Assembly (NCBI RefSeq): GCF_002266855.1
Contig: NZ_NGJN01000006.1
Location: forward strand, 1 to 64,000
Source of the DNA: Winogradskyella aurantia
Lineage (GTDB): Bacteria; Bacteroidota; Bacteroidia; Flavobacteriales; Flavobacteriaceae
DNA length: 64,000 bases
Direction: 5' to 3'
Position 1 is the stretch's first letter; each line of letters starts with the position of its first letter. A program made the position numbers and the translations under genes. Below, piece after piece: positions 1-64,000 of this stretch. The notes beneath the pieces were generated by a model. The model was not told the DNA's origin and ran no database searches. It worked only from the letters and a program-made list of their open reading frames with translations.

Positions 1-914
1 GGGTCGAACAGTCCCGAACCGCTGGCAAGGGCCGGCGACCAAGTCCCTCCGGTCTCGGGCGAGCCGCCGAGGCTGTTGAACAGGTCGAATGTGGTCGTAT
101 CGCCCTGGCATATCTCCAATGTACCGTCTTCACCAGGGTTAGGTGCTTGAAACAAATTTACCGTTACTGCTAGTCTATTGTCACTCTCACATGGAGGGTC
201 AATTGATGTAGCATAATACGTTTGTTGATCAATGAGAGGTGTTGATGGATCTAATGGTGAAGCCGAAAATTCGGATAAATACCAATTATTGTTTCCACTG
301 GCAACTAAATCACTTACCGTAGGAGGATTTCCAATGGTGTTACAAAAGTCTTGAATAGCATCTCCCGTAGGAACAACCACGACACCCACATTTACCAAGA
401 CAGCTAATCTTGATGTTCTACAACCGGTAAAACTGCTGGATTGGTCTGCATAGTAAATAGTGCCATCCACAAGGATTGCTCCCGAATTAATAGGAATTCC
501 ACCAGATGGTGAAAAATACCATTGAACGTCGTTACCGAATGCCTCCAAATCCGCTATGGTCGCATCATTTGCATCCTCTACACAAACACCTTGAAAATTT
601 AATCCCAATGGTGGGCCAAGGATATTTACCTCAACGGCCTGTCTATTGCCACAGTCACCTGTTGCATTATCTACATAATAAGTTTCTCCATCAACTAAAG
701 AATCAGAAAGGTCTAGTGCTGTCCCGCCTGTAGGTGTTAGAAACCAAGCAATACCTGCCCCTTGATCAGTAGCTTGAAGATCTGATATTAATAACGAATC
801 TAAATCACAAAATTCTTGGGTGCTACTAGGAATTGTCGGGCATTGTCCAAATACTTGAAAGTGTATTAAAATACAAGTAATTAAACCTAATACTTTGAAT
901 TTGGGACTTTTCAT
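1..914 (-). CDS. Secreted Ig-like/PKD-like repeat protein, 5' part only (T9SS or gliding-associated type)
   Basis: The frame is open from the ATG at 914 to the left edge, so only the first ~304 residues are present. Residues 1-24 form a signal peptide ending in VFGQ. Repeats of roughly 85-95 residues follow, each with a W-Y/F-L/F-S/T-P-x-G core, a D-G/Q-x-T-Y-Y strand and a closing C-x-x-x-R-x-A-V-x-V strand. These resemble the Ig-like repeats of long flavobacterial surface proteins that end in T9SS sorting or gliding-motility-associated C-terminal domains; the C-terminus here lies outside the window. The last visible module (nt 1 to ~125) changes type (GTWSPAL, SGSGLFDP) and switches to GC-rich codons. 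The surface role is inferred from the family. Confidence 0.8.
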   Translation of the reverse strand, partial: MKSPKFKVLGLITCILIHFQVFGQCPTIPSSTQEFCDLDSLLISDLQATDQGAGIAWFLTPTGGTALDLSDSLVDGETYYVDNATGDCGNRQAVEVNILGPPLGLNFQGVCVEDANDATIADLEAFGNDVQWYFSPSGGIPINSGAILVDGTIYYADQSSSFTGCRTSRLAVLVNVGVVVVPTGDAIQDFCNTIGNPPTVSDLVASGNNNWYLSEFSASPLDPSTPLIDQQTYYATSIDPPCESDNRLAVTVNLFQAPNPGEDGTLEICQGDTTTFDLFNSLGGSPETGGTWSPALASGSGLFD

Positions 915-1140
915 GTTGAGATTACAGTATGAAAAAGCTTTTTAATTAAAAAAATATAAGTTTGGATTTTCTGACTTGTAAGAAAAGAGGGATGAATTCA
1001 TGTCAATTTAATTGATTTAGTTAATAGCTTTTACTCAAAGGTATGAAATATATGTTATACGATAAAAAGTTTGTTTTTGTAGTTGAATTGTATTATTTCA
1101 ATCATTAATGATTAGATCATCTAATAAAATTGAATTTAAT

Positions 1141-3093
1141 CTAATAAGTGCCCACCAATGACATATTAGATTTATCGTTAAACATATATATAGATACTGC
1201 TTTATTCTCTGCCAATTTATCTTTAAATGTGTAAGTAAAAGTTGTTCCAAAGGAGGTTGTAGATGTCCTGTTTTTAAATGAGGAAACACCAGAGTTATTT
1301 AACCGTTGAAAAATGTCTGAAATAATTAAGTAAGCTATTTGATGATGTGATGAATTATCTTTAAGGTAGTTGGGGTTAAAAGGTAGTGGATAGATAAGAT
1401 TTAAAATTTTAAAACGATTATAGGATATTGTAGAACTATCCGGAATATTTTCTGCATTCAGTACCACTAATTGAATATCAAATTCGGAAGATTTTCGTAA
1501 TAAAAAACTTGTTGAATTAAGAAAAACACCAGTTCTAAAGCTCTCAATAATGACATAGTTTTTTCTATCTGGATCTAATGTATCTTCAAGGTCTTTTAAT
1601 TTGAAATTGCCGTTTCTATTTAGTTTTATGAGTTCTACGTTTGGGAGAACTTTTTCAATTGATTCGATATTTGAGGAAAAAGTTTTGCCATATAAACAGA
1701 TAACCTTACCGTTTTTGCTTTTTAAGTACTCCAACATTTTATCTCTCATATCTTCAATGGAGGGCAAGGCTTTTATTGAAAGTGTTTCAGTTTGATTGGC
1801 ATTCTTGTAATTTAAGGTTAGGGTACTCAACTTGCTTATGTCATCTTCATAATTAAAATCAGGTATTGGTTTTAAATTATACGTGCTTAAATTAGTTTCA
1901 ATTAGTTTTTCATTAAGCTTTTGTTCATCATCTTTTAATTCGAAAACGATATTGGAATACTTTGTTTTAGAATCGTTGACAGCACGAATTAAACCATTAT
2001 AAAAATCATTAACTTTTTGTTGCTCGTTTAGATTATTGTCAAAAAGGGAATTGGACCAAATAATATTGGTTTTCATTTTTGGGTTTATCTTATCAACAGA
2101 TTCTTCTGTTGTATTTTTAGTCAAAGGGCTACGTAACCTAATAGAATCACCTGCCAAAACCGATTCGTTTAGTTTGGGATTTAAAGCCAGTAACTCATCA
2201 ATGGTAATACCAGCTTTTTTTGAAATACTGTACAACGTCTCTTTGGGTTTAATAACGTAATAATCGGAAGTTACGTCAGTCTTTGACTCAAAATTGGCAG
2301 TGTCGGATTTCATGTCCTTGTCTGACATAGCGAGGTCATCCTCATAATCATTCAACTTAATGACGGTGCCAGTTCTAAGTAAATCTACTATCTGTGGGTT
2401 TAGACGTTCTAGCTCAGCGATGCTAAGATTGAATTTTTTAGATAATTCGTATTTAGTATCACCTTTTTTTACGGTGTAAGTCTCTGAGCTTTTGCTTAAA
2501 TCATTTCCTTCAACCAAAAGAATTTGACCGATTTGTAAAAATCGCCCTAAATTTTCTTCATTTAAGGCTATTAAATCATCTAGCTTCATATTGTATTTTT
2601 GAGAAATACCCCAAAGTGTCTCACCCTTAGAAACAATATGTTTGTTAGATGGTAGGTCAGATGTAGTTTTCCTTGTGCCTGAGCTTTTATTATTCGATAC
2701 GGTTTTAATTGGAATTTGCAAAATATGTCCAGCTTGGAGGCCTTTTTTTATGAATGGATTGGCCCGTTCCAATTCCGAAATACTAATCCCATATGCTTTT
2801 GATATGCCGAACTTAGTTTCCCCTCTTGTAACCACATAGTCATCAGGTGATTTTTTGACAACGGTCTTTTCAGAAGATTTTTTTTGTGGAATTAACAGAA
2901 TTTCTCCAGCTTTAATTATGTATTTTGATTCTGGGTTTAACTCATAGATGTCTGCAATCGATACGTTATATTTCAACGATATTCGATAGACAGTTTCCCC
3001 TTTCAAGATACGATGCTTAATGGTGCCGGTTTGACTATTTACTGACAAGCTAAAAATGGACAGAAATAAAAATATTTTGCAATAGGAGCTCAT
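1141..3093 (-). CDS. LysM peptidoglycan-binding protein with C-terminal PBP1-like domain
   Basis: 650 residues. A signal peptide (about 1-20) is followed by five LysM domains at about 26-69, 86-129, 152-195, 207-250 and 278-322. Each has the G-E/D-T-x-x-x-I/L-S-x-K/x-Y/F pattern and a closing hydrophobic strand. The remaining ~300 residues resemble the type I periplasmic-binding-protein fold that Bacteroidota proteins of this architecture carry. LysM domains bind GlcNAc-containing glycans, so a periplasmic, peptidoglycan-bound role is expected; the ligand of the C-terminal domain is unknown. It lies 103 nt downstream of prfC on the same strand. An inverted repeat abuts its start codon (see 3094-3131). 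Confidence 0.85.
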   Translation of the reverse strand: MSSYCKIFLFLSIFSLSVNSQTGTIKHRILKGETVYRISLKYNVSIADIYELNPESKYIIKAGEILLIPQKKSSEKTVVKKSPDDYVVTRGETKFGISKAYGISISELERANPFIKKGLQAGHILQIPIKTVSNNKSSGTRKTTSDLPSNKHIVSKGETLWGISQKYNMKLDDLIALNEENLGRFLQIGQILLVEGNDLSKSSETYTVKKGDTKYELSKKFNLSIAELERLNPQIVDLLRTGTVIKLNDYEDDLAMSDKDMKSDTANFESKTDVTSDYYVIKPKETLYSISKKAGITIDELLALNPKLNESVLAGDSIRLRSPLTKNTTEESVDKINPKMKTNIIWSNSLFDNNLNEQQKVNDFYNGLIRAVNDSKTKYSNIVFELKDDEQKLNEKLIETNLSTYNLKPIPDFNYEDDISKLSTLTLNYKNANQTETLSIKALPSIEDMRDKMLEYLKSKNGKVICLYGKTFSSNIESIEKVLPNVELIKLNRNGNFKLKDLEDTLDPDRKNYVIIESFRTGVFLNSTSFLLRKSSEFDIQLVVLNAENIPDSSTISYNRFKILNLIYPLPFNPNYLKDNSSHHQIAYLIISDIFQRLNNSGVSSFKNRTSTTSFGTTFTYTFKDKLAENKAVSIYMFNDKSNMSLVGTY

Positions 3094-3131
3094 ACAGGAG
3101 CGAATTGAATGTTTTAAGGTTAATCTCCTGT
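3094..3131 (-). promoter_or_regulatory. Inverted repeat in the leader of the LysM gene
   Basis: ACAGGAG (3094-3100) and CTCCTGT (3125-3131) are perfect 7-bp inverted arms separated by 24 nt. On the transcript the downstream arm ends immediately before the ATG at 3093, so a hairpin would hold the start region. The upstream arm carries AGGAG, which would be paired away. A regulatory role is inference. Confidence 0.35.
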
Positions 3132-3196
3132 AAAAATATTACATTCATTGGATGATGTAATCATCCCTATTTCAAATTATTAATAGGTTATTAACA

Positions 3197-4786
3197 TTAA
3201 TCAAACTCGGAAGTCATGTGGAAGGTGATACTGGGAAATTTTTGTTGGCTCATTTGAAGTGAAAATTGAGAATCGGCCAAGAAAACGAGTTGATTCCTTT
3301 TGTCTCTTGCCAAGTAACGTTGTTTAACTCTCAAGAACTCTTGAAATTCTTCACTTTTTTCATCATCTGTTTGTATCCAACAGGCCTTATGAACATTCAA
3401 GTTTTCATAGGTGCACTTTGCACCATATTCATGTTCTAAACGATACTGAATAACTTCATATTGTAAAGCGCCCACAGTTCCTATAACTTTTCGTCCGTTG
3501 TAATCTAGGGTAAATAATTGGGCGACGCCTTCATCCATAAGTTGATCTATACCTTTATAGAGTTGTTTGGATTTCATGGGGTCAGCGTTGTTAATGTACC
3601 TAAAGTGTTCAGGAGAAAAGCTTGGAATCCCTTTATAATGAATAACTTCACCTTCAGTAAGGGTATCCCCAATTTTGAAGTTACCAGTATCATGCAGCCC
3701 AACAATATCCCCTGGATATGAGATGTCTACAATTTGTTTCTTTTCAGCAAAAAAAGCATTAGGGCTTGAAAATTTCAATTTTTTGTTGAGCCTAACATGC
3801 AGATAAGGTGTGTTTCTTTTAAACTCGCCAGAAACAACCTTAATAAATGCCAATCTGTCCCTATGGTTGGGGTCCATATTAGCGTGAATTTTAAAGACAA
3901 AACCTGAGAAGTTTTTTTCTTCAGGAGCAACTAATCGCTCCTCACTTTTCTTAGCGCGTGGTTTAGGTGCAATATCAACAAAACAATCTAAAAGTTCACG
4001 GACACCAAAATTGTTCAGTGCAGAACCAAAAAATACAGGCTGAAGCTCGCCCTTTAAATAACTATTCTTATCAAAATTCGGATATATGCCATCTACTAAT
4101 TCTATATTTTCCCGGAGTTCATCGGCAGCTTGGTCTCCAATTAAATCATTTAACATTGAGGAATTTAGGTCACTAACCTCTATGGTCTCCTCAATATTTT
4201 TTCTGCTATCCCCGCTAAAGAGATTTACATTCTTTTCCCATAAATTATAAATACCCTTGAAGTCGTAACCCATGCCTATTGGGAAACTCAGAGGCGTTAC
4301 TCTCAACCCCAATTTTTGTTCAATTTCATCCAAAAGATCAAAAGCATCTTTACCTTCACGGTCTAATTTATTGATGAAGACAATCATTGGTATATTACGC
4401 ATCCTGCAAACCTCAACAAGCTTCTCCGTCTGTTCCTCTACACCTTTGGCCACATCAATTACAACGATAACGCTATCTACTGCAGTTAGGGTTCTAAAGG
4501 TGTCCTCTGCAAAATCTTTATGACCAGGTGTATCGAGTATGTTAATTTTAATGCCATCATATTCAAACGCTAAAACGGAAGTCGCAACAGAAATACCACG
4601 TTGGCGCTCTATTTCCATAAAGTCACTGGTTGCCCCTTTTTTTATCTTATTGCTTTTCACGGCACCGGCCTCTTGAATGGCACCACCAAATAAAAGTAAT
4701 TTTTCCGTCAGTGTGGTTTTACCAGCATCAGGGTGCGAGATAATACCAAATGTTCGTCTTCTGTTTATTTCAGCAGTAAAATTCAT
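3197..4786 (-). CDS. prfC: Peptide chain release factor 3
   Basis: 529 residues, the usual RF3 length. RF3 is the translational GTPase that removes RF1/RF2 from the ribosome after peptide release. The G1 loop HPDAGKTT lies at residues 18-25, the G3 motif DTPGHKDF at about 85-92, and the G4 motif NKLDREG at about 139-145. The C-terminal part carries the RF3-type domains II and III. RF3 is told apart from EF-G by length and by the N-terminal R-R-T-F-G-I-I-S-H-P-D segment. A promoter-like TAATTTTG sits about 19 nt upstream of the ATG. Confidence 0.96.
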   Translation of the reverse strand: MNFTAEINRRRTFGIISHPDAGKTTLTEKLLLFGGAIQEAGAVKSNKIKKGATSDFMEIERQRGISVATSVLAFEYDGIKINILDTPGHKDFAEDTFRTLTAVDSVIVVIDVAKGVEEQTEKLVEVCRMRNIPMIVFINKLDREGKDAFDLLDEIEQKLGLRVTPLSFPIGMGYDFKGIYNLWEKNVNLFSGDSRKNIEETIEVSDLNSSMLNDLIGDQAADELRENIELVDGIYPNFDKNSYLKGELQPVFFGSALNNFGVRELLDCFVDIAPKPRAKKSEERLVAPEEKNFSGFVFKIHANMDPNHRDRLAFIKVVSGEFKRNTPYLHVRLNKKLKFSSPNAFFAEKKQIVDISYPGDIVGLHDTGNFKIGDTLTEGEVIHYKGIPSFSPEHFRYINNADPMKSKQLYKGIDQLMDEGVAQLFTLDYNGRKVIGTVGALQYEVIQYRLEHEYGAKCTYENLNVHKACWIQTDDEKSEEFQEFLRVKQRYLARDKRNQLVFLADSQFSLQMSQQKFPSITFHMTSEFD

Positions 4787-4804
4787 GTGCTTTTATTGAA
4801 ATGG

Positions 4805-4812
4805 CAAAATTA
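4805..4812 (-). promoter_or_regulatory. Promoter -7 element (TAnnTTTG) for prfC
   Basis: The minus strand reads TAATTTTG, an exact match to the Bacteroidota -7 consensus TAnnTTTG, 18 nt before the prfC start. No clean TTTG is seen at -33. Confidence 0.5.
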
Positions 4813-4864
4813 AAAATAAACATTGAACGAGAAGATAATTTAAGTAATTAATAGGACCATTGCT

Positions 4865-4888
4865 ATCTGGGTTGGCTCACTGCCAGAT
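4865..4888. repeat. Short inverted repeat in the prfC/idi divergent region
   Basis: ATCTGG (4865-4870) and CCAGAT (4883-4888) are 6-bp inverted arms around a 12-nt spacer between two divergent genes. It could be an operator or chance. Confidence 0.25.
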
Positions 4889-4979
4889 TGTAGGCTATAA
4901 TGACCGTAAAAAGAAATCCCAATTATGTAACGCTGTTATTTTTTATGAATTCCTTGACGCTTTTTAATTCCTAAGGTGT

Positions 4980-4987
4980 TAATTTTG
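4980..4987 (+). promoter_or_regulatory. Promoter -7 element directly upstream of idi
   Basis: TAATTTTG matches TAnnTTTG exactly and ends four nucleotides before the idi ATG at 4992. TTG at 4954-4956 is a possible but over-spaced -33 element. If this promoter is used, transcription would begin at or next to the start codon. Confidence 0.5.
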
Positions 4988-4991
4988 TTTT

Positions 4992-5519
4992 ATGATAGAA
5001 GAACAAGTCATCCTAGTTGATGAGAATGATACGCCACTGGGGCTAATGCCCAAAATGGAGGCTCACGAAAAAGCGCTTTTGCATCGTGCTTTCTCCGTAT
5101 TTGTGTTTAATGATAAAAATGAGTTGATGCTCCAGCAGCGTGCCTTGCACAAGTACCACTCACCAGGGCTGTGGACTAACACATGTTGTAGTCACCAACG
5201 TGAGGGAGAGAGCAATATACAAGCTGGTATGAGACGCTTGCAGGAGGAAATGGGCTTTGTTACGGATCTTGAAGAATCAATGTCTTTTATTTATAAAGCC
5301 CCGTTTGATAATGGTCTAACGGAGCATGAGTATGACCACATCATGATAGGTTATTACAACGAAAGTCCAAACATAAATAAGGATGAAGTAGCGGACTGGA
5401 AATGGATGAATCTAGAGGATGTTAAGGCGGATATGGCACTTAATCAAGACCATTACACCGCTTGGTTTAAGATTATTTTTGAAAAGTTTTACGAATTTAT
5501 AAATATAAATAACGCATGA
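4992..5519 (+). CDS. idi: Isopentenyl-diphosphate delta-isomerase, type I
   Basis: 175 residues. A Nudix-fold enzyme that interconverts IPP and DMAPP for isoprenoid (carotenoid, menaquinone, undecaprenol) synthesis. The catalytic cysteine is C66 in WTNTCCSHQ, aligning with E. coli WTNSVCGHP. The Nudix-like RLQEEMGF helix and the glutamate of HEYDH are present. The start at 4992 fits the family because the V-I-L-V-D-E-N segment near residue 6 aligns with the E. coli N-terminus. It overlaps queD by 4 nt (ATGA), so the two are co-translated. Confidence 0.95.
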   Translation: MIEEQVILVDENDTPLGLMPKMEAHEKALLHRAFSVFVFNDKNELMLQQRALHKYHSPGLWTNTCCSHQREGESNIQAGMRRLQEEMGFVTDLEESMSFIYKAPFDNGLTEHEYDHIMIGYYNESPNINKDEVADWKWMNLEDVKADMALNQDHYTAWFKIIFEKFYEFININNA

Positions 5520-5926
5520 AAGTAACAGTACATAGAAAAGCACATTTCAATGCGGCACATCGTTTATATAGAAAAGACTGGAGTTTTGAAAAGAATGACA
5601 CTATTTTCGGGAAGTGCAATAATCCTAATTTTCACGGTCATAATTACGAACTCATAGCTAGTGTTACTGGAGAGATTGACCAAGAAACCGGGTACGTTAT
5701 TGATGTTAAAATATTAAAGGATATTATAAAGGCTGAAGTTGAAGATGCGTTTGACCATAAAAATCTTAATGTTGAGGTTCCAGAATTTCAAGATTTAAAT
5801 CCTACAGCAGAGAATATCGCAGTCGTTATATACAATAAGGTAAAGGCTAAGTTAGACCCAAAATTTCACCTGGAAATTACGCTTTACGAAACTCCGCGTA
5901 ATTTTGTAACCTATTCCGGGGATTAG
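5516..5926 (+). CDS. queD: 6-carboxy/6-pyruvoyl-tetrahydropterin synthase family (QueD-like)
   Basis: 136 residues, a complete PTPS-fold (T-fold) subunit. Zn ligands are H15 (in FNAAHR), H40 and H42 (HGHNYE); the catalytic Cys is C34 in GKCNNPNFHGH; the substrate-anchoring PTAEN is near the C-terminus. The C-x5-HGH spacing suits the QueD branch that makes 6-carboxytetrahydropterin from dihydroneopterin triphosphate for queuosine, but a tetrahydropterin role cannot be excluded. It overlaps the end of idi and is followed after 31 nt by manA, so the three form one transcription unit. Confidence 0.88.
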   Translation: MKVTVHRKAHFNAAHRLYRKDWSFEKNDTIFGKCNNPNFHGHNYELIASVTGEIDQETGYVIDVKILKDIIKAEVEDAFDHKNLNVEVPEFQDLNPTAENIAVVIYNKVKAKLDPKFHLEITLYETPRNFVTYSGD

Positions 5927-5957
5927 GTTAACCTGCCAAATTCACGTCAAATCAAGT

Positions 5958-6926
5958 ATGACAGAACTTTATCCTTTAAAATTCAAACCTATCCTAAAAG
6001 ATAAAATTTGGGGTGGTGAGAAATTAATCACATCTTTTAACAAAAAATCAAATTCTAAACAGCTTGGTGAGAGTTGGGAGTTAAGCGGGGTAGCAGGTGA
6101 TATCTCTGTTATTGCAAATGGTGTATTAAAAGGTCAGTCATTACAAAACCTACTTGAGGCTTATCCTGCAGAATTACTTGGAGTTAAAAATTATGAGCGT
6201 TTTGGCCATGAATTTCCTTTGCTCATCAAATTTATAGATGCCAAAAATGATTTAAGTATACAGTTGCATCCAGGTGATGAACTGGCGAGAGAACGTCACA
6301 ACTCCTTTGGTAAGACGGAAATGTGGTATGTTATGCAGGCGGATAATGACGCCAATTTAATCGTTGGGTTTAATCAAAGCATGGACAGGGACACCTATTT
6401 AAAGCATCTTAAAAATAATTCGCTCACTGAAATCTTAAATTTTGATAAAGTCAAGGAGGGAGATACTTATTTTATTGAAGCTGGCCGTGTGCATGCTATT
6501 GGTGCAGGAGTTCTTTTAGCAGAAATACAACAGACAAGTGACGTAACGTATAGGGTTTATGATTGGGAACGGACAGATGCTAACGGTAATCCGCGCGAAC
6601 TTCACAATGATATAGCCATTGATGCTTTTGATTTTTCTATGAAGGACGATTTTAGAGTAAATTACGATAAAGGTAAAAATACTCGTAATGAAATGGTGTC
6701 CTGTCCCTTTTTCACAACAAATTTTATTGAAATTACTCAGGAAATACCTATTTCAAATAAACAGGATTCCTTTATTATTTACATGTGTGTTGATGGTTGT
6801 GTAGATATATCCACAGACAATTCGATTGATACTATTTCTAAGGGCGAAACTATACTAGTTCCAGCAGCAATAAAAGATTATAAATTAAGTAGCGCATATG
6901 GAAAGCTATTAGAAGTTTATGTTTAA
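5958..6926 (+). CDS. manA: Mannose-6-phosphate isomerase, class I
   Basis: 322 residues, the short type-I form common in Bacteroidota and Firmicutes. It interconverts mannose-6-P and fructose-6-P, feeding GDP-mannose and glycan synthesis. Metal ligands are visible: Q102 and H104 in IQLHPGD, E121 in GKTEMWY, and H179 in GRVHAIGAG. A cupin-type C-terminal strand set follows. It is the last gene of the idi-queD-manA unit; nothing in the neighbourhood ties it to one specific polysaccharide. Confidence 0.93.
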   Translation: MTELYPLKFKPILKDKIWGGEKLITSFNKKSNSKQLGESWELSGVAGDISVIANGVLKGQSLQNLLEAYPAELLGVKNYERFGHEFPLLIKFIDAKNDLSIQLHPGDELARERHNSFGKTEMWYVMQADNDANLIVGFNQSMDRDTYLKHLKNNSLTEILNFDKVKEGDTYFIEAGRVHAIGAGVLLAEIQQTSDVTYRVYDWERTDANGNPRELHNDIAIDAFDFSMKDDFRVNYDKGKNTRNEMVSCPFFTTNFIEITQEIPISNKQDSFIIYMCVDGCVDISTDNSIDTISKGETILVPAAIKDYKLSSAYGKLLEVYV

Positions 6927-6944
6927 AAACAGGGTATAAATCAT

Positions 6945-6952
6945 TACTTTTG
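6945..6952 (+). promoter_or_regulatory. Promoter -7 element (TACTTTTG)
   Basis: Exact TAnnTTTG match 23 nt upstream of the ATG at 6976, so the small gene that follows has its own promoter. The -33 region is weak. Confidence 0.55.
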
Positions 6953-6975
6953 TAGTAACTAAAATCACGAATGTT

Positions 6976-7245
6976 ATGGCAAATAAAAGAGACTTAAAAA
7001 AAGATATAAATTACGTTTTGGGAGATATTATTGAGGCAGTATATGTATGGGAACTGACCAATAGCCAAAAACCAACTAAAGAAAGTGAGGCCATCATCGA
7101 TGATGCCATTGCTACCTTTGACGAATTGATAGTGCGCGTGAATGATCGCAAGGTAGAAGATAAGAAAACTCATTTTAAAGCTATTAATGCCGACCTTGAA
7201 ACTAAAGGCAGAGCTTTGATTGAGCGCATAAATAAACTAAAGTAA
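6976..7245 (+). CDS. Conserved small alpha-helical protein of unknown function
   Basis: 89 residues, charged and predicted helical throughout, with no signal peptide, Cys or recognisable catalytic motif. The D-I-N-Y-V-L-G-D-I-I-E-A start and acidic middle suggest a cytoplasmic helical-bundle protein. I do not recognise a family. It has its own promoter (6945-6952) and is closed by a strong bidirectional terminator (7351-7376), so it is probably monocistronic. Confidence 0.75.
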   Translation: MANKRDLKKDINYVLGDIIEAVYVWELTNSQKPTKESEAIIDDAIATFDELIVRVNDRKVEDKKTHFKAINADLETKGRALIERINKLK

Positions 7246-7350
7246 TAACTCTTTTATTTTAGATTAAAGTATTACATAGTAGGTTATAGAGCTTAACTCG
7301 TAATAAATAATTCTGGAGATCACAATTGTGTCTAGATGATAAAATTTAAA

Positions 7351-7376
7351 AAACCAATCTTATTAAGATTGGTTTT
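7351..7376. terminator. Bidirectional intrinsic terminator
   Basis: An 11-bp perfect stem AAACCAATCTT / AAGATTGGTTT around loop ATTA, flanked by A and T runs. It serves the + gene ending at 7245 and the - gene ending at 7397. Confidence 0.85.
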
Positions 7377-7396
7377 TTGTTCAGATATAATTTATG

Positions 7397-8122
7397 TTAT
7401 TCTGTTCCATCGGGTTGTTCAGATTGTTTTAACCTTATGGATTTTTCTAATTTTCTGCCGTAGAAGGACTTCTTAATTCTATCTGTTAAACCATTGTAAA
7501 TAGAATCAATAAATATAGGATTGGCATTAGGAATTTCATAATAGGCTAGGTATGGCGAAACTTCACTGTCATTATGATTTAACGCATATTGAATGGTATA
7601 GGTGTATTTTCGTTTTAAAAGTGCCTCTGTTCTTTTGTTTAAAGAGTCAATCAAAGTACTATCACTGTTTTTATAAGCTAAAAATTTAGCTTCAATTAAG
7701 TCTAGGTTTTCATCATTAAATCGTCCCATAACATCCAAATAATCTTCTAATAGCTTTTGCTGCTCAGAGCCTTTAATGTCTACATCAAAACTAAAATTTT
7801 TTAATGTTGAGGTAATCTCAGTAACTCCTTCACTGGCAAAGAAAGGAATGAAATGTTCTTCACCATCATTTTTAAATAATTTAAGATATAGTAAAATAGG
7901 TTCTTTAATATTGGTTTGTAAAACAAATTCTGGTTGACCAGTAATCACAACAGAATCTAGGTTTACCAGAGTAGAGTCGGAATCTTTCTGCAAATACAGA
8001 ACACCTTTCTTTAAGCCCTTTACCTTACCTTTTAGGGTGAAATTGTTAGTGTTATTTTGGCCACAGGACGTGACTAATACAATTACAAATATAATTCCTG
8101 CTATTTTGTTTATTTTTTTCAT
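7397..8122 (-). CDS. DUF4369-type lipoprotein
   Basis: 241 residues. An N-terminal lipobox VTSC gives lipidation at C20. Residues ~28-115 have the beta-rich DUF4369 pattern (LKGKVKGLKKGVLYL, then DSTLVNLDSV), found in Bacteroidota lipoproteins and at the N-terminus of thioredoxin-like proteins. Residues ~120-230 are helical and lack a thioredoxin CxxC. Location is envelope; the function is unknown. It is 46 nt downstream of the DUF819 gene on the same strand and likely co-transcribed. Confidence 0.8.
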   Translation of the reverse strand: MKKINKIAGIIFVIVLVTSCGQNNTNNFTLKGKVKGLKKGVLYLQKDSDSTLVNLDSVVITGQPEFVLQTNIKEPILLYLKLFKNDGEEHFIPFFASEGVTEITSTLKNFSFDVDIKGSEQQKLLEDYLDVMGRFNDENLDLIEAKFLAYKNSDSTLIDSLNKRTEALLKRKYTYTIQYALNHNDSEVSPYLAYYEIPNANPIFIDSIYNGLTDRIKKSFYGRKLEKSIRLKQSEQPDGTE

Positions 8123-8168
8123 GTACTACATTAAATTAAAAAGGCAATTATGTGAATATTTAGAATTA

Positions 8169-9479
8169 CTAACCACCTGCGGCTAGTTGCATTAGTATGG
8201 TACAGCCAATGGCTGCAATTGTACCTACAGCATACCCAAGCACTGCAAGTAGCACACCAACAGTAGCTAAGGAGGGATGAAAAGCCGATGCAACAATAGG
8301 AGCGGACGCTGCACCGCCAACATTAGCTTGGCTACCCACGGCTAAGAAAAAATAAGGGGCCTTTACCAGTTTTGCCATGAAAATCAGTAACAGTGCATGG
8401 ATGGACATCCAGATTAAGCCTACAACGATTAAGCCAGGAGATTCAAATACGGAGCGGATATCAATTTTCATACCTATAGTAGCGACTAATATATAAATGA
8501 AAACACTTCCGAATTTACTGGCACCTGCACCTTCGTAATTCTTGATTTTTGTGTAGGATAATAAAATGGCAATAATCGTTGAAATACTTATCATCCAAAA
8601 GAACTTTGAACCAAGAAAAGTGAGCATATTTCTCACTTGTACTGAGTCGATATTAGCAACCACACCATCAAAATAGGGGCCTAAGAATGATGCACCCATA
8701 TGGGCAAAACTTACAGCACCAAAGGCAATTGCGGCGATAATCATTATGTCAGTGAGTGTTGGGTTGCGTTTAACGCTTTCGGAAAATGAAGAAACCTTCT
8801 CTTTAAGTTCCTCTATTGAAGAAGTGTCTGCTTTTAACCATTTATTGAACATATTGCGTCTTCCAATGCCTATAAGGATAATTGCCATCCAAACATTAGC
8901 GACAAAGATATCCACAAACACCATTTTGCCATATTCCGATTGATTATACCCGTAGATCTCTAACATGGCCGTTTGGTTGGCACCACCACCTATCCAACTT
9001 CCTGCTAAAGTAGAGAGTCCTCGCCAAACGGCATCTGGCCCTGTTCCTCCAATTACATCCGGAGCTATAGTGGCCACAATTAAAATGGCAATTGGTCCAC
9101 CAATAACAATACCCAATGTTCCAGTAAAAAACATGATTAGTGCTTTCCAACCCAAATTAAAAACAGCCTTTAAATCGATACTTAATGTCATTAAAACCAG
9201 AGCAGCGGGTAAGAGATAACGACTGGCTACATAGTACAGGTTAGAGCTGTGTTCTACGACCTCACCAGATGCTGAGACAGTTGACCATTCAGCAGCAATT
9301 AATCCTGACGTTGTGAGCAGCGCCGGTACCATGTAGGCCATAAATAGACCTGGAACAATTTTATAAAATTTTTCCCAAAAGCCGCCTTTTAATGACTCCG
9401 TATAGAAGACAAATCCTAGAGCCAACATTAATATGCCAAATATTATGGTGTCGTCTGTGAAAAGTGGTTGATTTCCCAT
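8169..9479 (-). CDS. DUF819 family integral membrane protein
   Basis: 436 residues with about 11-12 hydrophobic segments spread over the whole length. Signature stretches include GGTGPDAVWRGLSTL, GSWIGGGANQTAM and the C-terminal VGGAASAPIVASAF, characteristic of DUF819 (YjcL-like), a family with a transporter-like fold. The substrate is not established. It precedes the DUF4369 lipoprotein with 46 nt between and follows the terminator of the RHH operon. Confidence 0.88.
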   Translation of the reverse strand: MGNQPLFTDDTIIFGILMLALGFVFYTESLKGGFWEKFYKIVPGLFMAYMVPALLTTSGLIAAEWSTVSASGEVVEHSSNLYYVASRYLLPAALVLMTLSIDLKAVFNLGWKALIMFFTGTLGIVIGGPIAILIVATIAPDVIGGTGPDAVWRGLSTLAGSWIGGGANQTAMLEIYGYNQSEYGKMVFVDIFVANVWMAIILIGIGRRNMFNKWLKADTSSIEELKEKVSSFSESVKRNPTLTDIMIIAAIAFGAVSFAHMGASFLGPYFDGVVANIDSVQVRNMLTFLGSKFFWMISISTIIAILLSYTKIKNYEGAGASKFGSVFIYILVATIGMKIDIRSVFESPGLIVVGLIWMSIHALLLIFMAKLVKAPYFFLAVGSQANVGGAASAPIVASAFHPSLATVGVLLAVLGYAVGTIAAIGCTILMQLAAGG

Positions 9480-9522
9480 GTTTAAGGTTTAAAGGCGCAA
9501 AATACAAAAATTAGATACTAAA

Positions 9523-9547
9523 AAAAGTGACCTTTTTAGTCACTTTT
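9523..9547 (-). terminator. Intrinsic terminator of the SPFH-RHH operon
   Basis: On the minus strand the stem AAAAGTGA/TCACTTTT begins within the stop region of the RHH gene and is followed by a T run. It closes the five-gene operon before the DUF819 gene. Confidence 0.75.
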
Positions 9548-9728
9548 GTTCTTCGTCTTCCTTTTTAATACGTTTTGTTTTAGGTGTCCTGTTATGGTCT
9601 TTAAGGGTTTGCATCAACATCCATTCTATTTGTCCATTGGTACTGCGAAATTCATCAGCAGCCCATTTTTCAATAGCTTTTAGCATATCTTCATTCACGC
9701 GCAATGCAAAGGCTTTTTTCTTAGGCAT
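9540..9728 (-). CDS. Arc-like ribbon-helix-helix DNA-binding protein
   Basis: 62 residues. A basic N-terminus and short beta strand (KAFALRV) are followed by helix A (DMLKAIEKWAADEF) and helix B (TNGQIEWMLMQTL), the order of Arc/MetJ ribbon-helix-helix proteins. The strand residues would contact the DNA major groove in the dimer. Its start codon overlaps the hydrolase stop by one base (TAATG), giving translational coupling as last gene of a five-gene operon. The neighbour is not a recognisable toxin, so a regulator of its own operon is more likely than an antitoxin. The candidate operator is the 11-bp direct repeat at 12230-12247. Confidence 0.82.
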   Translation of the reverse strand: MPKKKAFALRVNEDMLKAIEKWAADEFRSTNGQIEWMLMQTLKDHNRTPKTKRIKKEDEEQK

Positions 9729-10669
9729 TATTTACTTTTTATAAATTCTGTAATTTCAGCAACAAGATGCTTAGATAATGGAAATTCGCTTGAGCTATAG
9801 GATTTTAAATTATCCTCATCATTGTCAATAGTCTTCAGGACATGGTTCATATTTTCAATTAGGACCAATTTTGATTCTGGATTGGCCTTGTGGAGTAGTT
9901 CGGCTTCGGAGGTTTTAACTTGTAAGTCTTTAGTTCCGTTTAGGATTAAAATGGGAATTTTAATCTTTTTAATTTCTTCAGAGGGAATATAGTTTATATA
10001 GGATATTAAGAATTCATGGTTTTGTTTGGCGAACAACGATATAAGCATGGGATTAACCTCCTTAATTGATCCCGTTGCCTTCAATTCACTGAAATGTTCC
10101 CTAGTAGTATTGCCTAATACCTCACTTTGAGCAGTGACTTGTTTAACAATAGTTTTATCAGCGGATTCTCCTAAACCTGATACGGAAACAAAACCATCAA
10201 TATGCTCAGAGATGGCTAACATCCCTACCAAAGATCCTTGACTGTGACCAATTAACGTTATGGAATTGAAGCGCTTGTCATTGCCAAAATGATTTATGAT
10301 TGTTTCTACATCATCCACCAAATCTTCGAATATAAAATGCTGTGTCAAAAATTTTATATTAGATGGTGTTACATTGCGCTTATCGAAACTGTAGAAGGCA
10401 ATTCCGTTTTGGTTCAAGCTATCTCTTAAACTTTTTATATAATTTGCCTTAATCCCTAAGGCAAGTTGATTTCCATTTCTGTCTGGATTGCCAGAGCCTT
10501 GAATGAATATCGCTAAAGGCTGCTCTTTTTTATCTGCCTTGTAAGTTAGTGTTCCCGGTAACTGTATGCTATCATTCATCAGCAAAATATCTTCTGATAA
10601 GACACTGGATTGAGAGAACACTGAAAAAGGTGTTGATAAAAGGAAAAGTAATAAATACGATATTCTCAT
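9728..10669 (-). CDS. Exported alpha/beta hydrolase (serine esterase-like)
   Basis: 313 residues. A signal peptide (1-20, ending VFSQ) is followed by an alpha/beta-hydrolase core: oxyanion-type QGSGNPDRNGN near 57-67, nucleophile S143 in GHSQGS, acid in LNGTKDLQV and His in ENMNHVL. Expected location is the periplasm or outer envelope; the substrate is unknown. It is the fourth gene of the SPFH operon, 10 nt after DUF1648 and overlapping the RHH gene. The gene at 12462-13388 is a close paralogue sharing the same catalytic motifs in the same order. Confidence 0.88.
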   Translation of the reverse strand: MRISYLLLFLLSTPFSVFSQSSVLSEDILLMNDSIQLPGTLTYKADKKEQPLAIFIQGSGNPDRNGNQLALGIKANYIKSLRDSLNQNGIAFYSFDKRNVTPSNIKFLTQHFIFEDLVDDVETIINHFGNDKRFNSITLIGHSQGSLVGMLAISEHIDGFVSVSGLGESADKTIVKQVTAQSEVLGNTTREHFSELKATGSIKEVNPMLISLFAKQNHEFLISYINYIPSEEIKKIKIPILILNGTKDLQVKTSEAELLHKANPESKLVLIENMNHVLKTIDNDEDNLKSYSSSEFPLSKHLVAEITEFIKSK

Positions 10670-10679
10670 CTGTATAATC

Positions 10680-11189
10680 TTAATAGTTCTTATTTAATTT
10701 TTTTTGATAGACTAAAGCTATTACCGGCAACATAATACTAACCGTTACGACAATAATCAAAAACCCAAGACCAAGATTTGTACTTTGGCTTTTCGCTCCT
10801 TCTATTATTTTATAATTAATATAGGCAAACAAGAGGCAACATAAAAAATTCACAATACGCAAAAGTCTCGTGCTAAACTTATATTGAACTAAAGCATTTT
10901 CTTTGGTAATATTCACCATATAATTATGCAAATGAGGATAACGGTTAAGTATAAAAAGACCGATATACATCGCTGTAGCGAATATAGGTAGCGCCCAAAG
11001 AAAAATTTTATTGCTATAGCCATCTGGCTCACCCTTGGCATTAAAATGAGAGGCAATTGTTTCAGGTAAATCAAAATACTCAACAATTAAATGTCCCCAC
11101 ATTAAGAGTAAAAGGGCAATTGAAGCCATTTCAATAACAACGTCCATAGTTTCAAACGGAACGCTTATTTTAGGTCTTTCCGTCCTCAT
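10680..11189 (-). CDS. DUF1648 membrane protein
   Basis: 169 residues. The segment with HFNAKGEPDGYSNK is the DUF1648 signature, seen at the N-terminus of SdpI-like immunity/transport proteins. About four membrane segments are visible: 17-34, 63-83, 107-126 and 139-163. No SdpI C-terminal portion is present. Third gene of the operon, beginning 3 nt after the DUF4177 stop. The resemblance to SdpI suggests envelope protection, but that is inference. Confidence 0.85.
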   Translation of the reverse strand: MRTERPKISVPFETMDVVIEMASIALLLLMWGHLIVEYFDLPETIASHFNAKGEPDGYSNKIFLWALPIFATAMYIGLFILNRYPHLHNYMVNITKENALVQYKFSTRLLRIVNFLCCLLFAYINYKIIEGAKSQSTNLGLGFLIIVVTVSIMLPVIALVYQKKLNKNY

Positions 11190-11192
11190 AAT

Positions 11193-11351
11193 CTATCTAT
11201 TTTTATCTCGTTCAAAGACAACACTTGTCCAACCTTGCCCTATAAAATTTACGGTCCAACCTTCCCTGGCATATTGATTTAGGAGGTCTTCAAAATTTTG
11301 AAAACGGTGCCTGAATCCAACTTTGGGCTGAATAACTTTATATTCTTTCAT
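11193..11351 (-). CDS. DUF4177-like small protein
   Basis: 52 residues, read directly from the minus strand: ATG at 11351, TAG at 11193-11195. It begins MKEYKVIQPK and contains FEDLLNQYAREGW followed by hydrophobic strands, the pattern of DUF4177 (about 50-60 residues, beta-alpha-beta). It sits 2 nt after the SPFH stop and 3 nt before the DUF1648 start, so it belongs to the operon. The function of the family is unknown. Confidence 0.8.
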   Translation of the reverse strand: MKEYKVIQPKVGFRHRFQNFEDLLNQYAREGWTVNFIGQGWTSVVFERDKNR

Positions 11352-11353
11352 TT

Positions 11354-12214
11354 TTAGTGATTTAAAGTACCTGTATTAACAACTGGAGAAGCATCTTTGT
11401 CACCACAAAGCACGACCATGAGATTGCTCACCATAGCAGCTTTGCGCTCTTCATCTAAATCGACCACTTGTTTTTTGCTGAGTTCTTCAATGGCCATTTC
11501 CACCATACTAACGGCTCCTTCCACAATTTTGTGACGTGCTGCAACTATGGCAGTGGCTTGCTGACGTTTCAACATAGCATTTGCAATTTCTTGGGCATAG
11601 GCCAAGTAACCAATACGTGCCTCCAGAACTTCGATACCAGCAATGGATAGGCGCTCGTCTATTTCTTTTTCCAAGGCATTACTTACCTCATTGACACTAG
11701 AGCGCAAGGTGATGTCCTCATCATGCCCTTCATCTGCAAAATTATCATAAGGATACATGCTTGCTAGTTTTCGAACCGCAGCATCGGTTTGTACGCGAAC
11801 AAAATTTTCGTAGTTGTCCACATCAAAGGCTGCTTTATAAGTGTTTTGAACGCGCCAAACAAGTATAGTGCTTATCATCACCGGATTACCCAATTTATCG
11901 TTAACCTTAAGGCGTTCACTATCAAAGTTACTCGCTCTTAAAGATATTTTCTTTTTTGTGTAAAATGGATTAACCCAATAAAACCCGTTCTTTTTTACAG
12001 TGCCTACATATTTCCCGAAAAGAAGCAACACCCTCGACCCGTTGGGTTGCACCATTAGAAACCCAAAGGCTAAAACTAATGAAGTAATAATACCAAAAGC
12101 AGGCCAACCTGTTTTTGTAATGGGAATTAGGGCGATACTCCCAAAAAATAAGACTAAGAATAAAAATAGCATAAGATAGCCATTCGCCGGAACAATAATT
12201 TTCTCTTCTTTCAT
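11354..12214 (-). CDS. SPFH/band 7 membrane protein
   Basis: 286 residues. Two N-terminal membrane segments (about 13-32 and 37-57) are followed by an SPFH domain (GSRVLLLFGKYVGTV, then FVRVQTDAAVR) and a helical region (AQEIANAMLKRQQATA) of the stomatin/prohibitin kind. SPFH proteins form ring oligomers that organise membranes or guide proteases. No adjacent NfeD-type protease is seen; the partners are DUF4177, DUF1648, a hydrolase and an RHH protein. First gene of a five-gene operon. Confidence 0.9.
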   Translation of the reverse strand: MKEEKIIVPANGYLMLFLFLVLFFGSIALIPITKTGWPAFGIITSLVLAFGFLMVQPNGSRVLLLFGKYVGTVKKNGFYWVNPFYTKKKISLRASNFDSERLKVNDKLGNPVMISTILVWRVQNTYKAAFDVDNYENFVRVQTDAAVRKLASMYPYDNFADEGHDEDITLRSSVNEVSNALEKEIDERLSIAGIEVLEARIGYLAYAQEIANAMLKRQQATAIVAARHKIVEGAVSMVEMAIEELSKKQVVDLDEERKAAMVSNLMVVLCGDKDASPVVNTGTLNH

Positions 12215-12229
12215 GTTTATAAATTTAAA

Positions 12230-12247
12230 ATGATATCAATATGATAT
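12230..12247 (-). promoter_or_regulatory. 11-bp direct repeat, candidate operator of the SPFH-RHH operon
   Basis: ATGATAT occurs at 12230-12236 and again at 12241-12247, an 11-bp period (about one helical turn), 15-33 nt upstream of the SPFH start. On the minus strand an AT-rich TATATTTA lies just before it and could be a weak -7 element. Spaced half-sites one turn apart suit a ribbon-helix-helix dimer pair; binding is inference. Confidence 0.45.
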
Positions 12248-12402
12248 TGTAAATATATAATAATAAATTATAAATAAAAAATAAAGTTGAGCATACTTTG
12301 GCATAGGAATTGTTCATATAAATTTGTAATGATTCAACGATAGTTATTCAGATAACATTTACTTCAAATTCGTTGCATTACAATTTGGTTGGTTAGTTAG
12401 TG

Positions 12403-12432
12403 AAAAAGCATCTCTTTTGGAGATGCTTTTTT
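12403..12432. terminator. Intrinsic terminator after the second hydrolase gene
   Basis: Stem AAAAAGCATCTC / GAGATGCTTTTT around a short T-rich loop. On the minus strand it lies about 30 nt after the stop of the gene at 12462 and is followed by T residues. Confidence 0.85.
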
Positions 12433-12461
12433 AATTGATAAATTTTGAAGAGTTTATAGGG

Positions 12462-13388
12462 TCAAGACTTTATAAATGTGACGATGCTTTCAATGAGTTC
12501 CTTTGAAATTGGTCTGGAGGATTCATTATATGATTTTGAATTTTCTAGATCGTCTCCTTGTATTTCAAAAAGCACGTGGTTCATATTTTCAATTATTTTG
12601 AGTTCTGCTTTATTGTTAGCCTCTTTCAATAATTGTGCTTCGTTAACAGAAACCTGCAAATCCTTTGTTCCGTTCATTATAAGAACTGGTATCTCCAGAT
12701 TTTGAACAATATCAGTGGGATTGTACTTCATCCAGTTCATCATAAATGCTTGAATGTCACTGTTGAAAATTGAGGCTAGTGCCACAGGAAAATCTGTGGT
12801 TGTCTCTCCGTTTTTTAAACCTTCTACAATCCGTTTGGTGTCATCACTGAACATAGGTGCCGTCTTGGTGACTTGTTCTATCAATACGTCTCCTATATTC
12901 TGACCTGCACCTGCCAAAGATACAAAGCCATCGGCTTTGTCTTTCGCCGCTAACATGCCCACTAAACTACCTTGGCTATGACCAATAACAACGATTTTGC
13001 TGAAATCATAACCCGCTTTAAAATACGCTATAACATCTAATGCGTCTTTTATAAAATCATCAAACATTATATTATTATCAACATTACCCTGTCGAATTTG
13101 TTTTACAATTCGTTTGTCATACCTAAAGGTGGCGATACCTTCGCTACTGAGACCCTCGGCCAACTTTTTTAAGGAGTTGTTTTTCATGAAATTCTGATTT
13201 CCATCTCGATTGGTGGGGCCAGAACCTGCGATAATAATGGCCAAAGGTGGTTTTTCTATGTCTCTTGGTACTAATAAAGTGCCATCGATCCATGGGGATA
13301 TTGATAGGTCTTGAACTTCAAACTTAGCCTCTTGAGAAAAGACAATAGTTGGTATACTTAGGGCTAGTAGAAAAATGAATCTGTACAT
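12462..13388 (-). CDS. Exported alpha/beta hydrolase, paralogue of the 9728-10669 gene
   Basis: 308 residues. A signal peptide (1-19, VFSQ) is followed by the oxyanion segment AGSGPTNRDGN, nucleophile S138 in GHSQGS, acid in MNGTKDLQV and His in ENMNHVLFE. Motifs, spacing and C-terminal SRPISKELIE match the operon hydrolase at 9728-10669, so this is a local duplicate. It stands alone, ends in its own terminator and has 374 nt of non-coding DNA upstream. The substrate is unknown. Confidence 0.88.
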   Translation of the reverse strand: MYRFIFLLALSIPTIVFSQEAKFEVQDLSISPWIDGTLLVPRDIEKPPLAIIIAGSGPTNRDGNQNFMKNNSLKKLAEGLSSEGIATFRYDKRIVKQIRQGNVDNNIMFDDFIKDALDVIAYFKAGYDFSKIVVIGHSQGSLVGMLAAKDKADGFVSLAGAGQNIGDVLIEQVTKTAPMFSDDTKRIVEGLKNGETTTDFPVALASIFNSDIQAFMMNWMKYNPTDIVQNLEIPVLIMNGTKDLQVSVNEAQLLKEANNKAELKIIENMNHVLFEIQGDDLENSKSYNESSRPISKELIESIVTFIKS

Positions 13389-13762
13389 GATGCTATTTTT
13401 ATTATCATAAAATTAAATTTTCTCGGGGGGTTTTCTCTAATAATACCAAAAAATTATATTGGTTAATCATGCAAATATGAAACGTATTAATAGTTTTTCT
13501 TGCTGTATTTTATCGGTGAAATGCATAATTTCATCCTTAAATGTTAAAATAATATGTATTTCATCGATTAAAAGTGTTTTTAAGCGGTTAAATCCAAAGC
13601 CATTTCTATATTTGAGGTGTACTAAAATTTAGTTTTTAGTTCAATGGATTAATTAATTAATATTTGCATTATGTTGTGTTGACTTAGAGACCCTAAATCT
13701 ACTTACATAATAAAAAGCAAATTAGAGAAACCGGGTTTGAGGGAACCCGGTTTTTTGATTTA
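13389..13762. other. 374-nt intergenic region
   Basis: Very AT-rich. It contains the terminator at 13728-13753, a run of six G at about 13424-13430 and a 51-codon + strand frame (13477-13632) that I do not believe is a gene. No tRNA, repeat or promoter consensus is clear. Confidence 0.6.
13728..13753. terminator. Intrinsic terminator after the alkB-like gene
   Basis: Stem AAACCGGGTT / AACCCGGTTT, GC-rich centre, with T/A runs on both sides. It lies just beyond the stop of the minus-strand gene ending at 13763. Confidence 0.85.
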
Positions 13763-14365
13763 TTAATTTAACAAACGTCGGAATGTAAGATTTATTCTTG
13801 GATCTATTTTCTTTTTTGTCTTAGCAATCTGATGAAGCCAGTGATGTTGCATTTCTCCTTTCATAAGTAATAGGCTACCATGTTGTAGATTAATTTTGTA
13901 GCGCTCTTCCTTAAGTTTCCGGTGTTTGAAATGAAACGGGCGGACCTCACCTAAGCTCAATGAGGCAATTACAGGATTCATACCAAGTTCTTTCTCATTA
14001 TCGCCATGCCAACCATTACTGTCATTTCCGTCCCTATATAAATTAATTAATACAGTATTGAATTTTTCATTACTGATAGCCTCAATGTCCCTTTTAATGG
14101 TCATAATCGTTTTTGTAAACGGTCTTGGATACATAATGATATTGGAATAGCTATATGGTTGGTTAGTTTCACCGTATAATCCTGTAAGCCTAGGTTGCTT
14201 ATAGGTTTTTCCGAAAACCTTAATATTATCTTGTTGCCAGTTTGTCTCGTCTGAAATTATTTCAAAATATCTATTGGCTTTTACTTCAGAAAGAAAATTA
14301 GGATAATATTCTATTTCGGCATTTGGTAGTTTAAGATGTTGTTTGCCTTCCTTAAGCAGGTCCAT
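13763..14365 (-). CDS. alkB: AlkB-type 2-oxoglutarate/Fe(II) dioxygenase
   Basis: 200 residues, the short ALKBH2-like bacterial form. It would oxidatively demethylate alkylated bases in DNA or RNA. Fe ligands H120 and D122 are in GWHGDNE; the distal His lies in MQHHWLHQI (about 174-178); the 2-oxoglutarate arginines are in DPRINLTFR (R190, R196). Only 31 nt separate its start from the divergent dipeptidase gene, so the two promoters overlap. Confidence 0.92.
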   Translation of the reverse strand: MDLLKEGKQHLKLPNAEIEYYPNFLSEVKANRYFEIISDETNWQQDNIKVFGKTYKQPRLTGLYGETNQPYSYSNIIMYPRPFTKTIMTIKRDIEAISNEKFNTVLINLYRDGNDSNGWHGDNEKELGMNPVIASLSLGEVRPFHFKHRKLKEERYKINLQHGSLLLMKGEMQHHWLHQIAKTKKKIDPRINLTFRRLLN

Positions 14366-14396
14366 AGCTATTTTTTGACTAAATTAGTGTATAGTT

Positions 14397-15077
14397 ATGA
14401 AATACAAAAGACTCATCTATCTCGGTGTATCGGTAATACTGCTTATGGGCTTTGTGTCCAAAACGGAATTACCAAAAGGTTTTGTCTATGTAAAGACCGT
14501 CATTCCAGATATTGAAGTACAACTTCGGTATTATGGTACTGATAATTTTGTTGGAGATACCATTGAAGGTTATTATGCAAATAAATTAATACTCACTGAG
14601 CCTGCAGCAGCTAAGCTCAAATTGGTCCAAGAAGACCTTCAACGGCAAAATCTCTGCTTAAAGGTTTTTGATGGCTACAGGCCGCAGCGTGCCGTGAATC
14701 ATTTTATGCGATGGGCGAGGAACTTGACAGATACTATCAATAAATCAATATTTTATCCAGAGGTTAAGAAAAGACGTCTTTTTAAGGAAGAGTATATTGC
14801 CACACGATCAGGACATAGCAGAGGCAGTACCATAGACCTTACAATTATAGATGGGGAAACGGGGGAGGAACTGGATATGGGAAGTCCCTATGATTTTTTC
14901 GGCATGGAATCTTGGGTGGATTATAAGGATATTACAGCTGTTCAAAAAGCTAACAGACAGTTACTGCAAAATGTCATGGCCAAGTATAACTTCAGGAATT
15001 ATCCCAAAGAATGGTGGCACTTTACATTACGTGGAGAGCCGTTTCCAAAAACGTATTTTGACTTTCCAATTAAGTAA
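14397..15077 (+). CDS. ddpX: D-Ala-D-Ala dipeptidase family (VanX/DdpX-type M15 peptidase)
   Basis: 226 residues with an N-terminal hydrophobic export segment (5-20). M15D zinc site: H140 and D147 in SGHSRGSTIDL, E205 and H208 in EWWHF, plus the conserved YRP (R95) of VanX enzymes. Such enzymes cleave D-Ala-D-Ala, for peptidoglycan turnover or nutrient use. No vanHA-like ligase genes are nearby, so a resistance role is not suggested. It is divergent from alkB and convergent with the next gene. Confidence 0.88.
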   Translation: MKYKRLIYLGVSVILLMGFVSKTELPKGFVYVKTVIPDIEVQLRYYGTDNFVGDTIEGYYANKLILTEPAAAKLKLVQEDLQRQNLCLKVFDGYRPQRAVNHFMRWARNLTDTINKSIFYPEVKKRRLFKEEYIATRSGHSRGSTIDLTIIDGETGEELDMGSPYDFFGMESWVDYKDITAVQKANRQLLQNVMAKYNFRNYPKEWWHFTLRGEPFPKTYFDFPIK

Positions 15078-15090
15078 GGTAACAAGAGCT

Positions 15091-16062
15091 TTAGTCCTTA
15101 TACGTTTTGTAGGTTAAACCAATACCGTAGTTATTTAGGTTTTTTTGGAGCAAACTAGATTTAAATCCATTGCCCATAACAAATTTAATCCAATTGTTTC
15201 CATTGATGAAAACTCGTTTTATATAGGTATTCTTGGTTGTAATTTCATCCGTAAAAGGCAGTAAGGGTCTGAAGTTGGTCGGTATTTTAACAACACCATT
15301 TTTAGATATAATCTCTTTGTATTTTTTGTTGGGTAATAATTTACCTGATTTGTCTGTGTAACCTAAGACTTGAAGTGATACAAAGAAACCGTTTTTTGGA
15401 ATATATATGTTATAGTCTTCAACATCGAGATTAAAGGCATCACCATCTTTTTCTGTCATTCTAAAGACTATGGTTTCATAAGTCATGACTTTCCCAGGTA
15501 ATCCGTTGTTGTTGCTGTAGAATTTTACCTTGAACAATGTTGAAAATGATTTTTTATCACTGTTTTTCCGATTGCGTTTTTCCCAATCCTTAGATTCTAG
15601 TGCAATAGGAAAAATAACTTCTGTTAGTTTTTGGTCAGTTCTTGACGTTTTTGGAAAGTAAACTGCAATTTCGGACTCAATTGTCGGTAGCCAACAATTG
15701 TAGTAGTCATCATCTAGGTAAGGTTTTAGAGTTTCCACCTTGAATTTACGCTCGTTTTTAATATTTAAGACAACCTCATCCAATTCATCTGCTTGAGGTT
15801 GCAAAACCAATGTTTCAGGCAGGTTTAGCGTTGAAATATCAAGGTTTTTAAACCCTAAAGCTGAAATAAATAGGCTATCAATATCTGGATATAGTTTTTT
15901 TGTAAAAATGAATTTTCCTTCATCATCCGCAAATAGTCCATTGCCATTGCCGAAGGAAATAGTGGCATAACTTACAGGATATTTGGTAATGCTATCTATT
16001 ACGGTGACTTGAGAAAAAGAAAATTGCCCGAAAACTAAAAGAAAAAATAAAATCTTCTGCAT
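15091..16062 (-). CDS. Exported protein with CarboxypepD_reg-like domain
   Basis: 323 residues. A signal peptide (1-17) is followed by a carboxypeptidase regulatory-like beta domain at about 18-95 (VIDSITKYPVSYATISF, then DDEGKFIF), as found at the N-terminus of TonB-dependent receptors. The rest (about 100-323) is beta-rich and unassigned, without a barrel-length extension. Likely an envelope protein; function unknown. Monocistronic between convergent and same-strand neighbours. Confidence 0.75.
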   Translation of the reverse strand: MQKILFFLLVFGQFSFSQVTVIDSITKYPVSYATISFGNGNGLFADDEGKFIFTKKLYPDIDSLFISALGFKNLDISTLNLPETLVLQPQADELDEVVLNIKNERKFKVETLKPYLDDDYYNCWLPTIESEIAVYFPKTSRTDQKLTEVIFPIALESKDWEKRNRKNSDKKSFSTLFKVKFYSNNNGLPGKVMTYETIVFRMTEKDGDAFNLDVEDYNIYIPKNGFFVSLQVLGYTDKSGKLLPNKKYKEIISKNGVVKIPTNFRPLLPFTDEITTKNTYIKRVFINGNNWIKFVMGNGFKSSLLQKNLNNYGIGLTYKTYKD

Positions 16063-16255
16063 TAAATAAAATTATATTGAAAGATACATTATTTAGGTTG
16101 GAATGGATTAGAAAATATAACTTAGAAAAATCAATAAAAATAAGTTTAAATTGAAACCTTTATAAGGTTCTGTGGTTTTTAACAATAGAGAAGTCTAACT
16201 GATTGTATGCTATGAGAGGAATTCTGTTAAATAAGACTTTGCAAAAAAGACCATC

Positions 16256-16286
16256 AAAAAGTACATAAGTTTTCGACGTGCTTTTT
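16256..16286 (-). terminator. Probable terminator of the DEAD-box gene
   Basis: AAAAAGTAC / GTGCTTTTT form a stem with one G-U pair on the transcript, about 37 nt after the helicase stop codon and followed by T residues on the minus strand. Confidence 0.5.
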
Positions 16287-16322
16287 GTCTTTGATCTTGG
16301 CTTCATTAGCTATTGTTTAGTT

Positions 16323-17558
16323 TTAATACCAACGCTTCTTTTTCTTTTTTGAAGCTGTACTTTTTCTTCCCTTTTTATATTTACTACCTTTCTTTTTATG
16401 GATAATAGGTTTGGCCTTGGGGTCTAAGGGAAAAGGATGGTCCGTTTCTATTGGAATTTGAACGTTAATGTAGTTTTCAATAGTTTTCACATAGCTTTTT
16501 TCGTCAGCAGAACACATTGAATAAGCTTTGCCTAAATGACCTGCTCTGCCTGTTCTTCCAATTCTGTGGACATAAGTTTCAGCCACGTTGGGCATATCAA
16601 AATTAAAGACATTGTCTAGCTCATTTATGTCTATACCACGAGCAGCGACATCCGTAGCGATAAGGACATTTACATAACCATTTTTAAATTTATTTAGAGC
16701 GGTTTGTCGATCGCTTTGGCTTTTGTCACCATGTATGCTATCTACTTTAAAACCATTAGTTAATAAGGATTGCTCTAATTTATTTACACCAAATTTAGTC
16801 CGCCTAAAAATAAGCACATTGCCTTTTATAGTATTTCGCATAAGGTGTAAGCACAATTCAATTTTATTACGCTTAGGAACGTAATATAGGACTTGGTCTA
16901 TGTCTTTTGCAATAGAGTGGGTGGGTGTCACATCTACACGCTCTGGATTTTTAAGTAGCGTTTTAGCCAGTTCCTCAATTTTGTATGGAATAGTGGCCGA
17001 GAATAATAAGGTTTGTTTGGATTCTGGACACAAACGCTCAATTTTTTTTACATCATCAATAAAACCTAAAGCAAGCATTAAATCAGCCTCATCCAAAACA
17101 AAAATTTCGATGTAATCCAAGTTAACATAATCTTGTTTGTGTAAATCCAGTAAGCGACCAGGTGTGGCCACTAAAATATCAATACCTTTTTTTAAGACAT
17201 CTATTTGCGGCTCTATCGAAGTGCCTCCAAAAATCACTAGAGACCTTAAGTTGGTGAATTGTGCGTAGGTTTTAAAATTCTGTTGAATTTGAACGGCCAA
17301 TTCTCGTGTTGGGCTCACAATCAACGCTCTAATTTTCTTGCCTTTTTTTGGAGCATTTTGTTTGTCAAAAAGTTGTTGTAAAATTGGTAAGGCGAAGGCG
17401 GCAGTTTTTCCGGTGCCAGTTTGTGCTGATACAATGACATCCTTTTGGTCTAATACTAAAGGAATGGTCCGTTGTTGAACCAAAGTAGGTTCCGTATAAC
17501 CTGAAGCCGCTGTGGCTTTAATCAAAGGTTTTATAAGGTTTAAGTCTTTAAACGACAT
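16323..17558 (-). CDS. DEAD-box RNA helicase
   Basis: 411 residues. All core motifs are present: Q motif near the N-terminus, AQTGTGKTAA (I), PTRELAVQ (Ia), DEAD in VLDEADLML (II), SAT in FSATIP (III) and HRIGRTGRAG (VI). The C-terminal ~40 residues are Lys/Arg-rich and end RWY, an RNA-binding tail like those of RhlE-type proteins. Expected in ribosome assembly, RNA turnover or cold adaptation. It is followed at 17594 by rlmF on the same strand, consistent with rRNA metabolism. Confidence 0.94.
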   Translation of the reverse strand: MSFKDLNLIKPLIKATAASGYTEPTLVQQRTIPLVLDQKDVIVSAQTGTGKTAAFALPILQQLFDKQNAPKKGKKIRALIVSPTRELAVQIQQNFKTYAQFTNLRSLVIFGGTSIEPQIDVLKKGIDILVATPGRLLDLHKQDYVNLDYIEIFVLDEADLMLALGFIDDVKKIERLCPESKQTLLFSATIPYKIEELAKTLLKNPERVDVTPTHSIAKDIDQVLYYVPKRNKIELCLHLMRNTIKGNVLIFRRTKFGVNKLEQSLLTNGFKVDSIHGDKSQSDRQTALNKFKNGYVNVLIATDVAARGIDINELDNVFNFDMPNVAETYVHRIGRTGRAGHLGKAYSMCSADEKSYVKTIENYINVQIPIETDHPFPLDPKAKPIIHKKKGSKYKKGRKSTASKKKKKRWY

Positions 17559-17593
17559 TTAATTGTATTTACGACAAAGGTAGTTTATTAGAA

Positions 17594-18550
17594 TTACCAG
17601 CGCGATGCAACCCACTCCTTTTGTTCAAATTCGGATAAAAATGTCCATGCAATGAAACGACTCTTTTTTTGACCTTGACCCATTTCTATGGTTTTTACAT
17701 CTACAGCCTTTACTTTTTGCAAAACCTTGTAGGTGGGTTTTAGGTTGATTTCCTTAGAGATTAAGCTTGAAAACCATAGGCACTGTTTACTAAAGTGCTT
17801 GCTCTCATAAATCATGTCTTTTACAAAACGTGCCTCACCGCCTTTTGTCCATAATTCACTTTGTTGCCCACCAAAATTTAGAAGGGCTTTGCTAGGTCGC
17901 TTACCTTTTAAATTTTTGAGTTTTCTCAAACTTGCTTTTTGAGCATCCTCTAGGGACGAATGAAAAGGAGGGTTACAGACGGTAAAATCAATTATTTCAT
18001 CAGGTTTGAGAATACCTTTAAAAAAGCCGTTGATCTGCTTTTGATGTTTAATATCCACCATATTTCTTAATTGCGGATTTTGTTCTACAATAGTACGAGC
18101 AGAAGTAACGGCGGTTTTATCTGTATCACTAGCTACGAAGGACCAACCGTATTCATGATTTCCAATAATAGGATATATGCAATTGGCACCAACGCCTACA
18201 TCTAATCCTTTGATATGGTTTCCAGTTGGGATTTTACCATAGTTTTCCTTTAAAAGGTCAGCCATATTATGAATGTAATCTGCACGACCAGGAATTGGAG
18301 GGCAAAGATAATGTTCGGGAATTTCCCAATATACAATACCATAATGGTGTTTTAATAAAGCCTTGTTTAAGGCCATTACGGCGTCTGGATTGAAAAAATC
18401 GATGGAGTTGTCGTCAAATTTATTTGGGGCTACAAATGCTTCTAATTCCGGATAACTTTTAATGAGCTCCTCAAAATTATAACGTTCTCTATGTTGACTT
18501 CTAGGATGAAGTTGTGATTTTATTTTGGGATGTTCCTTTTTGTGCTGCAA
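17594..18550 (-). CDS. rlmF: 23S rRNA (adenine(1618)-N6)-methyltransferase
   Basis: 318 residues. The family N-terminus LHPRSQHRERY matches RlmF. The SAM-binding DVGVGANCIYP and catalytic NPPFHSS motif (N6-adenine methyltransferase type) are present. It methylates A1618 of 23S rRNA. The start codon is TTG at 18550: an in-frame stop lies directly upstream and no suitable ATG is available before the conserved region. It lies 35 nt upstream of the DEAD-box gene and may share a transcript. Confidence 0.93.
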   Translation of the reverse strand: MQHKKEHPKIKSQLHPRSQHRERYNFEELIKSYPELEAFVAPNKFDDNSIDFFNPDAVMALNKALLKHHYGIVYWEIPEHYLCPPIPGRADYIHNMADLLKENYGKIPTGNHIKGLDVGVGANCIYPIIGNHEYGWSFVASDTDKTAVTSARTIVEQNPQLRNMVDIKHQKQINGFFKGILKPDEIIDFTVCNPPFHSSLEDAQKASLRKLKNLKGKRPSKALLNFGGQQSELWTKGGEARFVKDMIYESKHFSKQCLWFSSLISKEINLKPTYKVLQKVKAVDVKTIEMGQGQKKSRFIAWTFLSEFEQKEWVASRW

Positions 18551-18714
18551 TTATATTTGACTTTTAGTCTTTAAAGGTACTCTAAAAATTATCAAGCTTG
18601 GTGATAGTGCGATGAAAGTAATTAGTTCAAACACTTTTGATTAAAGATTTCTTTTAAGAAAACCTCAGGTTAATACATTGCTCTCTTGCTTTGATTTGAA
18701 CGCTTCAATAGCTG

Positions 18715-21700
18715 TTATTCCAGAGTAATTACCAAATCATCTTGTTTAACCATTTGACCTTCACTTAAGGCAATCGATTTGATTTTTCCTTTTTTATGCG
18801 CGGTTACTGTAGTTTCCATTTTCATGGCCTCAATCACAAATAAGGGATCATTTTCCTTAATGCTATCGCCTTGCTTTACTAAAACTTTATAAAGTGAGCC
18901 TTGAAGTGGTGCACCAATTTGGTTTGTGTCTTCAGTGTCAATTTTAACATGTTCTTTTTTGGTGATATTCAGTGACTTGTCAAGAATTTCAACATATCTA
19001 TTTTCACCATTAACCTTAAAGAAAACGATACGCTTGCCCTCGTCATTAGGAATACTCACGGAAAGCAATTTTACGATAATCGTTTTTCCCGGCTCTAGTT
19101 CAATTAAGGTCTCTTCGCGCAGTTTCATACCATAGAAGAAATTTTTAGTTGGTATAAGCGCTAGGTTACCGTAATTTTTATAATTCTCATGTGCGTCCTC
19201 AAAAACCTTCGGGTAAAGCGTGTACGATAAAAAATCCTCAATTTCTATGGCCCTTGTGAACCCTTTTTGAAATTTATTTTTAAATGCTGCGTACTCTTTT
19301 TTGAAATCAATTGGTTTTAAATGTGCATTGGGCCTATCTGTGTATGGCTTCTTATTTTTGAGAATTATTTTCTGAAGTTCTTTGGGAAAGCCACCTACGG
19401 GTTGCCCTAAATCTCCTTTAAAGAAATCAATTACAGATTCTGGGAATGAAATAGTCTCTCCTCGTGACATAACATCCTCTGGTGACAAATTGTTGGTGAC
19501 CATAAAAATAGCCATATCACCTACCACCTTAGAGCTGGGGGTTACCTTAACTAAATTTCCAAATAGTTTATTGACTTCGGCATACATATGCTTCACATCA
19601 TCAAAACGATCAGCAAGACCAAGTGCTGTAGCTTGTGGTCTCAGATTTGAATACTGACCGCCAGGAATTTCATGGTTAAAAACTTCGGCCGTACCTGCTT
19701 TTAGGCCAGATTCAAATGGATAGTACATTTCTCTGGTATCTTCCCAGAAGTTTGAAAACTGGTTCAATTTTTCCATGTTAAAGTCATGTGCACGTTCGTG
19801 ATGGTTCATCATTTCTACAACAGCATTAAAATTGGGTTGTGAAGTAAGCCCGGACAATCCGCCCAAGGCCACATCTACAACATCAACATTGGCTTCAATA
19901 GCTTTAAGGTAGGTTGCAGTTTGTAAGGACGATGTGTCATGTGTGTGCAAGTGAATAGGTACTTTCACCGTATCTTTTAAGGCTGTGACCAATTCTGTAG
20001 CAGCATATGGTTTTAGGAGACCAGCCATATCTTTAATAGCAATGATATGCGCACCAGCATTCTCCAAATCTTTTGCAAGTTGTAGGTAATACTTGAGGTT
20101 GTATTTGGTCTGGGTGGTATCTAATATATCTCCGGTGTAACTCAATGCAGCCTCTGCGATGCCTCCTGTTTTTTGCCTTACGTAACCTATACTGGGTTCC
20201 ATAGCCTTGACCCAGTTAAGTGAGTCAAATATTCTAAAGATATCCACTCCATTTTCCCAAGATTTTTCTACAAATTTTTCAATAAGATTATCAGGGTAGG
20301 CTTTATACCCCACACCATTGGAACCACGCAATAACATTTGAAATAGGATGTTGGGAATGGCTTTTCTGAGTTCTCTCAAACGCGTCCAGGGACTTTCGTG
20401 CAAAAAGCGCAGGCAAACATCGAAAGTTGCTCCGCCCCATACTTCCATACTAAAGGTATTTGGATGATTCTTAGCAAAACTCTCCGCTACTTTTAGCATG
20501 TCATAGGTGCGCATCCGGGTTGCCAATAAGGACTGATGTGCATCGCGCATTGTGGTATCTGTGTAGTGTATTTTTTTCTCGGCTTTTAGCCATGCACAAA
20601 ATTTCTCAGGTCCTAGTTCGGTAAGCAAATCTTTAGTGCCCTTTGGATAAGATTCCTTGGCATTAAATTTTGGTACTTTTGGATTTCTAAAGATTTTATT
20701 TTGGTCTATAAATTTTACATCCGAATTTCCGTTTACAATAACTTCTGCCAAAAACTTTACCGCTTTTGATGTTCTGTCTTGTGGGAGTTTGATTTCAAAT
20801 AATGATGGCGTATTTTGAATAAAATTGACGTTGACCAATCCAGCCTTAAACATATCGTGTTGAATGACATTCTGTAAAAAATGAATATTGGTTTTAACTC
20901 CTCTTATTCTAAATTCCTTAAGGGCTCTCACCATTTTTCTTATAGCACCGTCTAAGGTTCGTCCTTGGGCAGACACTTTAACCAACATAGAATCAAAAAA
21001 CGGGCTCACATTATAACTTTGGTAGATACTACCTGCATCTAACCGTATTCCCATTCCAGAAGCACTGCGATAGGTAGTAATATTGCCGTAGTCTGGTGTA
21101 AAATTATTTTCCGGATCCTCTGTAGTAATTCTACATTGTAAAGCAAAGCCATAGGTTGCAATACTTTCCTGAGCATAGATTTTTATTTGCTTGTCAGACA
21201 ATTTATACCCTCCGGCAATAAAAATCTGTGTTTTTACCAAATCGATACCAGTCACCATCTCTGTTACCGTATGTTCTACTTGAATCCTAGGATTTACTTC
21301 AATAAAAAAAATGTTGTTATTAGGGTCAACTAGAAACTCAACCGTCCCAATGTTGTTGTAATTTACCTCTGATGCTATGGCTAAGGCATATTTATAAAGA
21401 TTTGCTTTAACATGTTCTGGGACATTGTAGGATGGTGCCACTTCTACCACTTTTTGATGGCGACGCTGAACAGAACAGTCACGTTCGTATAAATGCCGAA
21501 TATTACCATGCCTATCCGCTACGATTTGAACTTCAATATGTTTTGGATTCTCGACATACTTTTCTAAAAACATAGTATCATCGCCAAAAGCGTTTAGGGC
21601 CTCGTTCTTCGCGGAATTAAAGTTAGATTCCAAGTCCTCATCATTTCTTATAACACGCATACCACGACCCCCGCCACCTGAGGCTGCTTTTAACATTACA

Positions 21701-22167
21701 GGGTAACCAATTCTTTGAGCTTCGTGAATCGCAACGTCTAATGAAACAAGATCATTTTTACTACTTTCAATAATGGGAACCTTACATTTTTCGGCAATTT
21801 TTTTTGCTGTAATTTTATCGCCGAGTGCATCCATAATATCAGGGTCAGGACCAATAAAAACAATATCATTTTCAGCACATTTTCTAGCAAAATCTGAGTT
21901 TTCGCTTAAAAATCCATAACCAGGATGGATAGCATCTACATTTTTAGCCTTAGCGAGTTCGACAATTTCATCGCTATCCAAATAAGGTTTTAGTGGGTCG
22001 TCATCCTCGCCAATTTGATAAGATTCATCGGCTTTATAACGATGCTGTGAGTAACGGTCTTCGTAGGTGTAAATCGCAACAGTAGCGACATTTATTTCAG
22101 AGCAAGCCCTTAAAACTCGAATTGCTATTTCACTTCTGTTGGCTACTAGGATTTTTTTGATTTTCAT
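18715..22167 (-). CDS. pyc: Pyruvate carboxylase
   Basis: 1150 residues, the full single-chain form. Biotin carboxylase covers about 1-450 (ATP loop GGGGRGMRV, then EVNPRIQVEHTVTE). The carboxyltransferase at about 530-800 starts TTMRDAHQSLLATRMRT, followed by the allosteric/tetramer linker. The biotinyl domain at the end carries EAMKMET, with biotin on K1116. It makes oxaloacetate from pyruvate and bicarbonate, an anaplerotic step. A conserved unknown gene sits 26 nt upstream, probably in the same operon. Confidence 0.97.
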   Translation of the reverse strand: MKIKKILVANRSEIAIRVLRACSEINVATVAIYTYEDRYSQHRYKADESYQIGEDDDPLKPYLDSDEIVELAKAKNVDAIHPGYGFLSENSDFARKCAENDIVFIGPDPDIMDALGDKITAKKIAEKCKVPIIESSKNDLVSLDVAIHEAQRIGYPVMLKAASGGGGRGMRVIRNDEDLESNFNSAKNEALNAFGDDTMFLEKYVENPKHIEVQIVADRHGNIRHLYERDCSVQRRHQKVVEVAPSYNVPEHVKANLYKYALAIASEVNYNNIGTVEFLVDPNNNIFFIEVNPRIQVEHTVTEMVTGIDLVKTQIFIAGGYKLSDKQIKIYAQESIATYGFALQCRITTEDPENNFTPDYGNITTYRSASGMGIRLDAGSIYQSYNVSPFFDSMLVKVSAQGRTLDGAIRKMVRALKEFRIRGVKTNIHFLQNVIQHDMFKAGLVNVNFIQNTPSLFEIKLPQDRTSKAVKFLAEVIVNGNSDVKFIDQNKIFRNPKVPKFNAKESYPKGTKDLLTELGPEKFCAWLKAEKKIHYTDTTMRDAHQSLLATRMRTYDMLKVAESFAKNHPNTFSMEVWGGATFDVCLRFLHESPWTRLRELRKAIPNILFQMLLRGSNGVGYKAYPDNLIEKFVEKSWENGVDIFRIFDSLNWVKAMEPSIGYVRQKTGGIAEAALSYTGDILDTTQTKYNLKYYLQLAKDLENAGAHIIAIKDMAGLLKPYAATELVTALKDTVKVPIHLHTHDTSSLQTATYLKAIEANVDVVDVALGGLSGLTSQPNFNAVVEMMNHHERAHDFNMEKLNQFSNFWEDTREMYYPFESGLKAGTAEVFNHEIPGGQYSNLRPQATALGLADRFDDVKHMYAEVNKLFGNLVKVTPSSKVVGDMAIFMVTNNLSPEDVMSRGETISFPESVIDFFKGDLGQPVGGFPKELQKIILKNKKPYTDRPNAHLKPIDFKKEYAAFKNKFQKGFTRAIEIEDFLSYTLYPKVFEDAHENYKNYGNLALIPTKNFFYGMKLREETLIELEPGKTIIVKLLSVSIPNDEGKRIVFFKVNGENRYVEILDKSLNITKKEHVKIDTEDTNQIGAPLQGSLYKVLVKQGDSIKENDPLFVIEAMKMETTVTAHKKGKIKSIALSEGQMVKQDDLVITLE

Positions 22168-22193
22168 GATTTGGATTGATTTAGTTCTGGCTT

Positions 22194-23255
22194 CTACTTA
22201 ATTATGTAAGGGTTTTCATTGACATAATTTCTCTTTATAAAATCTAAAGCATTGCTTAAGAGTTCACCCATGTTTTTCGATTTTTTGAAGTTCACATCCT
22301 TGGTCATTTCATATAAGCCTATTTTGAGCTGTTTAATTTTACTTGGCTGAGATAGGGTGTCATTTCTCATACAGTTTAAAAGGTCTTCTAGGCGCTCTTG
22401 CTCGCTATTGGCTCTTTTTGCCAATAAAGAACGCTCTTCTTTTTTGTATTGTTCAATGGATTCATCTGTCAAAACACTCAATGTCATGTTTACAAGGGCA
22501 TTATTTTCTTTTAGGAATTGAGGCAGGTAGACTTTAGGATTGCCTTCATAGCTTTGTTGGTCAAAATCTACAGCTCTTATTCTGTACTGGACTCTGTCAA
22601 AATCTTGGGTTATGACAATGACATAGTTGTAAGACCTCATATCCGCTAGTAGTCTTACAAAACAACGCTCGTTAAATTTTACAAATTCCTTAGCTAAGGC
22701 TTTTTTATCCTGTTCTGACAGATACTCGAGCCTTTGGCTGATAAAGGTATCCCCTGGAATCCCTAAAATATGATCTTCAATAAGTGTGTCTTTATGAACC
22801 AAAAAATTAATATGATTAGGTGAAAGTAAGTCTTCAAGCTCTAATCCATAAATACGAGAAGCATCTGCCTTTTTAATATATAAAAAGATGTAGTTGTCAT
22901 TAATGATATTGCGGACCTTTACGCGAAACGGTTTCGTATTTCCAAAAGTGCAAAAATCAATGCTGTCAATTGATAAATAGGGGAGGATATCGTCACGGCC
23001 ATCGGAATGTAAAATAGAATACATTTGCTTTAAGCTGTACTCAATTTCATCGCGTTCGTGTTCAGCGTAATATGTCTTTATCCATAAGGTGTCATTTTCG
23101 TTTTCATCTAGAATTTCTATCGCTCCTTGAAACCGGAGTAAATCGTCATAATAAATGGGTATCTTTATATTTCTACCGTGTTCTGATAGATAATCCGAAA
23201 GTGCTGCACTTATAGGATAGGCAGGTTTTTTTTTGGAAATAAGTTTTTCTTCCAT
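22194..23255 (-). CDS. Conserved hypothetical protein upstream of pyc
   Basis: 353 residues, soluble, no signal peptide or membrane segment. The N-terminal half is beta-rich and acidic; the C-terminal half is helical, with a charged run (EQYKKEERSLLAKR) near 270. No nucleotide-binding or catalytic motif is recognised. Its stop lies 26 nt before the pyc start, so co-transcription is likely, but a functional link to pyruvate carboxylase is only inference. Confidence 0.75.
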   Translation of the reverse strand: MEEKLISKKKPAYPISAALSDYLSEHGRNIKIPIYYDDLLRFQGAIEILDENENDTLWIKTYYAEHERDEIEYSLKQMYSILHSDGRDDILPYLSIDSIDFCTFGNTKPFRVKVRNIINDNYIFLYIKKADASRIYGLELEDLLSPNHINFLVHKDTLIEDHILGIPGDTFISQRLEYLSEQDKKALAKEFVKFNERCFVRLLADMRSYNYVIVITQDFDRVQYRIRAVDFDQQSYEGNPKVYLPQFLKENNALVNMTLSVLTDESIEQYKKEERSLLAKRANSEQERLEDLLNCMRNDTLSQPSKIKQLKIGLYEMTKDVNFKKSKNMGELLSNALDFIKRNYVNENPYIIK

Positions 23256-23276
23256 TTTTTTAGTGTATTGTTGAAG

Positions 23277-23289
23277 CAGGATGCTCCTG
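23277..23289 (-). repeat. Inverted repeat in the leader of the pyc operon
   Basis: CAGGA-TGC-TCCTG: 5-bp arms with a 3-nt loop, 22-34 nt upstream of the start at 23255. The same arms occur in opposite order in the htpG leader (25588-25603). It may be a small operator or chance. Confidence 0.3.
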
Positions 23290-23451
23290 TAAATCGTTTA
23301 TATGACCACAATTGACCATAAATACGATTTGCCATAATTAATTAGTTGCTGTAACCTCTGTTATAAAAATTCCACCTATCAATATATTTAAAACATTTAT
23401 AATTTTATGGTTTGTCTCGATGTATTCTTATTTATTGACCACCAACTGCTA

Positions 23452-23553
23452 TAATGTCCTATCTAGGACCTAAGAATAAGGTCATGAATGTGTAAAAAAG
23501 GATATTTAAATTATTAGAACCCTGAAGGGGCATATTGTTATTATAGGACATTA
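23452..23553. repeat. 11-bp inverted repeat
   Basis: TAATGTCCTAT at 23452-23462 is the exact reverse complement of 23543-23553, with 80 nt between. It could form a long hairpin in a leader RNA or be a pair of binding sites. Confidence 0.4.
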
Positions 23554-23596
23554 AGTCCCCCGGCCTTTTAAGGTAAATAGATATCATTAAACAAAA

Positions 23597-23623
23597 AAAC
23601 CACCTTGCAGTACAAGATGGTTT
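23597..23623 (-). terminator. Intrinsic terminator after htpG
   Basis: Stem AAACCACCTTG / CAAGATGGTTT (one G-U pair) with a T run on the minus strand, 37 nt after the htpG stop. Confidence 0.75.
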
Positions 23624-23660
23624 GATTTATATAGGATGCTGAGCCGACTCAGCGCGTCAA

Positions 23661-25568
23661 CTACTTAATCATGTCATAACTACGTTTAATGAAGTTTGTG
23701 AGTTCTTCTCCCTTCAGTAAACCTTGTGATAAGCGTGCTAAGTCTAAACTTTGATTAATAAGTCGCTCTTGCTTCTTTTTGGTTTTAGTATTTAAAATCT
23801 CACTAACTAAATTAGAATTAGTGTTGACGACGAGATTATACATTTCTGGCATATTGCCCATACCAAACATGCCACCACCAGTTTGTTGCATCTCTTTCAT
23901 TCGACGCATAAATTCTGGTTGTGTTATCAGAAACGGTGCGGCATCGCTGTCCATAGCCTCTAATTGTACTGTGAATTTTTCAGTGGGTACAATGTCTTTC
24001 AGCAATTCATCTAATTTGGTTTTCTCATCTTCCGACAATTTGGAAATGCTAGTGTCTTCTTTTTTGATGAGGTTGTCAATATGGTCGGCATCTACTCGTG
24101 CAAAGGATATATTCTCTTTAGAGCTTTCAAGCTTTTGCATTAAATGGCTCACTATTGGTGAGTCTAGCAATAAGACTTCATAACCTTTGGCCTTAGCTGC
24201 TTCAATATAACTATGTTGCTCATCTTTATTGGACGCATAAAGAATTACAAGTTTATCGTCCTTATCCGTTTGATTCGCTTTTATCTTGTTATAAAGCTCG
24301 TCGTAGGTATAGTATTTACCATCAACACTTGGATATAGTGCAAATGCGTCAGCCTTTTCAAAGAATTTTTCTTCAGACAGCATACCGTATTCAATAACGA
24401 TTTTTATGTCATTCCATTTCTTTTCAAAATCCTCACGATTGTTATTGAACAATGATTTTAATTTGTCAGCTACCTTTCTTGTGATATAAGAAGATATCTT
24501 CTTAACGTTGCCATCTGCTTGAAGATAACTACGGGATACGTTCAGTGGGATGTCTGGCGAATCGATAACACCACGAAGCATGGTTAAGAACTCTGGAACA
24601 ATCCCTTCTACATTGTCTGTTACGAACACCTGATTTTGGTATAGTTGAATTTTATCTTTTTGCAGATTTAAGTCATTGGTCATCTTGGGGAAATATAGAA
24701 TTCCCGTGAGGTTAAAGGGGTAATCTACGTTGAGGTGAATATGAAATAACGGTTCCTCAAACTGCATAGGATAAAGTTCTCTATAAAAGCTCTTATAATC
24801 CTCGTCTGTTAAGTCTGCAGGTTGTTTGGTCCAAGCAGGATTGGGGTTGTTTATGATGTTATCAACGGTTATCTTCTTGTGAGGCTCCGTTGTTTCTTTG
24901 CCGTCCTTGTCCTTTGTGGTTTTAGGAGTGAAGTCAGGGTCATTTATTTCCTTGGTTCCAAATTTAATAGGAATAGGCATAAACTTATTGTACTTCATTA
25001 AAAGTTCGCGAATTCGGCCTTCTTCCAAAAATTCGGTGGAATCCTCTGCGATATGAAGGATAATTTCAGTACCTCTATCCGTTTTGTCCGATTCTTCTAA
25101 AGAAAATTCAGGTGAACCGTCACATGTCCAGTGTGCTGCTGGTTCTTCTTTATAGGATTTAGTGATGATTTCAACCTTTTCCGCCACCATAAACGCGGAA
25201 TAAAAACCTAAACCAAAATGGCCAATAATTCCGGTATCTTTTCCGGCTTCTTTATACTTGTCTAAAAATTCTTCAGCACCAGAAAACGCTACCTCATTAA
25301 TGTATTTTTCCACCTCTTCGGCCGTCATACCGATACCTTGATCTATAATATGAAGCTTTTTACCGTCTTTGTCAATTTTTACCTCAATTTTAGGATTCCC
25401 ATAATCAACTTTAGCTTCACCGATGCTGGTGATATGTTTTAATTTTAAAGTGGCGTCTGTAGCATTACTAATTAACTCACGTAAAAAGATTTCGTGGTCA
25501 CTGTACAAAAACTTTTTAATTAAGGGAAAAATGTTTTCTACCGATACATTGATATTTCCTTTTGTCAT
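23661..25568 (-). CDS. htpG: Molecular chaperone HtpG (Hsp90)
   Basis: 635 residues, the usual HtpG length. N-terminal GHKL ATPase motifs: ELISNATDA near 29, DQGIGMT near 76 and GHFGLGFYSAFMV near 117. The middle domain has SRSYLQADG; the C-terminal dimerisation domain is complete. An ATP-dependent cytosolic chaperone. An inverted repeat (25588-25603) lies in its leader and could be involved in stress control. Monocistronic with its own terminator. Confidence 0.97.
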   Translation of the reverse strand: MTKGNINVSVENIFPLIKKFLYSDHEIFLRELISNATDATLKLKHITSIGEAKVDYGNPKIEVKIDKDGKKLHIIDQGIGMTAEEVEKYINEVAFSGAEEFLDKYKEAGKDTGIIGHFGLGFYSAFMVAEKVEIITKSYKEEPAAHWTCDGSPEFSLEESDKTDRGTEIILHIAEDSTEFLEEGRIRELLMKYNKFMPIPIKFGTKEINDPDFTPKTTKDKDGKETTEPHKKITVDNIINNPNPAWTKQPADLTDEDYKSFYRELYPMQFEEPLFHIHLNVDYPFNLTGILYFPKMTNDLNLQKDKIQLYQNQVFVTDNVEGIVPEFLTMLRGVIDSPDIPLNVSRSYLQADGNVKKISSYITRKVADKLKSLFNNNREDFEKKWNDIKIVIEYGMLSEEKFFEKADAFALYPSVDGKYYTYDELYNKIKANQTDKDDKLVILYASNKDEQHSYIEAAKAKGYEVLLLDSPIVSHLMQKLESSKENISFARVDADHIDNLIKKEDTSISKLSEDEKTKLDELLKDIVPTEKFTVQLEAMDSDAAPFLITQPEFMRRMKEMQQTGGGMFGMGNMPEMYNLVVNTNSNLVSEILNTKTKKKQERLINQSLDLARLSQGLLKGEELTNFIKRSYDMIK

Positions 25569-25587
25569 GATATTTTCGTTTTGTTAA

Positions 25588-25603
25588 TCCTGAAATGGCA
25601 GGA
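25588..25603 (-). promoter_or_regulatory. Inverted repeat in the htpG leader
   Basis: TCCTG (25588-25592) and CAGGA (25599-25603) around a 6-nt spacer, 20-35 nt before the htpG start. A candidate stress-regulatory site; unproven. Confidence 0.3.
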
Positions 25604-25682
25604 TGTCCATTAAATTATTTTTTCTCACAAAGTCTAATTCAAATAAAATACCAAGTTCTTCAGAGTGACAAGATGACATAAA

Positions 25683-25708
25683 AAAAGCCATCACATGGGA
25701 TGGCTTTT
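25683..25708 (-). terminator. Intrinsic terminator after the S9 peptidase gene
   Basis: Stem AAAAGCCATC / GATGGCTTTT with A/T runs, 18 nt after the stop codon of the minus-strand gene ending at 25726. Confidence 0.85.
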
Positions 25709-25725
25709 CTCCTCAAGCTTATAAT

Positions 25726-28176
25726 TTAATCTTTTATGGTTTCTGTGGTTTCTATTTTCTCCTCCTTTTTCGCCTTGTTTTTCACGTGTTTTTCTAGCCA
25801 TTGGTCCTGTTCCCAAAGCATATGCATAATAGATTCTTTTGCTCTGTAACCATGACTTTCTTTAGGAAGCATTACCAAACGCACTGGAGCGCCTAAACCT
25901 TTTAATGCATTAAAATAACGCTCAGACTGTAACGGGTATGTTCCGGAATTGTTATCGGCTACGCCATGGATCAAGAGAAGAGGTGTTTTCATCTTGTCGG
26001 CATGCATAAAAGGTGACATATTATAGTACACTTCGGGAGCTTCCCAATAGCTGCGTTCTTCACTTTGAAAGCCAAATGGCGTCAGCGTTCTGTTGTAAGC
26101 TCCACTTCTGGCAATGCCCGCCGCGAATAAGTCTGAATGCGATAATAAATTGGCAGTCATAAAAGCACCATAACTATGTCCGCCAACCGCTACCTTATCT
26201 CTGTCAATGTAGCCAAGATTATCTACGGCATCTATAGCGGCTTTACCATTTGCAACCAATTGTGTTCTAAAGGAGTCATTGGGCTCTTCACTTCCCTCGC
26301 CCACAATGGGGAAAGCGGCATCATCTAAAACAACATAACCTTTTGTTACCCAATAAATAGGCGAACCCCAATATGGATATACAAATTCATTAGGGTTAGT
26401 GGTACTTTGCGATGCGCTTGATTTATCTTTGTATTCCCTAGGATAGGCCCAAAGTATCATGGGGTATTTTTTGCCATTTTCATAATTTAAGGGTAAATAC
26501 AAGGTGCCTTCCAAATCCAGTCCGTCATCACGCTTGTAGCTAATAACTCTTTTTTCTACGTTTTCAAGGCTTTTAAACGGATTGTCAAATGCTGTTATAG
26601 CTGTGAGGTCATTTTTCTTTTTAATATTTCTAATGTAATAATTTGGGTATTCTGTAGGTGATTCAATTCTCACAAGAATTTCACCTTTTTTCATATCAAT
26701 AGCTGAACTTAAATTTTCAAGCTTATTAGTATATGGTGATTGGTATAGGCGATTCGTTTTGTTGGTTTTAATGTTGTATTCATCGACAAATGGAAATTGT
26801 CCGTTTTCGGAATAGCCATCTCCCATCAAATACAGTTTATCTCCATCCATGTCTAGCGTGTAGCGGCCATATTTGTTTTTAGAACTCACAAAATTACCCG
26901 GGTCGCTATACACATCTTGATAGCTTCTGTCATAAATAACCTTAGGTGTCTGCTTTGGATTCGATGGGTTGAAGGTATATGTTTTTGTATTTCTAGTATT
27001 CCACCAATAATCATAGGCTATTGCGAATTCCTCATTTCCCCAGTCGATGCCTGAAAAGCGCTGTTTGGTTTTAAGAATTAATTCAGGTGTTCCATTAAAA
27101 GGTGCAGTAAGTTGATAGACTGCATCTCTAAACTCAGCATCAACCGCTGGGTCACCATTATCTAAAGCTTCAGTCCACACCAAGGTTGCTGGATGGTCAG
27201 CTCTCCAGTTCATGTTGCGTTTTCCTAAGCGTGTTGCCATAAATCCTTGAGGTCTTACCTCATCTAATGGTACCTCATTAACCATTTCTATCATATTGCC
27301 ACTAGTGTCATAAACGATGCTTTCATAAGGAAAACGAGAATATGTGACTAAATATGAAAAAGGGCGCTTGGTTTTTGTGACCATGACATAATTGCCATCT
27401 GGCGAAAAACTAATACCACGATACATGGCAGAGTCTAAAAACGGTTTTACATCGCCTTCAGTGGAAACCTTTACAATTTCTGAATGAGCTAATTGTTCAA
27501 AATTGAATTCATCGTTGGGTGTTTTTAGTAAGTCTTGATAGGTTCTGTTTTGTGCCTTTTCCCCATCACTGACCGATATAGTCGGACCCGTAGGTACAGC
27601 TTCAGATGCATTTATTAAGGGTTTTCTATCCTTTGGCAGCATTTTTACCAATAGATGCTCATTATCCTTAAACCAATTAATAGTACTTCCCATATTGGCA
27701 TTTACCGTGGCGTCCGTTAATTTTTTTACGCTGCCTTGTTCAATGTCTAAGACCCATACCTCAACGCCCGTTGATGTGGTGTTTAAGCATGCAATCATAG
27801 ATTCATCAGGAGACCAGCTAAAACCTGAAAGCCTTGGGTTTTCTGGTAATCCTTTAACTTGTTTAGCGGTTTTGTCCGTTGTTTTTTTAACCTTTAGGTT
27901 AGTGATATAATTGGTACGACTACCAATATTTGTAACCGGGTTAATACGCAAACCGGCCAATCGTAATTCTGTTTCTGATAGTTCAGCTATGGATTTATAT
28001 TGGTCTCTGTAAAGAAGCACCATGTTTTTCCCCTTACTATCTATTTGCACACCTGGGGCCAATTCCACATCGGCAAGTTCAAGTATTTCGTCAGAGGGTT
28101 TTTGGTAAGAAAGACTTTGTTGGGCATAGCTCTGCATTAGGAAGAGACAGAGTAAGAAATTTAGTATACGTTTCAT
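25726..28176 (-). CDS. Exported prolyl-oligopeptidase family (S9) serine peptidase
   Basis: 816 residues. A signal peptide (1-18, ending SYAQ) is followed by a beta-propeller region (about 100-560, with repeated W-S-P-D/F-S-P-D-G strands) and an alpha/beta-hydrolase domain. The nucleophile Ser is in GGHSYGAFM (about 664), the Asp in HGVADNNSG and the His in ESHGY. This is the S9C/acylaminoacyl or dipeptidyl peptidase arrangement, periplasmic, used in peptide scavenging. The last ~25 residues are Lys/Glu-rich. Monocistronic. Confidence 0.92.
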   Translation of the reverse strand: MKRILNFLLCLFLMQSYAQQSLSYQKPSDEILELADVELAPGVQIDSKGKNMVLLYRDQYKSIAELSETELRLAGLRINPVTNIGSRTNYITNLKVKKTTDKTAKQVKGLPENPRLSGFSWSPDESMIACLNTTSTGVEVWVLDIEQGSVKKLTDATVNANMGSTINWFKDNEHLLVKMLPKDRKPLINASEAVPTGPTISVSDGEKAQNRTYQDLLKTPNDEFNFEQLAHSEIVKVSTEGDVKPFLDSAMYRGISFSPDGNYVMVTKTKRPFSYLVTYSRFPYESIVYDTSGNMIEMVNEVPLDEVRPQGFMATRLGKRNMNWRADHPATLVWTEALDNGDPAVDAEFRDAVYQLTAPFNGTPELILKTKQRFSGIDWGNEEFAIAYDYWWNTRNTKTYTFNPSNPKQTPKVIYDRSYQDVYSDPGNFVSSKNKYGRYTLDMDGDKLYLMGDGYSENGQFPFVDEYNIKTNKTNRLYQSPYTNKLENLSSAIDMKKGEILVRIESPTEYPNYYIRNIKKKNDLTAITAFDNPFKSLENVEKRVISYKRDDGLDLEGTLYLPLNYENGKKYPMILWAYPREYKDKSSASQSTTNPNEFVYPYWGSPIYWVTKGYVVLDDAAFPIVGEGSEEPNDSFRTQLVANGKAAIDAVDNLGYIDRDKVAVGGHSYGAFMTANLLSHSDLFAAGIARSGAYNRTLTPFGFQSEERSYWEAPEVYYNMSPFMHADKMKTPLLLIHGVADNNSGTYPLQSERYFNALKGLGAPVRLVMLPKESHGYRAKESIMHMLWEQDQWLEKHVKNKAKKEEKIETTETIKD

Positions 28177-28304
28177 AATGTGCTTTTGATTAATTATAGC
28201 TCTGAATATAATTAAAATTGAAATTGAAAAATGTTTTAGTGATGTTAAATTTATGGTGACTGTGCAGATAGTCCTGTTTATTATGCGCGCATAACGAATG
28301 AAAT

Positions 28305-28333
28305 TTTGTGTACGCCTAAATGGGTTAAATTTG
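28305..28333 (+). promoter_or_regulatory. Promoter of the fabH-like gene
   Basis: TTTG (28305-28308), 17-nt spacer, TAAATTTG (28326-28333): both Bacteroidota promoter elements are present. The -7 element ends 24 nt before the ATG at 28358. Confidence 0.7.
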
Positions 28334-28357
28334 TAAGTCTAAAAATTATTTTTACAT

Positions 28358-29368
28358 ATGTATAATTCAAAAATAATAGGTCTAGGGAAATATGTTCCAG
28401 AAAATGTGGTTACCAATGATGATTTAAAGGAGTGGATGGAAACCTCTGATGAATGGATTCAAGAGCGAACAGGTATTAAGGAACGACGGTGGATAGATCC
28501 AAAAACAAGTGACGATACAACCTCTATAATGGGAGCCAAGGCTGCTAAAATTGCCATTGAGCGAGCGGGTTTAACCAAGGATGATATTGATTTTATAGTT
28601 TTCGCCACCTTAAGTCCGGATATGTACTTTCCGGGAGGTGGTGTAAAAGTCCAAGAATTGTTAGAAATGGACACCATTGGTGCTTTGGATGTTAGGAACC
28701 AATGTTCTGGCTTTATTTATGGGTTGTCCGTAGCCGATCAGTTTATAAAAACGGGAATGTATAAGAATGTCCTAGTGATTGGAAGCGAAAATCATTCCGG
28801 TGGACTGGAACGGTCAACGAGAGGAAGAAATGTGACCGTGATTTTTGGTGACGGGGCTGGTGCCGTAGTTTTAAGTAGGGAAGAAGATAATACAAAAGGA
28901 ATTTTATCAACCCATCTGCACTCTGAGGGAAAATATGCAAAGGAATTGGCTTTAGAAGGGCCAAGTACTGGGCGTTGGGTAGATGCTATTATGGAAGAAA
29001 ACGACCCGGATGACGTATCTTATTACCCTTACATGAATGGTCAATTTGTTTTTAAGCATGCCGTTGTCCGTTTTAGTGAGGCCATTATGGAAGGTTTAAA
29101 GGCCAATAATCTTAGTAAAGAAGCTATTGATATGCTTATTCCACATCAAGCCAATCTAAGAATTTCGCAGTTTATACAAAAGAAGTTTGACTTGAGTGAT
29201 GATCAAGTATACAACAATATTATGAGATACGGTAATACAACGGCCGCATCCATTCCCATTGCCTTAACTGAGGCTTGGGAAGATGGAAAAATAGAAGAGG
29301 GGGATATTGTGGTTTTGGCAGCTTTTGGTAGTGGCTTTACTTGGGGAAGTGCCATCATTAAATGGTAA
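28358..29368 (+). CDS. Beta-ketoacyl-ACP synthase III family protein (FabH-like)
   Basis: 336 residues, thiolase fold. The catalytic triad is C116 (RNQCSGF), H263 (HQANLRI) and N293 (YGNTTAAS), as in FabH. It condenses an acyl-CoA with malonyl-ACP. Residues about 200-228 are an acidic insertion (EENDPDDV) relative to standard FabH, so it may be a second, specialised KASIII (branched or long-chain starter, or secondary lipid) rather than the main one. No other fab gene is adjacent. Confidence 0.9.
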   Translation: MYNSKIIGLGKYVPENVVTNDDLKEWMETSDEWIQERTGIKERRWIDPKTSDDTTSIMGAKAAKIAIERAGLTKDDIDFIVFATLSPDMYFPGGGVKVQELLEMDTIGALDVRNQCSGFIYGLSVADQFIKTGMYKNVLVIGSENHSGGLERSTRGRNVTVIFGDGAGAVVLSREEDNTKGILSTHLHSEGKYAKELALEGPSTGRWVDAIMEENDPDDVSYYPYMNGQFVFKHAVVRFSEAIMEGLKANNLSKEAIDMLIPHQANLRISQFIQKKFDLSDDQVYNNIMRYGNTTAASIPIALTEAWEDGKIEEGDIVVLAAFGSGFTWGSAIIKW

Positions 29369-29448
29369 CTTATTTTCTGAATAAACCGTTGTCTTACCAA
29401 ATTGGTCATTTAATCGTTCTCGGCCAATGTCGTTTGAAATAATTCTAA

Positions 29449-29479
29449 AAAAAGCCCAGATTTTGAATCTGGGCTTTTT
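29449..29479. terminator. Intrinsic terminator after the fabH-like gene
   Basis: A 14-bp stem AAAAAGCCCAGATT / AATCTGGGCTTTTT with a 3-4 nt loop and flanking A/T runs, 80 nt after the + gene. Confidence 0.85.
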
Positions 29480-29620
29480 CAGCTATTAACCAACTTTAAC
29501 TAACACTTAATTATAAAAATTAATCTTATAATTACGACTACTTAAAACTTATCTTAATACTGAAGACGTTTATTTCTTTATTTTATTTCAAACTTTAACA
29601 TTATTTGATAAACTTTAACA

Positions 29621-29650
29621 AAAAACCCGGAATTTTTAGCTCCGGGCTCT
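29621..29650 (-). terminator. Intrinsic terminator after the TonB-receptor gene
   Basis: CCCGGA (29626-29631) pairs with TCCGGG (29641-29646). On the minus strand the stem is followed by a T run, about 110 nt after the stop of the gene ending at 29757. Confidence 0.7.
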
Positions 29651-29756
29651 CTTCACTAATAGTTTTACATTAACACTAACCATCAACTGTTTATGCAACT
29701 ATTAATTAGTCTTAATTGCTTTAAAGACATTGAAATATTAGAATTGTTACAGTTTA

Positions 29757-32228
29757 TTACATAATTCCACTATTGGATTTTGTGTCCTTATCTCTTTGCT
29801 TGCGTGATTTTGCTTTGTATTTCCCGCCTCCAAAACGATAAGATAAGCCGGCAAAAATGGTATTAAATTCCGGGAACCAATTTAATTCTTGCCGAAACGG
29901 CCGTTCACTTGTTGTGTTTTGCTCCTGTGTGTCAAAAACATTATTAAAAGTCAGGCTAAATGTAGCCCTATTTTCTTCAAGAAAGTTGTAACGAAGTCCG
30001 AGATTAACAAAATAGAGCGGTTCTACCTCAAAGTTCAATCCGGTTTGTTTTCCACGATAGAGCGCAAAGGCAGAAAATGCTAGTTTTTCGCTCACTTCAA
30101 AATTATTGAAAAACCTAAAATTGTAAATCAAGTTGTTAATTTCAACATTGTTTAATTCAATGTCGTCCTCGGTCGGATTAGGTATAGTGGGATCCAAGGA
30201 CTCCGCAAAACCACGCTGCCTGCGACCATATAAGTCAAAACTTGTATTAAAGCTCCACCATTTTGTTGGTTTATAGCTTCCAGAGAGTTCAAAGCCATAA
30301 GCAGAGGTATTATCAAAGTTGTCTATAAGTAAAATAACACGGCCTGAGCCAAGATTGGAGCGATCAACAAAAACACCTTGATTGATTTCATCTTCAATTA
30401 GACGGTAAAAAACACCAGCGGTAATACTCCCTTTTTCTAGATTTCTTGTATAATTGACTTCTAAGGAATTGGTGAATTGTGGCTCTAATTCGGGATTGCC
30501 AAACTTTGAAAGTAAGGGCGTATTAAATTCAGGTATAGGGTTAACTTGTCCAACACCAGGCCTGTCCACACGTCTACTAAAACTAAATTGATATGAATTT
30601 TTTTCAGAAGCCTCATGAGTTATAAAAATTGATGGATAAATTTGGGTATAGTCATTTTCAAAAGGAAAATCAGAAGCGGTGTTGGTCGTTAGGTCGGTAT
30701 CTATGGCCAAAGCATCAACATTTACGGTCTCCGCTCTAAACCCTATTTGATAGGACCATTTTTCCAGCTTTTTGCTATAATTCACATAAGCGGAATAAAT
30801 ATTACGTTCGTATTTAAAATTAGTTGATGTTGGAATATAATTTCCCGTTAGATTTTGAATACGCCCATCTGAAACATAATCAATGGCATTATCAAAAAAA
30901 CGTCCTTGTAACCCTAATTCTAATTTAGAGGTCTCAGATAAGGGATTCACATAATCTAAATTAATTTCGGTTCGGTTTCTGTCTATTTCAGTAAACTCCT
31001 CGAAATCTGGTCTACTACCTGTCCCACTAAAATTATTGTCTGTAAAAATAGAGTTATCAAAAATATTATGATCAATCTCCAGTTCTATATTTTGGCCATT
31101 ATCATCTAAGTCTATGCTGTAGTTAATATTATATTGTTGACTTTCATTTTCATTGGTATTATCTATAACCTGTAACTGTTGGTCTATTGAATTTCCAAAA
31201 ATGAGTTCCGTTTGACCTAAAGCACCACCATTAAAGATATTTTGATTTGTAAACACGGATAGGGTATGTGTTTCGTTTATATAGTAGTCTACACCTATTT
31301 TAAATAAATGTGAATTACGGTCATCTGTGATGTCGATTAATTGTGTTAAATCAGAATCGATCTGATATAAGACTCCTGAATTTATGTTTTCTGAAATGTT
31401 GTTACCATAACTCCCAAAGAAATTAAGCTTGCCATTTCTGTAATTTAAATCAATGGCACTATTAAATTTTGGTGCCAATTCATAACCGAGACCAAAATTG
31501 AGATTTCCATTAAAACCAATATTCACATTCTTATGAAGTATTATATTTACAATACCGCTCATGCCATCAGGATTGTACTTGGCGGATGGATTGGTAATCA
31601 GTTCAATCTGTTTAATTGATGAAGATGGAATTTGCCTAAGTAACTGCGCGGTAGGGATATTGGATAGTTTCCCGTCAATCATAACCTGTACATTTTGATT
31701 TCCCCTTAGCGCTAAATCTCCGGTTTGCTGGTCAATATTTACTGAAGGGATATTGTTCATGATGTCTGAAGCTGTAGGACCGGCAGTGGTTAAATCTTTG
31801 CCCACATTGATTACCTTCCTATCTATTTTCTGTTGTATTGTAGATGTTTCGGCTACAATGGTAACTTCATCTAAGCTTTCTATATCCTCCTCAAGGTATA
31901 CGTCGCCCAGATCGAGATTGTACTTGCCAGGCCCAATGGTTTCTTCTTTGAAAAAAGTTTTATAGCCAATAAAGGTTATTTCGATTTTTATGCGACCTTC
32001 TGGAATTTTGGTGATGTTAAAAAATCCATTACTATCTGTAATACCACCAGTCAAGATTTTATTATCAGTGTCTTTTATAATTATATTGACATATGGTATA
32101 GGTTCGTTGAGCGCTTTGTCAAAAACACGTCCAGAAATGGAACCATTTTTTATGTCAGTATTGGAATTAGGTTGGGAAATTACAATGGCTGATGAGACCA
32201 TAAAGAGTATAATGAAAATACACCTCAT
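29757..32228 (-). CDS. TonB-dependent outer-membrane receptor (OMP beta-barrel family)
   Basis: 823 residues. A signal peptide (about 1-19) is followed by a CarboxypepD_reg-like domain at about 31-110 (SGRVFDKALNEPIPYVNI), a plug (about 130-235; VINVGKDLTTAGPTASDIM, LRGNQNVQVMIDG) and a C-terminal barrel rich in alternating aromatic strands. The architecture matches the Bacteroidota OMP_b-brl_3 TonB-receptor branch. There is no SusD-like partner, so the ligand cannot be inferred. The C-terminus has a Lys/Arg-rich tail after the last aromatic strand, unlike the classic terminal Phe. Confidence 0.9.
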   Translation of the reverse strand: MRCIFIILFMVSSAIVISQPNSNTDIKNGSISGRVFDKALNEPIPYVNIIIKDTDNKILTGGITDSNGFFNITKIPEGRIKIEITFIGYKTFFKEETIGPGKYNLDLGDVYLEEDIESLDEVTIVAETSTIQQKIDRKVINVGKDLTTAGPTASDIMNNIPSVNIDQQTGDLALRGNQNVQVMIDGKLSNIPTAQLLRQIPSSSIKQIELITNPSAKYNPDGMSGIVNIILHKNVNIGFNGNLNFGLGYELAPKFNSAIDLNYRNGKLNFFGSYGNNISENINSGVLYQIDSDLTQLIDITDDRNSHLFKIGVDYYINETHTLSVFTNQNIFNGGALGQTELIFGNSIDQQLQVIDNTNENESQQYNINYSIDLDDNGQNIELEIDHNIFDNSIFTDNNFSGTGSRPDFEEFTEIDRNRTEINLDYVNPLSETSKLELGLQGRFFDNAIDYVSDGRIQNLTGNYIPTSTNFKYERNIYSAYVNYSKKLEKWSYQIGFRAETVNVDALAIDTDLTTNTASDFPFENDYTQIYPSIFITHEASEKNSYQFSFSRRVDRPGVGQVNPIPEFNTPLLSKFGNPELEPQFTNSLEVNYTRNLEKGSITAGVFYRLIEDEINQGVFVDRSNLGSGRVILLIDNFDNTSAYGFELSGSYKPTKWWSFNTSFDLYGRRQRGFAESLDPTIPNPTEDDIELNNVEINNLIYNFRFFNNFEVSEKLAFSAFALYRGKQTGLNFEVEPLYFVNLGLRYNFLEENRATFSLTFNNVFDTQEQNTTSERPFRQELNWFPEFNTIFAGLSYRFGGGKYKAKSRKQRDKDTKSNSGIM

Positions 32229-32323
32229 GTGATTTATATTGATTGATGAAATGATTATATTATAAAGACGACTATATTTATACTCTGTTACTTTTATTTA
32301 TTTACTTAACATTTTTTTAACAT

Positions 32324-32686
32324 ATGAATAAAACAACTCTCGTCCTAGGGGCTTCACTGAAACCCAATCGTTATTCTAACATGGCTATTAAGAGGTTACG
32401 AGAACATAATAATGAGGTTAAGGCATTTGGACTTAAGGGTGGAAAAGTTCTTGATGTAAACATTGATACAGAATTATTGAACTATGAGCATATTGATACG
32501 ATAACGTTATACCTTAATCCAAAACATCAGAAGGCTTATTATGATTACATTGTTAAATTAAAACCCAAGCGCGTTATTTTCAATCCAGGAACGGAAAACC
32601 CTGAATTTTACGATATACTAGATAAAAATGGTATTGATTATGAAGTTGCCTGTACCTTGGTATTGTTAGGTACTAATCAGTATTAA
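32324..32686 (+). CDS. CoA-binding (YccU-like) protein
   Basis: 120 residues, a single Rossmann-like CoA_binding domain: N-terminal TTLVLGASLKPNRYSNMA as the nucleotide loop, then LYLNPKHQ and IFNPGTENPE. This small family is cytosolic with an unclear role. The gene converges on the symporter gene and their 3' ends overlap by 14 bp. Confidence 0.88.
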   Translation: MNKTTLVLGASLKPNRYSNMAIKRLREHNNEVKAFGLKGGKVLDVNIDTELLNYEHIDTITLYLNPKHQKAYYDYIVKLKPKRVIFNPGTENPEFYDILDKNGIDYEVACTLVLLGTNQY

Positions 32687-34130
32687 CACTCTTTTTTCGA
32701 ATTAGTAAAAGTCCGAAAAACATAAGCAAGCCATTGATAATTAATATTTCAAAGCCTATTTTATAGCCATTAAATAATTCTTCGGAATACAGATTTAGGC
32801 CATAAGAGATTAGAGGTGCTACAATCGCAATTAACCATACAAACCTGTCCTTTATTTGGTTGGTGGTAAATAACCCAAATGCAAATAAGCCTAATAATGG
32901 GCCGTAGGTGTAGCCAGCAGCCTTAAACAATTCCCATATAACGGAGACATCTTTGAAGATAAGATCAAATAGTAAAATAATGAGAATCAGCACAATACTA
33001 AAAGTTAAGTGCGTTCGCTTTCTAAGACGTTTTCGCACGTTTTCCGATTTTTTTTCAATTTCAATGATGTCAATGCAAAATGACGTTGTTAATGAAGTTA
33101 ATGCCGAATCTGCACTTGAATAAGCTGCTGCAATCAAGCCTAATAAGAAAAATGCCGATGTTACTATCCCAATTTCCGGTAACATCGCAATGGTCGGGAA
33201 TAAATCATCTTTAGTTGCTAAGATACCGTTTTGCTGCGCATACTGAGTTAGCATTAAACCAAGAATTAAAAAAAGTATATTCACAAAAACTAAGACCACG
33301 CTAAATGAAATCATATTTTTTTGAGCGTCTTTTAAATTGCGACAAGTAAGGTTTTTTTGCATCATATCTTGATCTAAACCTGTCATGGTAATCGTTATAA
33401 AGATGCCGGAAAGAAAACTTTTCCAGAAGTATTGTGGGTTATTGCTGTCCTCAAAGAAAAACACTTTTCCTAATGTACTTGATTTTGCATTGTCAACAAT
33501 GGCCGAGACACTATTTAAATCTAATTCTGATGCCAAAAAAACAATTGTAACTACAACAGATACTAGCATAAACAGGGTCTGCAATGTGTCTGTGAAAATA
33601 ATAGTTTTTATACCACCTCTAAAGGTGTATAGCCAAATCAGAACTATGGTTAAAACAACGGTAATGGCAAAAGGGACATTAAGCGAATCGAAAACCAAAA
33701 GTTGAAGTACCTTGGCCACTAAAAATAGTCTAAATGAGGCACCTACGGTTCTGGATATCAAAAAAGCTATAGAGCCAGTTTTATAACTAATTCTGCCAAA
33801 ACGATCTTCCAAATAGGAATAAATAGAGGTTAGGTTTAAGCGATAATACAATGGTAATAGAACATAGGCAATTATGAGGTACCCAAAGAAATAACCAAAC
33901 ACAACTTGTAAATATCCGAATTGGTTGGTTTCTACGGCTCCTGGCACTGAAATAAATGTTACACCGGATAACGACGCGCCAATCATTCCGAAGGCAACTA
34001 GATACCAAGGTGCTGACTTATTTGCTTTAAAAAATGCTGCATTAGAATCTTCCTTCCCCGTAAAATAAGAAATGATTATCAGTAGAGCGAAGTAGGCCGC
34101 AATGAGAAATAAAATGGATGTCGGAGACAT
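32673..34130 (-). CDS. Sodium:solute symporter family transporter
   Basis: 485 residues from the ATG at 34130; an upstream ATG at 34184 would add 18 polar residues that do not look like this family. About 13 membrane segments occur. SSS signatures include FGMIGASLSGVTFISVPG, TFRGGIKTIIFTDTLQ and GLIAAAYSSADSALTSL, the last carrying the Na2-site residues. A Na+-coupled uptake transporter; the substrate is not deducible. Upstream lies a divergent promoter for the T9SS gene at 34199. Confidence 0.93.
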   Translation of the reverse strand: MSPTSILFLIAAYFALLIIISYFTGKEDSNAAFFKANKSAPWYLVAFGMIGASLSGVTFISVPGAVETNQFGYLQVVFGYFFGYLIIAYVLLPLYYRLNLTSIYSYLEDRFGRISYKTGSIAFLISRTVGASFRLFLVAKVLQLLVFDSLNVPFAITVVLTIVLIWLYTFRGGIKTIIFTDTLQTLFMLVSVVVTIVFLASELDLNSVSAIVDNAKSSTLGKVFFFEDSNNPQYFWKSFLSGIFITITMTGLDQDMMQKNLTCRNLKDAQKNMISFSVVLVFVNILFLILGLMLTQYAQQNGILATKDDLFPTIAMLPEIGIVTSAFFLLGLIAAAYSSADSALTSLTTSFCIDIIEIEKKSENVRKRLRKRTHLTFSIVLILIILLFDLIFKDVSVIWELFKAAGYTYGPLLGLFAFGLFTTNQIKDRFVWLIAIVAPLISYGLNLYSEELFNGYKIGFEILIINGLLMFFGLLLIRKKSVNTD

Positions 34131-34161
34131 AGGGTTATGGGTATATTTTAGCGAAAAATAG

Positions 34162-34169
34162 TATTTTTG
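34162..34169 (+). promoter_or_regulatory. Promoter -7 element (TATTTTTG)
   Basis: Matches TAnnTTTG and ends 29 nt before the ATG at 34199. It lies inside the alternative longer start of the divergent symporter gene. Confidence 0.45.
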
Positions 34170-34198
34170 AAGACAATGCTCCAAACAAAATTATAAAT

Positions 34199-37100
34199 AT
34201 GAAACGAATAATTTCAATAATTACCATATGTGTCTCTTTCACATTTATAAATAGTCAAGAGTATATGCAGCTCATCACCGAAGGTAATCACACGGTTGAG
34301 AATATAAAACAATCTGCTGAGCGTTATTTTGACAATGTTGGAAGAGGACGCGGAACGGGCTATAAGTCTTTTAGGCGGTGGCTGTATTTTGCAGAGCGTA
34401 GTATGGACGAAACCGGAAAATTGAAATCGCCACAATTTTATTATAATGAACTTGAGAGGTACAATACTGAAATCAATAATGAAGGCCAAGCTGCCAGAAC
34501 AGTAGTTGGTGCCTGGGAAGATATGGGGCCTACTTATTGGAATGCGACCTCTGGTTATAACCCGGGAGTTGGCCGTATTACATCTATTGCCGTAGAAGAA
34601 GGAAATTTAAATCATATTATAGCAGGCAGCGAGACTGGCGGTGTTTGGAAAAGTTTAGACGGTGGAGGGACCTGGACTGCGTTAACCGATAACCTGTCAA
34701 ATATGGATGTTTACGCTTTAGCTATAGACCCGTTGAACAATTCCACGTATTACTGGGGCTCTAGAGGAGGTTCAATATTTAGGTCTATAGACGCTGGTGC
34801 CACTTGGGGCCTGATTGGAAACTTGCCTAACGGTTTTGTCAATAAAATCTTAATTGACCCAACCGATACATCTAAAATGTATGCTAGTGCCCAAGGTGGT
34901 GGATTATTTAAGTCTTTTGATGGTGGACTTAACTGGACCTCAATTTCACAAAGTGCAACAACAGGTTACGATTTTGAATTTAAGCCAGGCGATCCAAGTG
35001 TGGTATACGCCTCTGGAAATAATTTCTTTAAGTCCACAGATGGAGGCGTAACATTTACGTCAACTAATGAAATCGCGTCATGGGAACAAGATTTTGTCAC
35101 AGGTAATTTGGCCTGGGTTATAGAAAATTCGAATCAGAACAACTCTGTATTTCCAAGAACAGGTAACGGAATGGCGTTTCTCTATGTGGGTAATTTTTCC
35201 TCTCCCACAACTCGGTTGATTTCACCTTCAATAAATTTAAACGGAGCGATAAATCCACAATTAAAATTTTCATTTACTCAGGTAGAATGGGCCAACGACC
35301 AAGATGAACTTAAAGTCTTATACCGGGAGTCTTCTAACAGTAGCTGGATAGAATTAGCTCATTTTGTAAATGAGGTAACAGCATGGTCTGACATAACTCT
35401 TAATCTGCCTAACCCAACAGGTGATTATTATATTGCATTTGAAGGTACGGCAAATTATGGTAGGGGTATAACGCTTGATGATGTCTCGGTAGAAACAAAT
35501 AATCTGGGAGGCGTTGTATTTTCTGAAGGATTTGAGGGGGCGACTAATGAGTTTACCACAGGGGTAAAAATGATGGCTGTTTCACCAGATGACCCCGCCG
35601 TTCTTTATATTCTAGAAGCCGACGGGAATCTCTTCGGAGGTTTCTACAGGTCCAATGACGAAGGCGAGACATTTACAAAACTTGACCATAGTGGCAAGAA
35701 TTATTTTGGATATGATACCTTTGGTTTTGACAATTTAGGACAAGCGCCCCGGGACATGGATATTGTAGTTAATCCAGAGAATATCAATGATGTACACATT
35801 GCAGGAATCAATTCATGGCGATCAACCGACGGCGGTAACACCTTTGATATCACCTCACAGTGGGTACCCATTGAGGCAGCGAGTTTGGGTATTGGTTATT
35901 GTCACGCAGATATTGATATTATGCTCTTTGCACAGGAAGGGAGTCCTTCTAATTTAAATACTAAGTTATTCTTGGGAACAGACGGTGGCATATTTAGAGC
36001 TGAAGACCCAACATTCGTGTCCTCCGACTACTACACAGATATAACAACAGGAATGGGTATAAGGCAATTTTACAAAATTGGTATAAGCCAAACCGACCCG
36101 GTGATTGTTACCGGCGGTTCGCAAGATAATGGTTCTTCCGTACTTGGGTCAGATGGAAACTGGACTGACTGGTGGGGTGCTGACGGTATGGAGGGTTTTG
36201 TGGATAAAAACAACTCACAAATTTTATATGGAACATCCCAGTTCGGGTCGTTTGTAAAAACCTTCGACCAAGGTTTAAATATTTTTGGCGTCACACAACC
36301 TGATGGCAAAGGCGGAACACCACAATGGAACTGGGTTGTGCCTTTTGAACAAGACCCTTCTGCCCAAAATACCATTTATTGTGCATTTGATGAGGTTTAT
36401 ACATCAAGTAACGGCGGAAATTCATGGAGTTCTATTTCCCAAAATTTTGGTGCCAATATTGATCACTTTAAGGTAGCACCTTCAGACAATACCACAAAAT
36501 ATTTGGCAATAAATGGTGCATTTTACTACAGTCTTAATGACAGTGCCGTATGGGTGCCATCTACATTGAATCTCAATGGTGGAAGAATCAATGAAATTGC
36601 TATTCACCCTACAGACCCGTCTAAGGTAGCTATAGCAACAACCAATAGTCAAAAAGTCTTTGTCAGCACAGATAATGGCATTACTTGGACACCTATTGGT
36701 TGGGATTTACCAAATTTTGTAGCCCAAGCTTTGGTATGGCAGAATAATGCTAATGATGGGCTATATGTAGGAATGAATTATGGTGTTTTTTATACTGACA
36801 ATACTTTGGGGAATACTTGGGTTCCATTTAATAACGGTTTGCCCAACGTTAGAATTAATGAACTGGAAATCAATACCACAGACAATAAAATATATGCAGC
36901 TACTTACGGCCGTGGTTTATGGCGGTCTGACTTATACAATGAAGCACTTTCCATAAGTGAAACTGAACCAGACGATTTTAATATTTATCCAAATCCTGCG
37001 GATATCGAAGTTAATCTTGAATGGAACAAGGCAGAATATGTCAGCATTAGAATTTACAACACCACAGGAAAACTAGTGTATTACCAAAAACAGTTAGATC

Positions 37101-37210
37101 TTGCCTCTGGTCATAAAATCGACGTCTCATCACTTGAAACTGGAGTGTATTTTGTGAAGCTTAATGCACATAGTGGTCAAGTGGTCAAAAAGCTGATTAT
37201 CAATAAGTAA
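34199..37210 (+). CDS. T9SS-secreted BNR/sialidase-type propeller protein
   Basis: 1003 residues. Signal peptide 1-20 (FINSQ). Residues ~100-300 and ~440-900 contain repeated S-x-D-G-G-x-T-W Asp-box (BNR) turns, typical of VPS10/sortilin or sialidase-like propellers. Between them (about 330-435) is a jelly-roll-like segment (LKFSFTQVEWANDQDELKVLY, ending GRGITLDDVSVE). The last ~75 residues are a T9SS type A sorting domain (NIYPNPADIEVNLEW, GVYFVKLN, KKLIINK). Secreted or surface-attached via T9SS. No catalytic sialidase residues are evident, so a binding or peptide-degrading role is open. Confidence 0.9.
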   Translation: MKRIISIITICVSFTFINSQEYMQLITEGNHTVENIKQSAERYFDNVGRGRGTGYKSFRRWLYFAERSMDETGKLKSPQFYYNELERYNTEINNEGQAARTVVGAWEDMGPTYWNATSGYNPGVGRITSIAVEEGNLNHIIAGSETGGVWKSLDGGGTWTALTDNLSNMDVYALAIDPLNNSTYYWGSRGGSIFRSIDAGATWGLIGNLPNGFVNKILIDPTDTSKMYASAQGGGLFKSFDGGLNWTSISQSATTGYDFEFKPGDPSVVYASGNNFFKSTDGGVTFTSTNEIASWEQDFVTGNLAWVIENSNQNNSVFPRTGNGMAFLYVGNFSSPTTRLISPSINLNGAINPQLKFSFTQVEWANDQDELKVLYRESSNSSWIELAHFVNEVTAWSDITLNLPNPTGDYYIAFEGTANYGRGITLDDVSVETNNLGGVVFSEGFEGATNEFTTGVKMMAVSPDDPAVLYILEADGNLFGGFYRSNDEGETFTKLDHSGKNYFGYDTFGFDNLGQAPRDMDIVVNPENINDVHIAGINSWRSTDGGNTFDITSQWVPIEAASLGIGYCHADIDIMLFAQEGSPSNLNTKLFLGTDGGIFRAEDPTFVSSDYYTDITTGMGIRQFYKIGISQTDPVIVTGGSQDNGSSVLGSDGNWTDWWGADGMEGFVDKNNSQILYGTSQFGSFVKTFDQGLNIFGVTQPDGKGGTPQWNWVVPFEQDPSAQNTIYCAFDEVYTSSNGGNSWSSISQNFGANIDHFKVAPSDNTTKYLAINGAFYYSLNDSAVWVPSTLNLNGGRINEIAIHPTDPSKVAIATTNSQKVFVSTDNGITWTPIGWDLPNFVAQALVWQNNANDGLYVGMNYGVFYTDNTLGNTWVPFNNGLPNVRINELEINTTDNKIYAATYGRGLWRSDLYNEALSISETEPDDFNIYPNPADIEVNLEWNKAEYVSIRIYNTTGKLVYYQKQLDLASGHKIDVSSLETGVYFVKLNAHSGQVVKKLIINK

Positions 37211-37247
37211 TTATATGATTCAAAGCTTCATGTGAAATCATTTTCGG

Positions 37248-37281
37248 TTTGGGTTTTAGTATTAAAAAATCAGTACCTTCG
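37248..37281 (+). promoter_or_regulatory. Probable promoter of recR
   Basis: TTTG (37248-37251), 22-nt spacer, TACCTTCG (37274-37281; one mismatch to TAnnTTTG), ending 5 nt before the ATG at 37287, so the leader would be very short. Confidence 0.4.
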
Positions 37282-37286
37282 CACCT

Positions 37287-37904
37287 ATGGAATTTTCTTC
37301 AAAATTACTGGAAAATGCGGTAAACGAAATGTCCCAATTGCCGGGTATTGGTAAGCGTACAGCCCTCCGATTAGTGCTCCATTTATTGCGGCAGCCAGAG
37401 CATCAAACATTCCAATTGTCTGAAGCACTCTCTAAGGTAAGGGCTGAGATTAATTTTTGCGAATCCTGTCATAGTATTAGTGACAAAGCCTTATGTGAGA
37501 TTTGTGAGAATCCCTTGCGAAATAAAGAAATGATTTGTGTTGTTGAGGATATTAGAGACGTCATGGCCATTGAAAACACAAGTTCGTATAAAGGACTTTA
37601 CCATGTCCTTGGGGGCAAAATTTCACCGATGGATGGTATTGGACCACAAGATCTTAACATCACCTCCCTTGTAGAAAAGGTAAAAAAGGGTGAGGTAAAG
37701 GAGCTTATATTTGCTATGAGTCCAACCATGGAAGGTGATACGACAAACTTTTATATCTTCAGGCAAATCCAAGATTACCATGTTGCCACTTCTACCATTG
37801 CTAGAGGTGTTGCTGCAGGAAACGAATTGGAATATACCGACGAAATTACTTTAGGCAGGAGTATTATAGACCGTATACCATTCGAGGCTTCCCTAAAATC
37901 ATAA
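37287..37904 (+). CDS. recR: Recombination protein RecR
   Basis: 205 residues. An N-terminal helix-hairpin-helix region ([12 protein letters not shown]), a Cys4 zinc finger (C58, C61, C70, C73) and a Toprim domain ([13 protein letters not shown], then [11 protein letters not shown]) in the RecR order. It works with RecO/RecF to load RecA at gaps. The GT2 gene starts 7 nt downstream. Confidence 0.96.
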
Positions 37905-37911
37905 TTGTATA

Positions 37912-39012
37912 TTGAAATTATCAATAGTCATACTTAATTATAATGTTCGCTATTTTTTAGAGTTATGTCTTAAAAGTGTAGAAGCTGCAATAAAGACCAT
38001 TGATGCTGAAATCATTGTGGTGGACAATAACTCTAAGGATGATAGCTGCAATATGGTTAAAGCCTTGTTTCCGAAAGTTAAGCTCATTAAGAACACAGAT
38101 AATCTTGGTTTTTCAAAAGGCAATAATATAGGTGTCAAGAGAGCAGAAGGTGAGTATATATGTATTCTTAACCCAGATACTGTTGTTCCTGAGGATTGTT
38201 TTGTAAAACTATTGGATTTTGCTGATTCCCAAAGTAATTTAGGTATTGTTGGTTGTCAATTAATAGATGGTAAAGCCCAGTTCTTACCTGAGAGTAAGCG
38301 AAACATACCTACTCCTATTGTAGCGCTTAAAAAACTTTTTGGAAAAGACTCAGGGTATTATGCCAACAAGCTAGATACTAATGATATTGGCGCGTGTGAC
38401 ATACTGGTAGGTGCTCTTATGGTAATACCTAAAACTGTTTATGACAAAGTTGCAGGATTTGATGAAGATTACTTTATGTATGGTGAGGATGTGGATTTGT
38501 CCTATAAGTGCTTAAAAAATGGTTTTACCAATTATTATTACGGAAAAACAATTGTTATTCATTTTAAGGGAGAAAGCACGCTAAAGGATGCCAACTATGC
38601 CAAACGGTTTTATGGGGCCATGCAAATTTTCTATAAAAAACATTTCAAAGGAAATATTTTATTTAATGGGTTAGTATGGCTAGGATTAAAATTGGCCTAC
38701 GTGTTCAGAAAACCATCAAGGCCTAGAGAAGAATTTCATGAACAAACCTATGTTTTTACAGAGCAGCTTCAAGAAGCGTTAAGGAGAATACTCGTAGAAC
38801 CCGTTCACGTACATTCGCAATTAAACACGCCAATTGAAGACAATAGTTTGGTTATTTACGATTTAAGTAAGTTCCAAATCAAGGCAGTCATTGCGGATAT
38901 GATTGAAAAAAAGCAGAAATTTAGAATAAGATTCAGGTTTTTACCAAGAAATAGTACATTTATACTAGGCAGTGATAGCTCAGTATCTAGAGGTGAAGTA
39001 CTGCAATTTTAA
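37912..39012 (+). CDS. Family 2 glycosyltransferase with C-terminal extension
   Basis: 366 residues from a TTG start at 37912, 7 nt after recR; an in-frame stop at 37894 excludes an upstream ATG, and the product begins KLSIVILNYN as the family does. GT-A motifs: VVDNNSKDD (near 36), NPDTVVP (near 84) and GEDVDLSYK (near 191). Residues ~272-366 are a separate basic/acidic C-terminal region ending FILGSDSSVS, not part of the GT2 core. Rhamnosyl/WbbL-like transferases of surface glycans are the nearest kind; acceptor unknown. Confidence 0.9.
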   Translation: MKLSIVILNYNVRYFLELCLKSVEAAIKTIDAEIIVVDNNSKDDSCNMVKALFPKVKLIKNTDNLGFSKGNNIGVKRAEGEYICILNPDTVVPEDCFVKLLDFADSQSNLGIVGCQLIDGKAQFLPESKRNIPTPIVALKKLFGKDSGYYANKLDTNDIGACDILVGALMVIPKTVYDKVAGFDEDYFMYGEDVDLSYKCLKNGFTNYYYGKTIVIHFKGESTLKDANYAKRFYGAMQIFYKKHFKGNILFNGLVWLGLKLAYVFRKPSRPREEFHEQTYVFTEQLQEALRRILVEPVHVHSQLNTPIEDNSLVIYDLSKFQIKAVIADMIEKKQKFRIRFRFLPRNSTFILGSDSSVSRGEVLQF

Positions 39013-39057
39013 TAGTGTTTAGTTGAACAAAAACCAATAAACAAACGGTTTTTTTAC

Positions 39058-39065
39058 TAATTTTG
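39058..39065 (+). promoter_or_regulatory. Promoter -7 element (TAATTTTG) of the E2 gene
   Basis: Exact TAnnTTTG match, 38 nt before the ATG at 39103, separating the E2 gene from recR-GT2. Confidence 0.55.
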
Positions 39066-39102
39066 CACTCGATTAGCAATTAAAGACCTTCAAATTATAC
39101 AT

Positions 39103-40467
39103 ATGGCAAAGTTTGAACTTAAGTTACCTAAAATGGGAGAAAGTGTTGCGGAAGCAACGATTACCTCCTGGCTTAAAGATATAGGCGATACCATCGAAGC
39201 AGATGAAGCCGTTTTAGAAATTGCAACAGATAAAGTGGATAGTGAAGTGCCAAGTGAAGTCGACGGGACTTTAGTTGAAAAACTATTTGATGTTGATGAT
39301 GTTGTACAAGTAGGTCAGACTATTGCGGTTATAGAAACAGAAGGTGGGGCAACGGTTGAGGTGAAAGCACCAGCGGCAGAGCCAGTGGTAGAGGCAGTAG
39401 CAGAAGAAAAAGCACCAAAGGTTGTGGCCGAGGTGTCTAAAACTATAACCGCCGCTAAGGCAGCTGTCGAGCCGATTATATCCTCAGAAGATCGTTTTTA
39501 TTCACCATTAGTTAGAAACATTGCCAAGCAAGAAGGTGTTAGCCAAGAAGAATTAGATGCGATTCCTGGTACAGGTAAAGATGGTCGGGTTACTAAAAAC
39601 GACATAAAAGCATTTCTTGAACAACGAAGTTTTCAGCCACAAAACATACCACAAGAAGCACCTAAAATCGAACCAGTTGCTAAGGACATTGAGCAAACTG
39701 CCACGTCAGCTTCAAAAGTAGAAGATAAGAAAGAAGCAGCTCCGGTGGTGGCCTCAGGTGATGATGAGATTATTGAAATGACCCGAATGGGTAAACTTAT
39801 TTCAAAGCACATGATAGATTCTGTGCAAACTTCAGCGCATGTACAGTCTTTTATTGAAGCTGATGTCACCAATATTTGGAATTGGAGAAATAAAGTAAAA
39901 AATGATTTTAAAGCTCGCGAAGGCGAAAATTTGACGTTTACTCCAATATTTATGGAAGCCGTGGCTAAGGCCATTAAGGACTATCCAATGATAAATATTT
40001 CCGTTCAGGGTGATAAAATTATTAAACGTAAGCATATTAACCTTGGTATGGCGGCAGCACTACAGGATGGCAATCTTATAGTCCCAGTGATTAAGGATGC
40101 CGACCAACTTAATTTGTTGGGAATGACGAAACGTGTTAACGATTTGGCCAAAAGAGCACGAGAGAATAAACTAAATCCAGACGATATTCAAGGGGGTACC
40201 TATACAGTCACTAATGTGGGAACCTTTGGAAGTATTATGGGAACGCCAATTATCAATCAGCCACAAGTGGCTATTTTGGCCTTAGGCGCTATTAGAAAAG
40301 TGCCAGCGGTAATTGAAGGACCTGAAGGAGATTATGTGGGTATCCGTTACAAAATGTTCTTATCGCATTCTTATGACCATAGGGTAGTAAATGGTGCGTT
40401 AGGAGGGCAATTTGTTAAAGCCGTAAAAGATTATTTGGAGGCTTGGGATATGAATAGGGAAATATAA
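39103..40467 (+). CDS. 2-oxo acid dehydrogenase E2 (dihydrolipoyl acyltransferase)
   Basis: 454 residues. Lipoyl domain 1-77 with lipoyl lysine K44 (ATDKVDS), an Ala/Pro/Glu-rich linker, a peripheral-subunit-binding domain at about 133-173 (PLVRNIAKQ, GTGKDGRVTKNDI), a second linker and the catalytic acyltransferase (about 225-454). The active-site motif reads DHRVVNG (H426) rather than the usual DHRVVDG. The single lipoyl domain and sequence suit the branched-chain 2-oxo acid E2 branch, but the substrate is not proven. No E1 or E3 gene is adjacent. Confidence 0.92.
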   Translation: MAKFELKLPKMGESVAEATITSWLKDIGDTIEADEAVLEIATDKVDSEVPSEVDGTLVEKLFDVDDVVQVGQTIAVIETEGGATVEVKAPAAEPVVEAVAEEKAPKVVAEVSKTITAAKAAVEPIISSEDRFYSPLVRNIAKQEGVSQEELDAIPGTGKDGRVTKNDIKAFLEQRSFQPQNIPQEAPKIEPVAKDIEQTATSASKVEDKKEAAPVVASGDDEIIEMTRMGKLISKHMIDSVQTSAHVQSFIEADVTNIWNWRNKVKNDFKAREGENLTFTPIFMEAVAKAIKDYPMINISVQGDKIIKRKHINLGMAAALQDGNLIVPVIKDADQLNLLGMTKRVNDLAKRARENKLNPDDIQGGTYTVTNVGTFGSIMGTPIINQPQVAILALGAIRKVPAVIEGPEGDYVGIRYKMFLSHSYDHRVVNGALGGQFVKAVKDYLEAWDMNREI

Positions 40468-40509
40468 ATCATTACATAAAGAGACATAATATGTAATAGA
40501 ATAAATAAG

Positions 40510-40537
40510 AAAAAGCACAGTTTCAACTGTGCTTTTT
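40510..40537. terminator. Bidirectional terminator between convergent E2 and OYE genes
   Basis: Stem AAAAAGCACAGTT / AACTGTGCTTTTT with A and T runs. Its right edge touches the OYE stop codon at 40537-40539. Confidence 0.85.
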
Positions 40538-41670
40538 TAGGATTTATCCTTAACAAACCCAGGCCATCTTCTCATATAAGTTATAAACGTGTCGCTTAGA
40601 CCTTCAGACCTTAGGTAATCTTCGGAAACTGGGTTTTGAATCGGTGTAAAATCAGGATTGTCTATGACGCATTGAGGAAAGTCGTGATGGAGAATTGCTG
40701 AACGACCAATAGATACAAAATCAATTCCAGAGTCTAATATATACCGCACATCAGCGCCAGCTCTTATATTGCCAGCTACAGTAATTTTAACGTCTTTTCG
40801 ATCTAATTGAGAGATATGTTCTAATAATGATTTTTTGGGCTCTATCGCCTCCTCTGGAAATTTAAAAACATCCCACAGGGATAAATCCAAGAAATCAATT
40901 TGATGAGAATCGATGAGTTGTTGACTAACCGTTTTAATTTCGGATAATTTCATTCCAAAACGTTCTGGTGATAGGCGTACACCTAGCAAAAAATCTTTAC
41001 CACATTGCTCTCGGATACCGTTTACTATTTCAAACAATAAGCGTGCTCTATTCTCAAGCGTACCACCATAATTATCTGTTCTTTTATTTATGGTTGAACT
41101 TAAAAATTGAGTTAAAATATAGCCATGTGCACCATGAACTTCAACGCCACTGTAACCAGAAGTTTTGGCTCTTATTGCAGCACTGATAAAATCAGCTCTA
41201 AGTTGATATACCTCACCTAAGGTCAAGGCACGGGCATTGTGTTTTTCGCTATCAGAAGGACAGACCGCTTTTTCACCAATAACCTCATATGGAGAGCGCA
41301 TTCCCGCATGGTGTAGTTGTACCATAGCCAAGCTTCCATAAGACTTAATGGTACTAGCTAATTTAGTATGCCCTTCAATATGCCTATCTGAAAATATACC
41401 GAGTTGCCCAGGAAATCCTTTACCAATTTCTTGGACATGTGAAGCACAAGTCATGGTTAAGCCAAATCCGCCCTTGGCGCGCATCGTCAGCCATTTAAAT
41501 TCAGCATTTGACAATGTCCCATCCTCATGACTTTGTTGATTGGTTAAAGGCGCCAGCATAAAACGATTTTTCATGGTGATTCCAGATTTAAACGTTAGTA
41601 CGGTTTCAGGTGCGGGTTTCATTTTGGGATGCTTAAAATTAGTATCGCGAATGTCGACCTTTTGCGGCAC
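40537..41670 (-). CDS. Old Yellow Enzyme family NADH:flavin oxidoreductase
   Basis: 377 residues. TIM-barrel FMN enzyme: KNRFMLAPLTNQQ at the first strand, HHAGMR, GVEVHGAHGYILTQFLS (His/His substrate pair region), RLSPERFG and SIGRSAILHHDFP at the phosphate end. It reduces activated C=C bonds using NAD(P)H. There is no C-terminal Fe-S or second flavin domain. The first 16 residues may be excess; M17 (MKPAPETVLTF) is an alternative start. It is divergent from the exonuclease gene. Confidence 0.9.
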   Translation of the reverse strand: MPQKVDIRDTNFKHPKMKPAPETVLTFKSGITMKNRFMLAPLTNQQSHEDGTLSNAEFKWLTMRAKGGFGLTMTCASHVQEIGKGFPGQLGIFSDRHIEGHTKLASTIKSYGSLAMVQLHHAGMRSPYEVIGEKAVCPSDSEKHNARALTLGEVYQLRADFISAAIRAKTSGYSGVEVHGAHGYILTQFLSSTINKRTDNYGGTLENRARLLFEIVNGIREQCGKDFLLGVRLSPERFGMKLSEIKTVSQQLIDSHQIDFLDLSLWDVFKFPEEAIEPKKSLLEHISQLDRKDVKITVAGNIRAGADVRYILDSGIDFVSIGRSAILHHDFPQCVIDNPDFTPIQNPVSEDYLRSEGLSDTFITYMRRWPGFVKDKS

Positions 41671-41716
41671 ATTTTCAAATTGTGTAAATTGGACAGGCCC
41701 TTTTATGAATTCTGCC

Positions 41717-41724
41717 TACATTTG
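41717..41724 (+). promoter_or_regulatory. Promoter -7 element (TACATTTG)
   Basis: Exact TAnnTTTG match ending 17 nt before the ATG of the exonuclease gene at 41742. It drives the exonuclease-FAH-Hpt-cinA run. Confidence 0.6.
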
Positions 41725-41741
41725 CAAAAAATTAATAGCAC

Positions 41742-42518
41742 ATGCAACTCAACCTTAATAAACCCATTTGTTTTTTCGATTTAGAAACTACAGGAATCAA
41801 TATCTCCCAAGACCGTATAGTAGAAATCTCTATTTTGAAAGTTCATCCCGATGGTAATGAGGAAACATATACCAAATTGGTTAACCCAACGATTCCTATT
41901 CCGCCTGAGGTCACTAAGGTTCACGGTATTTCAGATTCGGATGTTGCAGATGCACCGACCTTTAAGGAGATTGCAAAGGAAGTGTACAATATGATAAAGG
42001 ATTCTGATTTAGGAGGTTTTAACTCCAATCGTTTCGATATTCCGTTGCTAGCCGAGGAGATGCTTAGGGCAGAGGTGGATTTTGATATGAAAAACAGGGT
42101 AGCTGTTGACGTGCAAACCATCTTTCATAAAATGGAACAACGGACTTTGAGCGCTGCATATAAATTTTATTGTGATAAGAATTTGGATGAAGCTCACAGT
42201 GCAGAAGCCGATACTAAAGCCACTTACGAGGTTTTAAAGGCACAGCTAAATAAATATGAACAGCTTGAAAATGACACTAAATTCTTGGCTGAGTTTAGCT
42301 CTAGAAAAAAGTTCGCTGATTTTGCCGGTTTCTTAACCTTTAATAAAAACGGGGAAGAGTGTTTTTCCTTCGGAAAGCATAAAGGCAAACGTGTTGTAGA
42401 TATCTTAGAGCAAGAGCCTGGTTATTTTGGGTGGTTGTTAAATGCCGATTTTCCATTGTATACAAAAAAGGTTCTGACTGCCGTCAAATTGCGCCAATTT
42501 AATAACAAATTGGACTAA
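41742..42518 (+). CDS. DnaQ-like 3'-5' exonuclease with ExoX-type C-terminal domain
   Basis: 258 residues. DEDDh exonuclease: D13 and E15 (FFDLETTG), Asp in SNRFDIPLL, then H and D in AHSAEADTKAT. Residues ~200-250 form a small C-terminal domain (FSFGKHKGKRV, GYFGWLL) like that appended to ExoX-type nucleases (DUF3820-like). Probably DNA repair or proofreading-type trimming. First gene of a compact + strand set, 30 nt before the FAH gene. Confidence 0.92.
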   Translation: MQLNLNKPICFFDLETTGINISQDRIVEISILKVHPDGNEETYTKLVNPTIPIPPEVTKVHGISDSDVADAPTFKEIAKEVYNMIKDSDLGGFNSNRFDIPLLAEEMLRAEVDFDMKNRVAVDVQTIFHKMEQRTLSAAYKFYCDKNLDEAHSAEADTKATYEVLKAQLNKYEQLENDTKFLAEFSSRKKFADFAGFLTFNKNGEECFSFGKHKGKRVVDILEQEPGYFGWLLNADFPLYTKKVLTAVKLRQFNNKLD

Positions 42519-42548
42519 AATTAGGAGTCGAAAAATAATATTTATAAA

Positions 42549-43160
42549 ATGAAACTCATTTGCATAGGTCGAAATTACACGGACCACATCAAAGAATTGG
42601 AAAATGAAAAACCTGCGGATCCCGTAGTGTTTTTAAAACCAGATACCGCCATTTTATTAAAAAAACAGCCTTTTTTTATTCCAGACTTTTCAGATGATGT
42701 GCATCATGAGGTTGAGATTTTGGTGAAAATAAAGAAGGTTGGAAAGTATATTGATAGGAAATTTGCACCTAAGTATTATGATGAAATTGGTTTAGGAATC
42801 GACTTCACTGCCAGAGATCTTCAGTCACAATTAAAGGCCAAAGGCTTACCATGGGAAAAGGCCAAGGCATTTGATGGTGCGGCAGTGATAGGAAAATGGC
42901 TTCCTAAAACCAAATTTGAGGATATTGATAATATCAACTTCAGCCTTAAGCGTAATGATGAAATTGTGCAGTCGGGCAATACGGCCTTAATGCTTTGGAA
43001 AATTGATGAGCTTATAGAATATGTTTCTAAATATTTCACTTTAAAAATAGGAGATATTATCTTTACCGGGACACCAGCAGGTGTCGGTAAGGTTTTTGTA
43101 GATGACCAATTAAAAGGATATATTGAGGACGAGGAATTATTTTCAATAAAAATAAAATAA
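42549..43160 (+). CDS. Fumarylacetoacetate hydrolase family protein
   Basis: 203 residues, the short single-domain FAH form. Metal-binding carboxylates are in VHHEVEILV; the signature GLGIDFTARDLQ and FTGTPAGVG follow. Such proteins are hydrolases or oxaloacetate decarboxylase/tautomerase-like enzymes; the precise substrate is not deducible. Its stop is immediately followed by the Hpt start at 43161, without spacer. Confidence 0.9.
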   Translation: MKLICIGRNYTDHIKELENEKPADPVVFLKPDTAILLKKQPFFIPDFSDDVHHEVEILVKIKKVGKYIDRKFAPKYYDEIGLGIDFTARDLQSQLKAKGLPWEKAKAFDGAAVIGKWLPKTKFEDIDNINFSLKRNDEIVQSGNTALMLWKIDELIEYVSKYFTLKIGDIIFTGTPAGVGKVFVDDQLKGYIEDEELFSIKIK

Positions 43161-43502
43161 ATGCCAAAGTATTATAAATTAGATCGCGTTCGCGAAATGG
43201 CGGACAACGATGAGGATTTTGTTGCAGCGTTAGCAGCAGCGTTTGTTGAAGAAGTGCCTGAGGATGCTGAGCGCTTAAGAAAAGCTATACCAGAAGCAGA
43301 TTTTTATGAGGCCTATCAAGCCGCACACAAAATGAAGCCTACTATAGATTTGTTCGAATTAGGAATTCTAGAAACCCTTATTGAGGTTCAGGATTGGGGA
43401 AAATTTGAGCAAGAAGATAAAAATGTTGAAAAACAGCTTCAAATAGTTCTTACCGCGGTTGAAAACGCCACCAACGAAATAAAAGCAGATTTCGGTCTAT
43501 AA
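43161..43502 (+). CDS. Stand-alone Hpt (histidine phosphotransfer) domain protein
   Basis: 113 residues, all helix. The phosphorylatable His is H56 in YQAAHKMKP, the Hpt pattern; there is no kinase or receiver domain. It would relay phosphate between a hybrid kinase and a response regulator. No two-component partner lies in the window. It abuts both neighbours (FAH ends 43160, cinA starts 43503), so it is translationally coupled within the operon. Confidence 0.88.
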   Translation: MPKYYKLDRVREMADNDEDFVAALAAAFVEEVPEDAERLRKAIPEADFYEAYQAAHKMKPTIDLFELGILETLIEVQDWGKFEQEDKNVEKQLQIVLTAVENATNEIKADFGL

Positions 43503-44750
43503 ATGCAAGCAGAAATAATTACCATCGGCGATGAGATTCTCATTGGGCAAATCGTGGACACCAATTCGGCCTTTCTAGGTAAGGAATTTAATAAAATCGG
43601 CGTTTCGGTTTATCAAATTACATCTGTTCAAGATGACAAGGCACACATTCTAAAGGCTTTAAAGGAAGCAGAGGACAATGCGGATATTATAATCATAACA
43701 GGTGGTTTAGGACCAACCAAGGACGATATTACCAAACATACCATTTGCGAGTATTTTAATGATACCCTTATTGAGAATGCAGCGGTATTGCAACATATAG
43801 AGCATTTATTCGCAAAATATATAAAGACCCCCATATCAGATATCAATAGGCAGCAAGCCCTTGTGCCTTCAAGGTCAATAGCTCTGATGAATAAGTACGG
43901 TACGGCACCTGGCATGTGGATAGAAAAGAATGAAAAAACATTTGTTTCGCTTCCAGGGGTTCCCTACGAGATGAAGGCTTTAGTTAAGGATGAGGTTTTT
44001 CCACGTTTAAGAAAAAAATATCATTTTCCATTTATAATGCATAAAACCCTTCTCACATATGGCTTGGGCGAAAGTGCTATAGCGAATAGGATAGAGGAGT
44101 TTGAGAATGACTTGCCAAATTTTATAAAATTAGCCTACTTACCTAACCTAGGACGTGTTAGGCTTAGGTTATCTGCCAGAGCAAAGGATCGCAAGACGGT
44201 AGAAATTGAAATGGATAGGCAGGTCAAACGCCTATTAACATATATTGAAGACATCTTTGTTGGATTTGAAGAGGACAACTCCCTCGAGGCCATTATTGGC
44301 TTACAGTTGACCGATATGGGAAAAACACTGGCGATTGCCGAGAGTTGTACCGGCGGAAAAATTGCACAAGCCTTCACGGCTCATGCAGGAGCATCCAAAT
44401 ATTTTAAGGGTAGTGTGGTGGCCTATGCCTCAGATGCCAAGATAAATATTTTGAATGTTCCAGAAAAAATCATAAAAAAACATTCTGTAGTTAGCCAACA
44501 AGTAGCTGAAGCTATGGCATTAAATGTCAGGGAACTTTTTGATACAGATTATGCCATTAGTACTACAGGTAATGCTGGTCCGGATAAGGGGGAATCTGAT
44601 GCTGAGGTTGGTACCGTTTGGATTACCATTGCAAAAAAGGATGGTGTCTATTCTGAAGTCTTTAACTTTAGTAACCATAGAGAGAAAGTGATAATGAAGG
44701 CTACAAATAAAGCCTTTGAAATGCTAGCAAAAGAAATTTCAAAAAAGTAA
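43503..44750 (+). CDS. cinA: CinA family protein (competence/damage-inducible, NMN amidase-type)
   Basis: 415 residues. N-terminal MoCF-like domain (ITIGDEILIGQIVDTNS, ITGGLGPTKDD) and C-terminal CinA domain (AESCTGGKIAQAF, STTGNAGPDKG). The two-domain form is linked to pyridine-nucleotide recycling (NMN deamidase and ADP-ribose pyrophosphatase activity in characterised members). It ends the operon; rpmB follows after 79 nt with its own promoter, a gene order common in Bacteroidota. Confidence 0.94.
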   Translation: MQAEIITIGDEILIGQIVDTNSAFLGKEFNKIGVSVYQITSVQDDKAHILKALKEAEDNADIIIITGGLGPTKDDITKHTICEYFNDTLIENAAVLQHIEHLFAKYIKTPISDINRQQALVPSRSIALMNKYGTAPGMWIEKNEKTFVSLPGVPYEMKALVKDEVFPRLRKKYHFPFIMHKTLLTYGLGESAIANRIEEFENDLPNFIKLAYLPNLGRVRLRLSARAKDRKTVEIEMDRQVKRLLTYIEDIFVGFEEDNSLEAIIGLQLTDMGKTLAIAESCTGGKIAQAFTAHAGASKYFKGSVVAYASDAKINILNVPEKIIKKHSVVSQQVAEAMALNVRELFDTDYAISTTGNAGPDKGESDAEVGTVWITIAKKDGVYSEVFNFSNHREKVIMKATNKAFEMLAKEISKK

Positions 44751-44759
44751 GACTTTAAG

Positions 44760-44790
44760 TTTGTTGAAAACTAAACTTTTACTAAATTTG
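44760..44790 (+). promoter_or_regulatory. Promoter of the rpmB-rpmG-DUF4295 operon
   Basis: TTTG (44760-44763), exactly 19 nt, TAAATTTG (44783-44790): the best full Bacteroidota promoter in the window. The -7 element ends 39 nt before the ATG of rpmB. Confidence 0.8.
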
Positions 44791-44829
44791 CACCCTGTTT
44801 TAAAATAACATACCTAAAGAGATAAAACA

Positions 44830-45066
44830 ATGTCAAGAGTTTGTGAACTTACAGGGAAAAAAGCGATGGTAGGAAATAACGTATCCCATGCCATGAACAA
44901 AACAAAACGCAAGTTTGACGCAAACTTGATAAAGAAGCGTTTTTATATCCCTGAAGAAGATAAGTGGGTAACATTAAAAGTGTCAACATCAGCGTTAAAA
45001 ACCATTAATAAAATAGGTATTTCTGCGGCACTTAAAGAAGCAAGAGCTAAAGGATTTTACAAATAA
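44830..45066 (+). CDS. rpmB: Large ribosomal subunit protein bL28
   Basis: 78 residues. Starts MSRVCELTGKKAMVGNN and continues with the bL28 SHAMNKTKRKF segment; the zinc-type second CxxC pair is missing, so this is the C-minus form apart from one Cys. First of three co-directional small genes under a strong promoter; rpmG follows after 25 nt. Confidence 0.96.
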   Translation: MSRVCELTGKKAMVGNNVSHAMNKTKRKFDANLIKKRFYIPEEDKWVTLKVSTSALKTINKIGISAALKEARAKGFYK

Positions 45067-45091
45067 GAGCGTAGGCTAAAGTCAATATACC

Positions 45092-45274
45092 ATGGCAAAG
45101 AAAGGAAATAGAATACAAGTTATTTTGGAATGCACGGAGCATAAAAACTCTGGTATGCCAGGAACTTCAAGATACATTACAACAAAAAATAAAAAGAACA
45201 CGCCAGATCGCATGGAGATTAAAAAATTCAATCCCATATTAAAGCGTATGACAGTTCATAAAGAGATAAAATAA
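45092..45274 (+). CDS. rpmG: Large ribosomal subunit protein bL33
   Basis: 60 residues: [18 protein letters not shown], then [11 protein letters not shown] and the basic C-terminus. Only one Cys is present, so it is the zinc-free (C-minus) form. It lies 6 nt before the DUF4295 gene, in the conserved Bacteroidota rpmB-rpmG-DUF4295 order. Confidence 0.96.
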
Positions 45275-45280
45275 TTAATC

Positions 45281-45433
45281 ATGGCAAAGAAATCAGTAGC
45301 ATCATTACAAACCGGGTCAAAGCGTTTGACAAAAGCTATAAAGATGGTGAAATCACCAAAAACAGGAGCCTACATGTTTGTAGAATCTGTTATGGCACCA
45401 GAATTTGTTAATGATTGGCTTAATAAGAAATAA
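45281..45433 (+). CDS. DUF4295 small basic protein (probable ribosome-associated protein)
   Basis: 50 residues, read directly: ATG at 45281, TAA at 45431-45433. Begins MAKKSVASLQTGSKRL and ends NDWLNKK. This is the DUF4295 family found after rpmG across Bacteroidota. I recall, without being able to verify it here, that structural work on a Flavobacterium ribosome described an extra large-subunit protein (bL38) that may correspond to this family. It is closed by the terminator at 45460-45485. Confidence 0.88.
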   Translation: MAKKSVASLQTGSKRLTKAIKMVKSPKTGAYMFVESVMAPEFVNDWLNKK

Positions 45434-45459
45434 TCTATACTATTAGATAAGATGTAGTA

Positions 45460-45485
45460 AAACTGCTTTCATTTGAAAGCAGTTT
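45460..45485 (+). terminator. Intrinsic terminator of the rpmB operon
   Basis: Stem AAACTGCTTTC / GAAAGCAGTTT around ATTT, followed by a T run, 27 nt after the DUF4295 stop. Confidence 0.9.
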
Positions 45486-45574
45486 TTTTATGCTTATTTT
45501 TGACGTCAGTCTGACAACTTAACAGATTTGGCTTTGGGCAAGATTATTGCTCACTTCACATAAAATAGTTATTT

Positions 45575-46528
45575 ATGGGTTTATTTAAAAAGATCTTTTC
45601 TTCTGAAAAGAAGGAATCGCTTGATAAAGGATTAGAAAAATCAAAAACATCCTTCTTTGGCAAGCTTAATAAGGCAGTTGCGGGAAAATCGAAAGTAGAT
45701 GACGATGTTCTAGATAATTTAGAGGAAATTTTGGTGACTAGTGATGTAGGCGTAAATACCACTTTAAAGGTCATTGAACGTATCGAAGAGCGCGTGGCCA
45801 AAGATAAATATTTGGGGACTTCAGAGCTCAATCAAATATTGCGTGAAGAAATAGCAGGATTATTATCTGAAACCAATAGTGGAGAAGCTACAGAGTTCAG
45901 TATCCCAGAAATGAAACAGCCATATGTTATTATGGTTGTTGGGGTTAATGGCGTTGGTAAAACAACAACCATTGGCAAATTGGCTTACCAATTTAAAAAA
46001 CAAGGGTTAAATGTGGTCCTTGGTGCGGCAGACACGTTTAGAGCAGCAGCCATAGATCAATTACAAGTTTGGGCAGATCGCGTAGGGGTACCTATTGTTA
46101 AACAAAGTATGGGAAGTGATCCAGCTTCCGTGGCATTTGATACCTTACAAAGCGCTGTTACTCAAAATGCAGATGTAGTAATTATTGATACTGCTGGCCG
46201 TTTGCACAATAAAGTTAACTTGATGAATGAGTTAACGAAAGTTAAACGGGTAATGAAAAAAGTAGTTGAAGATGCACCACATGACGTGTTATTGGTATTA
46301 GATGGTTCTACAGGACAAAATGCTTTTGAGCAGGCCAAACAATTTACAGCAGCTACCGAGGTGACATCTTTAGCGGTAACGAAGCTAGATGGCACAGCTA
46401 AAGGAGGCGTTGTGATTGGCATTAGTGACCAATTTCAGGTGCCTGTAAAATATATCGGTGTAGGCGAAGGGATTGAGGATCTTCAAGTATTTAATAAATA
46501 CGAGTTTGTGGACTCTTTCTTTAGGTAA
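45575..46528 (+). CDS. ftsY: Signal recognition particle receptor FtsY
   Basis: 317 residues: a short amphipathic N-terminus (MGLFKKIF), the NG helical bundle (about 20-110) and the SRP GTPase with G1 GVNGVGKTTTIGKL near 122, the DTFRAAA loop, G3 DTAGRLHN and G4 TKLDGTAKGG. The usual acidic A domain is minimal, as in Bacteroidota. It pairs with Ffh for co-translational membrane targeting. It follows the rpmB operon in the conserved order. Confidence 0.96.
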   Translation: MGLFKKIFSSEKKESLDKGLEKSKTSFFGKLNKAVAGKSKVDDDVLDNLEEILVTSDVGVNTTLKVIERIEERVAKDKYLGTSELNQILREEIAGLLSETNSGEATEFSIPEMKQPYVIMVVGVNGVGKTTTIGKLAYQFKKQGLNVVLGAADTFRAAAIDQLQVWADRVGVPIVKQSMGSDPASVAFDTLQSAVTQNADVVIIDTAGRLHNKVNLMNELTKVKRVMKKVVEDAPHDVLLVLDGSTGQNAFEQAKQFTAATEVTSLAVTKLDGTAKGGVVIGISDQFQVPVKYIGVGEGIEDLQVFNKYEFVDSFFR

Positions 46529-46605
46529 TGGTGCTTTACTTTAACGGTCCACATAAAGTTTTAAGAATTTAGGCGTATTTTGTATTTTTAAATAAAATAC
46601 TAACC

Positions 46606-48288
46606 ATGCGCTATATACTATTTCTCTTAATTCTACTTTTAACCCTTTCTTGTAAAAACAATAAAACTTCAGAATCCGAAATGCCAGAAGATGCTTCGGA
46701 GATTGAGATAGATAATACGAATGTCGAAGAACCAGCTGACGGTCTTGAGGCTATTTCAACAAAAGATTTTACAACATTTAAAATTTTAGATTCCAAAATC
46801 CTTACGAAAGCCGAAATTTGGGATGGAATCAATTCCCAAATGGAGGATTTTGGAGAAGATGATTATAATCGCCTAAAGGCTTCGATTATAGAACAAGATA
46901 TCCCAACACTTCAGCAAAGTATTGCCGATGGACAATTCAGTTACGAAGATCTTGTCAAGTTTTATTTATTTCGCATAAGAAAATACGATAGAGAAAATCC
47001 ATTGTCCCTGAACTCGATTATTGCCATAAACCCTAATGTCATTAAAAGGGCCAGAGAACTGGATAAAGAGGGCTTAAATTCAAAGGCAAAACACCCCATT
47101 TTTGGTATGCCAGTCCTATTAAAGGATAATATTAATACTGTTGACATGCCTACAACAGCTGGAGCTCTAGCCTTGAAGGATAATACCACACAAGATGCTT
47201 TTATAGTAAAACAACTTAAATCCAAGGGTGCATTGATTTTAGGTAAGACCAATTTAAGTGAGTGGGCCTATTTTTTCTGTGGTGATTGCCCAAGTGGTTA
47301 TAGTGCTATTGGAGGGCAGACGCTTAACCCATATGGTAGACGGATTTTTGACACGGGTGGTTCGAGCTCTGGTAGTGGCGTTGCAGCGGCGGTTAATTTT
47401 GCAGCGGCTACTATAGGAAGTGAAACGGCAGGTTCTATTTTGTCACCTGCAAGCCAAAATTCTGTAGTGGGATTAAAACCTACGGTAGGATTAATAAGCC
47501 GTAGCGGTATCGTCCCTATTTCCTCCACTCTAGATACGGCCGGACCAATTACTCGAAATGTTACTGATAACGCTATTGTCTTAGATGCCATATTTGGAGA
47601 AGACACCAATGATGCTAAAGCCTTTATGGTAATTTGGGATTCTGGATTTTACACCAAAGACCTAAAAAATGCAAGTGTTGAAGGAAAGCGCTTTGGGGCG
47701 CCTAAACGATTATTGGAAGATAGTCTTTATGTTAATGCCCTTAACGTTTTGAAGATGCAAGGTGCAGAAATAGTTGAAATTGAGGAAGAGGCACTTGAAC
47801 TTCCAAACTTCTTAAATCTACTAAATTTAGATATGCGTAAGGATTTACCAGATTATATGGACAATTATGCGAATAAGGACCTTAATTTAAGAACAGTATC
47901 TGATGTAATGGAATTTAATAGACAAGACTCGTCCTTAGCTATGCCTTACGGCCAAAAATTATTTCAGGGTATTGTAAATGACAGTGGCGATGCCACTTTC
48001 TTAGAACGCATTAAAGATACGCTTAAGACTAATGGAAAACTATATTTTGACAGGCCTATGGCAGTCCATAAATTAGACGGTTTTTTGTCGATTAATAATT
48101 ACCATGCCGCGTTTGCTGCGGTTGCTGAATATCCTGCATTAACTGTGCCCATGGGCTATACTATAGAAGGGGAACCTAAAGGACTCACTTTTATTGGTGG
48201 GCGTTTGCAGGAAAAATTGCTATTAGAATGGGCTTTTGTTTACGAACAAGCCTCAAAGGCTAGGAAGGTGCCAATTGGCTATCAATAG
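46606..48288 (+). CDS. Lipoprotein amidase of the amidase-signature family
   Basis: 560 residues. Lipobox LTLSC (C16), then an acidic linker (20-50) and an amidase-signature enzyme with the Ser-cisSer-Lys triad: K173 (VLLKDNIN), S253 in GGSSSGSG and S277 in GSETAGS. Envelope location. It hydrolyses an amide; the substrate is unknown. It is not GatA, which is cytosolic and shorter. It lies between ftsY and rimO, which are usually closer neighbours, so it looks like an insertion into that order. Confidence 0.9.
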   Translation: MRYILFLLILLLTLSCKNNKTSESEMPEDASEIEIDNTNVEEPADGLEAISTKDFTTFKILDSKILTKAEIWDGINSQMEDFGEDDYNRLKASIIEQDIPTLQQSIADGQFSYEDLVKFYLFRIRKYDRENPLSLNSIIAINPNVIKRARELDKEGLNSKAKHPIFGMPVLLKDNINTVDMPTTAGALALKDNTTQDAFIVKQLKSKGALILGKTNLSEWAYFFCGDCPSGYSAIGGQTLNPYGRRIFDTGGSSSGSGVAAAVNFAAATIGSETAGSILSPASQNSVVGLKPTVGLISRSGIVPISSTLDTAGPITRNVTDNAIVLDAIFGEDTNDAKAFMVIWDSGFYTKDLKNASVEGKRFGAPKRLLEDSLYVNALNVLKMQGAEIVEIEEEALELPNFLNLLNLDMRKDLPDYMDNYANKDLNLRTVSDVMEFNRQDSSLAMPYGQKLFQGIVNDSGDATFLERIKDTLKTNGKLYFDRPMAVHKLDGFLSINNYHAAFAAVAEYPALTVPMGYTIEGEPKGLTFIGGRLQEKLLLEWAFVYEQASKARKVPIGYQ

Positions 48289-48388
48289 TCTCCTTTTCTT
48301 TTTTATAATTTCATTTGACCATACTTAGGTTCTTAGCCTATGCAGTATTTTCATAAAATATAATGCGCCTACAATTTAAGATTTAGTC

Positions 48389-48417
48389 TTGGAAATACTA
48401 AATCATTGGTATCTTTG
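48389..48417 (+). promoter_or_regulatory. Promoter that decides the rimO start
   Basis: TTG (48389-48391), 18-nt spacer, TATCTTTG (48410-48417). Transcription would begin near 48422-48425, so an upstream TTG start at 48389 cannot be translated from it. Confidence 0.65.
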
Positions 48418-48436
48418 CAGACCGATTGAAATGACC

Positions 48437-49741
48437 ATGAGAACAAAATCCTTAAAGAAGAACAGAATCAACGTCGTAACCCTTGGCTGTAGTAAAAATG
48501 TATACGATAGCGAGGTACTTATGGGACAGCTGAAAGCCAGTGGTAAAGATGTTGTGCACGAGCAAGAAGGCAATGTGGTGGTCATCAATACCTGTGGGTT
48601 TATAAATAATGCCAAAGAAGAGAGCGTTAATACCATATTGCATTATATGCAAAAAAAGGAGGAAGGTGAAGTAGATAAGGTGTTTGTAACAGGATGTCTC
48701 AGTGAGCGATATAAACCAGATTTACAAAAAGAGATTCCCAATGTAGACCAGTATTTCGGTACTACCGAGCTACCGGGGTTATTAAAAGCACTTGGCGCAG
48801 ATTATAAACACGAATTAATAGGAGAACGTCTTACGACCACACCTAAGAATTATGCATATTTAAAAATCGCCGAAGGCTGTGACAGACCTTGTAGTTTCTG
48901 TGCTATCCCATTAATGCGTGGTAAACATAAAAGTACACCAATGGAAGCCTTGGTGATGGAAGCAGAAAAATTAGCTTCCAACGGCGTTAAGGAACTAATT
49001 CTTATCGCTCAAGATTTAACATATTACGGTTTAGATTTATATAAAAAACGAAATCTTGCCGAACTTTTAGAGAAGTTAGTTAAGGTAGAGGGTATTGACT
49101 GGATTCGTCTGCATTATGCTTTTCCGACAGGCTTTCCGCTAGATGTATTAGATGTAATGAAGCGAGAGTCTAAAATCTGTAATTACCTAGATATTCCTTT
49201 ACAGCATATATCCGATTCAATTTTAAAGAGTATGCGTCGTGGTACGACAAAGGAAAAAACCACCAAGCTTTTGAGGGAATTTAGGGCTAAGGTACCAGAA
49301 ATGGCCATAAGAACGACACTTATTGTTGGTTACCCAGGTGAAACGGAGGATGATTTTAATACACTTAAAGAATGGGTGAAGGAGATGCGCTTTGAGCGTT
49401 TAGGTTGTTTTACCTATTCCCATGAGGAAAATACGCATGCGTATAATTTGAAGGACGACGTCCCAGAAGAAATAAAAATGCAACGTGCCAATGAAATTAT
49501 GGAAATACAATCTCAGATTTCATGGGAACTCAATCAGCAAAAAATAGGAAAGGAGTTTAAGGTGGTAATTGATCGTAAAGAAGGTAACTATTTTGTGGGT
49601 CGTACCGAGTTCGACTCTCCAGATGTTGATAATGAAGTTTTAATCGATGCAACCAAGACATATTTAAAGACAGGTGAGTTTGCAACAGTAAAAATTATCG
49701 AAGCGGAGGATTTTGACTTGTATGCCGAAGTCGTTTCTTAA
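48437..49741 (+). CDS. rimO: Ribosomal protein uS12 methylthiotransferase RimO
   Basis: 434 residues from the ATG at 48437; an ATG at 48431 is possible. The product starts MRTKSLKKN and the family core INVVTLGCSKNVYDSEV follows. UPF0004 domain with three Cys ligands, radical-SAM CxxxCxxC in CDRPCSFCAIP, and a C-terminal TRAM domain. It methylthiolates Asp89 of uS12 using two 4Fe-4S clusters. The promoter at 48389-48417 excludes the longer reading. Confidence 0.95.
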   Translation: MRTKSLKKNRINVVTLGCSKNVYDSEVLMGQLKASGKDVVHEQEGNVVVINTCGFINNAKEESVNTILHYMQKKEEGEVDKVFVTGCLSERYKPDLQKEIPNVDQYFGTTELPGLLKALGADYKHELIGERLTTTPKNYAYLKIAEGCDRPCSFCAIPLMRGKHKSTPMEALVMEAEKLASNGVKELILIAQDLTYYGLDLYKKRNLAELLEKLVKVEGIDWIRLHYAFPTGFPLDVLDVMKRESKICNYLDIPLQHISDSILKSMRRGTTKEKTTKLLREFRAKVPEMAIRTTLIVGYPGETEDDFNTLKEWVKEMRFERLGCFTYSHEENTHAYNLKDDVPEEIKMQRANEIMEIQSQISWELNQQKIGKEFKVVIDRKEGNYFVGRTEFDSPDVDNEVLIDATKTYLKTGEFATVKIIEAEDFDLYAEVVS

Positions 49742-49976
49742 TTAGAAAGCTAGACTTTGACCTTTCATCAGCTAAGCAAATACGGTAGCGCTTAAATTTA
49801 GTTATCATCAATTTGCTTTAATTTTCATGCGCCATTATTACGTCATCATTACCGTGAGAAGAACAATGTAGGACTGCAGATTTAAAAGAAATACTTAGCT
49901 CAGAGTGTTTTTTAGTTCCATATTAAAACAAAGACCTCATGAATCTATACTAGGTTTTATCAAAATCTAGTAAATT

Positions 49977-50663
49977 CTATAAACAAGAATTAATGAGATT
50001 TCCACGGATTTCAAAAGGATGAAAGCGAGAGAAAAGCTCTTCGGAGTACCAACCTAATTCTCTCGTTTTCTTTACCATTTCAGCATGTTTCTTGTTTTTG
50101 TAGGCATAGGCCATCATGGCATCCCCTGTTTCCCAAAGCGAAAATGTGGCTTGCATTAAAATAGGCCATTCACCAATTCCCTTTGAATAGATTAAACCCT
50201 TGTGTCCATCCATGGATTTTGAAACGGAAGGGACATGTCTCCAAAACTTATAGGCCAGTTTTGGTTTTATGGTGGCTCTTGTAATTACGGCAATAGGTTT
50301 GTCATCATTATAGGTCACACTAGAAGTGAAGGGTTCTTGTTTGCTCCATTGGCCATGAGCTTTTATAGAGTGCATCAATACATGGGAGTGCTTCACGGAA
50401 GGGGCTTCATATTCCTTCATCGTTTTGGTAGTGAGGAATTTTTCTGCATTTTGCTCGGAGTCAAATACAGTGAGTAGTCCAAAAGTTGAAAAGTCGGGCC
50501 TAATAGAAAATCCATTACCGCTACCAGTGCCAAAAGGTTTCCAGAAGGTCAATCCTTGAAAGCTTTGCTTGCGCAGTGGTGGTCTACCCATTCGGCCAAG
50601 AGCATGCCATTTTGGTTTGATCCCTTGGTATTGAAATAATGAAAATACAGTGGTCTGAGACAC
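49977..50663 (-). CDS. CrtA-like carotenoid monooxygenase
   Basis: 228 residues from a GTG start at 50663; no ATG precedes the conserved region. The family pattern is FSLFQYQG, WHALGRMGRPPL, GLTFWKPFGTGSGNGFSI and TRATIKPK, as in spheroidene monooxygenase CrtA. In flavobacteria a CrtA relative hydroxylates carotenoids at C-2' (myxol pathway), so a similar role is plausible. No other crt gene is in the window. A TATCTTCG element lies 21-28 nt upstream. Confidence 0.82.
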   Translation of the reverse strand: MSQTTVFSLFQYQGIKPKWHALGRMGRPPLRKQSFQGLTFWKPFGTGSGNGFSIRPDFSTFGLLTVFDSEQNAEKFLTTKTMKEYEAPSVKHSHVLMHSIKAHGQWSKQEPFTSSVTYNDDKPIAVITRATIKPKLAYKFWRHVPSVSKSMDGHKGLIYSKGIGEWPILMQATFSLWETGDAMMAYAYKNKKHAEMVKKTRELGWYSEELFSRFHPFEIRGNLINSCL

Positions 50664-50683
50664 TTTTAACTCGTAATTTTTAA

Positions 50684-50691
50684 CGAAGATA
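50684..50691 (-). promoter_or_regulatory. Promoter -7-like element of the crtA-like gene
   Basis: The minus strand reads TATCTTCG, one mismatch from TAnnTTTG, ending 20 nt before the GTG at 50663. Confidence 0.4.
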
Positions 50692-50745
50692 CGTGCTAAA
50701 TTTTAGGAATTTCTTGATCTTTTGTTAAGAACAAAAAAGAGTCAA

Positions 50746-51117
50746 TTAAATATGTTGATCGACTAAAATAGCATTGCCATCTGGATCTAGGATGACAAAA
50801 CTTGCAGGTCCTGAATCACCCGCATCAATTTCTTGTGCAAAGCTAACGTCATTAGATTTTAGATGTTTTTGAATGTCTCGAACATCATCAAAATTTTTAA
50901 GCGTATTGGCGTCTTGATCCCAGCCCGGATTAAAGGTAAGTATATTCCCCTCAAACATTCCTTGGAATAAGCCTATAAGAGTAGATTCATTTTTCATTAT
51001 GAGATAGTTTTTATCCAATTCGCCAGCAAAAACTGAGAAACCTAAGGTTTCATAGAAAGTCTTGGAAGCCTCAATGTCCTTTACGGCGAGGCTTATTGAA
51101 AATGCACCGAGTTTCAT
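50746..51117 (-). CDS. VOC (glyoxalase/dioxygenase) superfamily protein
   Basis: 123 residues, one VOC unit of two beta-alpha-beta-beta-beta modules: AFSISLAVKDIEASKTFYE at the start, ILDPDGNAILVDQ at the end. Metal-ligand positions are only partly filled, so it could be a binding/resistance protein or an isomerase-like enzyme. The substrate is unknown. Confidence 0.85.
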   Translation of the reverse strand: MKLGAFSISLAVKDIEASKTFYETLGFSVFAGELDKNYLIMKNESTLIGLFQGMFEGNILTFNPGWDQDANTLKNFDDVRDIQKHLKSNDVSFAQEIDAGDSGPASFVILDPDGNAILVDQHI

Positions 51118-51206
51118 TTGATTATTATTTTGGTTAATATCTAAAGGTAGTAAAAGGTTTTTACTTATAAACCTAATTAAGTTAAGAGGCTATCTTTTAA
51201 AAAGCT

Positions 51207-51596
51207 CTAATGCCATTCGGCATCAAGTTGTTTTAGTTTGTCATGAAGTATAAGAAGCGAATCATTTTGGATCAACGGAATTTTTATTCGAAATTCTTTG
51301 TCGTCACTCTTTAAAATATATTCACCTGATAAATGTGTAATGGTTTTCACCTTGCTTAGCTGTATAGATTTGCCAAAAAGCCAATTTTCTTTAATTAGAT
51401 CATTCTCAATACTGAGGTATTTTCCTCTGCGTTGCTGAAAATAAAGAGCAAAATATATGAGGGCCAGTAGAAACCAGAAATAATTCAACCAACGATTACT
51501 GTTAAATACAGTTACTTGAATTATACCGTTGAGAAGCCATACAATTCCTAAGATTAAATTTAAGCGCTGTAGTTTTAATTTGTAATAGATTTTCAT
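51207..51596 (-). CDS. Small membrane protein of unknown function
   Basis: 129 residues. Two membrane segments (about 13-31 and 36-52) with a short turn, then a beta-rich cytosolic-type tail of ~75 residues (YLSIENDLIKEN, VKTITHLSGEYIL) resembling small bacterial PH-like domains. I do not recognise a named family. It lies 89 nt upstream of the VOC gene on the same strand. Confidence 0.7.
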   Translation of the reverse strand: MKIYYKLKLQRLNLILGIVWLLNGIIQVTVFNSNRWLNYFWFLLALIYFALYFQQRRGKYLSIENDLIKENWLFGKSIQLSKVKTITHLSGEYILKSDDKEFRIKIPLIQNDSLLILHDKLKQLDAEWH

Positions 51597-51825
51597 AGGT
51601 TAGTGTCTCTTTTTCCTTTAATAGTCTATGCTATAAGTAGTACTTTTAAACTCAACTGATTTATGCGTTGCAAACACCATTTGTTCACTATTGTTCCAGC
51701 AGTAAAGATATGTGGTTGATGCGAATTAACTAAAAATTAGCAGTTAAAAAAATGTAGTATCTTATATTTATGCCTTTGTTAACATCGCTGAATGTTGCGC
51801 GCGTATTACCTATTCAAAAGTATTG

Positions 51826-53433
51826 ATGAATCTAAATCAACCGACTGATTATCTGCCATATAGAAATACAGGTTATTTCTCTGAATTTATTTGTGATTAT
51901 TTAGATGAAAAACCGCGACTAAAATCCTTATACAATCGGTTTCCGCTGTTGGAGAATTTTAAAGCTCAAATCGATGAAAAATCTAAGGCTTTTAATCATG
52001 GCGGGAGAGAGGTTTTGGTTGAGGTTTTAAAAGAACAGTACCTTGATTTACCTGCATCCGATGTGACCCTAGACCATATTGATAGCCTAAAGTCTAGAAA
52101 TACATATACAATTACTACAGGTCACCAATTAAACTTATTTACGGGACCTTTATATTTTTTGTACAAAATTATTTCTGTCTTAAACCTTACGAGGCAACTC
52201 AAGGCAACTTATTTAGATTATAATTTTGTGCCCATCTATTGGATGGCCTCTGAAGACCACGATTTTGACGAAATCAATTATTTTAATTTTAGAGGAAAAA
52301 AGATTCAGTGGAATAGCGAGCAAACTGGTCCTGTCGGTCATTTTAATACGGAGGGCTTGGATTCGGTTTTTGAAATTCTTTCCGCGGAATTTGGTGTTGG
52401 AAAGAATGCAGAGCAGCTTAAAGATTGGTTTAAGCAGGCTTACTTAAATCATTCCAACCTAGCAGATGCTACACGATATTTAGCCAACGAATTATTTGGA
52501 GAGTACGGTTTAGTGGTATTAGACTCAGATCATAAAAAATTAAAGCGCTTATTTGTCCCACAGATTAAAAAGGAACTTTTAGAGGAAACGGCATTTAAAA
52601 ATGTGAGTTCAACGAATGAAACGCTTGAAGACCTTGGTTTAAAAGTTCAGGTGAACCCAAGGGAAATTAATTTCTTTTATATAAATGAAGGTCTACGAGA
52701 GCGTATTATTTTAGAAGATAAGGTGTATAAAGTGAACAATACAAGCATGTCTTGGAATGGAGATGAGCTCATAGAACACCTTATTGAGATGCCAGAACGA
52801 TTTTCACCAAATGTGATTATGCGACCCTTATATCAAGAAGTGATTCTACCAAATCTCTGTTATATCGGTGGTGGGGGTGAAATGATTTATTGGCTTCAGC
52901 TAAAATCGAGTTTTGAAGCCCAGAACGTAACATTTCCTATGTTATTGTTGCGTAATTCTGCCGTGGTTAAAACACAAAAGCAGGCTCGGAAATTAGATAA
53001 ACTAGATATCCGCAACGAGGATTTATTCTTAAAAAGAAATACCTTTATTAATAAAAAGGTGCGCCAAATTTCAAATATTGACATAGATTTTTCTCCGCAG
53101 ATAAAACATTTAGAAGAACAATTTAAGGCTTTGTACAAACTTGCTGAGCAAACCGACAAATCATTTTTGGGTGCAATTAAAGCTCAAGAAGTTAAACAAA
53201 TTAAGGGTTTAAAGCATCTTGAAAAACGCTTACTTAAAGCCCAAAAGAGGAAATTAGCTGATGAGATTAGTCGTTGTACGGATTTACAGGAGGAACTATT
53301 TCCAAATGGTAGTTTACAAGAGCGCACTACTAACTTTTCGGAATTGTATTTGGAATATGGGCCTGATTTAATTCCTCAACTATTGAATGTATTACAGCCA
53401 TTAAAAAGTGAATTTTCTATTATAGTCTTATAA
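51826..53433 (+). CDS. bshC: Bacillithiol biosynthesis cysteine-adding enzyme BshC
   Basis: 535 residues. The TTG immediately upstream at 51823 is adjacent to this ATG, which is the likelier start. BshC motifs: TITTGHQLNLFTGPLYFLYK, YWMASEDHDFDEINYF and the C-terminal coiled-coil pair (KHLEKRLLKAQKRK). It adds Cys to GlcN-malate in bacillithiol synthesis, the thiol made by many Bacteroidota. bshA/bshB are not in the window. Confidence 0.95.
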   Translation: MNLNQPTDYLPYRNTGYFSEFICDYLDEKPRLKSLYNRFPLLENFKAQIDEKSKAFNHGGREVLVEVLKEQYLDLPASDVTLDHIDSLKSRNTYTITTGHQLNLFTGPLYFLYKIISVLNLTRQLKATYLDYNFVPIYWMASEDHDFDEINYFNFRGKKIQWNSEQTGPVGHFNTEGLDSVFEILSAEFGVGKNAEQLKDWFKQAYLNHSNLADATRYLANELFGEYGLVVLDSDHKKLKRLFVPQIKKELLEETAFKNVSSTNETLEDLGLKVQVNPREINFFYINEGLRERIILEDKVYKVNNTSMSWNGDELIEHLIEMPERFSPNVIMRPLYQEVILPNLCYIGGGGEMIYWLQLKSSFEAQNVTFPMLLLRNSAVVKTQKQARKLDKLDIRNEDLFLKRNTFINKKVRQISNIDIDFSPQIKHLEEQFKALYKLAEQTDKSFLGAIKAQEVKQIKGLKHLEKRLLKAQKRKLADEISRCTDLQEELFPNGSLQERTTNFSELYLEYGPDLIPQLLNVLQPLKSEFSIIVL

Positions 53434-53866
53434 GTTTGTTTGGCTTAGTATTCTTGTAATTTCAAAGTAGTATCTAAGTAAATCTTATATCTAATTTTAT
53501 AAAAAATAGTTCCACACTAATATTATCAGATGCTCTGGATAGACTATTTTACAACAAATTGATATTCAGACCGTGCCCTCTTATCTCCAATTTCAGGGTT
53601 TAATCGAAAAGTTAAAAAGCTCGAACTAGACGCTTATTACTATAAAGTAGGCATTGTTTCTTTGGTAATTGGTTCACTTTTTTAGTCTTTTGATGTTCCT
53701 AAGTAACTGATATTAAATGAGATATATTTTTTAGAAATCTTCGGTAAAGAAGATTTTATTTTTGGTGTGTCCTATTAATATTGAGGTGGACAAAATGTGG
53801 ACAGCTCAGTTTTTAATTAGAAGTAAGGCTTTTATTATCTAAATTGCTAAAACCAAAAATACATTT
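53434..53866. other. 433-nt intergenic region before the surface-protein cluster
   Basis: AT-rich, with no credible ORF, tRNA or terminator. It contains TGGACAAAATG-TGGACA (53787-53803), related to the tandem pair at 54531-54552 on the other side of the next gene. Confidence 0.6.
53787..53803 (+). repeat. TGGACA tandem element, left copy
   Basis: TGGACAAAATG followed at once by TGGACA: one full and one partial unit of the 11-bp element found as a perfect tandem at 54531-54552. Confidence 0.5.
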
Positions 53867-54514
53867 ATGGTTAAACATTACGCGCTTGTTGTATTTGTTT
53901 TAGTTTTCAATTTTTCATGTTTTTGCCAGCAACTGTACATTGAATTGGGAACAACCGTCTCCTCCTTTGATTATGAAAATTCTCAAGGACAACCTCTAGA
54001 CAATTTACTATCCACGTCAAAAGGCTATTTCGGAATGGGGTATAGACAGAGCATAAACGATGCAAATACCTTGTTTCTTTTGCTTGGTGCTACCTATAAC
54101 AATTATGGCGCTATTGGCAGTGAAGCTAGTGTAGACAATTTTTTTGAGTGGGATGTGAGTTATTTAGGCGTAAAAGCCGGCTTAGGTATAAAATTGTTTG
54201 AATTGAGGGACCTCACGTTTTTTCTAAATACCTCAATAGCTACGGAATTTTTGGTTCGAGGTACGCAAACAATAAACAATGATGTATTTAACCTGGTTGG
54301 AGAAGAAGAGTTTAACAATACTATTTTTTTCTTTAGAGGTGGTTTAGAGATGCAGTATCCTATTTCAAGAAGTACGGCACTTTTTGTAGGATATAATTAT
54401 GGGTCATCAGTATTGATAAGCAGCGGGGAGAATAGTGAAAAACTAAATCTGAAGGCGCACCAATTTGGCCTAGGTTTTATAATCAACCTTCCCAAGTGTT
54501 ACTGTAGCTATTAA
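53867..54514 (+). CDS. Small outer-membrane beta-barrel-like exported protein
   Basis: 215 residues. A signal peptide (about 1-21, ending FCQQ) is followed by alternating strands with aromatic residues (FGMGYRQS, LFLLLGATYNN, FVGYNYG, LGFIINLP). This suits an 8-strand OmpA/OMP_b-brl-type barrel, though a plain secreted protein is possible. It opens a co-directional group of five exported proteins and is bracketed by TGGACAAATGG-type repeats. Confidence 0.7.
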   Translation: MVKHYALVVFVLVFNFSCFCQQLYIELGTTVSSFDYENSQGQPLDNLLSTSKGYFGMGYRQSINDANTLFLLLGATYNNYGAIGSEASVDNFFEWDVSYLGVKAGLGIKLFELRDLTFFLNTSIATEFLVRGTQTINNDVFNLVGEEEFNNTIFFFRGGLEMQYPISRSTALFVGYNYGSSVLISSGENSEKLNLKAHQFGLGFIINLPKCYCSY

Positions 54515-54530
54515 AGCCTGTAGGTTTTAC

Positions 54531-54552
54531 TGGACAAATGGTGGACAAATGG
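54531..54552 (+). repeat. Perfect 11-bp tandem repeat (TGGACAAATGG x2)
   Basis: Two identical consecutive 11-bp units, one helical turn apart, between the barrel gene and the next T9SS gene. Related to 53787-53803. It could be recombinase arm sites or regulator half-sites; neither is shown. Confidence 0.6.
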
Positions 54553-54612
54553 CCTAATATTATTATAGACAAGAATTTAATTATAGTTTTAAAATATCAA
54601 TTCCGAATTAAA

Positions 54613-55122
54613 ATGAGAACATTTCTTCAAATTCTAATCCTATTGTGTTCTGTGCAAGTCTTTCAGGCACAGGATAATTCGGGCTACCGTATCATGCGAT
54701 CAAATGTAGGTAGCAGTGGCTCTTCGCAGACGGTTGTAACCTCAAGTGGCACCTACAAAATAAGTCAAAGTATAGGACAGGCCAGTGTTATAGGTACGCA
54801 TTATAATAATGGTTATTATTTGAGACAAGGCTATCAACAACCCATGCATAAAATTAAAATTGTAGAAGAATTTGATTTAGATCTAAATGCAAAAATATAT
54901 CCCAACCCTTTTAGCCAAACTATAAGGATTACGTTCAGTTCTAAAATTGAAGAGGACATTTCTGTAAAGATTTTTGATATACATGGTAGAATTGTCCATG
55001 CCCAAGAGTTTTTACCTGCTCAAAACCTTGAACTGAGACTAAATGATATTTCAAGTGGAAGCTATTTTTTAAAGACGATTTCTAAAGGAAAGCGCTTCAC
55101 CGCAAAACTGATTAAATTTTAA
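54613..55122 (+). CDS. Short T9SS type A sorting-domain protein
   Basis: 169 residues from the ATG at 54613, which opens a clean signal peptide (1-20, VFQAQ); the upstream ATG at 54538 would add 25 non-signal residues. Residues 25-75 are a Ser/Gly-rich beta module (YRIMRSNVGSSGSSQ, ISQSIGQASVIGTH, GYYLRQGYQQP), a recurring flavobacterial type. Residues ~90-169 are the T9SS domain (KIYPNPFSQTIRITF, FLKTIS, AKLIKF). It lies 14 nt before the large repeat protein, so they are likely co-expressed. Confidence 0.85.
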   Translation: MRTFLQILILLCSVQVFQAQDNSGYRIMRSNVGSSGSSQTVVTSSGTYKISQSIGQASVIGTHYNNGYYLRQGYQQPMHKIKIVEEFDLDLNAKIYPNPFSQTIRITFSSKIEEDISVKIFDIHGRIVHAQEFLPAQNLELRLNDISSGSYFLKTISKGKRFTAKLIKF

Positions 55123-55136
55123 AAAAACCAGCAATT

Positions 55137-57302
55137 ATGAAAAGACTATTACTAACCTTAGGATGCTTCATTTGCTTAGCATGGCAAATGTTTGCCCAAA
55201 CCGATGGCATTACGTATCAAGCCGTGATAATTAGTCCGGACCCTTTGGAATTACCAGGTGTGGATTCCGAAGGCAATTATTTGCCAAACACCACCATTGC
55301 TATCAGATTTACCATTTACGATAGTGGCAATCAAATAGAATTCCAAGAAGTACAAATTACAGATACCGATGAATTTGGACGTATCAACCTGCTAATTGGT
55401 GATGCGGATCACGATTATTTCAAGGAAATAAGCTGGGATGGCACACCAAAGGACTTAAAGGTAGAAATTGATTTTGATGCAGGGAATAACTTTGAAACCA
55501 TGAGCCGAGAACGTCTCACGTTTTTACCTTATGCCTATCACCGAAATATTACGGCAACGGGCACCTTAACGGTAGATGACAGAACATTTTTAAATGGCGA
55601 ACTGCAAGTGGAAGGCCCAACAAATTTGCAAAGTACCTTAGACGTTAACAATGGTAACGCTACTAATTTAACGGGAACCTTGAATGTAGATGGTGTCAGT
55701 GATTTTAATGAGGCCCTGAATGTCAATAATGGCAGCCCCACAACACTTTCTGGCGATGTAACCATTGGAGGGAATAGTGTTTTAAATGGCACTTTAGATG
55801 TTATTGGTATGACTACACTAAATGACTTAACGGTTAATGGTGAGGCTAGTTTTGGGGATTTGGCAGCAGAAACACTTTTGGTTAATCAAAGTACAATCTT
55901 AAATGGGACTACCCGCATTGACGGTATGGGAAGTCAGATTCATTTGACATCAAATTTCCCTAACATTGGGACTGACATAGCTAATCATCCGGTATTAATT
56001 GATGGCGGTAAAAATGGTTTAGCGATAAAGGTGAATGGTAACCGTGAAAACGATACAAATTTTATAACCTTCTTTGATGATGCCCGAATTGAACCATGGG
56101 GACGCATAGAGGGAGAAACCGAAGCGGAGTTTACAAATAATGCCGACTACAATTTTGACAAGCGGTCGTTAAATTATGATTCCTATGATGCCATTTTTGA
56201 TACGTCGGTATCTGCTTATGAGTTTGCCAAATCTTTAGGGGAGATCGGTATAGCATCCACATCATCTACTGGGTGTGTTGGTTTTGGTGCCTGTGTTACC
56301 GCTCCAATACCATCTTGGATCATAGGTAGTACTGCTCAATCTATTGTTGCGGCACTTCAAATTGTTGCATCTGCGGTAGGTGTCGTTATTACCCAAGATA
56401 ATATTAACACTTATGACGATAATAGAGTAACCCTCCAAGGCGTAACTTATGCTTCAGGTGCAGGCGATTACGCGGAATATTTACTCAGAGAGAATTACAA
56501 TGAAAAAATGACCTACGGTGATATCGTGGGTGTAAAAGGTGGTAAAATATCGAAAAATCTTGAAAGTGCAGATAGAATGATGGTTGTATCATACAAACCT
56601 ATAGTTTTAGGAAATATGCCAAAGCCAGATCGTGAAGCAGAATATGAGAAGGTCGCATTTATGGGTCAAGTACCCGTCAATGTTTTTGGAAAGGTTGAAA
56701 TAGGCGATTATATTTTGCCTAGTGGTAAAAATGATGGTGTAGGTATAGCAATAAAACCATCAGATATTGTCGCTTCCCAACTTAAGAACATCGTCGGAGT
56801 AGCCTGGTCGCAAACTGATAATACTTTTGGAATCAGTAAGGTTAATGTTGCAGTTGGAGTTAATAAGAATGATAGTGGCCTAATAATCGAAAAATTAGAA
56901 AATAAAGTAAACCAACAAGCAAGAGAAATCACGACTTTAAAAAATCAAATAGAAAACATTTTAGTTAAGATCGCTGCGATAGAAGAAGGTGCAAACGAAG
57001 GCCAGCTAAGATTAAACTCAAATACTGATGAACATCAGAATAATTCAAAATACAAAATTATTGAATCGACAGAAAGTGATATCATTTATTATGACATTAC
57101 TAGAGATGATTTTGAAAAGGGTTTGCTTTTGGCTGAAGAAATGATTCTTGGTGCTGATGTTAAAAATGAAAAAGTCATAGAGGCTCTCAATAAACTTAAA
57201 ACGGACTTAGCATTTAAGAATAAATTTTTTAAAAGAATTCAAGATGGATTGAGCAAGCAAATTCACTTTCATCAAGAAATTGATAAAAAAGGAAGACATT
57301 AA
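55137..57302 (+). CDS. Exported beta-repeat protein with Peptidase_G2-like (autocleavage) segment
   Basis: 721 residues. Signal peptide 1-21. An N-terminal beta domain at about 22-145 (DGITYQAVI, ERLTFLPYAYH). About 146-260 are G-x-L-x-V-x-G-x-T-x-L-x-x-x-L repeats of a trimeric beta-fibre kind. A hydrophobic helix-like stretch (IVAALQIVASAVGVVI) lies near 400. Residues ~439-560 begin SGAGDYAEYL and continue with KISK, SADRMMVVSYKPIVLG, resembling the Peptidase_G2 domain of phage neck/tail appendages. A coiled coil follows (about 582-620), then a helical tail. No T9SS sorting domain is visible, so the export end-point is unclear. G2 function is inference. Confidence 0.75.
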   Translation: MKRLLLTLGCFICLAWQMFAQTDGITYQAVIISPDPLELPGVDSEGNYLPNTTIAIRFTIYDSGNQIEFQEVQITDTDEFGRINLLIGDADHDYFKEISWDGTPKDLKVEIDFDAGNNFETMSRERLTFLPYAYHRNITATGTLTVDDRTFLNGELQVEGPTNLQSTLDVNNGNATNLTGTLNVDGVSDFNEALNVNNGSPTTLSGDVTIGGNSVLNGTLDVIGMTTLNDLTVNGEASFGDLAAETLLVNQSTILNGTTRIDGMGSQIHLTSNFPNIGTDIANHPVLIDGGKNGLAIKVNGNRENDTNFITFFDDARIEPWGRIEGETEAEFTNNADYNFDKRSLNYDSYDAIFDTSVSAYEFAKSLGEIGIASTSSTGCVGFGACVTAPIPSWIIGSTAQSIVAALQIVASAVGVVITQDNINTYDDNRVTLQGVTYASGAGDYAEYLLRENYNEKMTYGDIVGVKGGKISKNLESADRMMVVSYKPIVLGNMPKPDREAEYEKVAFMGQVPVNVFGKVEIGDYILPSGKNDGVGIAIKPSDIVASQLKNIVGVAWSQTDNTFGISKVNVAVGVNKNDSGLIIEKLENKVNQQAREITTLKNQIENILVKIAAIEEGANEGQLRLNSNTDEHQNNSKYKIIESTESDIIYYDITRDDFEKGLLLAEEMILGADVKNEKVIEALNKLKTDLAFKNKFFKRIQDGLSKQIHFHQEIDKKGRH

Positions 57303-57339
57303 TTGTAAAATTCTTTTTGGAGTTTAAAACCAAAACTTA

Positions 57340-60300
57340 ATGAATAAACAGCTTTCGTTATCAGTCGTTATTTTATTGTTTTCTTCCCTTTTTATGGAGG
57401 CCCAAACTACGTCGATACCAGATGCTGATTTCGAAGAGTATCTAGAAACACATTCATCGGACGGCACTGTGGTTGCTATAGGAGACGCTAACAGTATGGG
57501 TGACGGTATTGCCAATAATGGATTGGTTGAAACTATCAGGATAAATAATGTGACCTTACTTGACGTTTCTAATCGCGGTATAGACGATCTTACTGGTCTA
57601 GAGGACTTTACAGCATTAGAAACCTTGTTTTGTAGTGAGAATAATTTGTCAGTTCTCAATGTTTCAAATAATACTAATCTGGTATCCTTAATTTGTGGTT
57701 CAAATAATCTTACGGAATTAGTTTTAAGCGCTAATACCAATCTAGAATCCTTGAACTGTTCAAACAATCAAATTCAGACCTTAGACCTTAGTAACAATGA
57801 CGCATTAGAAAGCCTCACCGTTTCAGGTAATCAGCTCTCCGCTATTGATATCTCAAATATGTCTGGTTTGGTCACCTTGGGTGTTTCAAATAATAGAATA
57901 TTCGGCCAATTAAATGTAAGCAATAACCCAAATTTAGAAGGATTGTTTTGTGCGTCTAACCAAATAAGCGTCTTGGATTTATCACAGAATACCGTTTTAA
58001 GAAATTTAGATGCTTCTAACAACGCCCTTACTGACTTAGACTTATCTAGTATCAATACGGTTGTTTGTCCAGATCCTCAAACGAACCCTATCACACCTTG
58101 CCAAGGTTCGTCCTCAATCAATATATCAAGAAATCAACTCGTTTCATTGGTGGTAAACAACGGTTTTAACGATTTAATTGCTCAGTTAAATAGTTCTGAT
58201 AATCCTGATTTGTTCTGTATTCAAATTGATACTGACTTTACACCTTCAGGTTGGATTAAGGATGATTGGACCTACTATAGCTCAGGCGCCTGTGTGGATA
58301 TTTTCACTTATGTGCCGGATGATAATTTTGAACAAGCTTTAATTGATTTAGGGCTTGATGATTTTTTGGATAATCTTGTTTTAACGGCCAATATCAATAC
58401 TATTGCAAACTTAACGGTTTCCAATGCATCGATTTCAAGTCTTGTAGGTATTGAGGACTTCACAGCCTTAGAAAATTTAGATGTTGGTACTAATACGATT
58501 GAAAGTTTAGACCTGTCAGCTAACACAGCCCTGCAGGTATTGGATATTTCAAATAATGATATTGAAACATTAGATTTAACTACAAATACCGCATTAACCA
58601 CCTTATACTGCGGAAGTAATTTGCTCAATACTATTGATTTAAGTGCTAATCTAGCATTAACTGTAGTCAATTGCTCCAATAATCTGTTAACCGGTTTAGA
58701 TGTAAGTAATAATACCGACTTGTTTGATTTAGATACCTCGTTTAATCAAATTACATTCTTAGATTTAAGTTTAAATACCGCACTTACAAGTCTTTTGTGC
58801 AATGATAATAACCTGTTCGCCCTTAATATCAATAATGGAAATAACAACACCATCACCACATTTAACGCTACAAATAATGCAAACTTATTCTGTATCGAAG
58901 TTGAGGATGTTGCTCTGGCCAATGCTGCCGCTGGCTGGCAAAAAGATACTCTAGCAGACTATAATTTAACTTGTGGGACATACGTGCCCGACGATAATTT
59001 TGAACAGGCCTTAATCGACCAGGGCATTGATTCGGATAATACTTTAAACAATTTTGTGCCGACAGCTGATGTTAGCGGTGTTTCTGATTTGGATATATCC
59101 AGTCTTGGTATTGAAGACCTGACAGGCCTTGGAGATTTTGTAGCCTTGCTTGATTTGGACTGTTCTGGCAATGCAATTTCAGTTTTGGATTTAAGTTCTA
59201 ATACGGCCCTGCAAACTTTAAATTGCTCAGACAATAGCATCAACAACCTTGAACTTGCAACAAATGTAGGGTTGACATCAATAGTTTGTAACGACAATGC
59301 ACTGGTAACATTGAATATCGCAAATGGATTTAATACTAATCTTGCGGTCTTTAATGCCACAAACAACCCAACGTTGTTCTGTATTAATATCGATACAGCC
59401 ATTTTAGGCAATATCCCACCAGCTTGGCAAATTGATGTTTTTGCTGATTATAACGATGATTGTGCAAATAACCGATTTACCGCCATACCAGATCCCTTTT
59501 TTGAACAAGCATTGATTGATTTGGCTTATGATGATGTTATTGATGGCCAAGTTCTAACGGCCACTATTGAGCTAGTCCAAAATTTGAATGTCAGTGACCA
59601 AGGCATTTCGGATTTAAGCGGTATTCAAGATTTTAGGACAATAGTGGAATTGGATTGTAGCAGTAACTTTCTGACTGCTTTGGATGTTAGTGGTTTAAGC
59701 TTTTTGGAGCGCTTGAATTGTAGTTCAAATTTTCTTGAAACAAATGACAGTAACAATCCCGGTGGTTTATTTAATATCACAGGAACCATAAGCTTGAAGG
59801 AACTCTTTTGTGCTAGCAATAATTTAATTGATCTTGACACGTCGCAAAATATAAATTTAGAGCTATTAGATTGTGCGGATAATAGTTTAACGGTTTTAAA
59901 TGTCAATAGTAACACACTTTTAAAAAATCTTAATTGCTCCAACAATGCCTTGTCTAGTTTAGATATAAGCAGTAATGCAGCCCTAGAAGTCCTCAATGCG
60001 GATAGTAATGAACTCATTGAATTATTAACCCCAGGAATTCCAAATAACAGCTTAATCAATTTAAGTTGTGCCGACAATGATTTGACTGAATTATTAGTCA
60101 ATAATTATCAAGGATTAGAAAGTTTAAACTGTGGGTCAAACGCATTGACAGAGCTTAATTTGACCGCTAACACGGGCCTAAACTTTTTATCCATTACCAG
60201 CAATCAAATTTCTGATCTAAATTTATTGAACAACATAGATTTAGTAGAGGCATTACTTTCCCAAAATAATTTATTACAATTAGATGTTTCTGCCAATACA

Positions 60301-62988
60301 TCTTTAGAGCATCTTAACTGTGCATTTAACGACCTTACGGAACTCAACATTGATTTAAATACCCTATTAAAACGCCTTTATGGTGCTTCAAACCAACTTA
60401 CAGCATTGGATTTGAGTAACAATAGTGGCCTTATAGATTTTGATTTTAGCTCAAATGCCATAAATAACTTAAGCCTGTCTAACGACCTCGGTGCATTGAA
60501 ACGACTTAATGTAAGCAACAACCAAATTGAAGGTAATTTAGATTTAACCACAATGGCAATTGCGGCCTGTGTGGCCCAACCCACTCAAACAAATTTTTGC
60601 CCAGACACAATTTCTATAAATGTTTCTAACAACCTTTTGGATTTTGTAAATATTCAAAATGGTATCAATGGAGATATAGCGAATTTGAATGCGGTTAATA
60701 ATCCAAACCTGGAGTGTATCCAAGTTGATGATGCCAATACTATCGGCGCAAATTGGCAAAAAGACGAAACGACATCTTATAGCGAAGATTGCAATTTTGG
60801 TGAAACCTTTGTGCCCGATGATAATTTTGAACAGGCACTTATAGACTTAGGATTGGATTCAGGACCCTTAAACGATTTTGTACCGACCGCAAACATAGAA
60901 GGCCTTACCAATTTGGATGTCAGTGGTAATGCCATTGCTGATTTAACTGGCATAGAAGATTTCGTAGCCTTGGAAAGTTTAGATGTTTCTAATAATGTGT
61001 TGAGCGATGTTGAACTCAGTTCGAACATAAATTTGGTGAGCCTCAATTGTGCAACTAACCTATTACCTCAATTGAATATTCAAAATAATTCAAATTTAAT
61101 GATTTTAAATTGTGCTGAAAATTCCATAAATACAATCGATGTTACGGCCAATATAAACCTGACGGATTTAAATATTTCAGACAATGTATTCACTGCTTTT
61201 TCGCCAAGTGAGGTGTTATCCTTACAAGTTTTCAACTGTGATAATAACCAAATTATAGAACTCAATTTTCAACAAAACCAGGATTTAATAAGTCTTAGCT
61301 GTCAATCCAACACTTTAGAGATTCTTAATATTAGAAACGGGCAAAACGCCATTTTGATGGATTTAAATGCGCAGGGCAACCCAGAATTGACTTGTATTGA
61401 AACAGATGATGGTAACGTACCACCAGGCGCCACTTGGCTTATTGACCCAACGGCTCAATTTTCCACAGAGTGCTTTTTTGGGCAAACTTTTGTGCCAGAT
61501 GATAATTTTGAGCAGGCCCTTATCGATTTGGGTTATGATTCGGGCGCTTTGGATGACTATGTATTTACCGAAACTATTCAAGACCTCACTTTTTTGAATG
61601 TGAGTGGCCGTGAGATTTCAGATCTAACAGGTATCGAAGACTTTATAAGTTTAACCACTCTTGATTTTGAAAATAATTCTGTGGCTGCAGTGAATTTAGC
61701 GTCTAATACAAATCTAATTAATTTGGATGCCTCAGGAAATCTACTGACCGTCATAGACCTATCATTTTTACCAAACTTGACGGACTTGGATGTTTCCAAT
61801 AATAACTTAACGCAGCTGAGTTTAGATAGTAATCTAGGCTTAATTGATTTGGACGTAGCCAACAATGCACTGACCAATTTGACTGTTGGCCAACAGGTTG
61901 ATTTGGAAGAACTCAATTGCGCATCGAACCAATTGAGCAGTCTTAATGTCACCCAAAACCCAAATTTAACCCTCTTGTTCTGTCAGTCCAACCAATTAAT
62001 AGCAGATCAACTTAATCTTCAGAACGGGAACAATGAAAATTTACAATTGTTCAATGCTACAAATAATCAGGATTTAGCCTGTATTTTAGTCGATGATCCT
62101 GTGGCGGTTATCAACAATACAGAAGGGTTTTACGACAGTTGGTTTAAAGATGAGACAGCTAGTTACCAATCCGTATGTGCGGATGCTGATAATGACGGCA
62201 TACCAAATGAGGATGATTTATGTCCCAATACCGAATTTGGTGCGACGGTAGATTTGTTTGGTTGTGCTGTAATCGATTTGCCAAATGATAATTTTGCCGT
62301 TTCAGTTACAAGTGAAACCTGCTTAAATAGCAATAATGGTATAATAACTATAATTGCGCAAGAACTTTATAATTATAACGTATCACTTGTACGTGATAAC
62401 TTTTCGCAAGATTATAACTTTACGAATGACATAGACATCTTTAATCTTTTGGCAGGAACTTATGAGATGTGCATTACCATTGAGGAGTGGCCCGATTACC
62501 AAAGTTGTTACACCATTGTTATTACCCAACCAGACCCACTAGAAGTATTTTCAAATAGAATGGCTTCAGGAAATATTTTATCTGTAATTATGACGGGCAA
62601 TTCCAAATACAATATAGAATTTAACGGGGACCTCTTTACGACCTATAATCCAAGTATTAACTTAGAATTGCAACAAGGGGTAAATAGCTTAAAGGTGTAT
62701 ACAGATTTGGACTGTCAAGGCATCTATCAAGAACGCATAGTCCTCTCAGATGAACCTATCGTAACACCAAACCCGTTTAACAACCGACTTAGTATTTATA
62801 CCAATTCCAATAATGAAGATATTATTGTACATATCTATAATATATTTGGGCAGCGCGTTCTGAGTGAGACTTTCAATCATCATACGAATGATATTCAAAT
62901 AGACACCAACCGATTAGCGGCTGGAATGTACCTGATGGCAATACAAACCGATAATGAGACGACGACCCATAAAATTATAAAAGAATAA
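57340..62988 (+). CDS. Giant leucine-rich-repeat T9SS surface protein, six modules
   Basis: 1882 residues. Signal peptide 1-22 (FMEAQ). Six modules each start with an N-cap of the form VPDDNFEQALIDLG (first copy divergent; others at nt 58312, 58984, 59485, 60811, 61492). Each continues with ~21-residue LRRs (L-x-x-L-x-C-S-x-N-x-L-x-x-L-D-L-S-x-N) and closes with a C-cap N-P-x-L-x-C-I-x-V/I-D/E-D then W-x-K-D-x-x-x-x-Y-x-x-x-C. Near 1616 a thrombospondin-3-like DADNDGIPNEDDLCP follows. The last ~75 residues are a T9SS type A sorting domain (TPNPFNNRLSIYTN, GMYLMAIQ, HKIIKE). A surface adhesin or binding scaffold is expected. Confidence 0.92.
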   Translation: MNKQLSLSVVILLFSSLFMEAQTTSIPDADFEEYLETHSSDGTVVAIGDANSMGDGIANNGLVETIRINNVTLLDVSNRGIDDLTGLEDFTALETLFCSENNLSVLNVSNNTNLVSLICGSNNLTELVLSANTNLESLNCSNNQIQTLDLSNNDALESLTVSGNQLSAIDISNMSGLVTLGVSNNRIFGQLNVSNNPNLEGLFCASNQISVLDLSQNTVLRNLDASNNALTDLDLSSINTVVCPDPQTNPITPCQGSSSINISRNQLVSLVVNNGFNDLIAQLNSSDNPDLFCIQIDTDFTPSGWIKDDWTYYSSGACVDIFTYVPDDNFEQALIDLGLDDFLDNLVLTANINTIANLTVSNASISSLVGIEDFTALENLDVGTNTIESLDLSANTALQVLDISNNDIETLDLTTNTALTTLYCGSNLLNTIDLSANLALTVVNCSNNLLTGLDVSNNTDLFDLDTSFNQITFLDLSLNTALTSLLCNDNNLFALNINNGNNNTITTFNATNNANLFCIEVEDVALANAAAGWQKDTLADYNLTCGTYVPDDNFEQALIDQGIDSDNTLNNFVPTADVSGVSDLDISSLGIEDLTGLGDFVALLDLDCSGNAISVLDLSSNTALQTLNCSDNSINNLELATNVGLTSIVCNDNALVTLNIANGFNTNLAVFNATNNPTLFCINIDTAILGNIPPAWQIDVFADYNDDCANNRFTAIPDPFFEQALIDLAYDDVIDGQVLTATIELVQNLNVSDQGISDLSGIQDFRTIVELDCSSNFLTALDVSGLSFLERLNCSSNFLETNDSNNPGGLFNITGTISLKELFCASNNLIDLDTSQNINLELLDCADNSLTVLNVNSNTLLKNLNCSNNALSSLDISSNAALEVLNADSNELIELLTPGIPNNSLINLSCADNDLTELLVNNYQGLESLNCGSNALTELNLTANTGLNFLSITSNQISDLNLLNNIDLVEALLSQNNLLQLDVSANTSLEHLNCAFNDLTELNIDLNTLLKRLYGASNQLTALDLSNNSGLIDFDFSSNAINNLSLSNDLGALKRLNVSNNQIEGNLDLTTMAIAACVAQPTQTNFCPDTISINVSNNLLDFVNIQNGINGDIANLNAVNNPNLECIQVDDANTIGANWQKDETTSYSEDCNFGETFVPDDNFEQALIDLGLDSGPLNDFVPTANIEGLTNLDVSGNAIADLTGIEDFVALESLDVSNNVLSDVELSSNINLVSLNCATNLLPQLNIQNNSNLMILNCAENSINTIDVTANINLTDLNISDNVFTAFSPSEVLSLQVFNCDNNQIIELNFQQNQDLISLSCQSNTLEILNIRNGQNAILMDLNAQGNPELTCIETDDGNVPPGATWLIDPTAQFSTECFFGQTFVPDDNFEQALIDLGYDSGALDDYVFTETIQDLTFLNVSGREISDLTGIEDFISLTTLDFENNSVAAVNLASNTNLINLDASGNLLTVIDLSFLPNLTDLDVSNNNLTQLSLDSNLGLIDLDVANNALTNLTVGQQVDLEELNCASNQLSSLNVTQNPNLTLLFCQSNQLIADQLNLQNGNNENLQLFNATNNQDLACILVDDPVAVINNTEGFYDSWFKDETASYQSVCADADNDGIPNEDDLCPNTEFGATVDLFGCAVIDLPNDNFAVSVTSETCLNSNNGIITIIAQELYNYNVSLVRDNFSQDYNFTNDIDIFNLLAGTYEMCITIEEWPDYQSCYTIVITQPDPLEVFSNRMASGNILSVIMTGNSKYNIEFNGDLFTTYNPSINLELQQGVNSLKVYTDLDCQGIYQERIVLSDEPIVTPNPFNNRLSIYTNSNNEDIIVHIYNIFGQRVLSETFNHHTNDIQIDTNRLAAGMYLMAIQTDNETTTHKIIKE

Positions 62989-63041
62989 ATTCAGAATGAT
63001 TTTCAATGATTAAAGTTCTGATGCTACAAAATAAGATACAG

Positions 63042-63749
63042 ATGAAACGCCTAACCTATTTACTATCCATATTTATTGTCCTATTTGGATGTAGTAATCC
63101 TTCAGATGGTACTCCAGAGAATGGCAGCGGCAATGGAGGTAGTCAAGATGACCCAAATGGTGTGCTGTTGGTTTTTCCTGAGGAAAGTTCCTTATGTAAC
63201 GAAGGCACTGAACCAACACCGACTCAAAGTACGGTTTTCTTTGAATGGGAACCAAATGATAATGCCCAAAGCTATACACTTACTGTAGAAAATTTAGCAA
63301 CAGGGGCTATCTCACAATTTGACACCGAAGATTTTATTTTTCCGGTCACTATAGAACGTGCCCAGGCATTTAGGTGGTCCGTGAATTATGAAGCCCAAGG
63401 CGAAACAAAGGAAAGTGAAGTTTGGAATTTTTATAATGCAGGTCCGGGTGTTCAAACCTATCCGCCCTTTCCTGCAGAAATCATAGCACCAACTATGGCC
63501 CAAAGTCTTCCCGCCACAAGCTCCGTAGTGTTGCAGTGGAATGGAAGTGATGTGGATGAAGATATTACGGGTTTCGATTTGTATTTTGGAACGGAGAATC
63601 CTCCAGCGATTATGGTAACTGATATTTTGGTAAATCAGTCAACTGTCTCAGTGACTGCAGGAACTATTTATTATTGGAGTATTGTGACAAGAGATGCGGC
63701 AGGAAATTCATCGGAGTCTGGTGTGTATCAATTTGTAGTCTTGGATTAA
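63042..63749 (+). CDS. Lipoprotein with two fibronectin type III-like domains
   Basis: 235 residues from the ATG at 63042, which opens a lipoprotein signal with C17 (LFGC); an upstream ATG at 63006 would precede it with non-signal residues. After a Gly/Ser/Asn-rich linker (18-45) come two Fn3-like sandwiches: about 58-130 (FFEWEPNDNAQSYTLTVE) and about 145-235 (VVLQWNGSDVDEDITGFDLY, then YYWSIVTRD). Probably surface-anchored, and last of the exported set, 53 nt after the LRR gene. Confidence 0.82.
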   Translation: MKRLTYLLSIFIVLFGCSNPSDGTPENGSGNGGSQDDPNGVLLVFPEESSLCNEGTEPTPTQSTVFFEWEPNDNAQSYTLTVENLATGAISQFDTEDFIFPVTIERAQAFRWSVNYEAQGETKESEVWNFYNAGPGVQTYPPFPAEIIAPTMAQSLPATSSVVLQWNGSDVDEDITGFDLYFGTENPPAIMVTDILVNQSTVSVTAGTIYYWSIVTRDAAGNSSESGVYQFVVLD

Positions 63750-64000
63750 TCTAAAACTCAAGACACAGAAAGGGGGCACATCTTGCCTTGATGCATTAAA
63801 GCAAATATGAGAAGTTAAATTATTTGCTTGAGGAGCGTTGTTCTCGCTAGTTTTAATAAAACGATATAACTGCTTAAAAAAAGTGTACCCCAAGCTCTTT
63901 GTGTGCTAAATAATAACTTAAGGGCTGCCCCTAAAGAATCTTTATTAATATTATTTTCTTAATTTTTTTGAATAGTTTTGATAAATAGATTTTGAAATTC

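Follow-up and report, generated by a model that had tools for sequence, protein, structure and literature searches.

Does a flavobacterium encode, among its own genes, an exported fibre that folds and is then trimmed in the manner of a phage appendage? This question is raised by an open reading frame in the window, by which we mean the whole stretch of 64,000 nucleotides analysed here (Winogradskyella aurantia, contig NZ_NGJN01000006.1, positions 1 to 64,000 of the forward strand). The frame, an intact ORF with an ATG start (55137..57302, + strand), encodes a protein of 721 aa and is referred to below as the G2 fibre gene. It is present as a single copy in its own 3.2-Mb genome (search at E ≤ 1), and the closest named relatives of its product are found in Paucihalobacter, Winogradskyella, Hyunsoonleella, and Jejuia, which points to Flavobacteriaceae as the source of the window. 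The reading that we favor, with a probability of about two in three, is that the gene specifies a secreted trimeric fibre that is predicted to fold with the help of a compact Peptidase_G2 chaperone domain and then to cut this domain off.

Both the G2 family and the idea of a self-cleaving chaperone are already known. In those parts of the literature that we surveyed, the G2 cases for which there are protein data are fibres of phages. A compact, exported, T9SS-paired G2 branch of Bacteroidota was not found in the limited literature searched, and protein databases may name such proteins. A similarly limited search for literature tying Bacteroidetes or T9SS to an intramolecular chaperone, a tail fibre or S74 returned nothing relevant.

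Domain architecture of the fibre protein

All features of the window described in the following lie on the + strand. The protein begins with a putative Sec-type signal peptide (residues 1-20; 55137..55196) that reads MKRLLLTLGCFICLAWQMFA followed by Q and would be cut before Q21, as judged by eye alone. It continues with an N-terminal adaptor domain of 120 residues (GITYQAV ... LPYAY; 55197..55556), which resembles that of other exported fibre-like proteins of the order, and with beta-stalk repeats of about 20 residues each (L-x-V-x-G / L-x-G-x-L; residues 139-290; 55551..56006), also recognized by eye. A conserved module preceding G2 follows (GLAIKVN ... GRIEGE, then long helices; residues 293-434; 56013..56438), the helices being taken from a low-confidence model. 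This structure model, which covers residues 290-721, reached a pLDDT of 61.0 and a pTM of 0.38 and is too poor outside G2 to interpret; no fold could be assigned from it to the module of residues 293-434.

The Peptidase_G2 domain, delimited by profile and fold model, occupies residues 435-578 (56439..56870). Behind it lie a predicted coiled coil (about residues 580-625; 56874..57011) and a C-terminal helical tail (residues 645-715; 57069..57281), which is kept in orthologues and recognizable in Ignavibacteria-type homologues. Counting heptads, as the best of many registers, gave 90% hydrophobic a/d positions across 35 residues from about residue 584, and the low-confidence model shows a long helix in the same region. 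Coil and tail together place about 140 residues C-terminal to the G2 domain, which is not at the extreme C-terminus. Such extreme C-terminal placement is a trait of both solved phage cases and not part of the Pfam definition.

Scans with Pfam PF18962 and NCBIfam TIGR04183 detected no T9SS domain in the fibre protein. The preliminary description had already proposed a signal peptide, upstream beta-fibre repeats, a downstream coiled coil and the lack of a T9SS domain, and our analysis agrees with it on all of these points. Matches to Herpes_UL6, SlyX, FlaC, and other coiled-coil-type Pfam and PHROGs families were weak or below cut-off and were dismissed as composition noise.

The C-terminal half contains a Peptidase_G2 domain

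A resemblance to Peptidase_G2 had been suggested from the motif SGAGDYAEYL, which indeed runs from residue 440 (S440, D444, E447), and from three spaced motifs, which we found as GKISKN (K-I-x-K), SADRMMVVS (S-x-D-x-M-x-V-V-S), and PIVLG (P-x-V-x-G). Profile, predicted fold, and motif all identify the domain as a real homologue. In the profile check, PF11962 scored 27.6 bits on the fibre (E 2.4e-6), narrowly above its gathering score of 25, and the match falls in two stretches, the best of which covers residues 421-493. PF11962 also matches each of the 18 sequences in alignment A3 at E ≤ 0.1, the window member with 26.1 bits. When a bacterial alignment (A5, 14 sequences) was compared with a phage alignment (A4, 10 sequences) using hhalign, the match reached a probability of 96.7% with an E of 4.1e-10 over 93 columns; it spans both halves of the domain and places DYAE on DFAE. 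A profile search of the PDB with A5 returned the chaperone of Dpo31 first, weakly (E 0.0043). Single-sequence phmmer of the fibre against the PDB and the NCBIfam scan gave no match, and the PHROGs scan gave noise only. Among 60 relative genomes, the PF11962 cut-off was exceeded in six, though an orthologue is present in 11, and of eight distant G2 fibres scanned whole, one scored above the cut-off, three scored below it and four were unmatched at E ≤ 0.01. Since seven of these eight were under-scored or missed, the PF11962 model operates at its sensitivity limit here.

To these profile data we can add a structure model of the G2 domain only, a monomer prediction made from bacterial sequences alone (pLDDT 81.6, pTM 0.78). 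A Foldseek search with this model against 350,542 chains ranked the phi29 gp12 structures 3suc and 3gqh first and second (E 2.2e-4 and 3.6e-4, TM 0.54-0.55), and both were again at the top when the larger model (pLDDT 61.0) was used (E 2.9e-3 and 1.1e-2). Ranks 3-20 of the G2-only search were taken by capsid proteins of tailed viruses and by the phi29 head-fibre base. The matched capsid proteins are trimeric decoration proteins that are not known to cleave. Because capsid proteins of tailed viruses share the fold, the fold alone is no proof of cleavage, and the matches at ranks 3-20 favor a different explanation of the fibre, namely that its G2-like domain serves trimerisation or folding and is never cleaved, so that the whole chain of 700 aa stays in the fibre and the coil and tail form a functional tip or anchor at its distal end. 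A non-cleaving trimerisation domain of this kind is the chief rival to the reading that we favor. The gp12 domain has itself been placed in the gpD-like fold class, as have the capsid matches (PMC13397572).

At the level of sequence and predicted fold, these comparisons show that the C-terminal half of the fibre contains a Peptidase_G2 domain and that this domain and the phi29 gp12 chaperone are homologous. The two proteins (PF11962; PDB 3GQH, 3SUC) share the profile, the predicted fold, the D-x-x-E motif, and the position after a beta-rich fibre, as well as the K of the GK[IV] strand and a GQ in the second half. They differ in that the window protein is host-encoded and exported, has Gly in place of the phi29 Ser at P1, lacks the segment between the two halves of the domain, and carries a coil and a helical tail after it. 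An identity as Peptidase_S74 (PF13884) was rejected, with no match in the fibre protein and 0 matches in its own genome.

Conservation of the predicted cleavage site

In the window protein the site reads SGAG/DYAEYL, with D444 and E447 at the places of phi29 D692 and E695. The predicted self-cleavage bond, Gly443/Asp444 (56463..56468), is the equivalent of phi29 Ser691/Asp692, and Glu447 (56475..56477) is the equivalent of phi29 Glu695, which is Q in the pre-mature structure 3SUC. Our account of the phi29 mechanism draws on PDB chain ends and on passages of three papers (PMC13317679, PMC13397572, PMC6542822). The chain ends meet at one bond, as 3gq7 ends at S691 (..NTWS) and 3gqh begins at D692 (DFAEYFE..); 3suc, titled pre-mature, is alone among these chains in reading DFAQYFE, i.e., E695Q. 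Mature gp12* is described as ending at residue 691, with a tassel of residues 101-691 (PMC6542822).

A second phage protein offers a further parallel to the bacterial motif. Domain D4 of Dpo31 from Cobetia phage Carin-1 (PDB 28LX, 28NB) is reported to be a trimeric auto-chaperone whose trace starts at Asp664 and which the expressed protein no longer contains (PMC13317679). Asp664 is the Asp of its DYAE and is preceded by Ala, so that Dpo31 D4 and the window domain have in common the DYAEY motif and a P1 residue other than Ser (Ala in Dpo31). Dpo31 differs in being a phage tail spike and in retaining the inter-half segment that the window domain lacks.

The bacterial domains were gathered by other patterns or by profile, not by the D-x-x-E motif. 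Out of 44 in all, we excluded L047, whose ORF call begins after the site, and D-[YF]-A-E is kept in each of the 43 distinct domains that span it. D-x-x-E is likewise present in 10/10 phage domains, a set hand-picked from 116 matching records. The P1 residue is A in 22, G in 20, and N in one of the bacterial domains (the site of L038, placed by alignment, is SGAG/DYAE), and in the ten phages it reads S, S, Q, A, A, A, F, A, A, S. Because P1 varies among phages, a Gly at this position is no argument against cleavage. Across all homologues examined, the D-x-x-E at the position of the phage cut does not vary. That it is kept in all 43 bacterial domains while P1 and several flanking positions vary argues against an uncleaved domain.

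A compact bacterial form of the domain

Bacterial G2 lacks the stretch that separates the two halves in phages, in which NP...R-x-x-R-x-EW is conserved across the phage set, and is thus a compact variant; this point was absent from the preliminary description. The missing segment may include part of the ATP site. Dpo31, according to its authors, keeps most ATP-site residues (PMC13317679), and in phi29 the release of gp12 after cleavage has been reported as an ATP-dependent step (PMC13397572). Since an exported protein meets no ATP pool, cleavage in the bacterial fibres would have to proceed without the ATP-linked release proposed for phi29, and the bacterial G2 domain, if it works, should do so independently of ATP. 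The lack of the inter-half segment is also a point in favor of the uncleaved alternative.

The fibre gene is part of a conserved four-gene operon

Two genes lie directly upstream of the fibre gene. The first encodes an outer-membrane beta-barrel-like protein (53867..54514; PF13505 with E 3.8e-5 and 24.4 bits, below the cut-off of 28.7), and the second a small T9SS type A cargo protein of 170 aa (SQSIGQ...GYYLRQGYQQP plus CTD; 54610..55122, with a longer start possible at 54538) that ends 14 bp before the fibre gene. The gene that starts 37 bp after the fibre gene (57340..62988) encodes a giant leucine-rich-repeat protein of 1882 aa with a T9SS type A CTD, identified by Pfam and NCBIfam.

At 10/10 Flavobacteriaceae loci with flanking sequence (L031-L040), the beta-barrel gene comes first, followed by the small T9SS cargo, the G2 fibre, and the giant LRR T9SS cargo; at the seven remaining loci of this search (L041-L047), some of which are clipped by contig ends, the G2 gene alone is in common. 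When only strong matches are counted, 11 of 60 genomes have the fibre (E ≤ 1e-139), and the very same 11 also have the small T9SS protein (E ≤ 1e-56) and the beta-barrel (E ≤ 1e-99). At E ≤ 0.001 this co-occurrence blurs, with the fibre in 21, the small T9SS protein in 57, and the beta-barrel in 14 of the 60. Scans of the operon for promoters and terminators were no richer than shuffles (38 vs. 39.3 and 5 vs. 6.3, respectively). The conserved gene order shows that the fibre gene shares a bacterial operon with a beta-barrel-like gene and two genes for T9SS cargo.

Compared with T9SS type A cargo (PF18962, TIGR04183), to which both neighbors of the window fibre belong, the fibre itself has no T9SS CTD. 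That cargo genes flank it on both sides although it carries no T9SS signal had escaped the preliminary description. Since the fibre is without a sorting signal of its own, the neighboring T9SS cargo and/or the beta-barrel probably serves as its partner or anchor at the surface.

T9SS genes next to distant G2 fibres

The distant set comprises all G2 loci from a sample of 395 genomes across the phylum, except the window and its G011 orthologue. Five of its loci are of the Ignavibacteria type (L132-L135 and L149; six fibres), and 13, from 10 genomes and with 14 fibres, are not (L136-L148). Each of these 13 Bacteroidota loci has a T9SS type A gene that scores above the TIGR04183 cut-off and either adjoins the fibre gene or is one gene off. 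It is the next upstream gene in L136, L137, L140, L143, L146, and L147 and the next downstream gene in L142, L144, L145, and L148, the ORF calls overlapping in L145 and L148. In L138 and L141 it is one gene off, separated from the fibre gene by a beta-barrel-like gene whose product is 44% and 27% identical, respectively, to that of the window, and in L139 a T9SS protein of 1037 aa is encoded about 400 bp past the second of two tandem fibres.

A count of 13/13 is far above chance because the 40 T9SS places in the 3.2 Mb of the window's own genome correspond to only roughly 1 to 2% of its genes at about one gene per kb, an estimate that uses the density of one genome and longest-ORF gene calls. 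Outside the Ignavibacteria type, G2 fibres generally have a T9SS gene close by; such neighbors do not prove physical contact with the fibre.

No T9SS neighbor was seen at the five Ignavibacteria-type loci. Here, a protein of 327-361 aa ending in ETRPxN... is encoded next after five of the six fibres, and one of three such proteins scanned narrowly passed the threshold of the phage tail collar domain (24.2 vs. 24).

G2 and S74 chaperones follow a similar N-terminal domain

At 17 loci, similarity to the window protein is confined to the N-terminal domain. Scans of eight of these relatives revealed Peptidase_S74 in five (two of them with YadA_head repeats), Fib_succ_major in two, and nothing in one. 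YadA_head also scored above its cut-off in the G2 fibre L145. YadA heads are trimers, and this match, together with the coiled coil behind G2, is an indirect hint of a trimeric fibre.

Peptidase_S74, known from endosialidases and from the eukaryotic proteins MyRF and MrfA, is described as a trimer-dependent self-cleaving chaperone (PMC8326128, PMC3828593). It differs from G2 in its Ser-Lys mechanism and distinct profile, for which the window protein has no match, and its bacterial relatives resemble the window protein in their N-terminal domain. In MyRF, a coiled coil sits after the chaperone and drives trimerisation (PMC8326128), which is a layout similar to that of the window protein; in the S74-type relatives, the chaperone is likewise followed by a coiled-coil-like end, as judged by eye.

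Because either G2 or S74 follows a similar adaptor, two phage-type self-cleaving chaperones of different profile occupy the same place. We read this swap as the strongest indirect sign that selection acts on folding followed by self-cleavage. It argues against an uncleaved G2 domain, since the chaperone that replaces G2 behind the similar N-terminal domain, with a coiled-coil-like end too, is a self-cleaving one.

The pairing with T9SS genes appears not to extend to the S74 type. At the five S74-type loci, no match to the small-T9SS profile was found within flanks of about 1.5 kb or less, whereas such a match lies near the loci L012, L014, L021, L024, L028, and L029 (L024 and L029 share one genome, and the match at L029 is downstream). 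With the S74 flanks empty and six other loci paired, T9SS pairing would belong to the G2 type and some others and not to the S74 type here.

Proposed maturation of the fibre

In the maturation pathway that we propose, the fibre subunit would be exported by Sec, and three chains would join via their G2 domains and the coiled coils that follow, and these two elements would clamp the beta-stalk while it folds. After a correct trimer has formed, Glu447 would promote cleavage of Gly443/Asp444, and the C-terminal 278 residues (G2, coil, and tail) would depart. The mature fibre would consist of the N-terminal domain and the stalk and would stay on the cell, where the N-terminal domain, with the T9SS partner and/or the beta-barrel, would hold it at the surface. 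Cleavage, trimerisation, surface location, and partner contact are steps that we infer.

The uncleaved alternative gains from the coil and the conserved tail after G2, which suggest that the C-terminal part may function in its own right. Weighing this together with the shared capsid fold and the missing segment on one side, and the invariant D-x-x-E and the S74 swap on the other, we regard a fibre that keeps its G2 domain as unlikely. Alternatively, the fibre could be cleaved as we propose and yet the released G2-coil-tail piece could be what acts, for instance as a trimeric ligand that is secreted, with the stalk as a mere carrier. Retention of the tail in orthologues and down to Ignavibacteria-type homologues would fit such a role. 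The fibres L139 and L140 end soon after the coil, and the tail is therefore not always needed, so that we consider an active released piece improbable.

A host-encoded, exported, and T9SS-linked G2 domain in Bacteroidota would show how a large beta-fibre can fold without ATP once it has left the cytoplasm, and would establish a class of surface fibres that carry no T9SS signal and yet are encoded beside T9SS cargo. A wider generalization, which we put forward tentatively and hold to be somewhat doubtful, is that a class of surface fibres in Bacteroidota is built with self-cleaving chaperones of phage type, and that G2 and S74 replace each other behind a single kind of adaptor. The G2 kind would be delivered by, or docked on, the T9SS cargo encoded next door, and its compact, ATP-independent G2 domain would cut outside the cytoplasm.

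Distribution of the gene and its probable host origin

The preliminary description had taken the fibre for a host protein, and the distribution of the gene bears this out. In tblastn searches at E ≤ 0.01, a module of 321 aa (residues 290-610) matched none of 50,697 phage records and none of 72,556 plasmid records, and a scan of viral contigs for it yielded 30 pattern stretches and 0 relatives. The four-gene operon, conserved across genera, contains no phage structural gene. The module is present in 16 of the 395 genomes sampled across the phylum, that of W. aurantia included, and also in named Ignavibacteria and Kapaibacterium records.

The fibre gene thus looks bacterial rather than phage-borne, and a prophage or plasmid origin was rejected on the unmatched module and the conserved operon. 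A recent acquisition from a phage, or a prophage remnant with a tail-fibre gene, is suggested by a domain family that is best known from phages and, given the unmatched module, the operon and the spread across the phylum, is very improbable. Among 14 control genomes, that of B. subtilis was the sole match to PF11962, and G2-domain proteins have already been named in Bacillaceae genomes (PMC10674732).

Fibre termini and neighbouring genes

At two Bacteroidota loci outside the Ignavibacteria type, L145 and L148, the G2 fibre, i.e., the putatively exported protein carrying the Peptidase_G2 domain, and the protein encoded upstream of it lie on the minus strand (6968-8596 and 8666-9889, respectively, at L145; 5864-7597 and 7566-8954 at L148). 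Inspection by eye revealed a hydrophobic stretch and a basic tail at the end of both fibres. Judged from the sequence, these C-terminal ends resemble a membrane anchor; if they act as one, self-cleavage would release the fibre from a membrane. Such a release would be analogous to that of MyRF, a eukaryotic protein of the Peptidase_S74 (S74) type. At each locus, the upstream-encoded protein appears by eye to have the same kind of ending as its fibre.

Directly downstream of five of the six Ignavibacteria-type G2 fibres (L132-L135), we found a protein of 327-361 aa ending in ETRPxN...; of three scanned, one narrowly reached the threshold of the phage tail collar profile (24.2 vs 24 bits). Downstream of the sixth fibre (L149) comes a different protein, of 260 aa.

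Pairing with a small T9SS-type protein may be wider than the G2 fibres. The relative genome G025 contains two tandem pairs, L021 and L028 (C5, around 205142-209775), in each of which a small T9SS-type protein precedes an exported one whose N-terminal domain resembles that of the window fibre. The possible extension is suggested by the L021 protein, which ends in Fib_succ_major in place of G2 or S74.

G2 domain in viral structures

The phage G2 profile matched chain cU of PDB 8h2i (1343 residues, named P22; E 9.1e-25), placing the domain in one more virus structure, which we take to be that of a large algal virus. The model predicted from bacterial G2 sequences alone was also close, at ranks 3-20 of the PDB comparison, to capsid proteins from several tailed viruses and to the base of gp8.5, the head fibre of phi29. 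This modelled likeness suggests that chaperone and capsid decoration domains may share a common origin.

T9SS genes following the window fibre

The gene for the 1882-aa leucine-rich-repeat (LRR) T9SS protein (window 57340-62988) is kept in all 10 Flavobacteriaceae loci. By eye, the protein comprises several repeated LRR blocks, most starting with a VPDDNFEQALID-like segment. A further T9SS gene lies just beyond the window (64907-65131 on C16 of the same genome, G000).
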